IMG/VR virus record: IMGVR_UViG_3300032246_001124
Location: 1 to 49,730 of that record
Length of the DNA: 49,730 bases
Direction: 5' to 3' (one strand)
DNA from: a virus
This document shows, piece after piece, positions 1-49,730 of the stretch. The translations under genes and the position numbers were made by a program. The notes beneath the pieces are model-generated. The model did no database searches and was not told where the DNA came from. It saw only the letters and a program-made list of their open reading frames with translations. How positions within the stretch are numbered: position 1 is the stretch's first letter; every line of letters starts with the position of its first letter.

Positions 1-1
1 A

Positions 2-169
2 AATACAATAGTATGCAAAGAGCATACACCTCATCTGTCCGCTATCTCATCTCACAACGATGAGCAATTTACATTCTGCGAAATGTGTGAGCAAAATATC
101 TCACGATTTTGGTTAGAATTTGGCGGAGACCGCTTAGATATGTGGTCAGATTGGAAGGTGTCTAAATGA
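2..169 (+). CDS. Small zinc-motif phage protein, C-terminal part
   Basis: The reading frame is open from the window edge and stops at TGA 167-169, giving the last 55 residues of a protein whose start lies outside. The visible part has a Cys-Lys-Glu-His pair near its beginning and a CEMC pair near residue 30, so it may bind one zinc ion. The tail is rich in Trp (DMWSDWKVSK). The stop overlaps the start of the next gene in an ATGA arrangement, which implies translational coupling. The layout looks like the small zinc-motif proteins common in actinobacterial phages; the exact function is unknown. Confidence 0.7.
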   Translation, partial: NTIVCKEHTPHLSAISSHNDEQFTFCEMCEQNISRFWLEFGGDRLDMWSDWKVSK

Positions 170-288
170 CATTAGATGAATATAAGCAAATGGTTGAGGC
201 ACAACGCCTCTCCTCTCTTGCGATAGCGATGGATGCGCTACGCAAATCAAAAGCAATCCAAGAATTAGAAAGTGAGAAAAATAAATGA
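166..288 (+). CDS. Small hypothetical protein (40 aa)
   Basis: The ATG at 166 overlaps the stop of the preceding gene (ATGA), and its own TGA at 286-288 overlaps the next ATG in the same way. The product is 40 residues, charged and probably helical (MTLDEYKQMVEAQRLSS at its start), with no Cys and no membrane segment. The double four-base overlap is the main evidence that it is real: the three genes form a tightly coupled operon. Function is not recognised. Confidence 0.7.
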   Translation: MTLDEYKQMVEAQRLSSLAIAMDALRKSKAIQELESEKNK

Positions 289-461
289 TAGACATTACAC
301 TAACAACTATGCAGGGTAACACCCGCAAGGTAAAACTTACATCTAAGCAAGAAGCCTTAGATTTTGTAGAATTATTCAAATCTACATTACACGAAAATCA
401 ACGTGTAAAAATCACATGCGATTTGCTTGGGATAAATGGTTATGTGCAAGGCACAAAATAA
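285..461 (+). CDS. Small hypothetical protein (58 aa)
   Basis: This gene starts at ATG 285 inside the stop of the previous gene and ends at TAA 459-461. The 58-aa product has two Lys/Thr-rich strands around a helix (SKQEALDFVELFKSTL) and one Cys. It is the last gene of the three-gene coupled group, because a strong intrinsic terminator begins 15 bases later. Nothing in the sequence identifies a function; a small regulatory or accessory phage protein is the most that can be said. Confidence 0.7.
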   Translation: MIDITLTTMQGNTRKVKLTSKQEALDFVELFKSTLHENQRVKITCDLLGINGYVQGTK

Positions 462-475
462 ATCCAACAAGATCT

Positions 476-509
476 AGTGGGTGCGTGTATACGTGCTCAC
501 TATTTTTTT
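476..509 (+). terminator. Intrinsic terminator after the small-gene operon
   Basis: An 11-bp stem (476-486 with 491-501, including three G-T pairs) closes on a four-base GTAT loop and is followed by ATTTTTTTG. It ends the transcript of the three small coupled genes. The stretch from here to 598 is AT-rich and shows no further gene. Confidence 0.85.
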
Positions 510-598
510 GTGTTTTTATTTATTTATATGTGTATCGTACATCTCAGACATTTTGACAGAAAGTTGTGAAATAGAAATCTGAATATAATCTGAAATTA

Positions 599-607
599 TG
601 ATATAAT
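599..607 (+). promoter_or_regulatory. Extended -10 promoter of the endonuclease gene
   Basis: TG at 599-600, one base, then TATAAT at 602-607. The next ATG begins at 614, six bases after the box, so transcription should start at or very near the start codon. No Shine-Dalgarno sequence can fit. Confidence 0.7.
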
Positions 608-613
608 AACTAT

Positions 614-1174
614 ATGAGAAAACAACACGAGCATCCAGTAGTTCTGGCAGATAAGAAACAATGCACCAAATGCAAGAATTTTAAATTATTTTCAGATTTT
701 CATAAATTTGCAAAATCACCTGATGGATATAAACACTTTTGCAAAACCTGTGTAAGAGAATATGACTTAGCAGAAGATGATCCTAAACGAATCATGCCTA
801 GAAAAATGCAGGGTACAAAAATACACTGTCGTAAATGTGAAAAATACTTACCTAAGTCATCCTTCTGGTCTAATAACACCTATTGCAAAGAATGCACAGT
901 CTTAGTCGGACATATAGGAAACCTTAGAAAATATGGTTTGACAAGAGATGATTATGTAGATATGGAAAAATCCCAAAATGGGGTTTGTAAAATTTGCGGG
1001 GAATCAGAAAAATATAAAAACCGTCTATCAGTAGATCATGACCATTCATGTTGCTCTGGACCTACATCATGTGGTAAATGTATTAGAGGTTTGCTATGCT
1101 CTAACTGCAATAGGGTTTTGGGTCAAGTAAAAGATAATAAAGTTTTGTTACAAAAGATGATTGATTATTTATAA
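614..1174 (+). CDS. Endonuclease VII-like HNH (beta-beta-alpha metal) nuclease
   Basis: The 186-aa protein carries two Cys zinc ribbons (C17/C20/C43/C46 and C72/C75/C91/C94) followed by an endonuclease VII-type domain. That domain has the YGLT start at about 107, a C125-C128 pair, the active-site block D141-H142-D143-H144, and the closing C162-C165-N166. In this family the His and Asn coordinate the metal and the enzyme cuts branched or nicked DNA; T4 endonuclease VII resolves Holliday junctions before packaging. A role in recombination or packaging, or as a free-standing homing nuclease, is therefore possible. Its own promoter leaves no room for a ribosome binding site, so the message is probably leaderless. 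An extra Cys-rich loop (C146, C147, C153, C156) lies inside the nuclease domain. Confidence 0.85.
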   Translation: MRKQHEHPVVLADKKQCTKCKNFKLFSDFHKFAKSPDGYKHFCKTCVREYDLAEDDPKRIMPRKMQGTKIHCRKCEKYLPKSSFWSNNTYCKECTVLVGHIGNLRKYGLTRDDYVDMEKSQNGVCKICGESEKYKNRLSVDHDHSCCSGPTSCGKCIRGLLCSNCNRVLGQVKDNKVLLQKMIDYL

Positions 1175-1269
1175 AATTTTTCAGATTGCTAAGGTTTTAT
1201 ATTATAACGGTTTGTTATCATCAAACATTCGACGGTATACAAACCATCATCTCCTGATCGCTGGCTAAA
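1175..1269. other. Short gap between convergent genes
   Basis: This 95-base gap separates the convergent endonuclease and zinc-motif genes. It holds an inverted repeat GGTTTGT (1209-1215) / ACAAACC (1239-1245); the first arm can alternatively pair with CAAAC at 1222-1226. No T-tract follows either form, so a terminator role is not supported. Confidence 0.4.
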
Positions 1270-1470
1270 TTACCATTTTCCAATAGGACAACGAGCATGC
1301 AATAGATCTGTTTTCAATTTCATAAAGCAATTACATTTCTTACATCTAGCACCATTCTTTTTAAAGAATTCACAATTGGTGCATATAGCCATACGAGCAT
1401 CTATAACTTCTTGGCTTGCTCTGGGAGTAGTAGGTTTGAGCCAATCTCCTATTGTAACGTCATCACTCAT
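1270..1470 (-). CDS. Small Cys-rich zinc-motif protein (66 aa)
   Basis: The 66-aa product has CTNC, CKKCNC and a final CPIGKW. Six cysteines in this spacing suggest a zinc ribbon or knuckle. Small proteins ending in 'A-x-CPIGKW' recur in phages and bacteria, so this is conserved rather than random, but I know no established function. It is one of only two - strand genes here. A TATAAT box (1478-1483 read on the - strand) lies seven bases upstream of the ATG at 1470, with no ribosome binding site, so it too should be leaderless. It diverges from the holin candidate at 1631. Confidence 0.75.
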   Translation of the reverse strand: MSDDVTIGDWLKPTTPRASQEVIDARMAICTNCEFFKKNGARCKKCNCFMKLKTDLLHARCPIGKW

Positions 1471-1477
1471 AGAATCT

Positions 1478-1483
1478 ATTATA
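1478..1483 (-). promoter_or_regulatory. -10 box of the zinc-motif gene
   Basis: TATAAT on the - strand with seven bases (1471-1477) before the ATG complement at 1468-1470. It has no TG extension. The geometry predicts transcription starting at the start codon. Confidence 0.6.
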
Positions 1484-1511
1484 GCCTATATCGGGGATAT
1501 AAGCCATTCTT

Positions 1512-1554
1512 AGACACTATTGGGAGTGTCTCCCATAGATTGTCTATTGGAGGT
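1512..1554. promoter_or_regulatory. Overlapping inverted repeats between divergent promoters
   Basis: AGACACT (1512-1518) and AGTGTCT (1525-1531) form a perfect seven-base inverted repeat. Overlapping it are GGGAG/CTCCC (1522-1526 with 1530-1534) and, further on, ATAGA/TCTAT separated by TTG. The cluster lies between the divergent promoters for 1270-1470 and 1631-1915. It could be an operator or a set of alternative RNA hairpins. Confidence 0.4.
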
Positions 1555-1615
1555 TTGTATACCCTCTATTTTTGGCTTTGTTGTATCCCGCCGAAATTTA
1601 AAGCAAAATATAATG

Positions 1616-1621
1616 TATAAT
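1616..1621 (+). promoter_or_regulatory. -10 box of the holin candidate
   Basis: TATAAT at 1616-1621, nine bases before ATG 1631. TG directly abuts the hexamer rather than sitting one base away. No Shine-Dalgarno sequence is present between the box and the start. Confidence 0.6.
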
Positions 1622-1630
1622 AGAACTATT

Positions 1631-1915
1631 ATGACAACAACCGATTGGGCACAATTTATTCTTGCTTTGCTTTCAATTGGAGCAATTGTAGTTGGAGCAA
1701 TTCGTTGGTATATTAAAATTCAGGTCAAACCAATTGCCGAGGCGGTAAATGATATCCGCGCCGAAACCAAAACTAATGGCGGAACCAGTATGCGTGATGA
1801 AATTAGAGCAATTAAAGCCGAACAAGAAGAAGCAAAGCAACGTCGTAAAGCAACTAGTGATAAAGTAGATCATATGTATGATTTGTTTGTTGATTACGTT
1901 TCTAGGTCTAAATAG
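1631..1915 (+). CDS. Holin candidate, single-TM protein (DUF2746-like)
   Basis: The 94-aa protein has one N-terminal membrane segment (about residues 8-29, FILALLSIGAIVVGAIRWYI) followed by a charged, mostly helical tail (EIRAIKAEQEEAKQRRKA). This is the plan of the DUF2746 family found in lysis regions of actinobacterial phages, where a holin role is presumed. A holin would permeabilise the inner membrane at lysis and work with the lysin at 12533-13105. I chose ATG 1631, not the longer frame from 1520, because the -10 box at 1616-1621 would place the transcript start next to ATG 1631. Family assignment is from shape and local similarity only. Confidence 0.6.
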   Translation: MTTTDWAQFILALLSIGAIVVGAIRWYIKIQVKPIAEAVNDIRAETKTNGGTSMRDEIRAIKAEQEEAKQRRKATSDKVDHMYDLFVDYVSRSK

Positions 1916-2131
1916 ACTTTTTCTTATATATAATATACTTTATATTTAAAAACCTTTTTACAGTATATTCTTTTCTTTATATATTTTAAGTATACACTAT
2001 CAATACCCTGGACTATTAGGATAAAACGGACATAAGGTATATAACCATTTATAACTCTTTTATAACAATTTAATATTATAACTTTTTGTTATACAAATCA
2101 TTAATAACCTGGTTTTATTTAAATAATAAGA
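1916..2131. other. AT-rich gap without a recognisable gene
   Basis: This stretch of about 216 bases is extremely AT-rich, with many TATA-like words and no open frame with a plausible start. It contains 'TAAGG' but no start codon placed for it. It leads into the promoter-hairpin unit at 2132-2200. It may be a regulatory boundary between the early-type genes and the fibre locus. Confidence 0.5.
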
Positions 2132-2137
2132 TATAAT
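2132..2137 (+). promoter_or_regulatory. -10 box of a putative small RNA
   Basis: TATAAT at 2132-2137 is followed by six bases and then the first base of a long hairpin at 2144, the expected transcription start. There is no clear -35 and no TG extension. Confidence 0.5.
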
Positions 2138-2143
2138 CTTAAT

Positions 2144-2200
2144 GCTAGCACCCAAGTTGCTACCCCCACCCCACTGCGCTTGGGTGCTTAGCCTTATTTT
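2144..2200 (+). ncRNA. Putative structured small RNA, or leader terminator
   Basis: Arms 2144-2156 and 2179-2192 pair over 13 base pairs with one bulged A, around a 22-base C-rich loop (CTACCCCCACCCCACTGC). CTTATTTT follows at once. With the -10 box at 2132-2137, the predicted transcript begins on the first paired base and ends after about 57 nt. No open reading frame fits. The unit could be a small RNA or a terminator that blocks read-through before the independent promoter at 2202. The sequence is not a tRNA cloverleaf. Confidence 0.5.
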
Positions 2201-2201
2201 A

Positions 2202-2210
2202 TGGTATAAT
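2202..2210 (+). promoter_or_regulatory. Extended -10 promoter opening the fibre locus
   Basis: TG at 2202-2203, G, TATAAT at 2205-2210. ATG 2218 is seven bases after the box, so the first gene of the locus should be leaderless. Confidence 0.7.
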
Positions 2211-2217
2211 CAATGAT

Positions 2218-2634
2218 ATGTGCTCACCTACAATAGAAAGATTTGGGGCTACCCCAGCAAATATTCAATGGACTGTCGTTCGTGGAGACTATGCTTCATT
2301 TACAGTTTCATTTCTTGAAAATGATGAAATTACAGAATTTGACACTATTGGATGGGCTTTTGCTGCTACAGCCTATGACCCCACTACAGATGTTTTAGAT
2401 GAATTAGATGTTGTTGTAGATGGTTCAGTTATTACTGTTAGTGCTCCCGCTTCAATCACTGAAAACTGGGGAACAAGATATAAGTCGGTAGTGGCAGAAC
2501 TTTCATTTGACCTTCAAGCAATAGTTCCAGACGGAGTATCAACAATTACCTGGACTCCAGTAATAGGAACAATTTGTGTATTGGGAGATGTGTCTCCAAA
2601 TAATACAAGAAATACTTTGGGTGGTGTGTCTTAA
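2218..2634 (+). CDS. Baseplate or fibre-attachment protein with BppU-like fold
   Basis: The 138-aa protein is nearly all beta-strand. It contains the motif RGDYASFTVSF near residues 23-33, which matches RGDTAQF in the gene at 3492 and KGDTASFKVYL in the gene at 13782. This 'RGD-x-x-x-F' pattern is typical of the N-terminal domain of phage upper-baseplate proteins (BppU type), which attach receptor-binding parts to the tail. It is the first gene of the adsorption locus, expressed from a leaderless promoter, and is followed at once by a 27-aa gene. The assignment comes from paralogue comparison by eye. Confidence 0.55.
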   Translation: MCSPTIERFGATPANIQWTVVRGDYASFTVSFLENDEITEFDTIGWAFAATAYDPTTDVLDELDVVVDGSVITVSAPASITENWGTRYKSVVAELSFDLQAIVPDGVSTITWTPVIGTICVLGDVSPNNTRNTLGGVS

Positions 2635-2718
2635 ATGATAATTAAAATTAAAGATGCAAACGTAAAACTTCCACCACTAATCAAAGTAAATGGTACTATT
2701 TTTAAAGTAAAGAAATAA
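2635..2718 (+). CDS. Very small protein (27 aa) in a fibre cassette
   Basis: ATG 2635 directly follows the TAA of the previous gene, and the frame closes at TAA 2716-2718. The product is 27 residues with many Lys and Ile (MIIKIKDANVKLPPLIKV). It occupies the position that 'DDITVL'-type proteins hold after the BppU-like genes at 3492 and 13782. It may be a reduced partner of the same kind. Because it is so short, the evidence is its placement only. Confidence 0.45.
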   Translation: MIIKIKDANVKLPPLIKVNGTIFKVKK

Positions 2719-2721
2719 CCA

Positions 2722-3465
2722 ATGGCCATATCAAAAAATATGGATGCTCCAAAAGCAAGGTATGCAGAAGCAGTAAAGTCAACAAAAAGTATAGAGGCTA
2801 ACAATACTGAATATATTGCTGTTCCAGGAATTCAAGGTGAACGAGGAGAGCAAGGGCCAGCAGGACCCCAAGGGCCAGAAGGTCCTAAAGGCGAAAGGGG
2901 CATTCCAGGAAAAGATGGCAGAGATGGACCACAAGGACCACAAGGACCTAAAGGCGATCCTGGTCGTGGAGGTGGAGAAGGATATGCAAGTCCTTCAGGC
3001 CAATATCCAGGTTGGGCATATTATCAAAATAAAAATAAAAAACCATTATTTTTAGGACCTGATAGAGGCGATGATGGCTGGGTAGATATTTTAATGGATG
3101 ATGATATAGATAGCAATATTTTAAAATTTCTTCCAGAAGGATCAGTATCTCTTTGGAATTCAAGTACTCAAAGAATTAACTTCAAACAATTAAAAGTAGG
3201 CGCTAGAGTAGATATTAGATACGATATAGCGCTTACTACTGATACAAATAGCACAGAAGCATGGATTAGAACATTTATTCCAAAGGTTGAATCTCCAACG
3301 GGATACATTGGAATGCTTAAGTATAAATATCCTTACGAAATGTCCATTAACCAAACCCTATATGTTGATTTATCAAAGATTAGATCAGAAGGTGGAATAA
3401 TTCAAGCAAGAGCAGATAATGAAAGCACCATTATGTTAAAGGGTATGTACATATCGGTTTCTTAA
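2722..3465 (+). CDS. Collagen-like tail fibre protein
   Basis: The 247-aa protein has an N-terminal segment of about 35 residues, then some 20 Gly-X-Y triplets (about residues 36-90, such as [19 protein letters not shown]), a short GGGEG break, and a globular beta-rich C-terminus of about 150 residues. Phage collagen repeats form rigid triple helices, so this should be a trimeric fibre with a C-terminal knob. No Shine-Dalgarno sequence is obvious; it starts three bases after the small gene and is probably coupled. Near the repeat end, [11 protein letters not shown] resembles a small shared fibre motif. It probably contacts the host surface. Confidence 0.8.
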
Positions 3466-3474
3466 TGGTATAAT
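3466..3474 (+). promoter_or_regulatory. Extended -10 promoter with Shine-Dalgarno at the 5' end
   Basis: TG, G, TATAAT at 3469-3474. Transcription should start near 3481, inside or next to AGGAGG (3480-3485), leaving an 11-base leader before ATG 3492. Confidence 0.65.
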
Positions 3475-3491
3475 AGATCAGGAGGATCTAA

Positions 3492-3836
3492 ATGGCATTT
3501 CCAAGTACTTATAATTTTAACTATTACCGTGGTGATACGGCACAATTTGTAGCCCGTCCAAAAAATGCAAATGATGGTTCATCTTTTGATTTGACAGGAT
3601 ATACAGGTATTTTTAAAATTGCTAATGTACGTGGTTCTTCAGGCACACAAATTTCTGCTACAGCAACAGTAAATGATACAACAGATATTGTAACCTGTAC
3701 CATCAGTTCATCAGTTGGAAGAAATCTTCTTCCAGGCACATATGTTTATGACGTTCAAATTTCTAGCAATACTCAAGTATTTACTTTGCTTACTGGAACA
3801 ATAACAGTTACAGATGATATTTCTGGTGCTGTTTAA
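3492..3836 (+). CDS. BppU-like baseplate or fibre-attachment protein
   Basis: The 114-aa all-beta protein has YRGDTAQFVARP near residues 12-23, the motif shared with the products of 2218 and 13782. The layout (short N-terminus, RGD-type strand, then Ile/Thr-rich strands ending in LLTGTITVTDD) resembles the N-terminal domain of upper-baseplate proteins. A strong AGGAGG lies seven bases before the ATG. Its stop overlaps the next start in TAATG, so it is coupled to the 'DDITVL' protein. A structural tail-tip role is likely. Confidence 0.6.
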   Translation: MAFPSTYNFNYYRGDTAQFVARPKNANDGSSFDLTGYTGIFKIANVRGSSGTQISATATVNDTTDIVTCTISSSVGRNLLPGTYVYDVQISSNTQVFTLLTGTITVTDDISGAV

Positions 3837-4414
3837 TGGCTGATGTTGTTATATCAAATGATGATATTACAGTTCTTGCACCTCCAGAAGTTGTAGAACT
3901 TTTAATCGACATTGGTCCAACAGGACAAAGAGGAAGCAAGTTTTTTGTAGGTACAGGAGATCCAAACTCCTTGACTTCTAGCCAAACCATTTTTTCACAA
4001 GAAATACTTCTTAATGATATGTATATTAACACTTCTCCAGGAGTCAACTATGGATACATGTATCAATATGTTGCAGAGCCAGGAGGCAACGTATGGACTA
4101 AAGTTTTAAATATTAATCCTACTTTATATTCAAAAAAACATACAACTACTTTTACTGCTGGTGCAGCATCAATTACTGTTCCAATTGCAAATATTGTAAC
4201 TGTATCTGGAACACCACTTACAGCATCTAATTTTAATATTCAGTATAGTATTGAAGGCGCTAACCCAGTTGCCTCTTCAATTCAAGTACCCGCACTTGCA
4301 GGTGCTGGAACAAACCTTGTTATTAACCTAAAGGCTGTTAAGTCTGTAAGTGGAACATGGTCTAACTTAACAGGAGAGGTAACGGTTCATCTATTTATAT
4401 CAGTAGTTATCTAA
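3836..4414 (+). CDS. 'DDITVL'-type minor tail protein
   Basis: The 192-aa protein begins with VVISNDDITVLAPPEVVEL followed by LIDIGPTGQRGSKFFVGTGDPN. That segment is a hallmark of minor tail proteins in many actinobacterial phages; the GPTGQRG stretch resembles a remnant collagen turn. The rest is beta-rich and carries a run of Ile/Val/Thr near residues 100-190. It overlaps the preceding BppU-like gene by one base, a pair that recurs at 13782/14195. It probably forms part of a tail-tip fibre. The precise role is not known. Confidence 0.65.
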   Translation: MADVVISNDDITVLAPPEVVELLIDIGPTGQRGSKFFVGTGDPNSLTSSQTIFSQEILLNDMYINTSPGVNYGYMYQYVAEPGGNVWTKVLNINPTLYSKKHTTTFTAGAASITVPIANIVTVSGTPLTASNFNIQYSIEGANPVASSIQVPALAGAGTNLVINLKAVKSVSGTWSNLTGEVTVHLFISVVI

Positions 4415-4417
4415 CTA

Positions 4418-4426
4418 TGGTATAAT
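4418..4426 (+). promoter_or_regulatory. Extended -10 promoter of the fibre gene at 4444
   Basis: TG, G, TATAAT at 4421-4426. The expected start near 4433 coincides with the ribosome binding site GAGGTG (4433-4438), so the leader is about 11 bases. Confidence 0.65.
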
Positions 4427-4443
4427 TTTGATGAGGTGAAAAA

Positions 4444-5469
4444 ATGGCAGCAGAATCAATTGGAACATTAGTACCAACAAAAATACCAGGTCTTTCAGAT
4501 GCTGCAGATATTCAGGCTGCTTTACGCCTATACCACTATGGATCTTATACTTTTGATACAGCAGAAACAGTTGCTGCAAACCTTGTAAACCCATCTGTAG
4601 CATATACAATTAATAACCTTCAAACACAAATCAGTGCCCTTTCTGGCGGTAGTGCAATTCAAGCAACAAGTTTTAATGCTAAGGGAGACCTTCTTTCAGC
4701 ATCAGCAAATGATACCCTATCTGTTTTATCAGTTGGGTCAAATGGAAAGGTTCTTTCAGCAAATTCTGCAACAGCCACGGGACTTGAATGGGTAACAGTA
4801 GAAGTAACTGCTTCTAGTTCAAATACATTAACAAATAAAAAACTTTCAGACTCAACCACAACTATTGTAGATAATACAGATACCACTAAGGCTATAAAGT
4901 TTGATGTTGCTGGTACTACAAATATTACTGGAACTATTGCTACTGCTTTTACTACAGCAAAAACCCTTACTCTTCCTGATGCAACAGATACTCTTGTTGG
5001 AAAAGCAACATCAGATACATTAACAAATAAAATTTTAACAAGCCCAACAATTAATGATTCAACAAGTAATTATCCAACAATTAAATCTCCTACAGAGACA
5101 ACAAATATTGTTGCTTCTGCTGCTACTGGAACTATTCCTATTTATTCAGAAACTGCAACAATTTGGTATTATACAACAAACGCTTCAGCAAATCATACAT
5201 TAAACTTTAGGTATAGTTCATCCGCTACTCTTGATTCAGTTCTATCTGTTGGAGAATCAGTAACTGTTGTTTGGATGAATACAAATGGTGCAACACCATA
5301 TTATCCAAACGTTATTCAGGTTGATGGAAATACTATAACTCCAAAATGGTCAGGTGGAACAGCGCCTTCTTCAGGTAATGCTAGCAGTGTTGACGTTTAT
5401 GCATTTAATATTGTAAAAACAGCATCTGCAACTTTTGTTGTACTTGGATCTCAATCAAGGTTTGCGTAA
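4444..5469 (+). CDS. Tail fibre protein with mosaic repeats
   Basis: The 341-aa protein is Ser/Thr/Ala-rich. Residues around 78-120 read AKGDLLSASANDTL and VGSNGKVLSANS, a motif shared with the large fibre at 14901 ([26 protein letters not shown]). LTNK repeats (LTNKKLSDS, LTNKILTSP) are also shared. These modules occur in many phage fibre shafts. The C-terminal third (about 230-341) is a distinct beta-rich domain, perhaps a knob. GAGGTG precedes the ATG. It probably contacts the host surface. Confidence 0.7.
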   Translation: MAAESIGTLVPTKIPGLSDAADIQAALRLYHYGSYTFDTAETVAANLVNPSVAYTINNLQTQISALSGGSAIQATSFNAKGDLLSASANDTLSVLSVGSNGKVLSANSATATGLEWVTVEVTASSSNTLTNKKLSDSTTTIVDNTDTTKAIKFDVAGTTNITGTIATAFTTAKTLTLPDATDTLVGKATSDTLTNKILTSPTINDSTSNYPTIKSPTETTNIVASAATGTIPIYSETATIWYYTTNASANHTLNFRYSSSATLDSVLSVGESVTVVWMNTNGATPYYPNVIQVDGNTITPKWSGGTAPSSGNASSVDVYAFNIVKTASATFVVLGSQSRFA

Positions 5470-5475
5470 CACAAA

Positions 5476-6423
5476 ATGCCAATAAGATCTAGTTTTGGTG
5501 GTTCTAGGTTATTAGGAAAATCAGTTTCCGTTGTAACTGGAGGAACTCTTTCTTCAGATTCAAACTATTATTATCGTACCTTTACAAGTAATGGAACACT
5601 CACTATTTCAGGTGCCCCATTAGTTTGTAGTTATATTATTGTTGGCGCAGGTGGCGCAGGTGCATACGGTGGAGGCGGTGGTGGAGGCGGAGGATTTAGA
5701 GCATTTTCATCAACGTTAGCACCAAATTCATATAATGCTGTTATAGGAGCGGGTGGCAACAGTTACTCCAATGGAGGAAATACAACTTTTAATTCATTAA
5801 GTGCTACTGGCGGAGGTGTTGGTGGTGGTGGTTCTGGCAATATTAATGGAGGATCTGGTGGAGGTGCTAAAGCACCAAAAATAAGTAGCAAGGTTAATGC
5901 TGGAACTGGTAACGCTGGAGGATATACTCCAGCGGAAGGATATAACGGAGGCGACAGCGGAGTAAATTATGGTGACGGCGGCGGAGGTGGCGCAGGTGCA
6001 GCAGGATATGCTGGTCAAAATTTTGGTCCTGGAGGACTGGGCGGTACAGGTGGAAATTCAAGAACAGACTATGAAAGTTGGGGTATAGCAACCAACACTG
6101 GTAGGTATGGAACAGTAGCCTCAAACTCCTATGGTTGGTATGGAGGAGGCGGCGGCGGCGGTACTCAACTTTTTAGCACTTCTTCATTTGGTTTTAACGG
6201 CGGCGATGGTGGTTGGGCAAAGAGTGATGGAACAAACAATGATTTTTTTAAGACTGGTAGTTCAGATTTTTTGTTTTCTGATGCATACCCTGCTTCTGGT
6301 GGCGGTGGCGGTGGAGGTGGTTGGAATAATTATTATCCTGACAATCCAGAAGGAACTTCTTATATTTCAGGACGTGGTGGTGGTGGATTAGTTATTGTTC
6401 GTTATTTGAAATCGGCGGTATAA
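5476..6423 (+). CDS. Glycine-rich fibre or adhesin
   Basis: The 315-aa protein has a short N-terminal beta domain (about 1-50), then long Gly-rich blocks from about residue 56 (GAGGAGAYGGGGGGGGGF), repeated several times to the end (GRGGGGLVIVRY). Such blocks resemble the polyglycine layers of phage adhesins such as S16 gp38, in which loops between the Gly runs bind the receptor. It starts seven bases after the preceding stop with no clear ribosome binding site, so it is probably translated by coupling. Its small partner gene follows three bases later. It is one of five such paralogues here. Confidence 0.75.
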   Translation: MPIRSSFGGSRLLGKSVSVVTGGTLSSDSNYYYRTFTSNGTLTISGAPLVCSYIIVGAGGAGAYGGGGGGGGGFRAFSSTLAPNSYNAVIGAGGNSYSNGGNTTFNSLSATGGGVGGGGSGNINGGSGGGAKAPKISSKVNAGTGNAGGYTPAEGYNGGDSGVNYGDGGGGGAGAAGYAGQNFGPGGLGGTGGNSRTDYESWGIATNTGRYGTVASNSYGWYGGGGGGGTQLFSTSSFGFNGGDGGWAKSDGTNNDFFKTGSSDFLFSDAYPASGGGGGGGGWNNYYPDNPEGTSYISGRGGGGLVIVRYLKSAV

Positions 6424-6425
6424 GA

Positions 6426-6878
6426 ATGTCACATTGGGCTGAAATAAATTCAAAAAACAAAGTAATTCGGGTAGTTGTAGGAGATAACAATGATCCTAAT
6501 GGAGATGAAGGCTATAAATGGCTAGTTGATAATCTTGGTGGTACCTGGATTAAAACATCATATAATGCAATAGGTGGTGGATTTAGAAAAAATTTTGCTG
6601 GAGAAGGATACTTTTGGGATGAAAAAAATGATAGATTTATTGCTCCAAAACCATTTGCATCTTGGACATTAAATGAAGAAACTGCATTGTGGCAAGCACC
6701 AACTCCATATCCACAAGACGGAAAATTCTATGCATGGGATGAAAGTACAACCTCTTGGCAAATAGCATATACTCAGGATGATGATGACTTGCCAGCATTA
6801 CCACCATACCCAAGTGATGGAAATGTTTATACTTTTGACGCAAATGTTGGTTCTTGGAAGTTGTTAGTTGAACTATAA
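6426..6878 (+). CDS. Fibre accessory protein, 'W-aPtpyP' family
   Basis: The 150-aa protein resembles structural proteins of cyanophages that begin 'MSHxAxIxxxNxVxxVxVxDN' and contain RKNFAGxGYxWDE and KPFxSWTLNEETxLWxAPxPYP. All these elements are present: RKNFAGEGYFWDE near 55-67, FASWTLNEETALWQAPTPYP near 78-97, then two more Tyr-Trp-Asp/Glu-Trp units. The protein repeats a short tryptophan-rich beta motif. It lies directly behind a glycine-rich fibre gene and shares modules with the gene at 9723. A role in assembling or capping the fibre is possible but unproven. Confidence 0.65.
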   Translation: MSHWAEINSKNKVIRVVVGDNNDPNGDEGYKWLVDNLGGTWIKTSYNAIGGGFRKNFAGEGYFWDEKNDRFIAPKPFASWTLNEETALWQAPTPYPQDGKFYAWDESTTSWQIAYTQDDDDLPALPPYPSDGNVYTFDANVGSWKLLVEL

Positions 6879-6882
6879 AGAG

Positions 6883-6896
6883 TGATATAATATAAT
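6883..6896 (+). promoter_or_regulatory. Extended -10 promoter before the second glycine-rich fibre
   Basis: TG, A, TATAAT at 6886-6891, with a second, overlapping TATAAT at 6891-6896. The leader to ATG 6919 contains TAGGAG. Confidence 0.65.
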
Positions 6897-6918
6897 TATT
6901 CTATTTTAGGAGTAATTA

Positions 6919-7857
6919 ATGGCTTCAAATGTTTTTCCAGTAGCACAAACAGCAGCAGCAACTAGTGCGGCAAGTACCCTTCAAAATACTTTTTATGCAG
7001 CAAATAACACTACAACATACTCAGCCGAAGTAGACTTAGCACCAGCAATATATAGTGTTACATGCATATCTTCAACTATTGCAAATGTTATTTTTATTGA
7101 TGCCAGTGGAGCAGTAATTGCATCTGGAGCAACAACTAGTGGTACTGTTTCTTTTAATCTTGCAACAACTGCAAAATCTATAAAATATTTTATAAATACT
7201 GGGTCAAATATTCAAATTAACGTTCAAGCAACTGGTGCAGCAGTTACATATGCTGCAAGCGGAACCTTGCAAACAATAACATCTTCACAAACATTAAATT
7301 TTACAGGTGGAGCATTTGCTGTATGTGTTCAGGCTGGTTTTCACGGCACACAGTGGAATGGTGGAGAAGGATCAGGAAGTGTTGGTGGAAGGAGTGGGGC
7401 AATTATTGGCGGCGCAGTTCCAGTTACATCAGGAGTAACAAGCGTAACAATTGGTGCAGCACCAGGAGGACATACATCTATAGGATCTCTTACAACAACA
7501 ACTGCTGGCGCAAACTACGGAAATGGTGGGTCAAGTTTTGCATATGGATATGGAGACGATAGTGGTTCAACTGCTGGAAATGCTAGTTCATCAATTGCAA
7601 CATTAGGTTACTCTGTAGTTTTACCAAACACACCAAATGCTACAACTGGAGGCGGCGGCGGTGGTGGTCAGTATTCAGGTAGGGCTGGCGGTGGATCTGG
7701 AATCGGCACTGGCGGCTCTGGCGGTGCAGGCAGCGGTGGAGGCGGTGGCGCAGGAAGCGGTTATGGTTCTGGTGGCGGCGGCGGATCCGTTGGTTGGGCT
7801 GGAAGAGGTCCTGGTGGCTCAGGTGCTCAAGGCGTTGTTTATTTGGTTAGATTTTAG
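6919..7857 (+). CDS. Glycine-rich fibre or adhesin
   Basis: The 312-aa protein starts MASNVFPVA, the same start as the broken paralogue at 11519. Residues 1-115 form a beta domain with the repeated pattern 'ASGATTSGTVSFNLATTAKSI', also present in the paralogues at 10036 and 11519. Gly-rich blocks fill about 145-305 (GGGGGGGQYSG, GAGSGGGGGAGSG), and the protein ends in GVVYLVRF, a short strand conserved in the family. TAGGAG precedes the ATG. It is followed by the 64-aa partner at 7869. Host-receptor binding is inferred from the family plan. Confidence 0.75.
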   Translation: MASNVFPVAQTAAATSAASTLQNTFYAANNTTTYSAEVDLAPAIYSVTCISSTIANVIFIDASGAVIASGATTSGTVSFNLATTAKSIKYFINTGSNIQINVQATGAAVTYAASGTLQTITSSQTLNFTGGAFAVCVQAGFHGTQWNGGEGSGSVGGRSGAIIGGAVPVTSGVTSVTIGAAPGGHTSIGSLTTTTAGANYGNGGSSFAYGYGDDSGSTAGNASSSIATLGYSVVLPNTPNATTGGGGGGGQYSGRAGGGSGIGTGGSGGAGSGGGGGAGSGYGSGGGGGSVGWAGRGPGGSGAQGVVYLVRF

Positions 7858-7868
7858 TTAGGAAGATT

Positions 7869-8063
7869 ATGTCAAATTTTGCTATTATTGAAAATGATAT
7901 TGTTACAAACCTTATAGTTGCAGATTCTTTAGAGTATGCACAAGAACACACAGGCAAAAGTTGTATTGAATATGATCCTTTAGATACTGTAACTGGTCCA
8001 AACATTGGTTTGTCATATATTGATGGTATTTTTGAGCAACCTGTTTATGCAGAAGAATCTTAG
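7869..8063 (+). CDS. Small fibre partner protein ('VADSLE' family)
   Basis: The 64-aa protein reads FAIIENDIVTNLIVADSLEYA, then 'TGKSCIEYD'. The same core occurs in the 9723 product (YAVIDNETVINTIVADSLEVA, TGKTCIEYT), and a weaker version in 9479. Each copy sits next to a glycine-rich fibre gene, which suggests a dedicated assembly or attachment partner. AGGAAG lies upstream of the ATG. The gene is 11 bases behind the fibre gene. No enzyme motif is visible. Confidence 0.65.
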   Translation: MSNFAIIENDIVTNLIVADSLEYAQEHTGKSCIEYDPLDTVTGPNIGLSYIDGIFEQPVYAEES

Positions 8064-8085
8064 CATTTTGTTTTTAAGCAATCTC

Positions 8086-8094
8086 TGATATACT
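8086..8094 (+). promoter_or_regulatory. Extended -10 promoter, leaderless type
   Basis: TG, A, TATACT at 8089-8094, then six bases before ATG 8101. No ribosome binding site fits between them. Confidence 0.65.
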
Positions 8095-8100
8095 ATAACA

Positions 8101-8844
8101 ATGCCGCAAAACATTAAATTTACAAATACTTCGGGGTACAAAGATTTATTAAAACCAGTACCAGCATATACAATGGTTCCAGAATGGTACAAACAAACAG
8201 AATCTTATATTGGTGGAGAAAAAAGACCAGGCGGTGATGGTGGAACTAAGGCTACTATTAAACGATGCATGCCTATCTTTGATGCAATGACAGCAGGTTA
8301 TTTAATTTTATCTCCCGCCGACGTTTGGGTATCTCTTAAAGAAGCAACTGCAGTTGATGCACAAACTGGAAAGCCTGTTGAGGGTGAGGCTACAAAAATA
8401 ATGCAACACTTTGAATGGTCAAATTTTGGACTTATTTCTTTTCACCCAATTGAGCAAGCAGCGTTACACCCAGCAAAAAATGAACACGCTTATCCAAAAT
8501 GGATCAATCACTGGTCTATTAAAACACCAAAAGGCTACTCTCTTGAAATTGTACAGCCAATGCATAGAGAGTCAGTATTTACAATTATGCCTGGTATGGT
8601 GGATACTGATAAATACTCTGCTCCAATAAATTTTCCTATGGTTATTAATGACCCAAATTTTGAGGGCCTTATTCCAAAAGGAACTCCAATAGCACAGGTA
8701 ATACCATTTAAAAGAGAGTCCTGGCAAATGGAAATTGGAGAAAGTTCTGATATTGCAGATCAGGCTAATATTACTATTGAACTACAGACTAAACTTTTTG
8801 ATCGTTATAAGGGTATGTTTAGGACAATCAAAGAATATAAATAA
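8101..8844 (+). CDS. Conserved hypothetical phage protein in the fibre locus
   Basis: The 247-aa protein is not a repeat or Gly-rich fibre. It has WYKQTESYIGG near residue 30, a 'KRCMPIFDAMTAGY' block near 58-71, and a 'WSIKTPKGYSLEIVQPMHR' strand near 139-158, followed by GTPIAQVIPFKRESW. These features recall proteins of cyanophages and of the DUF6065 group, in which a mixed alpha-beta fold of unknown function is conserved. It has its own leaderless promoter, so it is separately controlled from the adjacent fibre genes. Cargo or moron gene status is possible. I cannot assign a reaction. Confidence 0.5.
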   Translation: MPQNIKFTNTSGYKDLLKPVPAYTMVPEWYKQTESYIGGEKRPGGDGGTKATIKRCMPIFDAMTAGYLILSPADVWVSLKEATAVDAQTGKPVEGEATKIMQHFEWSNFGLISFHPIEQAALHPAKNEHAYPKWINHWSIKTPKGYSLEIVQPMHRESVFTIMPGMVDTDKYSAPINFPMVINDPNFEGLIPKGTPIAQVIPFKRESWQMEIGESSDIADQANITIELQTKLFDRYKGMFRTIKEYK

Positions 8845-8853
8845 TGATATAAT
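8845..8853 (+). promoter_or_regulatory. Extended -10 promoter of the glycine-rich fibre at 8881
   Basis: TG, A, TATAAT at 8848-8853. The leader has AAAGGAG (8869-8875) just before ATG 8881. Confidence 0.65.
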
Positions 8854-8880
8854 CTATTTTGTCTATTTAAAGGAGTAATT

Positions 8881-9477
8881 ATGGGTTTTTCAGTATTTCC
8901 AGCACCAGTAGTATCAGGCGGTATGGCTAATCCAACAATAAAACAAACATTTAACACAACAAATGGCAGCGTGACTGCTAGTGGTATTGGTTTTGTTTAT
9001 GCTATTTTAATCGGCGGTGGCGGTGGCGGTGCTGGTAGTTCTCCTTATGCTCAAACTGGCGGTAATGGTGGTTATGGTGGATTTACTTTTGGATATACAC
9101 CGTTATCTTCTACTGCAACAATAGGAGCAGGAGGCGCTGGCGGTAGAAATGCTTATCAGGCTGCTGAAACAGGCTATGACATTTGGTACCCTAGCGGTGG
9201 ATCCTCGGGCGGCACAACTACTTATGGAATTCTTAGTGCTCCTGGTGGTGGTGGCGGTCAGGCTTCATACAACATTGATGGAAATGTTCAAAACGGTTCT
9301 TCCGGTTCAAACGGCACTAACCGTTCATTAATTGGAACAGGGAACCTTAGCACTGTCCCCATAGCAGGCTTTTCCGGTAATTTAGGTTCTGGTGGGTCTG
9401 GTAATGGTGCTCCTGGTGGTTATGGCGGAGCGTATGCTGCAAGTGGTGGCTCTGGTTCTGTAACATTAATGTACTAA
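8881..9477 (+). CDS. Short glycine-rich fibre or adhesin
   Basis: The 198-aa protein is the shortest of the glycine-rich group. It starts MGFSVFPAP and lacks the long beta domain of the 6919 and 11519 products, passing quickly to Gly-rich blocks (GGGGGGAGSS near 43, GAGGAGGRNAY near 80, GGSGNGAPGGYGG near 170). The C-terminus SGSVTLMY corresponds to the closing strand of the family. AGGAG is close to the ATG. It is followed one base later by its small partner. It may be a deletion form or a second adhesin type. Confidence 0.7.
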   Translation: MGFSVFPAPVVSGGMANPTIKQTFNTTNGSVTASGIGFVYAILIGGGGGGAGSSPYAQTGGNGGYGGFTFGYTPLSSTATIGAGGAGGRNAYQAAETGYDIWYPSGGSSGGTTTYGILSAPGGGGGQASYNIDGNVQNGSSGSNGTNRSLIGTGNLSTVPIAGFSGNLGSGGSGNGAPGGYGGAYAASGGSGSVTLMY

Positions 9478-9478
9478 T

Positions 9479-9664
9479 ATGATAAATACAATAAAATTAG
9501 AAGGTAAAAAAATATTTGCAGTTCTAGACTCAGACAATATTGTTACTGACTGCTGGGCTGCCCATACACTAGAAGAAGCCCAAGCAGATAATCCAAATAA
9601 AAAAATTATTGAGGTAACTTTAAAAAATTCACCATTTACTGTTGGCAAAAAATACATTTATTAA
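9479..9664 (+). CDS. Small fibre partner protein (61 aa)
   Basis: The 61-aa product contains FAVLDSDNIVTDCWAAHTLEEA, a diverged form of the FAIIENDIVTNLIVADSLEYA core seen in the gene at 7869. The rest is lysine-rich. ATG 9479 follows the preceding stop by one base, so translation is probably coupled to the 8881 fibre. It fits the rule that each glycine-rich fibre has a short partner. Function beyond that is unknown. Confidence 0.6.
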   Translation: MINTIKLEGKKIFAVLDSDNIVTDCWAAHTLEEAQADNPNKKIIEVTLKNSPFTVGKKYIY

Positions 9665-9667
9665 TAA

Positions 9668-9676
9668 TGGTATAAT
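9668..9676 (+). promoter_or_regulatory. Extended -10 promoter before the 9723 gene
   Basis: TG, G, TATAAT at 9671-9676. The leader is about 40 bases with AAGGAG shortly before ATG 9723. Confidence 0.65.
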
Positions 9677-9722
9677 AAACACAAGATAGTTTAACCTATC
9701 ATTACTAAACAAGGAGTAAATA

Positions 9723-10031
9723 ATGGCAAATTATGCGGTAATTGATAACGAGACAGTTATTAACACAATCGTTGCAGACTCACTAGAAGTTGCAGAAGAA
9801 GTTACAGGTAAAACCTGTATTGAATATACAGATGAAACACCACTAGGAATTAATTGGTATTGGGATGCTACAGCAGATGCTTACATCATGCCAGAACCTT
9901 ATGCTTCATGGGTATATAATTATGAATTAAAGGTTTGGGAAGCACCAACACCTATGCCAACACCAGAAGAAGGTCAATCCTATAACTGGAACGAAGCAAC
10001 AGTCTCTTGGGATCTAGTAAATATAGGCTAA
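9723..10031 (+). CDS. Fibre partner protein combining both partner modules
   Basis: The 102-aa protein joins the 'YAVIDNETVINTIVADSLE' module of the 7869 product to the 'PYASWVYNYELKVWEAPTPMP' and 'YNWNEATVSW' modules of the 6426 product. It therefore links the two small partner families into one. It precedes the glycine-rich fibre at 10036 rather than following it, with five bases between. AAGGAG precedes the ATG. It may help fold or attach the adjacent fibre. Confidence 0.65.
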   Translation: MANYAVIDNETVINTIVADSLEVAEEVTGKTCIEYTDETPLGINWYWDATADAYIMPEPYASWVYNYELKVWEAPTPMPTPEEGQSYNWNEATVSWDLVNIG

Positions 10032-10035
10032 TAAA

Positions 10036-11040
10036 ATGGCCCAATCAATATTTCCTGCAACAACAATAGCATCAACACCAACAACATTTGGTAGACTTGC
10101 TACAATCCCTAATGCAAACAATGTATACAAGGTAATTGTTGAACTAGGTGCTGGAACATATACAACTACATGTGTTGCTGGAACAAATGCAACTGTTTAT
10201 TTTATGAGTGGTACAACTGAGATTGCATCAGGAACTACTACTAGTGGAACCTTAACAACAAACTTAGCATCTTCAGTTGATAATGTAATTGTTACAATTA
10301 ATACAGGTACAAATATTGAATTAACATTTACCCAAACAAAAATTATCCTACCTTCATCTGCTCCAAGTGGAACATTGTATACAATTACATCATCACAAAA
10401 TTTTTCTGCTCGTGGCAAAGCCTGGGTTGCATTAATTGGCGGTGGCTCTGGAGGAAATGGCGGAAACCAAAGTCAAACAGCAGGCGGACAAGGCGGAGCA
10501 TCTGGAGGAGTTATAAGTGGTGTGGTGTCACTTACACAAGATGTTGCAATTACAATTGGCGCAGGTGGTAATGGTGGAAACAGAAATGCAAGCAACTCTA
10601 ATGCTGGAAATGCTGGTGGAGCAACAACATTTGGAAATTTATTAACAAGTGCTAATGGATCAGTTGCAAATGCTCCAAATGGATACACAGCAGAAAACAA
10701 TGTTAGAAGAGGTCTTGCTGGAAATGTTTCTGCAGGCCATGGTCTCCCATGGATTGCAAACCTTGGTGGTCCAGGAAATAGTGGCTTGACTGGATCTGGT
10801 GGATATTCTTCATATAATTATGCTGTAGGTGCAGAAGGTGGTGTTGGTGGCTCAGGCCTAATCGGCGCAGGCGGCAAAGGCGGTTGGGATGGAACTCCTG
10901 CTGCAAATGCTACTGGTTACGGCGGTGGTGGTGGTGGCGGTGGCACAAATGAATATACATTTAATAATACAAATGGAACATATCTTGCACATAAAGGTGG
11001 CAATGGAACTGCTGGCATAGCATACGTTGTGGTTATTTAA
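10036..11040 (+). CDS. Glycine-rich fibre or adhesin
   Basis: The 334-aa protein starts MAQSIFPA and has the beta domain of the family with EIASGTTTSGTLTTNLASS near residues 60-80. It then has Gly-rich blocks (GGGSGGNGGNQSQ near 135, GGGGGGGGTNEY near 295) and ends in IAYVVVI. It sits four bases behind its partner gene at 9723 with no clear ribosome binding site, so coupling is likely. Receptor contact by the loops between the Gly blocks is inferred. Confidence 0.75.
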   Translation: MAQSIFPATTIASTPTTFGRLATIPNANNVYKVIVELGAGTYTTTCVAGTNATVYFMSGTTEIASGTTTSGTLTTNLASSVDNVIVTINTGTNIELTFTQTKIILPSSAPSGTLYTITSSQNFSARGKAWVALIGGGSGGNGGNQSQTAGGQGGASGGVISGVVSLTQDVAITIGAGGNGGNRNASNSNAGNAGGATTFGNLLTSANGSVANAPNGYTAENNVRRGLAGNVSAGHGLPWIANLGGPGNSGLTGSGGYSSYNYAVGAEGGVGGSGLIGAGGKGGWDGTPAANATGYGGGGGGGGTNEYTFNNTNGTYLAHKGGNGTAGIAYVVVI

Positions 11041-11055
11041 AAAATTTAAAAATAG

Positions 11056-11063
11056 TGTATAAT
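11056..11063 (+). promoter_or_regulatory. Promoter of the 11123 gene
   Basis: TATAAT at 11058-11063, with TG directly adjacent. The 55-60-base leader contains CACGTG and ends with AGAGG before ATG 11123. I see no strong hairpin in it. Confidence 0.55.
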
Positions 11064-11122
11064 TAGAACACACGTGATCCTACGATAAAAGCGGGGACAC
11101 GGCTAAAGAAGAGGTAATATAA

Positions 11123-11425
11123 ATGGCAACAACAACTAAGGCTCTTGCTAGAGTAGCAGCAGCAGTAACAAACACAACACTTTATACAGTTCCAGCATCA
11201 ACTACTGCGGTAATCACAAATATTGCGGTTACAAATACAGCAGCAACAGCGGCTACATTTACACTAAAACTAGATGCAGTAGACCTAGTTTCAGGTGCTG
11301 CAATTGCTGCAAACACAACAGCATTTTTTGATCTAAAGCAAGTTCTTGCAACAACTAAGGTTATTGCAGGATCAGCATCAGCAACAACTGTAAACTTCCA
11401 CATCTCAGGTGTAGAAATCGCATAA
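11123..11425 (+). CDS. Small beta-sandwich virion protein
   Basis: The 100-aa protein has the pattern TLYTVPASTTAVITNIAVTN followed by alternating strands (FTLKLDAVDL, TAFFDLKQVL). Small Ig-like or jelly-roll proteins with 'LYTVPAxTTAxI' are common in phage virions, where they decorate tails or fibres. The protein is Ala/Thr-rich with no Cys. It is flanked by its own promoter and by a strong terminator, so it is probably made in large amounts, which suits a decoration protein. Confidence 0.6.
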   Translation: MATTTKALARVAAAVTNTTLYTVPASTTAVITNIAVTNTAATAATFTLKLDAVDLVSGAAIAANTTAFFDLKQVLATTKVIAGSASATTVNFHISGVEIA

Positions 11426-11441
11426 TTGCTTTAATTAAGAG

Positions 11442-11476
11442 TACCCCAGCCTTTATGGTTTGGGGTATTTTTATTT
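11442..11476 (+). terminator. Intrinsic terminator after the 11123 gene
   Basis: TACCCCA (11442-11448) pairs with TGGGGTA (11461-11467), and inner CC/GG pairs extend the helix. TTTTTATTT follows. Confidence 0.85.
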
Positions 11477-11484
11477 AATAATAC

Positions 11485-11492
11485 TGTATAAT
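11485..11492 (+). promoter_or_regulatory. Promoter of the glycine-rich fibre at 11519
   Basis: TATAAT at 11487-11492 with TG directly adjacent, 26 bases before ATG 11519. The leader contains AAGGAG. Confidence 0.55.
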
Positions 11493-11518
11493 ATGACTAT
11501 ACACATAAGGAGTAATTA

Positions 11519-12472
11519 ATGGCTTCAAACGTTTTTCCAGTAGCCGCATCAGGCTCATCTTCTGCATCTACACTTGCAAAAACGGCAACAGCAGTAGCAG
11601 CAAACACAATATATCAAGTTACTACACCAGTAACTGCAGGAACATACTCTATATCTTGTGTATCATCAACAATCACTATAATGGAATTTTATAGTGGAAC
11701 AACTTTGTTAGGAACTGCTACAACAGTTTCTGGAACAGTTTCATTTAATCTTGCTTCAGATGCAACTTCTTATAGATTTTATACAAATACTGGATCAAAT
11801 ATTGTAGTTAGTTTACAACTAACTGGTAACTCTTTGGCTCCTGTTTCTGGAACTCTTGACACAATTACCACATCAACAAATACATATTCTGCAAATGGCT
11901 CTGTATATGCAGTAGCAGTCGGCGCAGGTGGTGGCGGCGGAGGTAGTGGTTTTGGTGCTAACTCTGGCGGTGGCGGAGGTAGTGGTGGTGTAACTGGTTC
12001 AATATTAATTTTAACTTCACCGACTGTAATTACAATTGGTGCTTCTGGAAATGCTGGTGGTGAAAATACTCCTGGAAATGCTGGAGGAATAACTAATATT
12101 TCAAACCTTACCGCTAATTGAGGTGGAGGTGGAGGTGGAGTAAATGCAAATACTGGCGCTGCTGGTGGAGGTGGTAGTGCTGGAAGTCCTGGAGGAGGTT
12201 CTGGTGGCAATGGTGGATTTAACACTCCAGGAGGTGCTGGTACTATAAGTTCTGCCTCACCGTATAATTTTGTAATCTCTGGAACCACTGGTGGAGGTTC
12301 AGGTGGAACAAATAACTCAGGAAACTTTCCTGCCGCAGTAGGCTCTGGCATTGGCACTGGTGGAGGTTCTGGAACTGGTGGTAGTGGTCGTGGTTTCGGT
12401 GGCCGTGGGGGAAACTTTTACACTGGTGCTAACTCTGGCGGTGGCGGAGCAGTTTACGTTGTAAGATTCTAA
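11519..12472 (+). pseudogene. Glycine-rich fibre gene with in-frame TGA (readthrough or broken)
   Basis: The frame starts MASNVFPVA and is near-identical at DNA level to the start of the 6919 gene. A TGA stands at 12119-12121, after about 200 residues. The same frame then stays open for 116 more codons, with Gly-rich blocks and the family's ending AVYVVRF before TAA 12470-12472. The full length, 317 codons, matches the 312-aa paralogue at 6919. The stop replaces a residue between Asn and a Gly run; TGG to TGA is one change. Other genes here end in TGA, so it is not a general Trp codon. It may be a recent nonsense mutation, readthrough, or a sequence error. Confidence 0.75.
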
Positions 12473-12491
12473 ATAAGAAGCAATAAAAAAA

Positions 12492-12528
12492 TACCCCTAC
12501 CAATTAAGATAGGGGTTATTTTTTTTTG
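12492..12528. terminator. Bidirectional terminator between fibre and lysin genes
   Basis: ACCCCTA (12493-12499) pairs with TAGGGGT (12510-12516) around a ten-base loop. T-runs follow on both strands: TATTTTTTTTT on + and TATTTTTTT on -. It serves the convergent fibre and lysin genes. Confidence 0.85.
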
Positions 12529-12532
12529 TGTT

Positions 12533-13105
12533 TTAATTGTATTGGCTAGGGAACTTCTTTAGCCATTTTTGGTATTGAGCAGGCTTGGCATGTTTCCAAG
12601 ACTTCCAATTTGTTCCACCCTCAGTCATGTGAAATACAATTTCTGCATTTTTCACTGGACTGAATAACTCAGCATTAGCATCTAGGTTAAACTTATCTCT
12701 ACGATCTGGTCCTAGATCACCGATCATATTTATTTGGAATACCCCGTAAGAACTGTCTCCAGTCTTAGCATTTCCATTAAAAGCAAAAGGTCTTCCATTT
12801 GACTCTGCTTTAGCAACAGCCCAAGCAGTCTTTAAACCTTTTCCTGTAAAACCTACAGCCTTTAACATTTGAACTAAGTCATAGTCACTCAAAGATACAG
12901 CATTTGTGTATTTTGCTAAGATTACCTTATTACTTGGTTTAGAAACCAAAAAAGCCGACTTGAGGTCGGCAGGGGCAGTCAAAGACTTATTACTCAATAA
13001 ATTATTATCAGTTGTAGTTGTTAGTGCATTAGCAGAATTACTTACGGGTGCAAGTAGTCCCACCAAAGATAGGATTCCAATCCAAGCCATCTTGTCTCTT
13101 CTCAT
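12533..13105 (-). CDS. Signal-peptide lysozyme-like lysin (SLT-type)
   Basis: The 190-aa protein begins with a Sec signal peptide (1-27: basic MRRDK, hydrophobic AWIGILSLVGLLAPV, then ending SNSANA). A lysozyme-like transglycosylase domain fills about 73-190, with the expected catalytic Glu in AKAESNG (E101) and the DSSYGVFQIN block (117-126). It should cleave the glycan of peptidoglycan outside the membrane. I chose ATG 13105 because AGGAGG on the - strand (13114-13119) lies eight bases upstream; the TTG one codon earlier is less likely. It is antisense within the fibre locus and has its own promoter. The C-terminus is rich in Lys and Trp. It could act at lysis or in adsorption. Confidence 0.8.
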   Translation of the reverse strand: MRRDKMAWIGILSLVGLLAPVSNSANALTTTTDNNLLSNKSLTAPADLKSAFLVSKPSNKVILAKYTNAVSLSDYDLVQMLKAVGFTGKGLKTAWAVAKAESNGRPFAFNGNAKTGDSSYGVFQINMIGDLGPDRRDKFNLDANAELFSPVKNAEIVFHMTEGGTNWKSWKHAKPAQYQKWLKKFPSQYN

Positions 13106-13130
13106 CAAATAAACCTCCTAGAAACAAAAG

Positions 13131-13146
13131 CACCAGTTGTCTGGTG
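13131..13146 (-). promoter_or_regulatory. Hairpin in the lysin mRNA leader
   Basis: CACCAG-ACAA-CTGGTG on the - strand forms a perfect six-base stem and four-base loop, followed by CTTTTGTTT and then AGGAGG. It lies at the very 5' end of the predicted transcript. It may protect the message or act as a weak attenuator. Confidence 0.5.
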
Positions 13147-13155
13147 TTACTACCA

Positions 13156-13185
13156 AGTATAACATGTTTTTGCCCCAAAAGTCAA
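13156..13185 (-). promoter_or_regulatory. Lysin promoter with -35 and extended -10
   Basis: On the - strand, TTGACT (13180-13185), an 18-base spacer, then TGT-TATACT with the hexamer at 13156-13161. It is the only promoter in this window for which a good -35 is obvious. Confidence 0.65.
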
Positions 13186-13233
13186 AGTTTTGATATTTTT
13201 ATATTTTTGTTACCTATTTGTTATAATTCAAAG

Positions 13234-13242
13234 TGGTATAAT
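13234..13242 (+). promoter_or_regulatory. Extended -10 promoter of the 13252 gene, leaderless type
   Basis: TG, G, TATAAT at 13237-13242. ATG 13252 lies nine bases after the box, and no Shine-Dalgarno sequence intervenes. Confidence 0.65.
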
Positions 13243-13251
13243 AGAAAGACT

Positions 13252-13782
13252 ATGGCTACAGGATCAACAACAACTTATGGAATTCCTTACCCGCTTTCAA
13301 GCGACCCAGTAAATGTTCACGAGGATATTCAAGCACTATCTGAAAAAATTGAAACATTAATTGGTACAGTAGGTCCTTCCTTTCATACACTTGAAGTTAC
13401 TAATAGTAGCGGATCTTCAATTGCTAAAGGTGATCCCGTTTATATTTCTGGGTATGGAACATCAAAACCAGCAATTGCAAAGAGCGTCTCTACAAACCTT
13501 GCAACATTTCCAGTTATTGGTTTAGCGCAATCAGTAATATCAAACAGTGCTGATGGAGTTGTTATTTTGTCTGGAGTATTTTCAGGAGTTAATACAAATG
13601 CGTATAATGTTGGCAATGTTTTATATGTTGCAAATAACGGGGGATTAACAGCAACACGTCCAGCAACAGGTTCTGGAGCAGTAGCAGTAGTATTAAAGAA
13701 AAATGCAACAACAGGCATATTACTAGTTGGACAACCAAAGGGCAATGGCTCTTGGGGATCACTGAAAGCAGGGTTAGCATAA
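13252..13782 (+). CDS. Tail fibre or tail-tip protein
   Basis: The 176-aa protein starts MATGSTTTYGIPYPLSSDPVN, followed by a short helix (IQALSEKIETLIG) and a beta-rich C-terminal domain. A conserved 'GDPVYISGYG ... VIGLAQS ... GVVILSGVFSGVNT' pattern near residues 62-125 is widespread in phage fibre and capsid-decoration proteins. The longer frame from 13048 is rejected because it runs through the promoters of both flanking genes. The stop overlaps the next ATG (TAATG). It may form the base of a fibre. Confidence 0.65.
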   Translation: MATGSTTTYGIPYPLSSDPVNVHEDIQALSEKIETLIGTVGPSFHTLEVTNSSGSSIAKGDPVYISGYGTSKPAIAKSVSTNLATFPVIGLAQSVISNSADGVVILSGVFSGVNTNAYNVGNVLYVANNGGLTATRPATGSGAVAVVLKKNATTGILLVGQPKGNGSWGSLKAGLA

Positions 13783-14195
13783 TGGCAACTTATAGAGGTC
13801 AAGGCGCATCTACATATGATATTGGTGAGACACCACCGTTTGTTAATTGGACAATTGTAAAAGGCGATACAGCCTCTTTTAAGGTTTATCTAACAGATGA
13901 TGCCAAGCAACCATTAAATATTCCTGATTGGACAATAGAAGTAGAATTTAAAAGACCAACAAACCCTGTTACGCCACAAGTAATTACAGATGCCGCAACA
14001 TTAATCTTTACTATTAACCCAGCACAAGATTTAGAAGACGCTGATGGTGAATTTAAAGTTAATCTAACTGCAGCCCAAACTTCACAATTACGGACAAATG
14101 ATATTTTTGATATTGAAGTACGTCTTCCACAGAACACACTTGTTTGGACAGTTGCTCAAGGGAAGATTACTCTCCTTGAGGATGTTACAAACTAA
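13782..14195 (+). CDS. BppU-like baseplate or fibre-attachment protein
   Basis: The 137-aa protein has NWTIVKGDTASFKVYLTDD near residues 23-41, the motif shared with the products of 2218 and 3492. The rest is beta-strand with a 'DGEFKVNLTAAQTSQL' segment typical of upper-baseplate domains. ATG 13782 overlaps the previous stop by one base, and the stop overlaps the next start the same way. The order 'BppU-like, then DDITVL-like' repeats that at 3492/3836. It probably attaches a fibre to the tail tip. Confidence 0.6.
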   Translation: MATYRGQGASTYDIGETPPFVNWTIVKGDTASFKVYLTDDAKQPLNIPDWTIEVEFKRPTNPVTPQVITDAATLIFTINPAQDLEDADGEFKVNLTAAQTSQLRTNDIFDIEVRLPQNTLVWTVAQGKITLLEDVTN

Positions 14196-14416
14196 TGGCA
14201 ACAGTTGTTATAGATAACAATACCCCAGTTTTTACAAAAGCCATTGAAAGAGTTTCTTTTCCAAATGTAGAAATTGTTCACCCAAATCGAGGGGTAAACA
14301 TAAACTCAGTACTACCATTTAGAATAAGGTTTACAGCAATACAGATCCCAACGTCTATTGCCAATATACCAGCAATTCCGCTACAAGTTATTGGCTTCTC
14401 TAACTATATACTTTAA
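14195..14416 (+). CDS. Short 'DDITVL'-type tail protein (73 aa)
   Basis: The 73-aa protein begins MATVVIDNNTPVF, a diverged form of the VVISNDDITVL opening of the 3836 product, and lacks that protein's long C-terminal part. The middle is rich in Ile, Pro and Asn (NRGVNINSVLPF). It overlaps the preceding BppU-like gene by one base (TAATG). It may be a truncated paralogue or a short partner. Confidence 0.5.
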   Translation: MATVVIDNNTPVFTKAIERVSFPNVEIVHPNRGVNINSVLPFRIRFTAIQIPTSIANIPAIPLQVIGFSNYIL

Positions 14417-14422
14417 AATATG

Positions 14423-14431
14423 TGATATAAT
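14423..14431 (+). promoter_or_regulatory. Extended -10 promoter, leaderless type
   Basis: TG, A, TATAAT at 14426-14431, six bases (TCAATC) and ATG 14438. It gives one of the closest -10 to ATG distances in the window. Confidence 0.7.
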
Positions 14432-14437
14432 TCAATC

Positions 14438-14884
14438 ATGGCTAAATTATCAATTGCAAGTATCAAGTCTCTATTTCAGACTGGAGACCGTCCAAGTCAA
14501 ACAAACTATGAAGATTTGATTGACAGCACCTCTGCAAGATCAACAGATCTTGGTTCAGATGGCAACAATGAAGTTACAATCAACGGCATTGAAAACTCAA
14601 CAATTTTTGATAACTTTTTGGCAAGTGAATGGAGATCAGTAAAATACATGGTCTCAATTAAAAAGACTTCTGGTGGCGCAAATAAATACTGGGCTACAGA
14701 ATTAACCATTGTTCCTGATAATACAAATGTAAATGTTAGTGAATATGGAACAGTAGACAATGATGGGAATATTGGCACCATCTCCGTGTCTAGAGCAGGA
14801 GATACAGTTTCACTAACTGTAGTTCCAGTGGGTGGGCAAACACCAATAACCCTACGCTATTTGCGTATGGGGTTAAAGGCCTAA
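14438..14884 (+). CDS. Fibre protein with a shared C-terminal knob
   Basis: The 148-aa protein has a short helical N-terminus (IASIKSLFQTGDRPSQTNYEDLID) and then, from about residue 65, a compact beta domain with 'VKYMVSIKKTSGG', 'ATELTIVPDN', 'VSEYGTVDNDGNIGT' and LRYLRMGLKA. This matches the last 80 residues of the 782-aa fibre at 14901 ('[12 protein letters not shown]', '[11 protein letters not shown]', '[15 protein letters not shown]', 'TYIKA'). The knob has therefore been moved between fibre genes. It is probably a short fibre with a leaderless message. Confidence 0.65.
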   Translation: MAKLSIASIKSLFQTGDRPSQTNYEDLIDSTSARSTDLGSDGNNEVTINGIENSTIFDNFLASEWRSVKYMVSIKKTSGGANKYWATELTIVPDNTNVNVSEYGTVDNDGNIGTISVSRAGDTVSLTVVPVGGQTPITLRYLRMGLKA

Positions 14885-14900
14885 CTAAGGAGATACAAAA

Positions 14901-17249
14901 ATGGCAACAGTAAATAAAGATTTTAGAGTAAAGGCAGGACTTGTAGTTGAAGGTACAACTGCGACTGTCAATGGAAAAAATATTATCACTGCAGGCACAA
15001 TTGATGCTAAGGGTGATTTGCTAGTAGGAAGTGCAGACGATGTAGTAGCACGTTTAGGTGTTGGTACAAATGGTCAAGTACTTACAGCAAACTCAGGTGC
15101 AACATACGGCGTTGAGTGGTCAGCCCCAGCAGCAGTTGGTGTGTTTGGTGCAAGTATTGAGTTTGAAGGCGCAACAGCAGATGCATTTGAAACTACACTT
15201 GCAGTAGTAGACCCAACAGCAGACCGAACAATTTATCTTAAAGATGCTTCTGGAACATTAGCATTTACTTCAGATATTCCATCATCAACAACAGCACTTT
15301 CAGAAGGAACAAACCTTTACTTTACAGATGAAAGAGCACAAGATGCAGTTGGAACAATTCTTGGCACAGGTTTTACATATAATGACCCAGCAAATACAAT
15401 TACAGTAGATACAACAGTAATTGCTACACTTACTGGAACACAAACACTTACAAATAAGACATTAACATCACCTACATTAACAACACCAGCACTTGGAACT
15501 CCTTCTTCTGCAACACTTACTAATGCTACTGGCTTGCCAATTAGCACAGGTGTTTCAGGACTTGGAACTAACGTTGCTACTGCTCTTGGAACAAACGTTG
15601 GCTCTGCTGGCGCTGTTGTTGTAAACGGTGGAGCACTTGGTACTCCTTCAAGCGGAACATTAACAAACGCTACTGGTTTGCCAATCTCAACTGGTGTTTC
15701 TGGTCTTGGCACAGGAGTTGCAACATTCCTTGCTACACCTTCTAGCGCAAACCTTGCTTCTGCAGTAACAGATGAAACAGGTTCAGGTGCTTTAGTATTT
15801 GCAACTAGCCCAACACTTACTACTCCAAACATTGGTGTCGCAACTGGTACATCTTTTAACAGCATTACTGGACTAAGCGCAACAACTCCATCAATGGATG
15901 GAACTGCTGCAGTTGGTACAGCAACAACTGCTGCTCGTGCAGATCACGTACATGCTACAGATACATCAAGAGCACCACTTGCTTCACCAACATTTACAGG
16001 AACAGTAACAGTACCAACACCAACAAATGATACTGATGCAGCAACAAAGGCATATGTTGATTCAGCAGCACAGGGAATTGACTGGAAGGCTTCAGTAAGA
16101 GCAGCAACAACTACATCTGGAACTCTTTCATCATCATTTGCTAATGGTTCTGTAATTGATGGCGTAACACTTGCAACTGGTAACAGAATCCTTATTAAGA
16201 ATCAGGGTACTGGTTCAGAAAATGGTATCTATACCGTTAATGCTTCAGGTGCACCAACTCGTTCAACAGATGCTGATACAGGTGCAGAATTAACTGCTTC
16301 ACTTGCAGTTTTTGTTGAAGAAGGAACTACAAACGCAGATTCTGGCTGGACACTAACTAACAATGGTTCAGTAACAGTAGGAACAACAGCGCTTACCTTC
16401 ACACAGTTTACTGGATTAGGACAGGTTACAGCAGGAACTGGTCTTTCAAAGTCTGGTAATACAATTTCAATTGATACAGCAACAACAGTTGATCTAAATA
16501 CCGCTCAAACATTAACAAACAAGACACTTACTAGCCCAACATTGGTTACACCAGCACTTGGTACACCATCTTCTGGTACTTTGACAAATGCTACTGGTCT
16601 TCCAGTTTCAACTGGTATTTCAGGTTTGGGTACAGGAGTATCAACAGCACTTGGAACAAATATTGGTTCAGCAGGAGCGTTTGTTACAAATGGTGGAGCA
16701 TTAGGAACACCTTCATCTGCAACACTTACAAATGCAACAGGTCTTCCAGTATCAACTGGTATCTCAGGACTTGGAACTGGTGTAGCCACATTCCTTGCAA
16801 CTCCTTCAAGTTCAAATCTTGCTGCAGCACTTACTGATGAATCAGGAAGTTCAACAGTAGCATTTACCAATAGCCCAACTTTTGTTACACCAACTCTTGG
16901 TGCAGCATCAGCAACATCTATTGGATTTGCTGACACTCTTACAGGTTCTGCAACAGCAGTTGCAGGAACTTCAGCAACTACAATTGACACATTCTCAGCA
17001 ACAACATATACTGCTGCTAAGTATGTAGTACAAATGAAGAATGCTGGTGGAGACATTGAAGTAATTGAAATGTTAGTTGCAGTAGATGCATCAAACAATG
17101 TTTATGTAACAGAGTATGCTGATGTACAAAGCAATGGCCAACTTGGAACAACAGATGCTGTATATTCAGCAGGCAATGTTCTTATGCAAGTTACTGCAGC
17201 AGCAGCAAATACTACTGTTAAGGTAAGCAAGACCTACATCAAGGCATAA
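14901..17249 (+). CDS. Large tail fibre with duplicated repeat block
   Basis: The 782-aa fibre starts [18 protein letters not shown], an anchor shared with the 17269 product. It then has AKGDLL and '[13 protein letters not shown]' modules, also found in the 4444 and 17816 fibres. Two blocks of about 140 residues (about 182-320 and 537-675) repeat '[25 protein letters not shown]' and '[14 protein letters not shown]'. Each holds two copies of the unit. Between them is a '[24 protein letters not shown]' collar near 380-405. The last 80 residues are the shared knob. AAGGAG precedes the ATG. It should be a long trimeric fibre of the adsorption apparatus. Confidence 0.8.
15448..15870 (+). repeat. 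First copy of the fibre repeat block
   Basis: This in-frame block encodes two '[22 protein letters not shown]' units and the following 'ATPSS-NLA' segment. It is repeated, diverged, at about 16513-16920 in the same gene. Such blocks allow shaft length to change by recombination. Confidence 0.75.
16513..16920 (+). repeat. Second copy of the fibre repeat block
   Basis: It repeats the protein pattern of 15448-15870, with Val for Ile ([13 protein letters not shown]) and other third-base and amino-acid changes. The copies are thus not recent. Confidence 0.75.
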
Positions 17250-17268
17250 TTAGGAAAAGAGGCTAGGG

Positions 17269-17730
17269 ATGGCAACTACAAATAGAGATTTTAAGGTAAA
17301 GCATGGGCTAGATGTAGCCCAAGGCGGTACTTTTGGCGGAACTGTTACAGTTGCCACCCCTACTCTTGACACACATGCAACAACAAAACTTTATGTAGAT
17401 AGCAAAGGAGCAATTGCTGCACCAGCATCAACAGCCCCAACAAGCCCAGTAGATGGACAATTATGGTTTGATACAGTGTCACGCCATGTATCTGTATACT
17501 CTACAGATGCTGCTGACTGGATTATGATTGCAACATTTTCAGATACCGCTGATCTTAGACAGCACATCCACGATACTGCAATTGACGGAACTGGACTTAT
17601 TGTTTCAATATTCCAAGATGCAGGCTTCTACGATTCAATATTTACATCAACTGAAATTGCAGGATTCTATGATTCAGCATACTGGAATAACAGTTACGAC
17701 GGCGGAAGCCCACTAGATAATTTCAGTTAA
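17269..17730 (+). CDS. Fibre-associated protein with shared anchor
   Basis: The 153-aa protein starts MATTNRDFKVKHGLDV, the same anchor as the large fibre upstream, followed by 'TPTLDTHATTKLYVDS', a common fibre collar. Then SPVDGQLWFDTVSRHVSVY near 66-84 is a widespread phage 'DGQLWFDT' module. The C-terminus is repetitive and acidic (AGFYDSIF, AGFYDSAY) with four Tyr-Asp-Ser elements. AGAGGCT precedes the ATG. It could be a short side fibre or a cap. Confidence 0.65.
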   Translation: MATTNRDFKVKHGLDVAQGGTFGGTVTVATPTLDTHATTKLYVDSKGAIAAPASTAPTSPVDGQLWFDTVSRHVSVYSTDAADWIMIATFSDTADLRQHIHDTAIDGTGLIVSIFQDAGFYDSIFTSTEIAGFYDSAYWNNSYDGGSPLDNFS

Positions 17731-17735
17731 TTATC

Positions 17736-17744
17736 TGGTATAAT
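17736..17744 (+). promoter_or_regulatory. Extended -10 promoter of the 17816 fibre
   Basis: TG, G, TATAAT at 17739-17744. The roughly 65-base leader has repeated GTTAATTAT words and ends in AAGGAG before ATG 17816. Confidence 0.65.
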
Positions 17745-17815
17745 TTGTTCATATAGTTAATTATTAATAATAATGTAAGAATAATTATCTAACACATTAA
17801 ATAAGGAGACTATAA

Positions 17816-19282
17816 ATGGCAACAAGAATGCAACAGCGCAGAGGTACTGCTGCTCAATGGATTTCAACAAATTCTGGCAACGGTCCAATTCTCAATGCTG
17901 GTGAAATCGGATATGAAACCGATACAAATAAATTTAAAATTGGTGATGGAACAAATCACTGGGTAAATCTTGACTACTTTGTTGATGCTAACTCAACAGT
18001 AAATCCATCATTTGGTTCAAGCATTACATTTGAAGGTGCTACAGATAACGCTTTTGAAACCACCCTTTCAATAACAGATCCTACAGCGGATCGGACTATT
18101 ACTTTTCCAGATGCAACAGGTACAGTAGCCCTAACATCTGATATTTCAGAACTTTCACAAGATGCAATTGATGCTGCACTTACTGCAGGCACTGGTATAA
18201 CAAAAACTTATAACGATGCAGCAAATACATTAACTTTAGCAGTAGATACTACAACAATTCAGGCTCGTGTAGCAAATGTTTCAGATATTGAAATTGGATA
18301 TCTTGATGGTGTTACTTCTGCAATTCAAACACAGTTAGATTCTAAACTTGCTTCTTCAACTGCTGGAACAACTTATGCTCCACTTGCAAACCCAGCACTC
18401 ACTGGAACTGCAACAGCAGTTAACCTAACAATTTCTGGGGATTTGACAGTAAACGGAACAACAACAAATATTAATTCAACTAACCTTGTAGTAGAAGATA
18501 AAAATATTGTTCTTGGTGATGTTGCTAGCCCAACAAATACAACTGCAGATGGCGGGGGTATTACACTTAATGGTTTAACTAATAAAACATTTAACTGGGT
18601 AAATGCTAATACAGCATGGACCTCATCAGAAAACCTTGATTTAGCAACAGGAAAAACATTTAAAATTGCAGGAACAGATGTACTTTCTGGCTCAACACTT
18701 GGCGCTGGAGTTACAGCATCTTCACTTACATCTGTAGGTACTATTGCTACAGGAACTTGGTCTGCTACAACAATTGCTCTCAATAAGGGTGGCACTGGAG
18801 CAACTACACAAGCAGGTGCAGCAAATGCTGTTCTTCCTTCACAGGCTTCAGCAAATGGTAAGTACCTAACATCTGATGGAACCAACGTTTCATGGGGCAC
18901 AGTATCAGGATATTCTGCACCTACACTGGGATCAACTTCAATTGCTTCAGGAGCAACAGTATCAAACCTTAATGGAATAACAATTAACTCAACAACAATT
19001 CCAACATCTAAAACTTTAGTTGCTACTGACTCAACTGCTTATGTAGTTCCTTCTCAAACTGGTAACTCAGGTAAGTATCTAACAACAGATGGAACAACAT
19101 CTTCTTGGGGAACAGTATCTTCATATTCAGCACCAACAATTGGTTCAACATCAATTGCTTCAGGTGCAACTGTTACAACAATTGCGGGACTTACTAAGAT
19201 CAATACCACAGCAACAGTATTTACTGATGCAAGTGGTTATGAAGTAGATCGTGATATAATGTTAATTATGGGTGCTTTGTAA
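17816..19282 (+). CDS. Tail fibre with Mtd-type N-terminal domain
   Basis: The 488-aa protein opens with QQRRGTAAQWISTN and GEIGYETDTNKFKIGDGTNHW, the well-known 'RRGTA...GEIG.E.DT..FKIGDG...W' domain that begins many tail fibres, named after Bordetella phage Mtd. A '[32 protein letters not shown]' segment near 65-100 is shared with the 14901 fibre. The C-terminal 140 residues repeat 'GKYLTSDGTNVSWGTVS' and 'YSAPTLGSTSIASGATV' twice. AAGGAG precedes the ATG. It ends the fibre locus and is followed by a terminator. Confidence 0.8.
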   Translation: MATRMQQRRGTAAQWISTNSGNGPILNAGEIGYETDTNKFKIGDGTNHWVNLDYFVDANSTVNPSFGSSITFEGATDNAFETTLSITDPTADRTITFPDATGTVALTSDISELSQDAIDAALTAGTGITKTYNDAANTLTLAVDTTTIQARVANVSDIEIGYLDGVTSAIQTQLDSKLASSTAGTTYAPLANPALTGTATAVNLTISGDLTVNGTTTNINSTNLVVEDKNIVLGDVASPTNTTADGGGITLNGLTNKTFNWVNANTAWTSSENLDLATGKTFKIAGTDVLSGSTLGAGVTASSLTSVGTIATGTWSATTIALNKGGTGATTQAGAANAVLPSQASANGKYLTSDGTNVSWGTVSGYSAPTLGSTSIASGATVSNLNGITINSTTIPTSKTLVATDSTAYVVPSQTGNSGKYLTTDGTTSSWGTVSSYSAPTIGSTSIASGATVTTIAGLTKINTTATVFTDASGYEVDRDIMLIMGAL

Positions 19283-19314
19283 AAAACAAAGTCCTAACTC
19301 TAAAGTAAAGATTT

Positions 19315-19345
19315 ACACGCTCTTATTGAGCGTGTTTTTCTTTTT
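19315..19345 (+). terminator. Intrinsic terminator ending the fibre locus
   Basis: ACACGCTC (19315-19322), loop TTATT, GAGCGTGT (19328-19335), then TTTTCTTTTT. The stem is perfect over eight bases. Confidence 0.9.
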
Positions 19346-19352
19346 AAACTTG

Positions 19353-19361
19353 TGCTATACT
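19353..19361 (+). promoter_or_regulatory. Extended -10 promoter of the reductase gene
   Basis: TG, C, TATACT at 19356-19361. The 52-base leader starts with a hairpin TACTTC (19368-19373) / GAAGTA (19383-19388). It is too short for a cobalamin riboswitch. Confidence 0.6.
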
Positions 19362-19419
19362 TAAGACTACTTCGTAAATTAAGAAGTACTCATCTAATTT
19401 TACTTTGAAAGGTATATAA

Positions 19420-21453
19420 ATGTCAGAAAGCGTATTTTCTTTTCGTCTATCAGAAGAATTTGTAAATAAATATCAAACCATTCCAGCACCATTTGGATTC
19501 TCAGATGCAGGATCTAACTCGTTAGGAGAGGTAACATTTATTCGCACATATTCTCGTGTTAAAGAAGATGGAACAAAGGAACGCTGGCATGAAGTATGTC
19601 GTCGTGTAATCGAGGGTATGTATTCAGTTCAAAAAAACCATGCTAAGGATAATCGCCTACCTTGGAATGATAACAAGGCTCAGAAGTCTGCACAAGAAGC
19701 CTTTCAAAGAATGTTTGAATTGAAATGGACTCCACCAGGTCGTGGTCTCTGGGCATTTGGAACTCCTATGACTATGGAGAAGCGTAACTCAGCATCCCTT
19801 CAAAATTGTGCAATGGTTTCAACAAGAGACATTGATCGTAATGACCCAGGTGCTTTATTTGCTTGGGTAATGGATGCATTAATGTTAGGTATTGGTGTAG
19901 GGTTTGATACCCTTGGAAAAGACAAACAAATGTCTATTTATGCCCCTACAGAACCAGTATCTATTTATGAAATTCCAGATACTCGTGAAGGTTGGGTTGA
20001 ATCTGTTAGACTACTTATTAATTCATTTCTTCGTGCAAATCAGTCTATTCAAGAATTCAACTATGACCTTATCCGTCCTCTGGGTGCCCCAATTAAAGGC
20101 TTTGGAGGGGTTGCTAGCGGTCCAGCACCACTAGTTGATCTTCATACACGCATCCGCAATGTAATTGGCTCTAGAGCAGGAGATGCTCTTGATAGCCGTG
20201 CAATTGTAGACCTAGTAAATCTTATTGGTACCTGTGTGGTATCAGGAAATGTTCGTCGTTCTGCTACTCTTGCACTTGGCGTTCCAGAAGACGAAGGTTT
20301 TATTAATCTTAAAAATCCAGAAGTATTCCCAGAAAGAAATTCATATGATCCAGAAAAACCAGGTTGGGCATGGATGAGTAATAACTCTATTGCTGCTGAG
20401 GTTGGAACTAAGTATGAAGATTATGTAGATTTAATTGCAGACAATGGAGAGCCAGGTTTTATCTGGTTAGACGTTGCTCGTAATTATGGCCGTCTTGCCG
20501 ATGCACCTGATTATAAAGATGCTCGCATTATGGGCTTCAATCCTTGTGCGGAGCAGCCATTGGAATCATACGAACTTTGTACACTTGTAGAGGTGCACTT
20601 AAATCGTCATGAGTCCAAGGAGGACTTCCTCAAGACATTGAAGTTTGCCTATCTTTATGGAAAGACTGTAACTCTTATGCCAACTCATTGGCAACAGACA
20701 AACGGAATTATGCAACGTAATCGCCGTATTGGAACATCCCTTACAGGCATCGCTGCATTTGCTGATGAACATGGTTTGCCAGTTATTCGTGAATGGATGG
20801 ACGAAGGGTATAAAACAATTCGTAAATATGATCATTCATATTCAGAGTGGCTCTGTGTTCGTGAATCAGTTCGTGTAACAACAGTTAAACCGTCAGGATC
20901 TGTATCACTTCTTTCTGGTGCTACTCCTGGAGTTCACTGGGGACCTGGTGGAGAATTCTATCTTCGTGCTATTCGCTTTGGTAACACTGATCCAATGCTC
21001 CATTTGTTTAAAGCAGCGGGGTATAAAATTGAAGCAGATCTTGTATCAGCAAATACATCAGTGGTATATTTCCCAGTAGCATCTGGACACAAACGTGCAG
21101 AGAAGCAGGTTAGCCTATTTGAAAAAATTGGTTTGGCAGCAACTGCTCAGAAATATTGGTCAGATAATGGTGTTTCTGTAACCCTATCTTTTGACAAAGA
21201 AGAGGAAACAAAGTTTATTGCTCCAGCACTTAATATGTATGAAGGTCAGTTAAAGGCAGTCTCGTTTCTTCCTATGGGAAATAAAACTTATCCACAACAG
21301 CCTTATACAGAAATATCAAGAGAAGATTACAACTCATATGTTGGCAAGATTGGCAAGATTGACTGGTCTGCTATTTATGATGGTGTGGAAAATCTTGAAG
21401 CAGAAGGTGAAAGTTATTGCAGTACTGACGCTTGTGAGATTAAGTTTTATTAG
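19420..21453 (+). CDS. nrdJ: Class II (B12-dependent) ribonucleoside-triphosphate reductase
   Basis: The 677-aa protein converts ribonucleotides to deoxyribonucleotides with adenosylcobalamin, supplying DNA precursors. Active-site elements are in place: C130 in LQNCAMVS, C376 in NPCAEQ with its conserved Glu two residues on, C387 in ELCTLVEV, and a C-terminal redox pair C667/C672 in YCSTDACEIKFY. The 11-residue gap between C376 and C387 matches C408/C419 of the Lactobacillus enzyme. That enzyme is about 740 residues, so this one is somewhat short. The monomeric RTPR type fits best. It has its own promoter and leader between a fibre terminator and structural genes, an uncommon position. Its start has AAAGG upstream. 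Confidence 0.9.
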   Translation: MSESVFSFRLSEEFVNKYQTIPAPFGFSDAGSNSLGEVTFIRTYSRVKEDGTKERWHEVCRRVIEGMYSVQKNHAKDNRLPWNDNKAQKSAQEAFQRMFELKWTPPGRGLWAFGTPMTMEKRNSASLQNCAMVSTRDIDRNDPGALFAWVMDALMLGIGVGFDTLGKDKQMSIYAPTEPVSIYEIPDTREGWVESVRLLINSFLRANQSIQEFNYDLIRPLGAPIKGFGGVASGPAPLVDLHTRIRNVIGSRAGDALDSRAIVDLVNLIGTCVVSGNVRRSATLALGVPEDEGFINLKNPEVFPERNSYDPEKPGWAWMSNNSIAAEVGTKYEDYVDLIADNGEPGFIWLDVARNYGRLADAPDYKDARIMGFNPCAEQPLESYELCTLVEVHLNRHESKEDFLKTLKFAYLYGKTVTLMPTHWQQTNGIMQRNRRIGTSLTGIAAFADEHGLPVIREWMDEGYKTIRKYDHSYSEWLCVRESVRVTTVKPSGSVSLLSGATPGVHWGPGGEFYLRAIRFGNTDPMLHLFKAAGYKIEADLVSANTSVVYFPVASGHKRAEKQVSLFEKIGLAATAQKYWSDNGVSVTLSFDKEEETKFIAPALNMYEGQLKAVSFLPMGNKTYPQQPYTEISREDYNSYVGKIGKIDWSAIYDGVENLEAEGESYCSTDACEIKFY

Positions 21454-21462
21454 TCGCTAGCC

Positions 21463-21471
21463 TGCTATAAT
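21463..21471 (+). promoter_or_regulatory. Extended -10 promoter of the LamG tail protein
   Basis: TG, C, TATAAT at 21466-21471. The expected start near 21478 leaves an 11-base leader with TAGGAG before ATG 21489. Confidence 0.65.
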
Positions 21472-21488
21472 AAGGGTATAGGAGAATT

Positions 21489-24400
21489 ATGTCTAACCCG
21501 TCAAATCTGTATGCAGAGAAAATTTTCTCAGAACACCCACTGGTTTTGTGGGCACTTGATGATCAGGCTGACTATGTAAGTTTAATAACTGAAGCACAGA
21601 GAAATATTGCAGAACCTACAGCACTTTGGGACGGCACTGGCGGAGGAACAACTCCAATGTCAACACCAGCAACTGCTCCATTTCAAGATAGTGCTACCTC
21701 AATTATTTATGCAGATATTCCAGCAACAAATGGTGCAGAAACAATTGCCTGGAGTCCAGACCTTGTAAATTTTCTTAGTTTAGATAGTAGTCTTGAAACA
21801 GTTTCAGTTGGAACGTATTTTTATTCTAATAGTATATATGTTCAGTCTATATCTATTGGAATTGAGTATACAGATCCTAGTACATCTCAAGTAGTTCGAC
21901 AGTTTGAAACATTTGATAGCCCAATATATGCAACTTGGAGTTTTATATCTGGAACTTTTACTGTACCAAATGTTAATGCAAGTTTTCGTGTCTTGCTTAA
22001 ATTTACAACTCTAACTGGCGGAGCAACAACAGATGATTATCAAATATTTTTTAATGGTATAAGTGCAGGGCAATGGTCAGAAGAATTTCATGCATTTTCA
22101 CTTGGAGTACAAACAATTGCTTTTCCAAACACAGTTGCAATAGATGGTAATCGTGCAATTGAGGCACAGGCTTATGGTCTTGGAGATAAGAGTGGTTATT
22201 ACCTTTCTGGGCTAACTTCTTTATTTGCTAAAAATACAAGCATACCTTTAGTTTATGGAGCATCAGGTTTAACTAAGATTGTTCCAAATTCTGATAACCC
22301 ATCATTAATAATTCCTGGACAAGGGTTTTTAAATGAAGCAGGTAGACATAAAGAATACACTGTTGAGTTTTGGGCAAGAATTAATTCAGATGCAACCTTA
22401 CCTAAAAGAATTTTTGGACCGATTGCTTCATCAGATGGACTATATGTAGAGTCTGGGTTTTTAACTTTAAAAATTGATAAATCATTTAAATCACACTTTG
22501 TTGGCGAATGGTATAGACCAATGCTGATAAACATTAGATTAGTTAAAGACTCGGCAACACTTCTTGTAAATGGAGAAGAGGTTTTATCTATTTCTTTTGA
22601 TACAAAAACTATTCCTCTGCCATCAATATTAAATGATCCAAGTGGAAAAGAGCAGGACTGGCTTGGATTTTATGCATACAATGATGTTCCAGAAATTGAG
22701 ATTGATTGTGTTGCTATCTATCCTTACCAAGTTCCAGTAACAATGGCAAAGCGCAGGTGGGTGTACGGGCAAGGAGTAGAATCTCCAGAAGGAATTAATT
22801 CAGCATACGGAGGAACGTCTTCTTTTATTGATTATACTTTTGCAGACTATACGGCAAACTATTCTTACCCAAGTTTTGCAAAATGGCAACAGGCTAGTTT
22901 TGATAATTTGTTTGCATCAAGAACATCTTTACAAACACCAACATACACTTTACCTCAAATATCTATTGGTTCAAAAACTACAGAAGATTTGTATAATGAT
23001 AATCAAGCAGTACAAGTTGGATTAAATAATTTTATAACATTTAGACCTAATGAAACTTGGGCAACAACTCCTGCATATTTTAACTTTCCACAATTTAGCA
23101 TCCTTAGTGATGAGATACATGCTATATATGCTGTAGTTCAGATTAATGACAATGATATAACACAACAAACAATTATTGAAATAAAAAATACAATAAATGG
23201 AAATCGTTTTAGCATTAGAAAAGATGGCTCAAATATAGACTACTACTTAAAGTATAATGGCGTAGAAGAAGAAATTTTAATTGGACAAGAATTTCCACTG
23301 GGAATAAAATTTGCAGTTGGAATCAACATAGAAAACCTTGTTGCTGAATTTGGTGGAAATGTTGCATCATTTTTTGGCAATAGAAATGGATTAACCGTTT
23401 ATTTTGGTGGAGACGACTCCGCACAAAAGACATTTACTGGATATATGTATTCTCTTGGATTCTGTACTCTTTTTAATAAAACACAAATTGTTGATCATTT
23501 TTTGAGTGATGGAACTGCAAATATTAATGCAGGAGATGAACTACTTTCTCATACAGCAAGTTATACATTATTGCCTTTAGAGGCATATGACAATTTTTAT
23601 TTAGATATTGGTGTTTCTGGATATTGGGAAGACTATATGCCATTATCTTATTTTGCACAATATGTTAAAAATGATATTGGTAATGAATACTATGACTTAG
23701 ACTTTTTGCAATTTAATGTTGACTATCCCCTACCATCAAAAATAACTCAAACTCAAGTTGGCATTGAGTCATTTTCTTATGCAGAATTAGATGCAATATA
23801 TTCTTCTCCAACCCAACAGACATACACAGATCTAGCAAACCAAGGCGCAGAAGGATGGCTAGACTATCTTGATATGGCGCAAGCATCAATAAGTGCATAC
23901 GCATATGATACTGCAGGGGCATCAATAAAAAGTTATATCACTTTTCAATACATAGATGAAGGTGCCAATTCTCCACAAAGTTATTTCCCCAAATTAGATA
24001 AACCTTTAGCAAGTAGAATTTTAGATATAGATGATCACACACAGTGGTTAACTACAAAGTTTGAAGTCGTTGACAATACCCTTATCTATCCAACCAAAAC
24101 AATTGATTTTAATAAGTTAGCAATTGTTTATAGTCTTGAGTTTAATATTCGTGGATCACTAACTAAGCCAATAACTTTAAGAAATCTCTCACTTTCTTCT
24201 CAAGTCTTTAATAACAACTCATTTAATCCAGTTGGAACAAAATTTGGTACACAGGTCTATCCATATAAAAAATCAGGTTTGTACTACGACTATAAAACTA
24301 AAAACCCATACACTATTTATAAAGGCAGTACGCCATATCTTTATATGACAAGAAGTTCAGGAATTGAAGTACGTGGAACTTTTGATCAATCAATTGATAG

Positions 24401-25088
24401 AGGTATCTCTATGCCAGTAAACTCAAGCCTTGCCGACAATTATAGAGTTAGTGCTTTTCAAACCTGGTACAGAAATGATAACTCAAAGTTTGAATCTACT
24501 CCTACACAATTTTTTGAGATAAAACATAAAAATGAAATTATTAAGTTTTATGTTCAATCAGTAAATACTGCGGGATCAAGAGCAAAGATTTTTGCTATTA
24601 ACGATTCTACAGGAGAAGCAACTACTGGAATATCTTATTATATAAATGGATCTATTGTGAGAGAACCTGTTTTAACAATCAAAGAATGGTCTATTATTGG
24701 TATTTCTTTTAGCAACTCATTGATCTTTGACTCATATATTGGTTCAGTAAATGTTAACGGCCCAGGGGTATTTAACAACATATCCTATTATAAAACTAAC
24801 AATCTTCAACAAATTCAGAGCAATATTACACGACCTTGGGTTAAGGTTAAAGCAGATGGAGCCACAACCTTTGACTGGCAGTATTGGGACACAAACTATA
24901 CGTGGAATGGTATGCTTATTATCTCAACTTCAGAGACTTACGGCGTAAACCCTTCAGAAATCTATAAAACATATATTGGCACTAATAAGATTATTATTGA
25001 TGATGGGCAAGGAATGACGTTTGATTCAAACAAGATTAAGGTGTATAAGGATGCATCTTGGTCAAGTAGTATCGTAACTCCTGCCTAA
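21489..25088 (+). CDS. Large minor tail protein with LamG/ConA-like domains
   Basis: The 1199-aa protein starts with SNLYAEKIFSEHPLVLWALDD, a typical opening of LamG-type minor tail proteins in actinobacterial phages. Three ConA-like jelly-roll regions can be seen: about 286-420 ('YTVEFWARIN', 'INIRLVKDSATLLVNGEEV'), about 540-670 ('IYAVVQIND', 'FAVGINIENLVAEFGGNV'), and about 985-1105 ('VSAFQTWYRND', 'WSIIGISFSN'). Such domains bind sugars, so it may touch host wall glycans. It lies just before the portal, away from the other tail-tip genes at 43-49 kb. It has its own promoter. Confidence 0.75.
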   Translation: MSNPSNLYAEKIFSEHPLVLWALDDQADYVSLITEAQRNIAEPTALWDGTGGGTTPMSTPATAPFQDSATSIIYADIPATNGAETIAWSPDLVNFLSLDSSLETVSVGTYFYSNSIYVQSISIGIEYTDPSTSQVVRQFETFDSPIYATWSFISGTFTVPNVNASFRVLLKFTTLTGGATTDDYQIFFNGISAGQWSEEFHAFSLGVQTIAFPNTVAIDGNRAIEAQAYGLGDKSGYYLSGLTSLFAKNTSIPLVYGASGLTKIVPNSDNPSLIIPGQGFLNEAGRHKEYTVEFWARINSDATLPKRIFGPIASSDGLYVESGFLTLKIDKSFKSHFVGEWYRPMLINIRLVKDSATLLVNGEEVLSISFDTKTIPLPSILNDPSGKEQDWLGFYAYNDVPEIEIDCVAIYPYQVPVTMAKRRWVYGQGVESPEGINSAYGGTSSFIDYTFADYTANYSYPSFAKWQQASFDNLFASRTSLQTPTYTLPQISIGSKTTEDLYNDNQAVQVGLNNFITFRPNETWATTPAYFNFPQFSILSDEIHAIYAVVQINDNDITQQTIIEIKNTINGNRFSIRKDGSNIDYYLKYNGVEEEILIGQEFPLGIKFAVGINIENLVAEFGGNVASFFGNRNGLTVYFGGDDSAQKTFTGYMYSLGFCTLFNKTQIVDHFLSDGTANINAGDELLSHTASYTLLPLEAYDNFYLDIGVSGYWEDYMPLSYFAQYVKNDIGNEYYDLDFLQFNVDYPLPSKITQTQVGIESFSYAELDAIYSSPTQQTYTDLANQGAEGWLDYLDMAQASISAYAYDTAGASIKSYITFQYIDEGANSPQSYFPKLDKPLASRILDIDDHTQWLTTKFEVVDNTLIYPTKTIDFNKLAIVYSLEFNIRGSLTKPITLRNLSLSSQVFNNNSFNPVGTKFGTQVYPYKKSGLYYDYKTKNPYTIYKGSTPYLYMTRSSGIEVRGTFDQSIDRGISMPVNSSLADNYRVSAFQTWYRNDNSKFESTPTQFFEIKHKNEIIKFYVQSVNTAGSRAKIFAINDSTGEATTGISYYINGSIVREPVLTIKEWSIIGISFSNSLIFDSYIGSVNVNGPGVFNNISYYKTNNLQQIQSNITRPWVKVKADGATTFDWQYWDTNYTWNGMLIISTSETYGVNPSEIYKTYIGTNKIIIDDGQGMTFDSNKIKVYKDASWSSSIVTPA

Positions 25089-25090
25089 TA

Positions 25091-25099
25091 TGGTATACT
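25091..25099 (+). promoter_or_regulatory. Extended -10 promoter opening the head module, leaderless
   Basis: TG, G, TATACT at 25094-25099, seven bases before ATG 25107. A GTG at 25101 would lie upstream of the expected transcript start. Confidence 0.65.
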
Positions 25100-25106
25100 G
25101 GTGGTT

Positions 25107-25502
25107 ATGAATTCTTTAATAAATCCCGAAACTGGCGAACCCATTGTTAAAAATGTACGTAGACAGGTAATCGAAAAGAAGTATAACTGGGGACTATACG
25201 TATATAAAAAAGCAACTGGCAAGTGGTTTACTGATGGAGAAGGCAACGTTCTTAATATTGAGGCAATGCGTAACGATGTAGCCAAAATTGCAGAACTTAA
25301 AGCAGCAGCAAAACACTATGGAGATGATGGCGATGGAGAAGCAGTATTTGTTCCAGGCCTAACCCGAATTTCAAATGAAGAGCATTCAGAGCAAATAGAT
25401 CGTATGAAGTCTGGCTTGATTCCATCTATGAACGATTTAGGTGCATGGCATGCAGCACAACAGACTCTTAATAAGTCAGGAAAGGCAGCCTTTGATGAGT
25501 AA
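25107..25502 (+). CDS. Hypothetical protein upstream of portal
   Basis: The 131-aa product begins MNSLINPETGEPIVKNVRRQ, then 'YNWGLYVYKKATGKWFTDGEGNVLNIEAMRNDVAKIAELK', with a helical Asp/Glu-rich C-terminus. It has no Cys and no membrane segment. I chose ATG 25107 over GTG 25101 because the -10 box at 25094-25099 puts the transcript start beside the ATG. It overlaps the portal gene by eight bases. Proteins of this kind sit beside portal or terminase genes in other phages, but I do not recognise a function. Confidence 0.6.
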   Translation: MNSLINPETGEPIVKNVRRQVIEKKYNWGLYVYKKATGKWFTDGEGNVLNIEAMRNDVAKIAELKAAAKHYGDDGDGEAVFVPGLTRISNEEHSEQIDRMKSGLIPSMNDLGAWHAAQQTLNKSGKAAFDE

Positions 25503-27129
25503 TAGTGATTACATAGAGGCTAGACTTGGCACTACAGAAAAACCAGAAAGTCAATTTAAAAACAGCGATCCATTTAATAAGTCTTGGGATGAATTAAAAA
25601 ATCTTGCGGGACTTGAAGATAACTTTAAAAGACGCATTACAAGACAAGTAAACAAAGCAGTAACACAAGAAGGATATCTTGCTACCAATGGAAACATTGA
25701 TTTACTTAGTGATTCATATTTAAATTCAGCAAATGCTGATCCAAAGGGTCTTAAGGATTCTGGATCTAAGGCAATCAATCCTGGTCTTGTTTATCGTAAT
25801 GGATATGGTTTGTTTGATGTAATTACTCCACCATATAATATGTACGAACTTGCTAATTTTTATGATACATCTTTTGCTAATCATGCTGCTATTGATGCAA
25901 AAGTAGAAAATGTTGTAGGTCTTGGTTATCGTTTTGATGTAACAGATCGAACAATGATGAGCCTTGAAAACAACGCAGACAAAGGTGCAACTGATCGTGC
26001 ACGTAATCGTATTGAAAGAGCAAAGTTAGAAATTCGTGATTGGCTAGAATCCTTAAATGACGATGATAGTTTTACACGTACAATGGAAAAAATTTATACA
26101 GACCTTCAGGCAACTGGAAATGGCTATATGGAAGTTGGCAGAATGGTAAATGGAGAAATTGGATATATTGGACACATTCCATCTACAACAATGAGAGTAC
26201 GCCGAATTCGTGATGGCTATGTGCAGATCATTGGACCAAAGGTTGTTTACTTCCGTAACTTTGCCGCTACAAATAAAAACCCGCTAACTGGAGATAATCG
26301 TCCAAATGAGATTATTCATTTTAAAGATTATTCTCCATTAAATACATATTATGGAGTGCCTGATATTATTGCTGCTCTTCCATCTTTAATTGGTGATCAA
26401 CTTGCTTCTCAATACAATATTGATTATTTTGAAAACAAGGCAGTTCCAAGATATGTCATTACTCTTAAAGGCGCTAAACTGTCTGCTGATGCTGAAGATA
26501 AAATGTTTAGATTTTTGCAGACTGGGTTAAAATCTCAATCACACAGAACCTTGTACATTCCGCTTCCAGGCGACAATGATCACTCTAAGGTTGAGTTTGA
26601 TATGAAGCCAATCGAAAACGGTATTCAAGATGGTTCATTTAAGGAGTACCGCAAGCAAAATCGTGATGATATTTTAATTGCTCATCAGGTTCCAATTTCT
26701 AAACTTGGTGGTTCTGATTCGGGCGCAATCGCTGCAGCCTTAGCCCAAGACAGAACTTTTAAGGAACAGGTTTCACGTCCAGAGCAACAGAACCTTGAAA
26801 AAGTTATATCAAAAATTATCAAGGAACGAACAGATATTCTTCAATTTAAATTTAACGAACTAACCCTTACAGATGAAATTGCACAGTCACAAATTCTTGA
26901 GCGTTATGTTAAGAATCAAATTATGCTACCTAACGAGGCTCGTGAAATTCTTGATCTCCCACAGGCAGAACATGGAGATACCCCACTTGAACTCAGTCCA
27001 AGACAGGCAGCAGACTCAAGGGCAAATGGTAACCGCTCCAGAGATGCAGAAAGAACTAATACTCAGTCTGATGGGTCTGCAACAGTTACTGGACGAAATC
27101 CGAAAGGTGAAGGTAGAGCATCTCAATAA
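25495..27129 (+). CDS. Portal protein, HK97-type family
   Basis: The 544-aa protein forms the dodecameric ring through which DNA enters the capsid and to which the neck binds. The portal core is visible: 'PYNMYELANFYDTSFANHAAIDAKVENVVGLGY' near 105-137, 'NEIIHFKDYSP' near 270, 'QLASQYNIDYFENKAVPRYVI' near 295-320, and 'IAHQVPISKLGGSDSGAIAAALAQDRTFKEQVSRPEQ' near 395-430. The C-terminal tail is basic and Ser/Thr-rich. It starts inside the previous gene. Its usual neighbour, terminase, is absent. The size is ordinary for the family. Confidence 0.85.
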   Translation: MSNSDYIEARLGTTEKPESQFKNSDPFNKSWDELKNLAGLEDNFKRRITRQVNKAVTQEGYLATNGNIDLLSDSYLNSANADPKGLKDSGSKAINPGLVYRNGYGLFDVITPPYNMYELANFYDTSFANHAAIDAKVENVVGLGYRFDVTDRTMMSLENNADKGATDRARNRIERAKLEIRDWLESLNDDDSFTRTMEKIYTDLQATGNGYMEVGRMVNGEIGYIGHIPSTTMRVRRIRDGYVQIIGPKVVYFRNFAATNKNPLTGDNRPNEIIHFKDYSPLNTYYGVPDIIAALPSLIGDQLASQYNIDYFENKAVPRYVITLKGAKLSADAEDKMFRFLQTGLKSQSHRTLYIPLPGDNDHSKVEFDMKPIENGIQDGSFKEYRKQNRDDILIAHQVPISKLGGSDSGAIAAALAQDRTFKEQVSRPEQQNLEKVISKIIKERTDILQFKFNELTLTDEIAQSQILERYVKNQIMLPNEAREILDLPQAEHGDTPLELSPRQAADSRANGNRSRDAERTNTQSDGSATVTGRNPKGEGRASQ

Positions 27130-27151
27130 TTGAGAAATCTACAAAAACATT

Positions 27152-27160
27152 TGGTATAAT
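27152..27160 (+). promoter_or_regulatory. Extended -10 promoter of the protease-scaffold gene
   Basis: TG, G, TATAAT at 27155-27160. It overlaps an in-frame ATG at 27159, which cannot be used from this promoter. The real start is ATG 27171, ten bases after the box. Confidence 0.65.
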
Positions 27161-27170
27161 GGAATACACT

Positions 27171-28484
27171 ATGAACACAAATAAGGCTTTTTGGACCACT
27201 GACGGTGACAATGTTCGCCTATCAATGCCCTTTGGCAAAGTAGATATTGAAAAAAGAATTGTCTCTGGTTTTGCATCATTAGATAATGTCGACAAACAAT
27301 TTGACATTGTTACAACAGAAGCATCTATGAGTGCTTTTGCAAAATTCCGTGGCAATATTCGTGAGATGCACCAACCATCAGCAGTTGGTAAAATGATTTC
27401 ATTTAAAGAAGAAAAGTATTTTGATCCAGAATCAAAAAAGTTTTATAAAGGAATTTATGTTTCTACATATATTTCTAAAGGTGCAAGCGATGCTTGGGAA
27501 AAAGTTCTTGACGGAACATATACTGGTTTTTCTATTGGGGGACGAATGAATAAGTGGGATGATGCATATAATGAAGAACTTGATAAGTCAATCAGAATCA
27601 TCAAAGACTATGATCTAGTAGAATTGTCTTTAGTAGATTCACCAGCAAATCAATTTGCAAGCATTATGTCAGTTGAAAAAGTTAATGGAGTAAGCACAAT
27701 TAAGGGTGATATAGCAAATACCGTTGTAGAAAATGTATTCTACGATGAAGAAACAGGAATTGTCCTTACATCTGATGAAGAAACATATGTTAGCCCAGTA
27801 AGTGGCAACGAGATGAAAAACATTGGTTTTGTAGAAAAGAATGACTCAGATAAAGCAAATATGATAAAGTTCTTAGTTGATAGTGCTAAAGGCATTAATA
27901 CTTCTAAGATTAACAAGGAGGTAAACCCTATGTCAGAAGATACAACAGTTCTTGATGCTCCAACAGCAGAAGAGACAATAGAAGTATCAACAGAGGTTGC
28001 TCCAGAGGCACAACCAACAGAAGCAACAGAGGCAGTAGTAGAAGCGGAAGCACCAGTTGCTGAAGCAGAAAAATCTGACTCAGTTGTAGAAGATAGTGCT
28101 ACATCTTCAGTAGAAGATGCAATTCAGACTCCAGAAGAGCCAGCAGCAGAAGATGCTGCAAAGGCTGATGAAGTAATAGCAAATGCAATTACTGAAATCA
28201 AGGAATCTGTTACTAATGCCTTTGGCGATCTAACAGCAACAATTAAATCACTTAGTGATGAAGTTGCAAATATGAAGAAGTCTCTTGATGCCACAACAAC
28301 TGATGTAAATCAGATCAAGGGTACTTTTAATGAAATTGGAAAGAGAGTTGATTCCGTAGAAAAGGACACCGCTTTCCGCAAGTCTGGCGATCTAGGCGAG
28401 ATCGTGCAGGAATTGGATTCAACTCCAGTTCACAAATCCCTATGGGGCGGACGTTTCCTCAAATTCTCCGACCTATACAACTAA
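27171..28484 (+). CDS. Prohead protease with C-terminal scaffold domain
   Basis: The 437-aa protein has an S78/XkdF-like protease domain (about 16-165) with H67 in REMHQP, S121 in GFSIGG and E151 in LVELSLVDSPAN as candidate catalytic residues. It cuts scaffold and capsid proteins during maturation. From about 250 on, an acidic Ala/Glu/Thr-rich stretch leads to a coiled coil (ITEIKESVTNAFGDLTATIK) and a basic end that likely contacts the capsid. An internal ribosome binding site and ATG at 27930 start a separate scaffold. The message is nearly leaderless. ATG 27171 is chosen over 27159, which lies in the -10 box. Confidence 0.8.
   Translation: MNTNKAFWTTDGDNVRLSMPFGKVDIEKRIVSGFASLDNVDKQFDIVTTEASMSAFAKFRGNIREMHQPSAVGKMISFKEEKYFDPESKKFYKGIYVSTYISKGASDAWEKVLDGTYTGFSIGGRMNKWDDAYNEELDKSIRIIKDYDLVELSLVDSPANQFASIMSVEKVNGVSTIKGDIANTVVENVFYDEETGIVLTSDEETYVSPVSGNEMKNIGFVEKNDSDKANMIKFLVDSAKGINTSKINKEVNPMSEDTTVLDAPTAEETIEVSTEVAPEAQPTEATEAVVEAEAPVAEAEKSDSVVEDSATSSVEDAIQTPEEPAAEDAAKADEVIANAITEIKESVTNAFGDLTATIKSLSDEVANMKKSLDATTTDVNQIKGTFNEIGKRVDSVEKDTAFRKSGDLGEIVQELDSTPVHKSLWGGRFLKFSDLYN
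27915..27932 (+). promoter_or_regulatory. Internal ribosome binding site for nested scaffold
   Basis: AAGGAGG at 27915-27921 is eight bases before ATG 27930, inside the protease gene and in frame with it. It is the strongest Shine-Dalgarno in this gene. Confidence 0.75.
27930..28484 (+). CDS. Nested scaffolding protein (internal start)
   Basis: Starting at the internal ATG, the 184-aa product comprises only the acidic Ala/Glu/Thr-rich stretch, the coiled coil (about 85-145) and the basic C-terminus of the protease-scaffold gene. It begins MSEDTTVLDAP, and the major capsid protein also begins MSEDIV. A free scaffold would be made in excess over the protease-bound form, as with lambda Nu3 inside C. 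It directs capsid assembly and is removed at maturation. The internal ribosome binding site, frame and domain boundary all agree. Confidence 0.7.
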   Translation: MSEDTTVLDAPTAEETIEVSTEVAPEAQPTEATEAVVEAEAPVAEAEKSDSVVEDSATSSVEDAIQTPEEPAAEDAAKADEVIANAITEIKESVTNAFGDLTATIKSLSDEVANMKKSLDATTTDVNQIKGTFNEIGKRVDSVEKDTAFRKSGDLGEIVQELDSTPVHKSLWGGRFLKFSDLYN

Positions 28485-28511
28485 CATAAAAATCACTAGG
28501 AGGTGAACAAT

Positions 28512-29624
28512 ATGTCAGAAGATATCGTAAAAAACTATCCAGGAACTACCCTTGGCCACGGCCATGACGGAACAGGTGCAGTAGCATCTGGTTCTACAGG
28601 TAACGCAGCAGCCATCGTAAGTGGTCGTGACGGCGTTCTAGGTAACATTACTGGTGCAAATTACGGAACATCAGGTGCAAACGCAGTTAACCCTGTCGGT
28701 ACACCAGGTGGTATCCTATTGCCTGAACAAGCACGTCGCTTCATTGATTATGTGTGGGATGCTACAGTTCTCGCTAAAGATGGACGTAGAGTTACTATGC
28801 GAGCAAATACAATGGAACTTGAAAAGGTTAACGTTGGTGAGCGTGTAATTCGTGCAGCAGCACAAGCAGACCCTACATTTACAAATGCAGGCGCAACTTT
28901 CTCAAAGGTTGAATTGACTACTAAGAAGATTCGTCTTGATTGGGAAGTATCAACAGAAGCACTAGAAGATAACGTAGAAGGTGGCGCTCTTGAAGACCAT
29001 CTCGTTCGTTTGATGACAACTGCTTTTGCAAACGACATTGAAGATCTTGCGATTAACGGTGACGGTTCAACAGGAAACTTCCTTTCAATTATGGAAGGAT
29101 TCGTTCACAAGGTACAGTCTGGAGACTCACATGAGTCATTCGTAACTGTTGCTAACAACAATTGGACAACTCCAATTCTTCAGGATATTATCCTTGCAAT
29201 GCCACGTAAGTACCGTGCAATCAAGAACAATCTTAAGTTCTATGCTGGTACAGACGCATTCCAGGGTATCGTCAAGAACAACGGTACACTTGCTGATGCA
29301 ATTGCAGAAGCATTTACACCACGTCTTGGTGGTACTGAGGCTAATCGTCAGGCATACTATGATGGAAACGCTCAGACATTTGGTGGAGCACGTACAACTC
29401 GTGTTCTCGGTGTTGAAGTTCAGGAAGTTCCTTACTACCCTGCAGGTTATGTAGATCTTACATTCCCTCAGAACCGTGTATGGGGATTCCAGCGTGATAT
29501 CACTGTAAACCGTTTCTACCAACCAAAGAAGGACACAATTGAGTACACAGTATTCGTCCGCTTTGGTCTACAGTGGGAAGAACTTGACGCAGTTGCATTC
29601 GCAACAGCAGCAAATAATTCATAA
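28512..29624 (+). CDS. Major capsid protein (HK97 fold)
   Basis: The 370-aa protein builds the icosahedral shell. Residues 9-71 form a Gly-rich N-terminal arm (YPGT, HGH, then SGANAVNPVGTPGGILLPEQ). The HK97-type core follows: 'RFIDYVWDATVLAKDGRRVTM', 'KIRLDWEVSTEALEDNVEGG', 'FANDIEDLAINGD', and a C-terminal P-loop-like 'NRVWGFQRDITVNRFYQPKKDTIEYTVFVRFGLQWEELDAVA'. A perfect AGGAGG (28498-28503) precedes ATG 28512; the GTG at 28503 is rejected because it is within that site. Its codons are rich in C-ending forms compared with the fibres, as in highly expressed genes. The arm is copied in the next gene. Confidence 0.85.
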   Translation: MSEDIVKNYPGTTLGHGHDGTGAVASGSTGNAAAIVSGRDGVLGNITGANYGTSGANAVNPVGTPGGILLPEQARRFIDYVWDATVLAKDGRRVTMRANTMELEKVNVGERVIRAAAQADPTFTNAGATFSKVELTTKKIRLDWEVSTEALEDNVEGGALEDHLVRLMTTAFANDIEDLAINGDGSTGNFLSIMEGFVHKVQSGDSHESFVTVANNNWTTPILQDIILAMPRKYRAIKNNLKFYAGTDAFQGIVKNNGTLADAIAEAFTPRLGGTEANRQAYYDGNAQTFGGARTTRVLGVEVQEVPYYPAGYVDLTFPQNRVWGFQRDITVNRFYQPKKDTIEYTVFVRFGLQWEELDAVAFATAANNS

Positions 29625-29641
29625 TCACTGAAAAACTTGAT

Positions 29642-29680
29642 AGGGAGGGTAGCGTAAAAACTACCCTCCTTATTTTCTTT
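29642..29680 (+). terminator. Intrinsic terminator after the capsid gene
   Basis: A nine-base perfect stem, GGAGGGTAG (29644-29652) with CTACCCTCC (29661-29669), extends by two more pairs. TATTTTCTTTT follows, immediately before TAGGAG of the next gene. The next gene therefore depends on read-through or on transcription starting close by. Confidence 0.85.
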
Positions 29681-29691
29681 TAGGAGTAAAT

Positions 29692-29928
29692 ATGTCATAC
29701 CCAGGAACACCAAAAGATCATAGCCATAATAGTGAAGGCGCAATTGTTACATTAGGAAATCCAGGTGTTATTGTTATGGGGCCTAGCGGTCTTCAAGTTA
29801 ATACCCTAGGAACATCTGGAGCAACTCTTGGGGAAACATCTGGACCAAATGCTGTTAATCCATCAGGTACACCAAATGGAATTCGCTTGCCAATGCAAAA
29901 TAATTTTGGCAGAAGCAGACGACGCTAA
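29692..29928 (+). CDS. Small protein copying the capsid N-terminal arm (78 aa)
   Basis: The 78-aa product aligns with residues 9-71 of the capsid protein. It has YPGT at 3-6, HSH at 10-12, GA at 16-17, and SGPNAVNPSGTPNGIRLP at 50-67, against YPGT, HGH, GA and SGANAVNPVGTPGGILLP in the capsid. A basic end (GRSRRR) replaces the HK97 core. It has TAGGAG before the ATG and lies after the capsid terminator. It may bind capsid or scaffold partners of the arm, act as decoration, or be a partial duplication that has kept its frame. No family name is known to me. Confidence 0.7.
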   Translation: MSYPGTPKDHSHNSEGAIVTLGNPGVIVMGPSGLQVNTLGTSGATLGETSGPNAVNPSGTPNGIRLPMQNNFGRSRRR

Positions 29929-29931
29929 TTC

Positions 29932-29940
29932 TGGTATAAT
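29932..29940 (+). promoter_or_regulatory. Extended -10 promoter of the neck operon
   Basis: TG, G, TATAAT at 29935-29940. The expected start near 29947 coincides with AGGAGG (29946-29951), so the leader to ATG 29957 is ten bases. Confidence 0.65.
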
Positions 29941-29956
29941 GACATAGGAGGAATAA

Positions 29957-30298
29957 ATGTCTATTATTGAAGATTTATCTAAAAAGACTGTTATGGAAAT
30001 AAAGTCTTATGCAAAAAAGAACAACATTGATTTATTTGGCGCAACAACAAAACTTCATATGCTTGAGGTTATTGCTAGTTGGACTCCAAAGCAAGAGCCA
30101 ATAGAGTCTAAAAAGGTTGAAAAGCAAACAGAAGAAAAAGTGGCATTATTCTCAGAAAGAAATATTTTTTGGAATGAAGTTGGCGAAGTTGTAAAAGGCT
30201 ATAATATTGTAACCAAGGAGGTTTCCGAAAAGTGGCTTACCCACGACAAGGTTCGCATAGCGACACCCCAAGAAGTGGCAAAACACTACGGTAAATAA
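29957..30298 (+). CDS. Small head-neck protein with HeH/Rho-N-like N-terminus
   Basis: The 113-aa protein starts with SKKTVMEIKSYAKKNNIDLFGATTKLHMLEVIASW, a helix-extension-helix pattern like the LEM/SAP or Rho N-terminal family. These small domains bind nucleic acid or protein. A Lys/Glu linker and a beta C-terminus (NIFWNEVGEVVKGYNIVTKEVSEKWL) follow; that part recalls small phage proteins of the head-tail region. It opens the neck operon with an AGGAGG site. The role in the head is inferred from position. Confidence 0.6.
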   Translation: MSIIEDLSKKTVMEIKSYAKKNNIDLFGATTKLHMLEVIASWTPKQEPIESKKVEKQTEEKVALFSERNIFWNEVGEVVKGYNIVTKEVSEKWLTHDKVRIATPQEVAKHYGK

Positions 30299-30300
30299 AT

Positions 30301-31287
30301 ATGATAATTCTTAGACTTCCACCATATCCAATTCAAGTTAAGTATGATGTTCCAGAGCCAGATACAGACTATCTGTTTACTATTGAAAATGCTCCCAAAA
30401 CTATTGAGGTTTCAGAAACCTTAACATCAGATGCAAACTCACAAATTACTTTTACCTTGACAGGTGATTTTATTACTTATGATCATGACTACTCTGTTCA
30501 AATATCTGAAATTAATCAAGATGCAGAAGAGCACATTCTTGTTCAAGACATTCTTAGTGTTATTAGACCATACGTTGACCCAAAAACTTTAGGGACAACG
30601 GCAACAGAAATTGCCGAAGCAACGTACAATGAGCGTATTGCTAGAGCAATTATTGACTCATTAATCAACCGTGGATTTACATTTGAAAAGAAAATTCTTG
30701 AAGTTGTTGGTCAAGGAACAGATTACATTCCTGTATGGGGTACTGTTTATAAAGTTAATCAAGTTTATGAAAATGGTAAACTTGTATATGATATTACGGA
30801 CACCGTAAATGGACCAGCCCTAGATGGATTTGACTATGTAGTTACAAAAGATAGAACTGCAATTGTTAAAGTCCCAACAGACTCATCTTACTATGAAGCA
30901 AAAGACCGTGCAGAAAGAAAGCCGCTTAAGTATAGAGACGCTGGATCAGATTCTTTTTATACCTATGCCCCATATGAAAACTATGACAATATGTGGACAA
31001 ATACAAAAAATACAGCAGTTGCATTTCCCGAAGGATTTGATTATATAATTGATTACGATTCAGGATATAAGGTTATCCCTAATGATGTGCGTGATGCAGT
31101 AGGCATGATGATCAATGATATTAAGTGTGGCAGAATGGATCACTATAAAGCCTACATTACTGAATATCAAACTGATCAATTTAGTTTAAAGTATGACCCA
31201 TCTAAATTCTTTGGTACTGGAAATATTCTTGTTGACATTATTCTTGACAAATATATTACCAACCTTCGTACACCTGGGATGTTGTGA
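30301..31287 (+). CDS. Head-tail connector (adaptor) candidate
   Basis: The 328-aa protein has an Ig-like N-terminus (about 1-90, 'DSNSQITFTLTGDF' pattern) and a helical connector-like body (about 95-328) containing 'NERIARAIIDSLINRGFTFEKKILEV' and 'DVRDAVGMMINDIKCGRMDHYKAYITEYQTDQFSLKYDP'. The gp6-type adaptor, which sits on the portal, has the same helix-loop plan. It starts two bases after the preceding stop without a Shine-Dalgarno sequence. The stop overlaps the next start (TGATG). An N-terminal Ig-like addition to a connector is uncommon. Confidence 0.6.
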   Translation: MIILRLPPYPIQVKYDVPEPDTDYLFTIENAPKTIEVSETLTSDANSQITFTLTGDFITYDHDYSVQISEINQDAEEHILVQDILSVIRPYVDPKTLGTTATEIAEATYNERIARAIIDSLINRGFTFEKKILEVVGQGTDYIPVWGTVYKVNQVYENGKLVYDITDTVNGPALDGFDYVVTKDRTAIVKVPTDSSYYEAKDRAERKPLKYRDAGSDSFYTYAPYENYDNMWTNTKNTAVAFPEGFDYIIDYDSGYKVIPNDVRDAVGMMINDIKCGRMDHYKAYITEYQTDQFSLKYDPSKFFGTGNILVDIILDKYITNLRTPGML

Positions 31288-31733
31288 TGAATTGTGATAC
31301 AACTGACTTTATGTACCCAATGCTTGCCGATATTTATTATCCTATAATTACACAAAATGAATATGGAAAAGCAATTAAAGATTGGATATTTGATAGAACA
31401 ATTACATGTAATGCACAATCTTTAGTTAAAAAATCAATTCAAGAAACTTCTCCAGCAGTATTTTTAATGTCTGAAGGAAAACTTGTTGCAAGATCAAGAT
31501 CAGATATAAGAACATCTTTAAAAAATGAAGATAATAATATAACAAATATTCTTATAACTAATATAAGACTTCCAGGGGATAATTTAGTTTATAGAGAAAC
31601 AGCAGGTCCACGCAGTGGAAGAGGAACAATCTATGAACTTGCCACAATAGAGCCGTTTGTTGGAGCACTTCAAACTGTTGAATACTATCATATGCTCTGG
31701 CGTAGATCTGAAAATCAGACAGTGGGCGATTAA
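31287..31733 (+). CDS. Head closure (stopper) protein candidate
   Basis: The 148-aa protein is beta-rich, with MYPMLADIYYPIITQNEYGKAIKDW near residues 8-32 and 'ITCNAQSLVKKSIQE' next. The gp15/gp16-type neck stopper proteins have this kind of barrel, and here the order after portal and adaptor fits. ATG 31287 overlaps the previous stop by one base. A GTG three bases earlier is also possible. The stop overlaps the following start (TAATG). Confidence 0.55.
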   Translation: MNCDTTDFMYPMLADIYYPIITQNEYGKAIKDWIFDRTITCNAQSLVKKSIQETSPAVFLMSEGKLVARSRSDIRTSLKNEDNNITNILITNIRLPGDNLVYRETAGPRSGRGTIYELATIEPFVGALQTVEYYHMLWRRSENQTVGD

Positions 31734-32410
31734 TGAATATTGTTATGAACACTACAAACCTTGAAAAAATCATTAGCAATGCCATTGATTACTCTGTTGG
31801 ATTCTTAGATGGTGCACAAAAAGGAAAGAGTATATTTTTAAAAAATCTTGGTAATAGTGTAGTCGGAATATTAAAAGACTACATAGATGTTGAGGCAAGA
31901 TCTAACCCTCAAGCACTTCATCATATATATGAATGGTACCAAACTGGTAGCCCAAAGGCAAGACTCTATGATTTTAATTATACTGTTAGTAATGTAGGAC
32001 TTTCATTTAAATCAAACTTTAAACAGTCAAAAAGTCTACCATCTGGATCCTCCGTTCCATTTGAGAACAAGGCAAAAGTTATGGAAGATGGAATTCCAGT
32101 AACAATATCCCCAAGAAAATCAGACGTACTTGTTTTTGAAGCAAATGGACAAACAGTTTTTACAAAAAAAAATATAGATGTTCAAAATCCTGGAGGAACA
32201 CAAGTTCAGGGTTCATTTCAAAAAGTTGCAGATGAATTTTTTCGTGTATATTTTAAGCAATCATTTTTAAAGTCATCTGGCTTGTACTCTTATATAAAAA
32301 AACCAGTGCTTTATAAACAAAACTTCCGTACTGGTTCAAGAGTAGGAAGATCCGCTGGAGTTGAAACGGGATTTAAATGGATTGCAAACGCACATATTGG
32401 GGTAGAATAG
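31733..32410 (+). CDS. Neck or tail-completion protein candidate (gp10-like position)
   Basis: The 225-aa protein has 'NAIDYSVGFLDGAQKGKSIFLKNLGNSVVGILKDYIDVEAR' near 17-57, then a beta-rich part with 'FTKKNIDVQNPGG' and 'VADEFFRVYFKQSFLKSSG'. HK97 gp10-type neck proteins have a short helical part and strands in this order and occur at this place. It overlaps the preceding gene by one base; the internal ATG at 31745 is an alternative start. Four bases separate its stop from the next ATG. Confidence 0.55.
   Translation: MNIVMNTTNLEKIISNAIDYSVGFLDGAQKGKSIFLKNLGNSVVGILKDYIDVEARSNPQALHHIYEWYQTGSPKARLYDFNYTVSNVGLSFKSNFKQSKSLPSGSSVPFENKAKVMEDGIPVTISPRKSDVLVFEANGQTVFTKKNIDVQNPGGTQVQGSFQKVADEFFRVYFKQSFLKSSGLYSYIKKPVLYKQNFRTGSRVGRSAGVETGFKWIANAHIGVE
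32403..32408 (+). promoter_or_regulatory. Weak -10 box, possibly for a leaderless 32415 gene
   Basis: TAGAAT at 32403-32408 lies six bases before ATG 32415 and overlaps the end of the preceding gene. No TG extension is present. It could be chance. Confidence 0.35.
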
Positions 32411-32414
32411 TATC

Positions 32415-32957
32415 ATGGTATCAACAGTAGCAGAAGAGACAGGCTTTCCACCAATATTTATTAATAAGTATATTGTTGCCCAACTTAAAGAATTTGGCAT
32501 AGTAACTGGAATTGAGGGTATAGACCCAATCGTTCCAGTCCAATCTACCAACCTAGACGATCTCTTTGGAGAAATTACGGTAACTGGAGATGCATTTTTA
32601 ATAGCATATGACAGACTAGCAAGATATAGACCACAGACAATGTACAGACAGAAAAGAGAACAATTAGTTTATACGATCCACTCGTCTAGCGATGCCCAAG
32701 GGTTTGATATAGCCAGAATTATTTCGGCTGCCCTAGATAGGGAAGACTCAGCAGCACAAGATGTGAATAACTGGCTTATTAATAATCTAGATCAAGTTCC
32801 AGCCTTAAATGTATTTTTTCATCGTTTTAAGGTTTTTCAAATTGACGAAACAAGAGACATAGTTGAATTAGGATCCATCAAGTTCAACTGGCGAGGTAAA
32901 CTAATAATCGAGTATGATTACCATACTAAAGATTCAGACACCCCAAAATACACTTAA
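32415..32957 (+). CDS. Tail terminator protein candidate
   Basis: The 180-aa protein contains 'FPPIFINKYIVAQLKEFG' near 11-28 and an alternating strand-helix body ending in IVELGSIKFNWRGKLIIEYDYH. The size, the order (after neck, before major tail tube) and the alpha-beta layout fit the tail terminator that caps the tube. It has no strong ribosome binding site and starts four bases after the preceding stop, so coupling or a weak leaderless promoter drives it. Assignment rests mainly on synteny. Confidence 0.55.
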   Translation: MVSTVAEETGFPPIFINKYIVAQLKEFGIVTGIEGIDPIVPVQSTNLDDLFGEITVTGDAFLIAYDRLARYRPQTMYRQKREQLVYTIHSSSDAQGFDIARIISAALDREDSAAQDVNNWLINNLDQVPALNVFFHRFKVFQIDETRDIVELGSIKFNWRGKLIIEYDYHTKDSDTPKYT

Positions 32958-32960
32958 AAA

Positions 32961-32990
32961 CGCTGTTATAATTAATCTGAGGAAACAGCG
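32961..32990 (+). promoter_or_regulatory. Promoter of the major tail gene inside an inverted repeat
   Basis: TG, T, TATAAT at 32967-32972 lies within CGCTGTT (32961-32967) ... AACAGCG (32984-32990), a perfect seven-base inverted repeat that flanks the -10 box. The repeat may be an operator. The leader before ATG 33034 has AGAGGTG. Confidence 0.55.
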
Positions 32991-33033
32991 CCAAACAACT
33001 TAATAACCCTATTTAAGAAAAAGAGGTGAATAA

Positions 33034-33672
33034 ATGGCTAATTACAGTCGTGGTACATCAACCAACATTATCGTTGGTGCAGCAGCACTATTCGTTTGTG
33101 ATACAACTTTGGATGCCGCATCATTAACTGCTCCTGAGTCTGCAAAGACTTTTAGAGACACACTTACTAACGATGCTGACTATACAAACGTTGGTTATAC
33201 AATGAACGGTCTTGAACTGCAGTTTCAACCTGACTTCGGTGAAGTTAAAGTTGACCAGATTCTTGACGTTGCAAAACTTTACAAGCAGGGAATGCAGGTT
33301 TCATTAAAGACAGCATTTGCTGAAGCAACACTAGAGAATCTTCTACTTGCTTTGGCTTATACCGAGTCCAAGATTTCAGGAACAAAGTCATCTTCAGCAG
33401 GACGAGCACTTAACCTTTCTGCAGGAGATATTGGCGAATGTCCAGTTGAACGTGGTATCGTTGCAGTAGGCCCAGGAACTGGCGATTGCGTCAATTCTGC
33501 TTACGTAGAGCGTGTCTATACAGCATACCGTGCACTTTCAATTGATAATGTTACAGTATCTGCAAAGCGTGATGAGGCTTCAATGTTTGAAGTTTCATTC
33601 CGTCTACTTCCAGAAGATACTTCTGGTTCATATGGTAAGATCGTAGATCGTACCTGGACACCAGCATCATAA
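33034..33672 (+). CDS. Major tail tube protein
   Basis: The 212-aa protein builds the tail tube. It starts ANYSRGTSTNIIVGAAALFV and is beta-rich, with 'TMNGLELQFQPDFGEVKVDQILDVAKLYKQGMQVSLKTAFAEATLENLLLALAY' near 60-112 and a conserved end 'VSAKRDEASMFEVSFRLLPEDTSGSYGKIVDRT' near 175-210. The size, own promoter, strong terminator and place before the tail chaperones agree with the tube protein. GAGGTG precedes the ATG. Like the capsid gene, it shows third-base choices of a highly expressed gene. Confidence 0.8.
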   Translation: MANYSRGTSTNIIVGAAALFVCDTTLDAASLTAPESAKTFRDTLTNDADYTNVGYTMNGLELQFQPDFGEVKVDQILDVAKLYKQGMQVSLKTAFAEATLENLLLALAYTESKISGTKSSSAGRALNLSAGDIGECPVERGIVAVGPGTGDCVNSAYVERVYTAYRALSIDNVTVSAKRDEASMFEVSFRLLPEDTSGSYGKIVDRTWTPAS

Positions 33673-33692
33673 TTTAATAAATTATACAACTA

Positions 33693-33727
33693 GCCCACTG
33701 CTCACAAGGCAGTGGGTTTTGTTGTTT
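33693..33727 (+). terminator. Intrinsic terminator after the tail tube gene
   Basis: CCCACTGC (33694-33701), loop TCACAAG, GCAGTGGG (33709-33716), then TTTTGTTGTTT. A perfect eight-base stem. Confidence 0.9.
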
Positions 33728-33741
33728 AATAAGGTGTTTTA

Positions 33742-33750
33742 TGGTAGAAT
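33742..33750 (+). promoter_or_regulatory. Extended -10 promoter of the first chaperone, leaderless type
   Basis: TG, G, TAGAAT at 33745-33750, nine bases before ATG 33760. No Shine-Dalgarno sequence lies between. Confidence 0.6.
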
Positions 33751-33759
33751 AGAATTCAC

Positions 33760-34470
33760 ATGGCTACAACAATATATAACAGCGCTATTATTCATTTGTT
33801 TGATGGCACAGAATTAGAGATTATTCCATTAAAGATTAAATATCTTCGTGAGTTTATGGATGCATTTGAGCATGTCAAAAACACAAAAGGTGATGACGAA
33901 GCAATAGAAAAACTTGTAGAATGTGTAAGAATCTGCATGAAACAATACTATCCAAGAATATCCAGATCTATTGAAGACATAGAAGACAGTGTTGACATGA
34001 GGACTATCTATACTATTTTAGACATTGCAGCAGGAATAAAAATCAATAAACAATCCGAGGAACCTGTTAAAGATCAGGCAGAACGCAATGGCGATACCTG
34101 GGCAACTCTTGATTTAGCAAAACTAGAATCTGAGGTTTTTTTGTTGGGAATTTGGAAAGACTACCAAGAATTAGAAAAATCTTTATCAATGGCAGAGTTG
34201 ATGGCAACACTAGAAAGTAGCAGAGAACTTGATTATAATGAAAAAAAGTTTTTGGCTGCAATTCAGGGAGTTGACTTAGATAAAGAATCTGGCAGCGACA
34301 AAGGCCAGAAAGAATGGGAAGACATGAAGGCTAGAGTATTTTCTGGCGGAGCAACATCTGATGCAAATGATGTTCTTGCTTTGCAAGGAGCAAATGCTGA
34401 AAAAGTAGGGTTTGGAATTGGGATGGGTCTTGACTATGAAGACGGTAGAGACCCCTCTCTTATGCTATAA
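33760..34470 (+). CDS. Tail assembly chaperone, long (G-T type, no frameshift)
   Basis: The 236-aa protein has an N-terminal G-type domain (about 1-96) with LFDGTELEIIPLKIKYLREFMDAFEHV and LVECVRICMKQYYP, and a C-terminal T-type domain (about 105-236) with 'TWATLDLAKLESEVFLLGIWKDYQELEKSLSMAELMATLE'. Other phages make this fusion by a -1 frameshift from two overlapping genes; here one continuous frame encodes it. Its N-terminus is paralogous to the separate short chaperone at 34497. The protein should hold the tape measure protein in place for tube assembly. The message is probably leaderless. Confidence 0.75.
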   Translation: MATTIYNSAIIHLFDGTELEIIPLKIKYLREFMDAFEHVKNTKGDDEAIEKLVECVRICMKQYYPRISRSIEDIEDSVDMRTIYTILDIAAGIKINKQSEEPVKDQAERNGDTWATLDLAKLESEVFLLGIWKDYQELEKSLSMAELMATLESSRELDYNEKKFLAAIQGVDLDKESGSDKGQKEWEDMKARVFSGGATSDANDVLALQGANAEKVGFGIGMGLDYEDGRDPSLML

Positions 34471-34471
34471 T
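34463..34471 (+). promoter_or_regulatory. Extended -10 promoter of the short chaperone
   Basis: TG, C, TATAAT at 34466-34471, overlapping the stop of the preceding gene. The leader has AGGAGG (34488-34493) before ATG 34497. Confidence 0.65.
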
Positions 34472-34496
34472 TAACATAGCCTAAATAGGAGGAAAA

Positions 34497-34829
34497 ATGG
34501 CAACAACAGTACATGAGGGTGAAGAACTTATCCTAATGGATGGCTCAAAGATCAAGGTTCGTCCCTTGAAGATTTCTTTGCTACGTCCATTTATGAAGAA
34601 GTTCGAACAGGTAGCGGCAGTGGCAGAAGATAACGAAAAGTCTATGACTCTTCTTATTGAATGCGTACAAATTGCTATGGAACAATACAATCCAGATCTT
34701 GCAAAAGATCTCAAGGCTCTAGAAGATATTCTAGACCTTCCAACAGTTTACAAGGTAATTGAAGCGGCCTCTGGCGTTAAACTTACTGATGCAAATTCTT
34801 TGCTGAACACAGTTCTTGCAAACAATTAA
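34497..34829 (+). CDS. Tail assembly chaperone, short (G type)
   Basis: The 110-aa protein aligns with the first half of the 33760 product: MATT, LxxxDGxxIxVxPLKIxxLRxFMxxFExV, LIECVQIAMEQYNP, LDLPTVYKVIEAASGVK. It lacks the T domain, and no overlapping open frame after it would give one. It should be the G chaperone, made in excess over the G-T form. A strong AGGAGG precedes it and its own promoter lies in the previous gene's end. The tape measure gene begins 17 bases later. Confidence 0.75.
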   Translation: MATTVHEGEELILMDGSKIKVRPLKISLLRPFMKKFEQVAAVAEDNEKSMTLLIECVQIAMEQYNPDLAKDLKALEDILDLPTVYKVIEAASGVKLTDANSLLNTVLANN

Positions 34830-34846
34830 ATAAAGAGGTGACATAG

Positions 34847-37800
34847 ATGAGTGATGTTAATGCCAATATTGGCGTACAAATTGATACGTCGTCCGCATTA
34901 GCAGAACTCAAAAATCTACAGCGTCAACTTGCAAATTTTCATGCATCAATAGCAAAAACCAGTGCCGCTGCAACGGCAGCGCAAAAGGGATTACAAACTA
35001 ATCTCTTAAATTCTATCAATGCTACAGGGCAGTTTACTGCCACAATGGGCAATGTTAGAACATCTACGGAGTCATTTACTCACGCATTAGAGTCTAATAA
35101 ACTTTCGATGCGTGAGTATTTCCGTTATGCTGGCGGGGCATCAAAAACTTTTGGAAGACTATTTAAACAAGAGTTTGACACAATTGGCAAAGTAGCAGAA
35201 GATCGTGTTAAGAAAATGCAGACCCAGTATATCAAGATGGGTCGTGATGCTAACGGTGCTATAAAGGCAATGGCTATTACACCACAAACCTTAAACATGA
35301 ATGACTATGCTACTAAAACAGCAATGGCAGCACAAAAGCAAGCATTGTTTAATCAGGTAGTTAGACAAGGATCAACAAGTCTTTTAAATTTTGGTAAGAA
35401 CACACAGTGGGCAGGCCGCCAACTTATGGTTGGTTTTACAATTCCTCTTGCATACTTTGGCACAACTGCTTCTAAAGTGTTTATGGATCTTGAGGCTCAA
35501 GCAGTTAAGTTTAAACGTGTTTATGGAGATATGTTCACCACAACAGAACAAACAAATAAGGCTCTGGCAGATGTTCAAGCACTTGCAGAGGGATTTACTA
35601 AATATGGTGTTGCTGTTAGCAAGACAATGGACATGGCATCCCAAGCCGCAGCAATGGGTAAGACTGGGGCAGACCTTACAGCACAAGTTGCACAGGCAAC
35701 AAGACTTGCAGTTTTGGGTAACGTAGAACAGTCTCAGGCTCTTGAAACAACCGTATCACTTACTAATGCTTTTGGTATAGCAGCAGAAGATCTCGGAAAG
35801 AAAATCAACTTTCTTAACGCTGTAGAAAACCAAACTGTTGTATCAATTGAAGATTTAACTATTGCTATTCCAAAAGCAGGACCAGTTGTCAAACAACTTG
35901 GTGGAAATGTAGAAGACTTGGCCTTCTTCCTTACAGCAATGAAGGAAGGCGGAATTAATGCATCAGAAGGCGCTAACGCACTTAAGTCTGGACTTGCATC
36001 TTTAATTAATCCAAGCAAAAAAGCAAGTGAAATGCTTGCAGGTCTTGGCATAAATATTAAGGGTATTGTTGAAGCAAATAAAGGTGATCTTAAAAACACA
36101 GTAATAGGATTTGCACAAGCCTTAGATACACTTGCACCACTTGAAAGATCAAGAGCAATTGAACAACTATTTGGTAAGTTTCAGTTTGCTCGTCTATCAA
36201 CATTATTTCAGAATATTACTAAAGACGGAACACAGGCAAGTAAAGTTTTACAACTTACTGGAGCATCAGTAGAAGAACTTGCAATCTTATCTGAACGAGA
36301 ATTAAAAACAGTAGAAAATGCTGTTGGTACAAAATTTAAGGGTGCAATTGAAGAACTAAAATTGGCTATTGCCCCAATTGGAAAAACGTTTTTACAGGCT
36401 GTAACCCCAATTGTTGAAGTAATTGGAAAACTTCTTGATAAGTTTAATGGTTTGGGAGATGGTACAAAGAAATTTATAGTAATTGCAACTACACTTGTTG
36501 GAATTATTGGCCCAACTCTTTTGATGACTTTTGGTCTTGTTGCTAATGGCGTAGCAAATATTATTAAGTTATTTCTTGCACTTCGTGGTGGATTCTTAAA
36601 ACTAGGAGGAAACAGCAAAGTTCTTGCAGAGCAAACAAACTATCTTAATACAGAGCAACTAGAATCTGCAACGGTAGCAGCATCACTTAATCAAGCACAT
36701 ACAAGACTTACTCAATCTTTTACAGCAGAATCTTCAGCAGTAAAAGCATTAAGAAATGCATACATTGAAGCAACTGTAGCAGCAGCAAACTTTGCTAGAG
36801 CAAATCCAGGCATGATGATGATGCCAAAGTCTGCAGGCAAAGGACCAAAGAAATTTGCTGGAGGAACAACTTATGTTCCAGGAACAGGAAACAAAGATAC
36901 AGTGCCTTCTGTGCTTACCCCTGGAGAAGCAGTTATTCCAAAAAATATAGCACAAGATCCAAGGTTTCAACCAATTATTGATGCAATGGTTAATGGAAAA
37001 CTACAAGCATTTGATAATGGTACTAGCAATGCTCAGCCATTTGGAAACTCACCAAAGTTTGAACCAAAAATAGATTTAAGTGGAGCACCAGCCTCCGCTG
37101 CTAGAAGTAGTGGTAGTTACACAAGAACACATCAATTAATTATGGATAAAATGAATAATGCACAAGTTACTTCAGATGGTGTCGTTAGATTTGGTGGTAA
37201 AGCATATCCTACAACAAGTCAAAAAACTGCACTTGCTCTTAAAAAAAGAATTGAACAACTTATTGCAGATGGATATCAAACAGAAAAAATTGTAAGTGCT
37301 TTAGATAGAAATGTTGAACGTGGTCGACCAATGACTGCTTCACAACTTGACAGAAGACTTTCTATTGGTAGAGGCTCATCAACTGGAACATCTGCACCAT
37401 CATCAATTAGAAATCTTGCCAAGCAGTCTCAATCAGGCTTTATGTCAGAAACTCGTGCTATTAAAGAAGCATTAAGTAAACAAGGTGTTGTTTTAACTCC
37501 AGCACAAGAAAAGAATTTATTTAATGTTCAAGCATCTCATATTGAAGAAACAAGAAATGCTGGTGTTAAAGAGTGGAAGGCTAATAACCTTGTTGCCGAT
37601 TTAGGATATGTTAATAATTATATAAACACTGTAAAGGGTAAACTTGGAACAGATTTGCTTAAAATGTCTGATACAGAATTACAAAAACTTGGTATTGATA
37701 GAAAAGAACTTCAAAAATTACAGGCTGGAACACATCCAACTACAGCAAGTGCAGCAACAACACTAAGGGCTATTGCTCAGTATGACTCAATTCGTAATCC

Positions 37801-40800
37801 AGGATCATATCAAGCAAAAGCCGTAGTTGCTGGATTAGAGCATAGATCTAAGACTGGTTTCTACGCACAACCAATGAAGACATTAGCAGAAACCCAGCCA
37901 ATTTCAAGCAGGGTAGAAAAAGCAATAAAATCTAGAGCAGACCTACTAGAGCAAGAACAAAATGCAAAAGCAGGTAATGATTCTGAGCAGTTAATGAAAC
38001 AAATAGATAAAAACATAAGAAAGACTGCTTTAGGAAAACAAGCACCAACAAATTTTGGAACTCAAATATCTCCAACAACTGGGCACAGTTTTCCAGTTAA
38101 AGGTTTGGGTGGTATTTATCAAAAACCAGATGGCACCAAAGTATTTGTTAAGCCAGTTATGGATGAAAAGGCTGCGCTTGCTGAGCAAAGAGCAACAATA
38201 ATTGCAAGAGAAGCACATGGACTAAATTCTCCTAAGCAAGAAATTAAAACTATGGTTGATCCAACAGATCCAACAGGTAGAAGAAAACTCATAGTATTAG
38301 AATCTGCATTTGATCCTAAATTTGATCCTAATAATATGACTAACAAATTTACCAAAGATGAATACTTTAAACAACTTGTTGCTGCAAATCTTCGTGGAGA
38401 TAAAGATTTAGGGAAAGGCAATCTTTCTGGAAATGTTCTTGCTGACGTTGGAACAGCAGGAGTTTTTGAAAAGGCTTCTGGAAGTAGAGATTTTGCTAAA
38501 ACTATGCCATCTATGGCAGAGCAGGCAAAAATTAACTTACTTGGAGTAAAGGGTGGAGCAAAAAAATTCTTTGCAGAATCTACACTTAGTGTTCCTCAAG
38601 GAATGACTGCAGACGAATATCATAACAGAATGATAAAAGAAATTGATACAGTCCTTCCAAAATTAAAATCAACAATTTCTAAATTTGATTTAAATCCTGC
38701 CGAAAAAGAAGTTTACTCTGGAATGATTACAAGGCTTGAAGAGGGAAAGAAAGTTAACTGGAGAGAGTTTCATAAGATACATTCTTCTGTTCTTGCAACT
38801 AAAAAAGAAGCACTACAAGATAAAAAAACAGGACAGATAACACCAATTAAGGGTAAGTCAAAACCTAACAATATTGTTTCAAGTACTGGCAAAGCATCAG
38901 ATAGAGTAATGACTCAAGTTCCTCCAGGAAAAAAAATTGTTCAAAAACCAAGAGGATTTATTAGTTCTCGCTTTGGAGGCAAGGTTACGCTTCCAGGTTA
39001 TGCAGATGCCCCTGCTGCAACTGGGGTAAGTGTTGGAGATATTTCTCAATCACAAAGATTATCAAGAGCACAACTACTTGCTGCTACAGAAAAAATAAGT
39101 TTAACGCAAGCCAAAAAAAGAATTGCAGCAGAATCAAAACTAACATCATCAATGCAAGAAAGTACTAAAGCACAATTAACTGCAAAAGAAAAAGTCCAAC
39201 AGTTTAGTAATAAAGCAGGTTTAGGCATTGGAGCAATGAGCGGTTTAACAATTGCTGCTTCATTTGCTGGAGGAAGCATTGGAGAACTTGCTCAAAAGAT
39301 TATGCCGTTTGTATTTGGTTTACAGGGCATTGTTGCACTTCTTCCAATGCTAATGAACCCTTGGGTTGCACTAGTTGCAGGCATAACTACCCTAGTTGTT
39401 GGAGCAAAACTTATTGATTCTAATAATAAAAAGATGGCACAAAAACAATCGGACTATATTGATTCAATTTCTGCAACTACAAATAAAATGCAAAAAGTTG
39501 GAGAGATTACTGGTAAGGTTGGTGCTTCTGAATTAATGGCTAGACGCAGAGCAGATTCTTCTCCAGATGCATTTAGCAAGCAATATAATCGTGCAGGGCA
39601 ACAATTTGGAACTAACTTTATGGGTTCTGAAATTGGTAAAGAAATATCTAAAGGATTTTCTGATAACTTGCTTAATGGTAGATCTAGTGCAGTAAAACAA
39701 TTTGCTTTACAGTTATCTAGTTATGTGTCTGATGGGGTTATTAATGGAGTACAGGCAGGAGATATTGCTAGACAAATAGCAGTTGATTTCCAAGACATGA
39801 CTTTATACCCTGCCATCATTGGAGAACTTACAAGTATTATTGGGCCTGATGGCGCTGACATCCTAAAAGATCCATTAAAGATTAGAATAAAAATAATTAA
39901 TGAGCAGTCTGCTTTTGCTGGACTTACTTCAGAAGGAATTTTAGGAAATAAAGGTAATGGCATTGGAACACTTGCATCATTTGGAGGAGGATCATCCAAT
40001 AGAATTGGATTGACTACAAAATCTGCAGCAGCAGCCTCAGCAGCATATTCTCAAACATTAGAGTTGGCAAAAGCACAAGTTGATGCTACAGAAGTTCAAT
40101 ACCAAAAAGACTTGCAAGTTCTACAAACAAAGAAAAATATTGCAAAAACAGAACAGGATAGGGTTGCTGCACAAAAAGAAATCGATACCTTGACCAATAA
40201 AAATAAAGAAGATAATGTTAAACTTGGTGTAGAAATAGCCAAAATATTAAAAGATCAAGAAAAAGCATTTGATAAAACTTCAAGAAAAGAACAGGGCTTA
40301 TTGCCTGGACAAATTAATTATGCACAAAATGCATTTATTGAAGCAAGCAAAAAGCAAGTTACAACAAAGTTTAAGGGAACACAATTAGAAAATCAAGTTC
40401 CCGCATTTTTAGAAACAACTAAAAACCTTGCAAGCAAAGATTTAGAGATTAAGATTAATGCTATTGCAGCATCAGGAACTAATCCAGTATTACTTACAGG
40501 ATTAATGCAAATGTTTAAAGGTGATGAAAAAACATTAAACAAACAAATAGATTTGGGCATTGCCACAAGAGGTGTAGATGAAACTGTTGCGCTTATTGGA
40601 AGCCTTGGAAATATTAAAGATGAAAAACTTCAAAAAGAACTTTTTGTAAAAATTAATGCTGTGCAAGATAAGGGTAAATTTGGAGACCTTCAGTCTACAC
40701 TTACAAAGATATCTGAAATGACTGGAAAAGATTTTAATATTAATACATATCTTAAAGTTAATGGTTTTGCTAAACTTGATGCTCTTTCAAAAGTGCTTAG

Positions 40801-43336
40801 AAATATTCAAAATGTTCCAGACCCAATAACAAAAACTACACAATTAGAGAATACAGGAATTAGTACTCAAGTTTTTCAGGGTATAGTAGATAACTGGGAA
40901 TACTTTATGTCACTTCCAGAAACAGTTCGCAAAAATGCAATTACTACATATACAACTGCATACGATATGGTTGGTCCAGATCAAGTTGCTGGTGAAATTA
41001 AAAAAAGACTTGCTGGAGCAAAAGGACGTTCTGCTGCTTCACTAAAGAAGTATTATGATTCACCTGCAGGCCAAGCATCAGTAAAACAAGACCTTGCAGC
41101 ACAGGCAACAAAACCTCAATATGCTCCAGGACAAATTCCACCAAAAAGTAGCAAGAGTGTAGTAGATTCAACAACCAAAAAAGATAGAGATACAACTCTT
41201 GATGATTTGCTTAAGAAGTTAAAACTTACAAGAGATGCAAGTATTAATGCTATGGGTGGCCTTACAGAACTTAGAAATGTATTTAAAAAGGCTGGCGGAG
41301 ATGTTAGAATATTTAATGGCCTTGATCAAGCACTTTCTAAACTTGGAGCAGATTCAGGATTTATTGATTTTATTGGCGGTATGGATAATGCAACCGAAAA
41401 AGGCTACGTTAATGCACAAAAACTTAAAAAAGGTATTATTGAATTAACAGATGATGGCAAGATTGCACTTAAGGGTTATCAAGAAGCACAATTAGGAGCA
41501 TTTAGTAGCACATCAGCACAAACAATATCAGAACTTAAAAATCAAAGAACTGGGTTTGTGGCACTTAAGGCTGCTGGCATAGGGTCGGCAGATGCACTAA
41601 ATATGGTTTCTGATGCAAATTTTGCAATCTCTTTACGTGCCGCAAAAACAACAGAAGAAGTTAAAAATTTAACTGAAGCATTTAAACAGCAAAAGAAAGA
41701 GGCAGAACTTACACTTGCCTCAACAGACCCACAACAATATTTTGATAATCAAATGGCAGTTGCGACTAGACAACTTAATTTTCAAGAGGCAATGGCAAAA
41801 AGAACTTATGAACCACAAATTGCTGCTACAGAAGAATTAATTAAAGCAAATAATGTTCTTATTGATCAAGCACAACGCAAACTGGAAATGGATGCTACAT
41901 ATGGTAGCCGTCAAATTGATAAAATTAATTCTGAAATTGAAGGTTTAAATAGACAAATTGCAACAGGTGTAGATGTTACAATGCAACAACTATCTGATCA
42001 ATCTGCTAAACTATCTGAAGATCAAGCAGTTATTGGTCATCAAGTTGATGCAATTAATCAAAAATATGATCTTCAAGAACAAGCACTTTCAAAAATATCA
42101 GATCTTAACCAAGAAATTATTGCTGAAAAGAAACAACAAATATCTCTTGCAGATGCTTTAACTCAAGGAGATATTTCAACAGCAGCGCAAGCAGCACAAG
42201 ATATTCAGGCTGCTTCATCAAGTAGAGCACAAAAATTAGCATCAGATGCAATGACTGCAGCAAGAAATGCAGAAATTAATGCGGTAAAGGGACCATCAAC
42301 TGGACTAACTGCCATACAAATAAATGAATCACAATATTTAATTGATCGCCAACAATATACTCTTGCACAACAACGTGCTGCAATAGAGACACAGATTGCT
42401 GCAAAACAAGAAGAAATTTATAAAATTGATCAATTGCGTAAACCAATTATTGCAGAAATTACACGACTTGAAGACCTTAATTACAACTATGCTAATAACA
42501 TTCTTCCGGCAATAAAGAAAAAATTAGATGATGAACTTGCTGCAATTGATGCACAAAGACTTAAATGGACTGATGCACAACTTGCAATTGAGGGTGCTAA
42601 CCTAAGAACAAAAGAATTCCAAGACAAACTTACAGCCGCTAACGGAATACTTACATCAATAAGTAAACTTTGGGGAGATATTACAGATAAAAATCTTAAG
42701 GTTACACTTACAACTATTGAAGAAGTTATTAAACAACAGGCTTCATTTGTAAAAGCAGGAACTGTTCAAACAAAAGAAGGCCCCGTAGATGTTGATGCTT
42801 CGGGAAGATCCACAGATGGTTCTATACCAATTGCTGTATCAAGTGCTCCACCTGCTCCTGCACCACAAACTTATAATGACCAACGAGTAGCACAAATTAA
42901 AGCAGAAGCAGAAGCCGCAGCAGTTGCAAAACAAAAAGCAATAGAAGCAGCATCAGTTGCAGCAGCAAACGCAGCAGCAGAAGCGGCTGCAAAACTTAAT
43001 ATGTCTGCTAAGTTAAGAATGATGGACAGATATGCTCTTGCTTCTGGTGGAATAGTTCCTAAATATTTTGCTTCTGGAGGATTATCTCGTGGTACCGACA
43101 CAATTCCAGCAATGCTTACTCCAGGAGAATTTGTTATTAATAAAAACTCAGCAAATAATCTTGGAGTTAATAATCTTAATAAATTAAATAGTGGAGAATC
43201 CTTGGGCAGTTCAGTGTATAATTATAATGTAGGAATTAATGTTACAAATGCCGATGCCAATGCTAACGATATTGCAAGGGCAGTCATGGGACAAATTAAA
43301 TATATAGATTCACAAAGAATTAGAGGACAAAGGTAA
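34847..43336 (+). CDS. Tape measure protein with an embedded kinase-like segment
   Basis: The 2829-aa protein sets tail length and crosses into the host at DNA entry. A TP901-type tape measure domain lies at about 170-480. Hydrophobic segments at about 541-580 and 1457-1520 could enter membranes. Motifs DTVPSVLTPGEAVIPK (about 683-698) and DTIPAMLTPGEFVINK (about 2750-2765) are typical tape measure elements. Long coiled-coil stretches (about 1740-1790, 2300-2560) fill the rest. Between about 1070 and 1330 lies a non-coil segment with K1102, G-D1185-K-D1187, N1192 and D1200-V-G1202, an arrangement like protein or lipid kinases. GAGGTG precedes the ATG. Confidence 0.85.
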   Translation: MSDVNANIGVQIDTSSALAELKNLQRQLANFHASIAKTSAAATAAQKGLQTNLLNSINATGQFTATMGNVRTSTESFTHALESNKLSMREYFRYAGGASKTFGRLFKQEFDTIGKVAEDRVKKMQTQYIKMGRDANGAIKAMAITPQTLNMNDYATKTAMAAQKQALFNQVVRQGSTSLLNFGKNTQWAGRQLMVGFTIPLAYFGTTASKVFMDLEAQAVKFKRVYGDMFTTTEQTNKALADVQALAEGFTKYGVAVSKTMDMASQAAAMGKTGADLTAQVAQATRLAVLGNVEQSQALETTVSLTNAFGIAAEDLGKKINFLNAVENQTVVSIEDLTIAIPKAGPVVKQLGGNVEDLAFFLTAMKEGGINASEGANALKSGLASLINPSKKASEMLAGLGINIKGIVEANKGDLKNTVIGFAQALDTLAPLERSRAIEQLFGKFQFARLSTLFQNITKDGTQASKVLQLTGASVEELAILSERELKTVENAVGTKFKGAIEELKLAIAPIGKTFLQAVTPIVEVIGKLLDKFNGLGDGTKKFIVIATTLVGIIGPTLLMTFGLVANGVANIIKLFLALRGGFLKLGGNSKVLAEQTNYLNTEQLESATVAASLNQAHTRLTQSFTAESSAVKALRNAYIEATVAAANFARANPGMMMMPKSAGKGPKKFAGGTTYVPGTGNKDTVPSVLTPGEAVIPKNIAQDPRFQPIIDAMVNGKLQAFDNGTSNAQPFGNSPKFEPKIDLSGAPASAARSSGSYTRTHQLIMDKMNNAQVTSDGVVRFGGKAYPTTSQKTALALKKRIEQLIADGYQTEKIVSALDRNVERGRPMTASQLDRRLSIGRGSSTGTSAPSSIRNLAKQSQSGFMSETRAIKEALSKQGVVLTPAQEKNLFNVQASHIEETRNAGVKEWKANNLVADLGYVNNYINTVKGKLGTDLLKMSDTELQKLGIDRKELQKLQAGTHPTTASAATTLRAIAQYDSIRNPGSYQAKAVVAGLEHRSKTGFYAQPMKTLAETQPISSRVEKAIKSRADLLEQEQNAKAGNDSEQLMKQIDKNIRKTALGKQAPTNFGTQISPTTGHSFPVKGLGGIYQKPDGTKVFVKPVMDEKAALAEQRATIIAREAHGLNSPKQEIKTMVDPTDPTGRRKLIVLESAFDPKFDPNNMTNKFTKDEYFKQLVAANLRGDKDLGKGNLSGNVLADVGTAGVFEKASGSRDFAKTMPSMAEQAKINLLGVKGGAKKFFAESTLSVPQGMTADEYHNRMIKEIDTVLPKLKSTISKFDLNPAEKEVYSGMITRLEEGKKVNWREFHKIHSSVLATKKEALQDKKTGQITPIKGKSKPNNIVSSTGKASDRVMTQVPPGKKIVQKPRGFISSRFGGKVTLPGYADAPAATGVSVGDISQSQRLSRAQLLAATEKISLTQAKKRIAAESKLTSSMQESTKAQLTAKEKVQQFSNKAGLGIGAMSGLTIAASFAGGSIGELAQKIMPFVFGLQGIVALLPMLMNPWVALVAGITTLVVGAKLIDSNNKKMAQKQSDYIDSISATTNKMQKVGEITGKVGASELMARRRADSSPDAFSKQYNRAGQQFGTNFMGSEIGKEISKGFSDNLLNGRSSAVKQFALQLSSYVSDGVINGVQAGDIARQIAVDFQDMTLYPAIIGELTSIIGPDGADILKDPLKIRIKIINEQSAFAGLTSEGILGNKGNGIGTLASFGGGSSNRIGLTTKSAAAASAAYSQTLELAKAQVDATEVQYQKDLQVLQTKKNIAKTEQDRVAAQKEIDTLTNKNKEDNVKLGVEIAKILKDQEKAFDKTSRKEQGLLPGQINYAQNAFIEASKKQVTTKFKGTQLENQVPAFLETTKNLASKDLEIKINAIAASGTNPVLLTGLMQMFKGDEKTLNKQIDLGIATRGVDETVALIGSLGNIKDEKLQKELFVKINAVQDKGKFGDLQSTLTKISEMTGKDFNINTYLKVNGFAKLDALSKVLRNIQNVPDPITKTTQLENTGISTQVFQGIVDNWEYFMSLPETVRKNAITTYTTAYDMVGPDQVAGEIKKRLAGAKGRSAASLKKYYDSPAGQASVKQDLAAQATKPQYAPGQIPPKSSKSVVDSTTKKDRDTTLDDLLKKLKLTRDASINAMGGLTELRNVFKKAGGDVRIFNGLDQALSKLGADSGFIDFIGGMDNATEKGYVNAQKLKKGIIELTDDGKIALKGYQEAQLGAFSSTSAQTISELKNQRTGFVALKAAGIGSADALNMVSDANFAISLRAAKTTEEVKNLTEAFKQQKKEAELTLASTDPQQYFDNQMAVATRQLNFQEAMAKRTYEPQIAATEELIKANNVLIDQAQRKLEMDATYGSRQIDKINSEIEGLNRQIATGVDVTMQQLSDQSAKLSEDQAVIGHQVDAINQKYDLQEQALSKISDLNQEIIAEKKQQISLADALTQGDISTAAQAAQDIQAASSSRAQKLASDAMTAARNAEINAVKGPSTGLTAIQINESQYLIDRQQYTLAQQRAAIETQIAAKQEEIYKIDQLRKPIIAEITRLEDLNYNYANNILPAIKKKLDDELAAIDAQRLKWTDAQLAIEGANLRTKEFQDKLTAANGILTSISKLWGDITDKNLKVTLTTIEEVIKQQASFVKAGTVQTKEGPVDVDASGRSTDGSIPIAVSSAPPAPAPQTYNDQRVAQIKAEAEAAAVAKQKAIEAASVAAANAAAEAAAKLNMSAKLRMMDRYALASGGIVPKYFASGGLSRGTDTIPAMLTPGEFVINKNSANNLGVNNLNKLNSGESLGSSVYNYNVGINVTNADANANDIARAVMGQIKYIDSQRIRGQR

Positions 43337-43971
43337 TGGCAACATCAGGCTATATAACAGGCAGAAAGCGCTATCAGAGACCACAGGCTGTCTTATGGTC
43401 TGATAATGCTGGAACGCTTTCAAATGGCCTCTACGTGCCTACAGGGTATGAGGTTGGGGCAATTGTGCCAGATGGCACAGCATCAAACCTAATTGACCAG
43501 TTTATAGTCTTATCAGATCACAATAGGTCTGAGATTTCTTTTAATACCGAAAGAATTGAAAATCGCCAAAGAACTATTAATGGCAGGATGAGGTCTTATC
43601 ACATTGCTGATAAATTAAATATTTCATTTTCTTGGAATAACCTACCATCAAGATCGCATGGAATAGTTGCAGATTTTAACTCTGCTGGGGTTTCTCCATT
43701 AAAAAACTCTACATCTGAATATACTGCAGATGGTGGTGCAGGAGGAATTCAACTTTTAGATTGGTATGAGAATCATAAGGGTCCATTTTGGATGTACCTT
43801 GCATATGATAAGTACACAAACTTTGGAACAAACGATGCAGCATATGCACATCTAGGACAATATAATCAAATCGTTCAAGTTTATTTTTCAGATTTTAATT
43901 ATTCTGTTACAAAACGTGGTGGTAGCAACTTCGACCTTTGGAATGTTAGTGTAACACTGGAAGAGGCGTAA
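43336..43971 (+). CDS. Distal tail protein candidate
   Basis: The 211-aa protein lies directly after the tape measure gene, sharing one base (TAATG). It has 'QAVLWSDNAGTLSNGLYVPTGYEVGAIV' near 16-45, 'EISFNTERIENRQRTINGRMRSYHIADKLNISFSWNNLP' near 65-105, and 'DLWNVSVTLEEA' at the end. That pattern, 'NRQRTINGxMRSYHxADK', is typical of the first minor tail protein in many actinobacterial phages, which closes the tube like Dit. Its stop overlaps the next start. Confidence 0.7.
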   Translation: MATSGYITGRKRYQRPQAVLWSDNAGTLSNGLYVPTGYEVGAIVPDGTASNLIDQFIVLSDHNRSEISFNTERIENRQRTINGRMRSYHIADKLNISFSWNNLPSRSHGIVADFNSAGVSPLKNSTSEYTADGGAGGIQLLDWYENHKGPFWMYLAYDKYTNFGTNDAAYAHLGQYNQIVQVYFSDFNYSVTKRGGSNFDLWNVSVTLEEA

Positions 43972-46900
43972 TGTTTGTCAACAGTGCTCTAAAAACACAC
44001 CTTGAGTCTTCATCAACCGTTCAACTAAAATCTTTAACTTTGGCTGAATGGAATATGAATATGCCAGACAATATTCAAAAAATAGGAAACTATAGATATC
44101 GTCCTACTGAAACAGATTCAAAGTTTAAAACTATTCCAAACACTTTTGATTCAACTGACGCCGCAGGATATTACACTGGAGCCACAGACGCAGATATTAC
44201 AATTGATGGAGGATATGACAACCAAGATCAGCCACAAACTTTTACATCTAAAAAAGAAAAAATGAATATGATTTATTCTTTAGAGGATTGTTTAAAACCT
44301 TTTAGACCAAGATCTGGCGTTAACAAAATGTTATATTTTACAAATAAATATTTGGCAAACTCTAGTTTTTCAATGTCTCAACGCCCAAGATACTATATGC
44401 CCTCAAGATATGATCAATTTAAATACTGGACCTCCTATAGAACTGAAAGCACTACAACTGCAGGTGTAACCACAACAACTGAAAGAGGAGTTGCATCTAC
44501 TAAATCTGGAACTCAATTTTATATAGATGATGCTGCTCCATTTGTTGTTTATAAAGAAAGTGTTCCTGCAAATAGAATCATTATTAAGATGCAAACAAAT
44601 GTTGGAGATATAAATCTTGGCCCATTTACAAGTTCTTCTGGAACTCTTCAAGATCCACTATACGGAGAATCAAAAAAAACAACACCGTCTAATTGGAAAA
44701 TTGAATATTTACAAGGAAATAATTGGGTAACTGCAAAATCTTTTACATCTTCTAGCCTTCGTGAAAACGGTAATCCAATAATTGGAACCGATGGTTACGT
44801 TGAGTTACAATATGGGCTAATACTTGATCAGTCCTATATGTCAAGGTTTATTTATCAAGAAACACTTTCTTCTTCTACACAACTACCAGAAAAATCTTTT
44901 GACGGATATGCATACTTGGTTATTTCAAATTTAGGAGAGCGTGGAGTTTTTTATATATGGAATTCAAAGACTAGTCTTTATGATCAAGTAGTTCCTCAGT
45001 ATGGATGGAAACTTGCAGAAGAAACTATTAATAATGAAAGTAGTTTTATTAAAGACCTAACATCTCCAATTTCTTTTACAAACGAAGTAGATAAACAAAA
45101 TGTTTATCGTGAATTTCAAAATATTCGTGGAATAAGAATTGTTGTAGATACAATGAATAAGTTTGATTGTACATTTGACCTAATTGAAATGTCTCCTAGA
45201 CTAGTTGTAGATGTTTCTGATAAAGTAATAAATTTTAAAATTAATAAAAGTTTATCAGATCTTGGCTCAACATCTTTACCTGTTCAGCAAATTTTAGCAT
45301 CAACTGGTGAGATTTCTTTATTTGACGATGACCAAGCATTTAATGAAAATAACACCAGCAGTATTGTTTATAAGTATATTAGAAAAAATATTAAATTTAG
45401 TTTTTATGAAACAGTTGTAAATGTAGGCGGCTACGATTATTTTATTCCAATTAAAACTTTGTACTCAGAAGGCTTTCCCCAAGCAGACTTAAATGCTGCA
45501 ACAGTTTCTGTTTCTTTAAGAGACCTGTACTTTTTGTTTGAGTCTATGCCAGCACCAAGATTGCTTGTTACTGAAGCATCTTTAAGTTATGCAATTACCC
45601 TTTTACTTGATTATATTGGTTTTACAAACTATACATTTTTAAGAGTGGCCGGAGAAAGTGATCCCGTAATTCCATATTTCTTTATTGCACCAGATCAAAA
45701 TGTTGCAGAAGTTTTAAATCAGTTGGCAGTTTCAACACAATCATCAATGTTTTTTGATGAGTATAATAATTTTGTTGTAATGAGTAAAGATTACCTTATG
45801 CCAAGTTTAACACAAAGATCAACAGATTTTACAATATCGGGGTCAAACAATCAATCAGATTCTGGAGTTATTGAAAACTCATCATCTGGAACATTACCAA
45901 ACATTATATCCATTGCTTCAGAAAATAAGAAGATCTTTAATGCTGGAAAAATTAACTACACAACAAGATATATTCAAAGATCTTATGGAAGTATTCGTCA
46001 AGCAAGTCTTGTAGACCAAGATAAAACTTGGATATACAAACCTGCCCTATTATGGGAAGTTTCTGGAACTGAAAATACAAAAACAATTAATGAAATAGCC
46101 AGTACTCAAGGAGGATACGTTCTTGGAGCAATGCCAATTAATTCTGATATTCCTGCAAATGTTCCAACTGTTGCAAAAAACCAATTAGTTGATAACATTA
46201 TTGATCTTGGAGAAAATGTTTATTGGCTTACAAGGTATAGTGGATATTTTTATTCTAATGGGGAAATTATTAAATACGATGCCGCAGAATTTAGCCTTAC
46301 TATTGCGCTTTGGTATGACAAAAAGTCTGACGGAACCCCTGACTATACAAAGCAATACTTTGTTGAGCCTGGAAATCTTGCACCATCTGCAGTCAAGGCA
46401 GACCTAAATGCACAGATAAAATCAGGAACAATAACACAGACTCAAGCAGATAAGACTGTTGATGAGTGGAAAGCAACACACATTCAGGGATCTAACAATG
46501 TTTGGATTAGCAGTAATCAAGAATATCAAAAGTATTTTTCAGCACTTCCATTTAATGGAAAAATTTATCCAACAGGCCGTATAAGAGTTTACACAGTTCC
46601 TTATTATGAAACTATTGGTGGCATAACAAAAATGAAAAATGGTGCAGTTCTAGAACATGGTCGTGCACAATTTGGAACTACCATATCTAAGCACACTGCT
46701 GGAATAGATACATATTGGTCAAATAATGACAATGTTCGTGGATGCGAAATGCAATCTCAATATTTATTTACAACAGATCCAACAGTAAGCGTACCAGCAT
46801 CCGTTACTGGGGCTGCAGGTATTAACAATACTCTTGCAAAACAAACAACTCGTAATGGAATTATTAGAAACTTTATGGCATTAAGTGGAAAAACAGAAAC

Positions 46901-48491
46901 AGAAGTTAATTCATTTGCATCAACACGAACTGGAACAATTCAATCATCAGCCCTTGTAATGAATGGTCCAGCATTTAAAACTACAGAAACTCCAATTAAT
47001 TTTATTTCTTATGTATACAAACCTTTAGATAATGCATACAAACATTTTGGAACAAGAATGCGTGTTATTGGAAAGATTGAAAATAATGAAACAAGAGGTC
47101 AGACTCCAACAGGCAGTACGCCTTATTACCAAGTAACTGGATCTTTAACAGATCAGAGTGTTAATATTGGTGGTGGTTCTGGAGGCCTTGCTGTTTTGCT
47201 TAACCCAGAAACAAATAATGGCTATTATTTTGAAATTGCTGCATTAACAGAAAGCAACATTGAGTCATACATAAAGACAAACCCCGACGGCACAGATAAC
47301 ACAATAGTACATAATGTGTTATTTTATAAAATTAAAAAAGAGTCAACTTCTTCAAATGCAATACCAGTTAAACTTTGGGGAGGCCTAGCAAAAATAACGG
47401 TAGATGATGGAAGTTTTACGGGACAATATAGAATGACAACAGAAGAAAGTCCAACAGTATACGACTTATCAGTTGAATACAAAGAGATTGGAAATACAAG
47501 AAGATTCTATCTATACGTAAATAATAACTTAGTAAAAATTATTGATGACACAGATCCTCTTCCAGTATATAACAATATGGCTTTGTTTACTCGTGGCTCG
47601 TCCAGAGTTATGTTTGAAAACGTTTATGCTTTGTCTGAAAACTATGCACAAAATACTGTCTTTACGGTTTCTGATACAGTGGCACAAGCATTTGGAGACA
47701 ACTTAATAGACGTTAATGAGTCATTTAGAAAATATGCAATGTCTGGAGTAGTTCAAGCCACCTATTTGTCTGGTATCAGTGCTCAAGAACCTCCAAAATA
47801 TAATATGTATTTTGAAGAATTTGGATCTATTATGCGTGAGTGTGCATACTTTGATGTTAAGTATGACCGTGCATACCCAGCATTATATGCTCAACTATCT
47901 CCAACATTTAATAGAATCAAAGGCTACACAACATCAGGGTTTTATGCTGACTCCTATGGAGCAGAGTTTATGATCTTTAATGCTACGGATAAGGCATTAG
48001 TTTTAGATGATACAAGTGGAAACTATTTAAGAATTCAAGGAATCACCTTTACACAAAATACAACTCACGAGTTAACTGTAGATGAGTATTTTAGCAAGAG
48101 ATCAACACAATCAGATCCAGAACTACAAGGTGATATTGTTTTAACATCTCCATATGTTGAAAAAGAAAAGTATAACCTTATTAAACAAAGTAGAATGATT
48201 TATGGAAATAATGAATTTTCAATTGACGCACCATATATACAAACAGATGATTCTGCAAATAGTTTAATGTCCTGGATAACAAACAAACTAATGGTTCCAA
48301 AAAGATCTGTTGGAGTAAATATTTTTAGCATTCCAACTTTACAACTTGGAGACATTGTAAATATTGACTATAAGAATAACGATAATATAAATGTAATTGG
48401 AGACTCTTTAGCAAGGTTTGTTATTTATAATATTGAATATTCTAGAAGTTCAAATGGCCCAAGCATGACTATTTATTTGAGTGAGGTATAA
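43971..48491 (+). CDS. Large minor tail (baseplate hub or fibre) protein
   Basis: The 1506-aa protein is the largest tail-tip component. It has a beta-rich N-terminus (about 1-430), a 'LIEMSPRLVVDVSDKVINFKINKSLSDLG' block near 405-435 and a hub-like core (about 430-640) with 'ISLFDDDQAFNENN' and 'VSVSLRDLYFLFESMPAPRLL'. A LamG-like carbohydrate-binding region follows at about 1057-1220, and the end is 'VGVNIFSIPTLQLGDIVNIDYKN'. The last part resembles the hub domain of tail-tip proteins (gpJ/Tal-like). It is coupled to the preceding gene by one base. It probably forms the tip that receives the signal for DNA release. Confidence 0.7.
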   Translation: MFVNSALKTHLESSSTVQLKSLTLAEWNMNMPDNIQKIGNYRYRPTETDSKFKTIPNTFDSTDAAGYYTGATDADITIDGGYDNQDQPQTFTSKKEKMNMIYSLEDCLKPFRPRSGVNKMLYFTNKYLANSSFSMSQRPRYYMPSRYDQFKYWTSYRTESTTTAGVTTTTERGVASTKSGTQFYIDDAAPFVVYKESVPANRIIIKMQTNVGDINLGPFTSSSGTLQDPLYGESKKTTPSNWKIEYLQGNNWVTAKSFTSSSLRENGNPIIGTDGYVELQYGLILDQSYMSRFIYQETLSSSTQLPEKSFDGYAYLVISNLGERGVFYIWNSKTSLYDQVVPQYGWKLAEETINNESSFIKDLTSPISFTNEVDKQNVYREFQNIRGIRIVVDTMNKFDCTFDLIEMSPRLVVDVSDKVINFKINKSLSDLGSTSLPVQQILASTGEISLFDDDQAFNENNTSSIVYKYIRKNIKFSFYETVVNVGGYDYFIPIKTLYSEGFPQADLNAATVSVSLRDLYFLFESMPAPRLLVTEASLSYAITLLLDYIGFTNYTFLRVAGESDPVIPYFFIAPDQNVAEVLNQLAVSTQSSMFFDEYNNFVVMSKDYLMPSLTQRSTDFTISGSNNQSDSGVIENSSSGTLPNIISIASENKKIFNAGKINYTTRYIQRSYGSIRQASLVDQDKTWIYKPALLWEVSGTENTKTINEIASTQGGYVLGAMPINSDIPANVPTVAKNQLVDNIIDLGENVYWLTRYSGYFYSNGEIIKYDAAEFSLTIALWYDKKSDGTPDYTKQYFVEPGNLAPSAVKADLNAQIKSGTITQTQADKTVDEWKATHIQGSNNVWISSNQEYQKYFSALPFNGKIYPTGRIRVYTVPYYETIGGITKMKNGAVLEHGRAQFGTTISKHTAGIDTYWSNNDNVRGCEMQSQYLFTTDPTVSVPASVTGAAGINNTLAKQTTRNGIIRNFMALSGKTETEVNSFASTRTGTIQSSALVMNGPAFKTTETPINFISYVYKPLDNAYKHFGTRMRVIGKIENNETRGQTPTGSTPYYQVTGSLTDQSVNIGGGSGGLAVLLNPETNNGYYFEIAALTESNIESYIKTNPDGTDNTIVHNVLFYKIKKESTSSNAIPVKLWGGLAKITVDDGSFTGQYRMTTEESPTVYDLSVEYKEIGNTRRFYLYVNNNLVKIIDDTDPLPVYNNMALFTRGSSRVMFENVYALSENYAQNTVFTVSDTVAQAFGDNLIDVNESFRKYAMSGVVQATYLSGISAQEPPKYNMYFEEFGSIMRECAYFDVKYDRAYPALYAQLSPTFNRIKGYTTSGFYADSYGAEFMIFNATDKALVLDDTSGNYLRIQGITFTQNTTHELTVDEYFSKRSTQSDPELQGDIVLTSPYVEKEKYNLIKQSRMIYGNNEFSIDAPYIQTDDSANSLMSWITNKLMVPKRSVGVNIFSIPTLQLGDIVNIDYKNNDNINVIGDSLARFVIYNIEYSRSSNGPSMTIYLSEV

Positions 48492-48492
48492 A

Positions 48493-49002
48493 ATGGCAGA
48501 AATAAGTCCAACACCAGCAACGCCTGCAAAAGTAAGTTCTAGTGTATTTTCATCTACTTCAGCACAGGTTAAGATTGCAGGAAAAGATATTATCCTGTTT
48601 GATGAAGGTTCAATGCCTATTGATCTTATGGCTGATCTAGTATTTGAAGATATTGGTGGAGAAGAACTGCTTAGTATTGCAAGAAGAGATACTGTAAATG
48701 GACAAAAAATTTCTTATCAACCAATTAAGAATCTTTCATCTATTGAACATCAGTATAATCCTAATAATATAATTAGTCTTCAAGCAACTTCTGACAAATA
48801 TTTTTCTAATTTTCCTATCAAACTTGACGATAAGATTCCAAAAGATCCAACGGGACCAAATAATGATTACGTCTATATTGATTCAGTAACTGGAGACTTA
48901 GTTATTGAGACTGTAAATTTAGAAGCAGACGAGCAAATAGAAATACAAATTGCCACAAGTGGTACAATATATGAAGTAAATCTTAACGGGAGCGTATCGT
49001 GA
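48493..49002 (+). CDS. Minor tail protein, 'FEDIGGEELLSIARRD' family
   Basis: The 169-aa protein has 'KDIILFDEGSMPIDLMADLVFEDIGGEELLSIARRDTVNGQKISYQPIKNL' near 30-82. This run is a strongly conserved signature of minor tail proteins in actinobacterial phages. A C-terminal beta part follows. I chose ATG 48493, one base after the stop of the previous gene, with GAGG (48481-48484) as ribosome binding site; the GTG at 48481 would overlap it. The TGA overlaps the next start in GTGA. Confidence 0.75.
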   Translation: MAEISPTPATPAKVSSSVFSSTSAQVKIAGKDIILFDEGSMPIDLMADLVFEDIGGEELLSIARRDTVNGQKISYQPIKNLSSIEHQYNPNNIISLQATSDKYFSNFPIKLDDKIPKDPTGPNNDYVYIDSVTGDLVIETVNLEADEQIEIQIATSGTIYEVNLNGSVS

Positions 49003-49730
49003 TAACTAATACAGGAAAGTCCATTATTGGCAAATACTTGCTTGGTCAGGCACCAGCCTATGCCTCATACATTGGAATTGGATGTGGTCCAAAGCCATTG
49101 CTTACAAATGATACCTTGGGAGACTATTCTAATAAAGTCAATTTAGACTTTGAGATGCTCAGAGTTCCTATTTCTTCAAGAGGCTTTGTTCATGAAAACG
49201 GAATTGACAAAATTGTATTTACTGCAGAACTTCCAACAGAAGAAAGATATGAAATAACAGAAGTTGGTATGTATTCAGCACGATCAAATCCTGCTGCTGG
49301 AGCATATGATAGCAAGGCTATATTTTCATTTACTTCAACTGAAAATTGGAACTACCACACCTCAAGTGCTGCTACCGCAATTCCATCAATAACTACAGCA
49401 TTAGATGCAAATGACGATAATATTATTTCAACAACATCAAAAGTTTTTCAAACAAATGCAGATAACTCAATATTTTATAAAACCTCTCGTGCATCAAGAT
49501 ATGAAAGATGTAGGTTTTTAAATAATGTTATTTTAATGCGTGGAGATGATGCAGACCTAACATTAAGTGATGGACATTTTGTAATTGGATCTGGATCAAA
49601 CCATATTCATTATACAAACCCAAGCGTTGACTTTTCTAGAAACTCTCCAACAGATCAAATCAGACTTGCATTTTCTGTAGTTAGTAAAGACGGAGGATCT
49701 GCACTTGTTCCAGACACTGTAAGAATATTA
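48999..49730 (+). CDS. Minor tail protein, N-terminal part
   Basis: The frame begins at GTG 48999, inside the stop of the preceding gene (GTGA), and is still open at the window end after 244 codons. The start reads ITNTGKSIIGKYLLGQAPAYASYIGIGCGPKPL, which resembles 'GK-xIxxY-LxGQxxxYAxYIAxGxGxxP' openings of phage tail-fibre-like proteins in actinobacterial phages, followed by a beta-rich region with 'LPTEERYEITEVGMYSARSNP'. The end of the protein is not visible. It is part of the same coupled tail-tip operon. Confidence 0.75.
   Translation, partial: MITNTGKSIIGKYLLGQAPAYASYIGIGCGPKPLLTNDTLGDYSNKVNLDFEMLRVPISSRGFVHENGIDKIVFTAELPTEERYEITEVGMYSARSNPAAGAYDSKAIFSFTSTENWNYHTSSAATAIPSITTALDANDDNIISTTSKVFQTNADNSIFYKTSRASRYERCRFLNNVILMRGDDADLTLSDGHFVIGSGSNHIHYTNPSVDFSRNSPTDQIRLAFSVVSKDGGSALVPDTVRIL

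Follow-up and report, generated by a model that had tools for sequence, protein, structure and literature searches.

An uncultured long-tailed phage very probably makes the two isoforms of its tail assembly chaperone, G and G-T (GT), from two genes rather than from one frameshifted gene. The phage is represented by a virus contig from IMG/VR, 49,730 bases long, which as a whole is called the window below. A long gene carries the G and T domains fused in one frame, and a short gene downstream of it carries a second G domain. The pair occupies the slot between the major tail protein (MTP) gene and the tape measure protein gene, a position that marks membership of the G/G-T family. The features of this region are as follows.

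33034..33672, plus strand: MTP gene (phrog_2175, E 1.4e-32; phrog_885 major tail protein, E 1.2e-4)
33692..33718, plus strand: predicted intrinsic terminator between the MTP gene and the long gene (11-bp stem, T-rich tail, fold z-score -4.9)
33742..33750, plus strand: extended -10 element TGGTAGAAT, 9 nt before the long-gene ATG
33760..34470, plus strand: long chaperone gene, in-frame G-T fusion (TAC-NC), 236 aa
33760..34050, plus strand: G domain of the long gene, approximately residues 1-97 (phrog_10504, E 6.9e-22)
34096..34467, plus strand: T domain of the long gene, approximately residues 113-236 (phrog_10474, E 8.8e-15 over residues 131-193)
34137..34143, plus strand: T_TTT_TTG heptamer inside the long gene; the -1 frame closes after 25 codons
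34242..34248, plus strand: A_AAA_AAG heptamer inside the long gene; the -1 frame closes after 8 codons
34463..34471, plus strand: extended consensus -10 element TGCTATAAT, promoter-like element of the short gene, overlapping the long-gene stop codon (34468-34470)
34487..34492, plus strand: AGGAGG Shine-Dalgarno (SD) sequence of the short gene
34497..34829, plus strand: short chaperone gene, G domain only (TAC-N), 110 aa (phrog_10504, E 2.1e-21)
34847..43336, plus strand: tape measure protein gene, 2829 aa (PF10145 PhageMin_Tail, E 5.3e-24)

The sequence-only reading had called ORFs of 236 aa at 33760-34470 and of 110 aa at 34497-34829, the former as G plus T in a single frame and the latter as a repeat of the G domain alone. 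Both ORFs are present, and profile searches bear out the domain assignment. In a PHROG scan phrog_10504 spans residues 1-100 of the long protein and the entire short protein; phrog_10474 follows it in the long protein, and the short protein carries phrog_10504 alone. The N-terminal 96 or so residues of the long protein share 39% identity and 69% positives with the short protein (E 2e-25), and profile-profile comparison of the two families, represented by 43 and 47 sequences, gives an alignment of 99 columns (E 1e-38). The two PHROG families have no function name. Their matches include the G and T ORFs of Streptomyces phages, most of which are annotated as tail assembly chaperones, and tblastn recovered Streptomyces phage chaperones with E values down to 1e-35. 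The window T domain aligns with the -1 ORFs of Coruscant and Circinus (WEELDLAKLE..F.LG.WK). That the homologous segments lie in separate -1 frames in these relatives and are fused here upholds the earlier reading of the paralogues as G and G-T.

Sequence searches of Pfam, Rfam and PDB returned nothing useful for the pair, with no chaperone match in Pfam or PDB. AlphaFold2 models of the long and short proteins have mean pLDDT values of 72 and 75, and the G domain is modelled as a beta-hairpin followed by helices (pLDDT mostly 72-90 in the long-gene copy). Searched against BFVD, the long model matched a tail assembly chaperone of an uncultured Caudovirales virus (E 2e-4), the TAC of Arthrobacter phage Kitkat (E 0.015) and N15 GT (E 0.07). 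The short model ranked the HK97 chaperone 2ob9 highest in PDB, with an E value of 1.6 that is not significant. The neighbouring genes are syntenic with those of cultured phages: the MTP gene with the annotated major tail protein of Coruscant, Evy and others, and the 8.5-kb tape measure gene, whose ATG lies 18 nt from the short-gene stop, with annotated tape measure proteins. Homology and synteny together point to a tail assembly chaperone system. The tape measure protein (34847-43336) is itself very long; by the usual length rule, 2829 aa would give a tail of roughly 400 nm.

The cultured relatives provide the reference layout. Eleven Stanwilliamsviridae-type Streptomyces phages and Rhodococcus phage Trina carry a single G ORF, whose 3' end is overlapped by a T ORF in the -1 frame, and a second G gene between the MTP and tape measure genes is absent from all of these loci. 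In the Streptomyces phages the open stretch of the T frame begins at a conserved GAC CCA AAT or GAC CCG GAA site or a little before it, the former (C_CCA_AAT) being that of Loccivirinae. The overlap in Trina contains G_GGA_AAA. Conservation of the T frame reaches further upstream than the annotated start (SWEELDLAKLEAE...), which is what entry by a -1 shift would predict. GenBank records of cultured Streptomyces and Rhodococcus phages (loci L001-L004 and L167-L174) annotate T as a stand-alone gene beginning at internal codons; since the conserved -1 frame extends further upstream, the G-T join appears to be missing from those records.

The window lineage is organized differently. At least 235 loci spanning both genes, some of them overlapping fetches of one contig, have GT in frame followed by G. 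Among the matches listed they comprise 124 distinct GT/G pairs, which form 43 clusters at 80% identity, and the long protein ranges down to 48% identity with that of the window. Some contigs of the relatives are about 100 kb long. The scan of relatives proposed in the sequence-only reading thus recovered the same pair throughout: every complete locus of the window lineage among the matches listed has GT in frame and G second, although the relatives came from four viral-contig scans with these proteins as queries, so that a freshwater relative that frameshifts could have escaped them. Among the matches listed, the loci with G and T in separate frames are all of the Streptomyces-phage type. In four further loci only the long gene is complete, the contig breaking off within the short gene or immediately ahead of it, and three of these four show the start of the short gene; two more are cut at the other side. 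A three-gene variant in locus L155 (3215-3968) was set aside: its GT frame is interrupted by a short tandem duplication, most likely an assembly artefact. A scan of genome contigs gave no relatives in cellular genomes. Both genes are maintained by purifying selection, with a median dN/dS of 0.15 for the long gene and 0.14 for the short gene, in metagenome loci that are phylogenetically correlated.

No sign of a hidden frameshift was detected in the pair. The short gene of the window contains no in-frame X_XXY_YYZ heptamer and is followed by no T frame, and a C_CCA_AAN or C_CCG_GAA-like site is found at the short-gene 3' end in none of the 124 distinct pairs. The absence of a slippery site and T frame after the short gene, as described in the sequence-only reading, is therefore confirmed; that reading passed over two in-frame but non-conserved heptamers in the long gene itself. 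A residual shift at T_TTT_TTG or A_AAA_AAG, yielding a truncated second product and leaving the short gene as an extra, would make use of canonical X_XXY_YYZ sites. The -1 frames entered there close after 25 and 8 codons, however. The 124 relatives have 0-5 heptamers per gene, at differing positions, GTT TTT TT(G/A) occurs in only 23 of 124 long genes, and no stretch of the long gene stands out for synonymous conservation, with none strong around the heptamers. Heptamer scan, openness of the -1 frame, position and synonymous conservation all led to the rejection of a frameshift candidate, and the residual-shift explanation is very unlikely. Less likely still, to the point of being negligible, is an assembly or sequencing artefact in which a homopolymer indel mimics the in-frame fusion in a phage that really frameshifts. 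The fusion joint does lie in AT-rich sequence, and L155 shows that a relative can carry an assembly tandem duplication, but 124 distinct pairs, drawn from numerous independent assemblies, show the fusion, and its T domain has a dN/dS of 0.15.

The two genes are preceded by contrasting and conserved expression signals. It had been proposed from the window alone that each gene has its own promoter and that the long gene looks leaderless and the short one has AGGAGG; both points extend to the 124 distinct pairs, in which an extended -10 promoter-like element precedes each of the two genes. A terminator-like GGG(C/T)TT..TT tail stands before the long gene in 113 of 123 loci. The long-gene -10 element is TG-extended in 124/124 relatives but matches TATAAT exactly in only 12/124, usually being one base off consensus, and lies 6-9 nt from the ATG in 116/124. 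In the window this distance is 9 nt, which predicts a leaderless mRNA with a leader of 0-3 nt. An SD sequence precedes the long gene in 0/124 relatives and the short gene in 124/124. The short gene starts 25 nt after TGCTATAAT, and an exact TG-extended TATAAT is found before it in all 124.

Codon use was scored over synonymous codons as the log-ratio of MTP-like over tape-measure-like usage, with each locus left out in turn. Mean scores in 36 diverse loci were +0.146 for MTP, -0.183 for the tape measure gene, -0.305 for GT and +0.008 for G, and G exceeded GT in 36/36. With training limited to the window's own capsid and tail protein genes, a model placed G above GT in 124/124. Codon use, an indirect measure taken here on related loci, agrees with an abundant G and a scarce GT.

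Seven plus-strand genes of the window, starting at 614, 2218, 8101, 13252, 14438, 25107 and 33760, have an extended -10 element 6-9 nt before the start and no SD sequence. Other window genes have a -10 element and an SD sequence, so that two initiation modes are mixed genome-wide, which fits an actinobacterial host. The host is probably a member of the Actinobacteria: the hosts of the relatives, the low GC content (37-40%) and the leaderless genes suggest a freshwater and actinobacterial origin. Isolated phages of Nanopelagicales, E7 and F5, considered as a candidate link to a cultured host, have genomes of 39 kb and 45% GC (PMC10202952). Elsewhere in the window a ribonucleotide reductase gene (19420-21453; phrog_367, E 4e-141) is flanked by structural tail-fibre-like genes and a 1199-aa ORF (21489-25088) that has no PHROG match. 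A 186-aa protein encoded at 614-1174 combines a Lar-like or zinc-finger type N-terminus (phrog_5558, phrog_2255) with an endonuclease VII domain (phrog_2633).

The origin of the pair can be approached through the G domain. In a tree of this domain the long-gene copies form one clade (99/96) and the short-gene copies another (100/96), and together they split from the cultured G proteins (100/99); the alignment has 102 columns only and Trina sits on a very long branch, so that the root is less sure than the grouping. On this tree the pair is the product of one duplication at the base of the window lineage. In-frame fusion of T to one copy would have accompanied that single duplication. The other copy would have kept the ancestral cassette, with its extended TATAAT, leader of about 25 nt and AGGAGG, while T and the slippery site would have disappeared from it. 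Of the two copies, the short gene has diverged less. Its end resembles that of an ancestral G (GVKLTDANSLLNTVLANN versus GVKLNDPNLLAMAQEALGRN in Faust), and the old slippery-site position in the window short gene now reads GAT GCA AAT. The G genes of cultured Boydwoodruffvirinae are preceded by TGNTATAAT, 22-24 nt and AGGAG or AGGAGG. The short gene shares this layout, which accordingly looks ancestral, and the leaderless start of GT looks derived.

A model for expression of the two isoforms can be put forward. (i) The product of the short gene would be G, which is abundant and coats the tape measure protein. (ii) The long gene would make G-T, the scarce form, whose T domain recruits the major tail protein. 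(iii) GT would be expressed from its own weaker -10 promoter behind the terminator and from a leaderless start. (iv) G would have a consensus promoter, an SD sequence and MTP-like codons. (v) Transcripts from the GT promoter would also read through into G, and the G promoter would make no GT, so that the gene order by itself would favour an excess of G. In place of frameshift efficiency, G would be set above GT by promoter, initiation mode and codon use. The lambda paradigm gives a measure of what is needed: the coat on the tape measure protein consists of many G and few GT, T recruits the tail tube protein, and the ratio of about 30:1 is crucial (PMC5009743). A permanent G-T fusion in TP901-1 yields normal-looking but non-infectious particles (PMC4493119), which argues that when a phage has the fusion in frame, G must come from a separate and more productive source. 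The downstream paralogue would be that source here.

It is improbable that the long protein instead works as chaperone on its own and that the short gene is a paralogue with a redundant or regulatory role, such as a dominant-negative partner or an unrelated assembly factor. The G domain of the long gene is intact and paralogues often subfunctionalise, both of which would allow it. Yet the short gene is the copy that has diverged less, it is under purifying selection (dN/dS 0.14), it is never missing from complete loci among the matches listed, it has the stronger expression signals and it directly adjoins the tape measure gene; a fused G-T without separate G is, moreover, the arrangement that gave the defective TP901-1 particles (PMC4493119). 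An explanation compatible with two genes, and competing only with the ratio mechanism, is that protein turnover or read-through transcription mainly sets the ratio and that the difference between leaderless and SD-led starts is incidental. Leaderless promoters before several other window genes are consistent with this, but the asymmetry in SD sequence, -10 box and codon use is kept in all or nearly all of the 124 pairs; we regard the explanation as possible, though doubtful.

Within the two-gene reading, the excess of G over GT is probably set by several factors together. The sequence-only reading had raised the possibility of ratio control by two initiation modes, for which the asymmetry in start, -10 box and codon use speaks only indirectly. 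Leaderless starts at other window genes make this mode part of the general repertoire of the phage, and leaderless mRNAs are not necessarily weakly translated, so the ratio may depend on more than initiation mode. The G:GT protein ratio, the transcription starts and the dominant factor are predictions from the DNA. We lean somewhat towards the fuller proposal, in which an abundant uncultured lineage of siphophage-like actinophages dropped the frameshift once, by duplication and fusion and independently of T4-like phages, and promoter strength and leaderless versus SD initiation hard-wire the G:GT ratio.

Conserved recoding has a textbook example in the tail-chaperone frameshift, and the question is whether it persists for a co-translational or stoichiometric need or is merely a ratio device. 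A two-gene lineage beside frameshifting sister phages argues that the ratio is what matters. Knowledge of the sister group means that the evolutionary switch can be reconstructed and tested, and the lineage offers a natural system for testing how a chaperone ratio is encoded. For annotators, two adjacent G-like genes can form a complete chaperone set without a hidden frameshift.

Frameshifting has been described as a conserved feature of long-tailed phages, with T4 as the exception (PMC5009743). The sequence-only reading was right to treat it as the rule but missed a two-gene precedent, which lowers the novelty: T4-like phages are described as having one short and one long fused chaperone gene (Vladimirov, Gautam and Davidson 2022, Virology 566:9-15, as reported in PMC10885494). 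The two-gene principle is already known, with earlier descriptions reported only for T4-like viruses. We take gp51 and gp26 of T4 to be this short/long pair; they are detectably paralogous (20% identity, E 2e-6) and their genes are divergently transcribed. As in the window, the T4-like short and long chaperones come from two genes without a frameshift. The defining elements of that strategy, a short gene and a long fusion sharing the short domain, are present in the window, with no homology to the T4 proteins claimed. T4, in contrast, has a contractile tail, divergent genes and sequences unrelated to the window pair, which is in tandem on the same strand, with GT first and leaderless, G led by an SD sequence, and a known frameshifting sister group. 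As far as the comparisons reach, what is new is the two-gene solution in an unrelated lineage, with an identified frameshifting sister group and a conserved asymmetry of leaderless and SD starts and of promoters.

The lambda-type G/G-T system has the same isoforms, the same slot between the MTP and tape measure genes and the same expected excess of G. It differs in that the isoforms arise by a -1 programmed frameshift; the window has an in-frame G-T gene and a paralogous G gene with its own promoter. The elements of the frameshift-made subclass are absent, there being no overlapping -1 T frame after G and, at the position of C_CCA_AAT in the cultured relatives, a slippery site in 0/124. Another close comparison is with the Stanwilliamsviridae (Coruscant, Evy, Faust, Circinus and others), which share homologous G (phrog_10504) and T (phrog_10474) and the gene order. 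The chaperone modules are homologous, with no detectable DNA similarity beyond 89 nt, and their layout is different: in Stanwilliamsviridae a lone G ORF is overlapped in the -1 frame by T, with C_CCA_AAT or CCCGGAA in the overlap, whereas the window has a fused T and a second G. In Boydwoodruffvirinae the G gene is preceded by the same cassette of extended TATAAT and SD sequence that stands before the window short gene.
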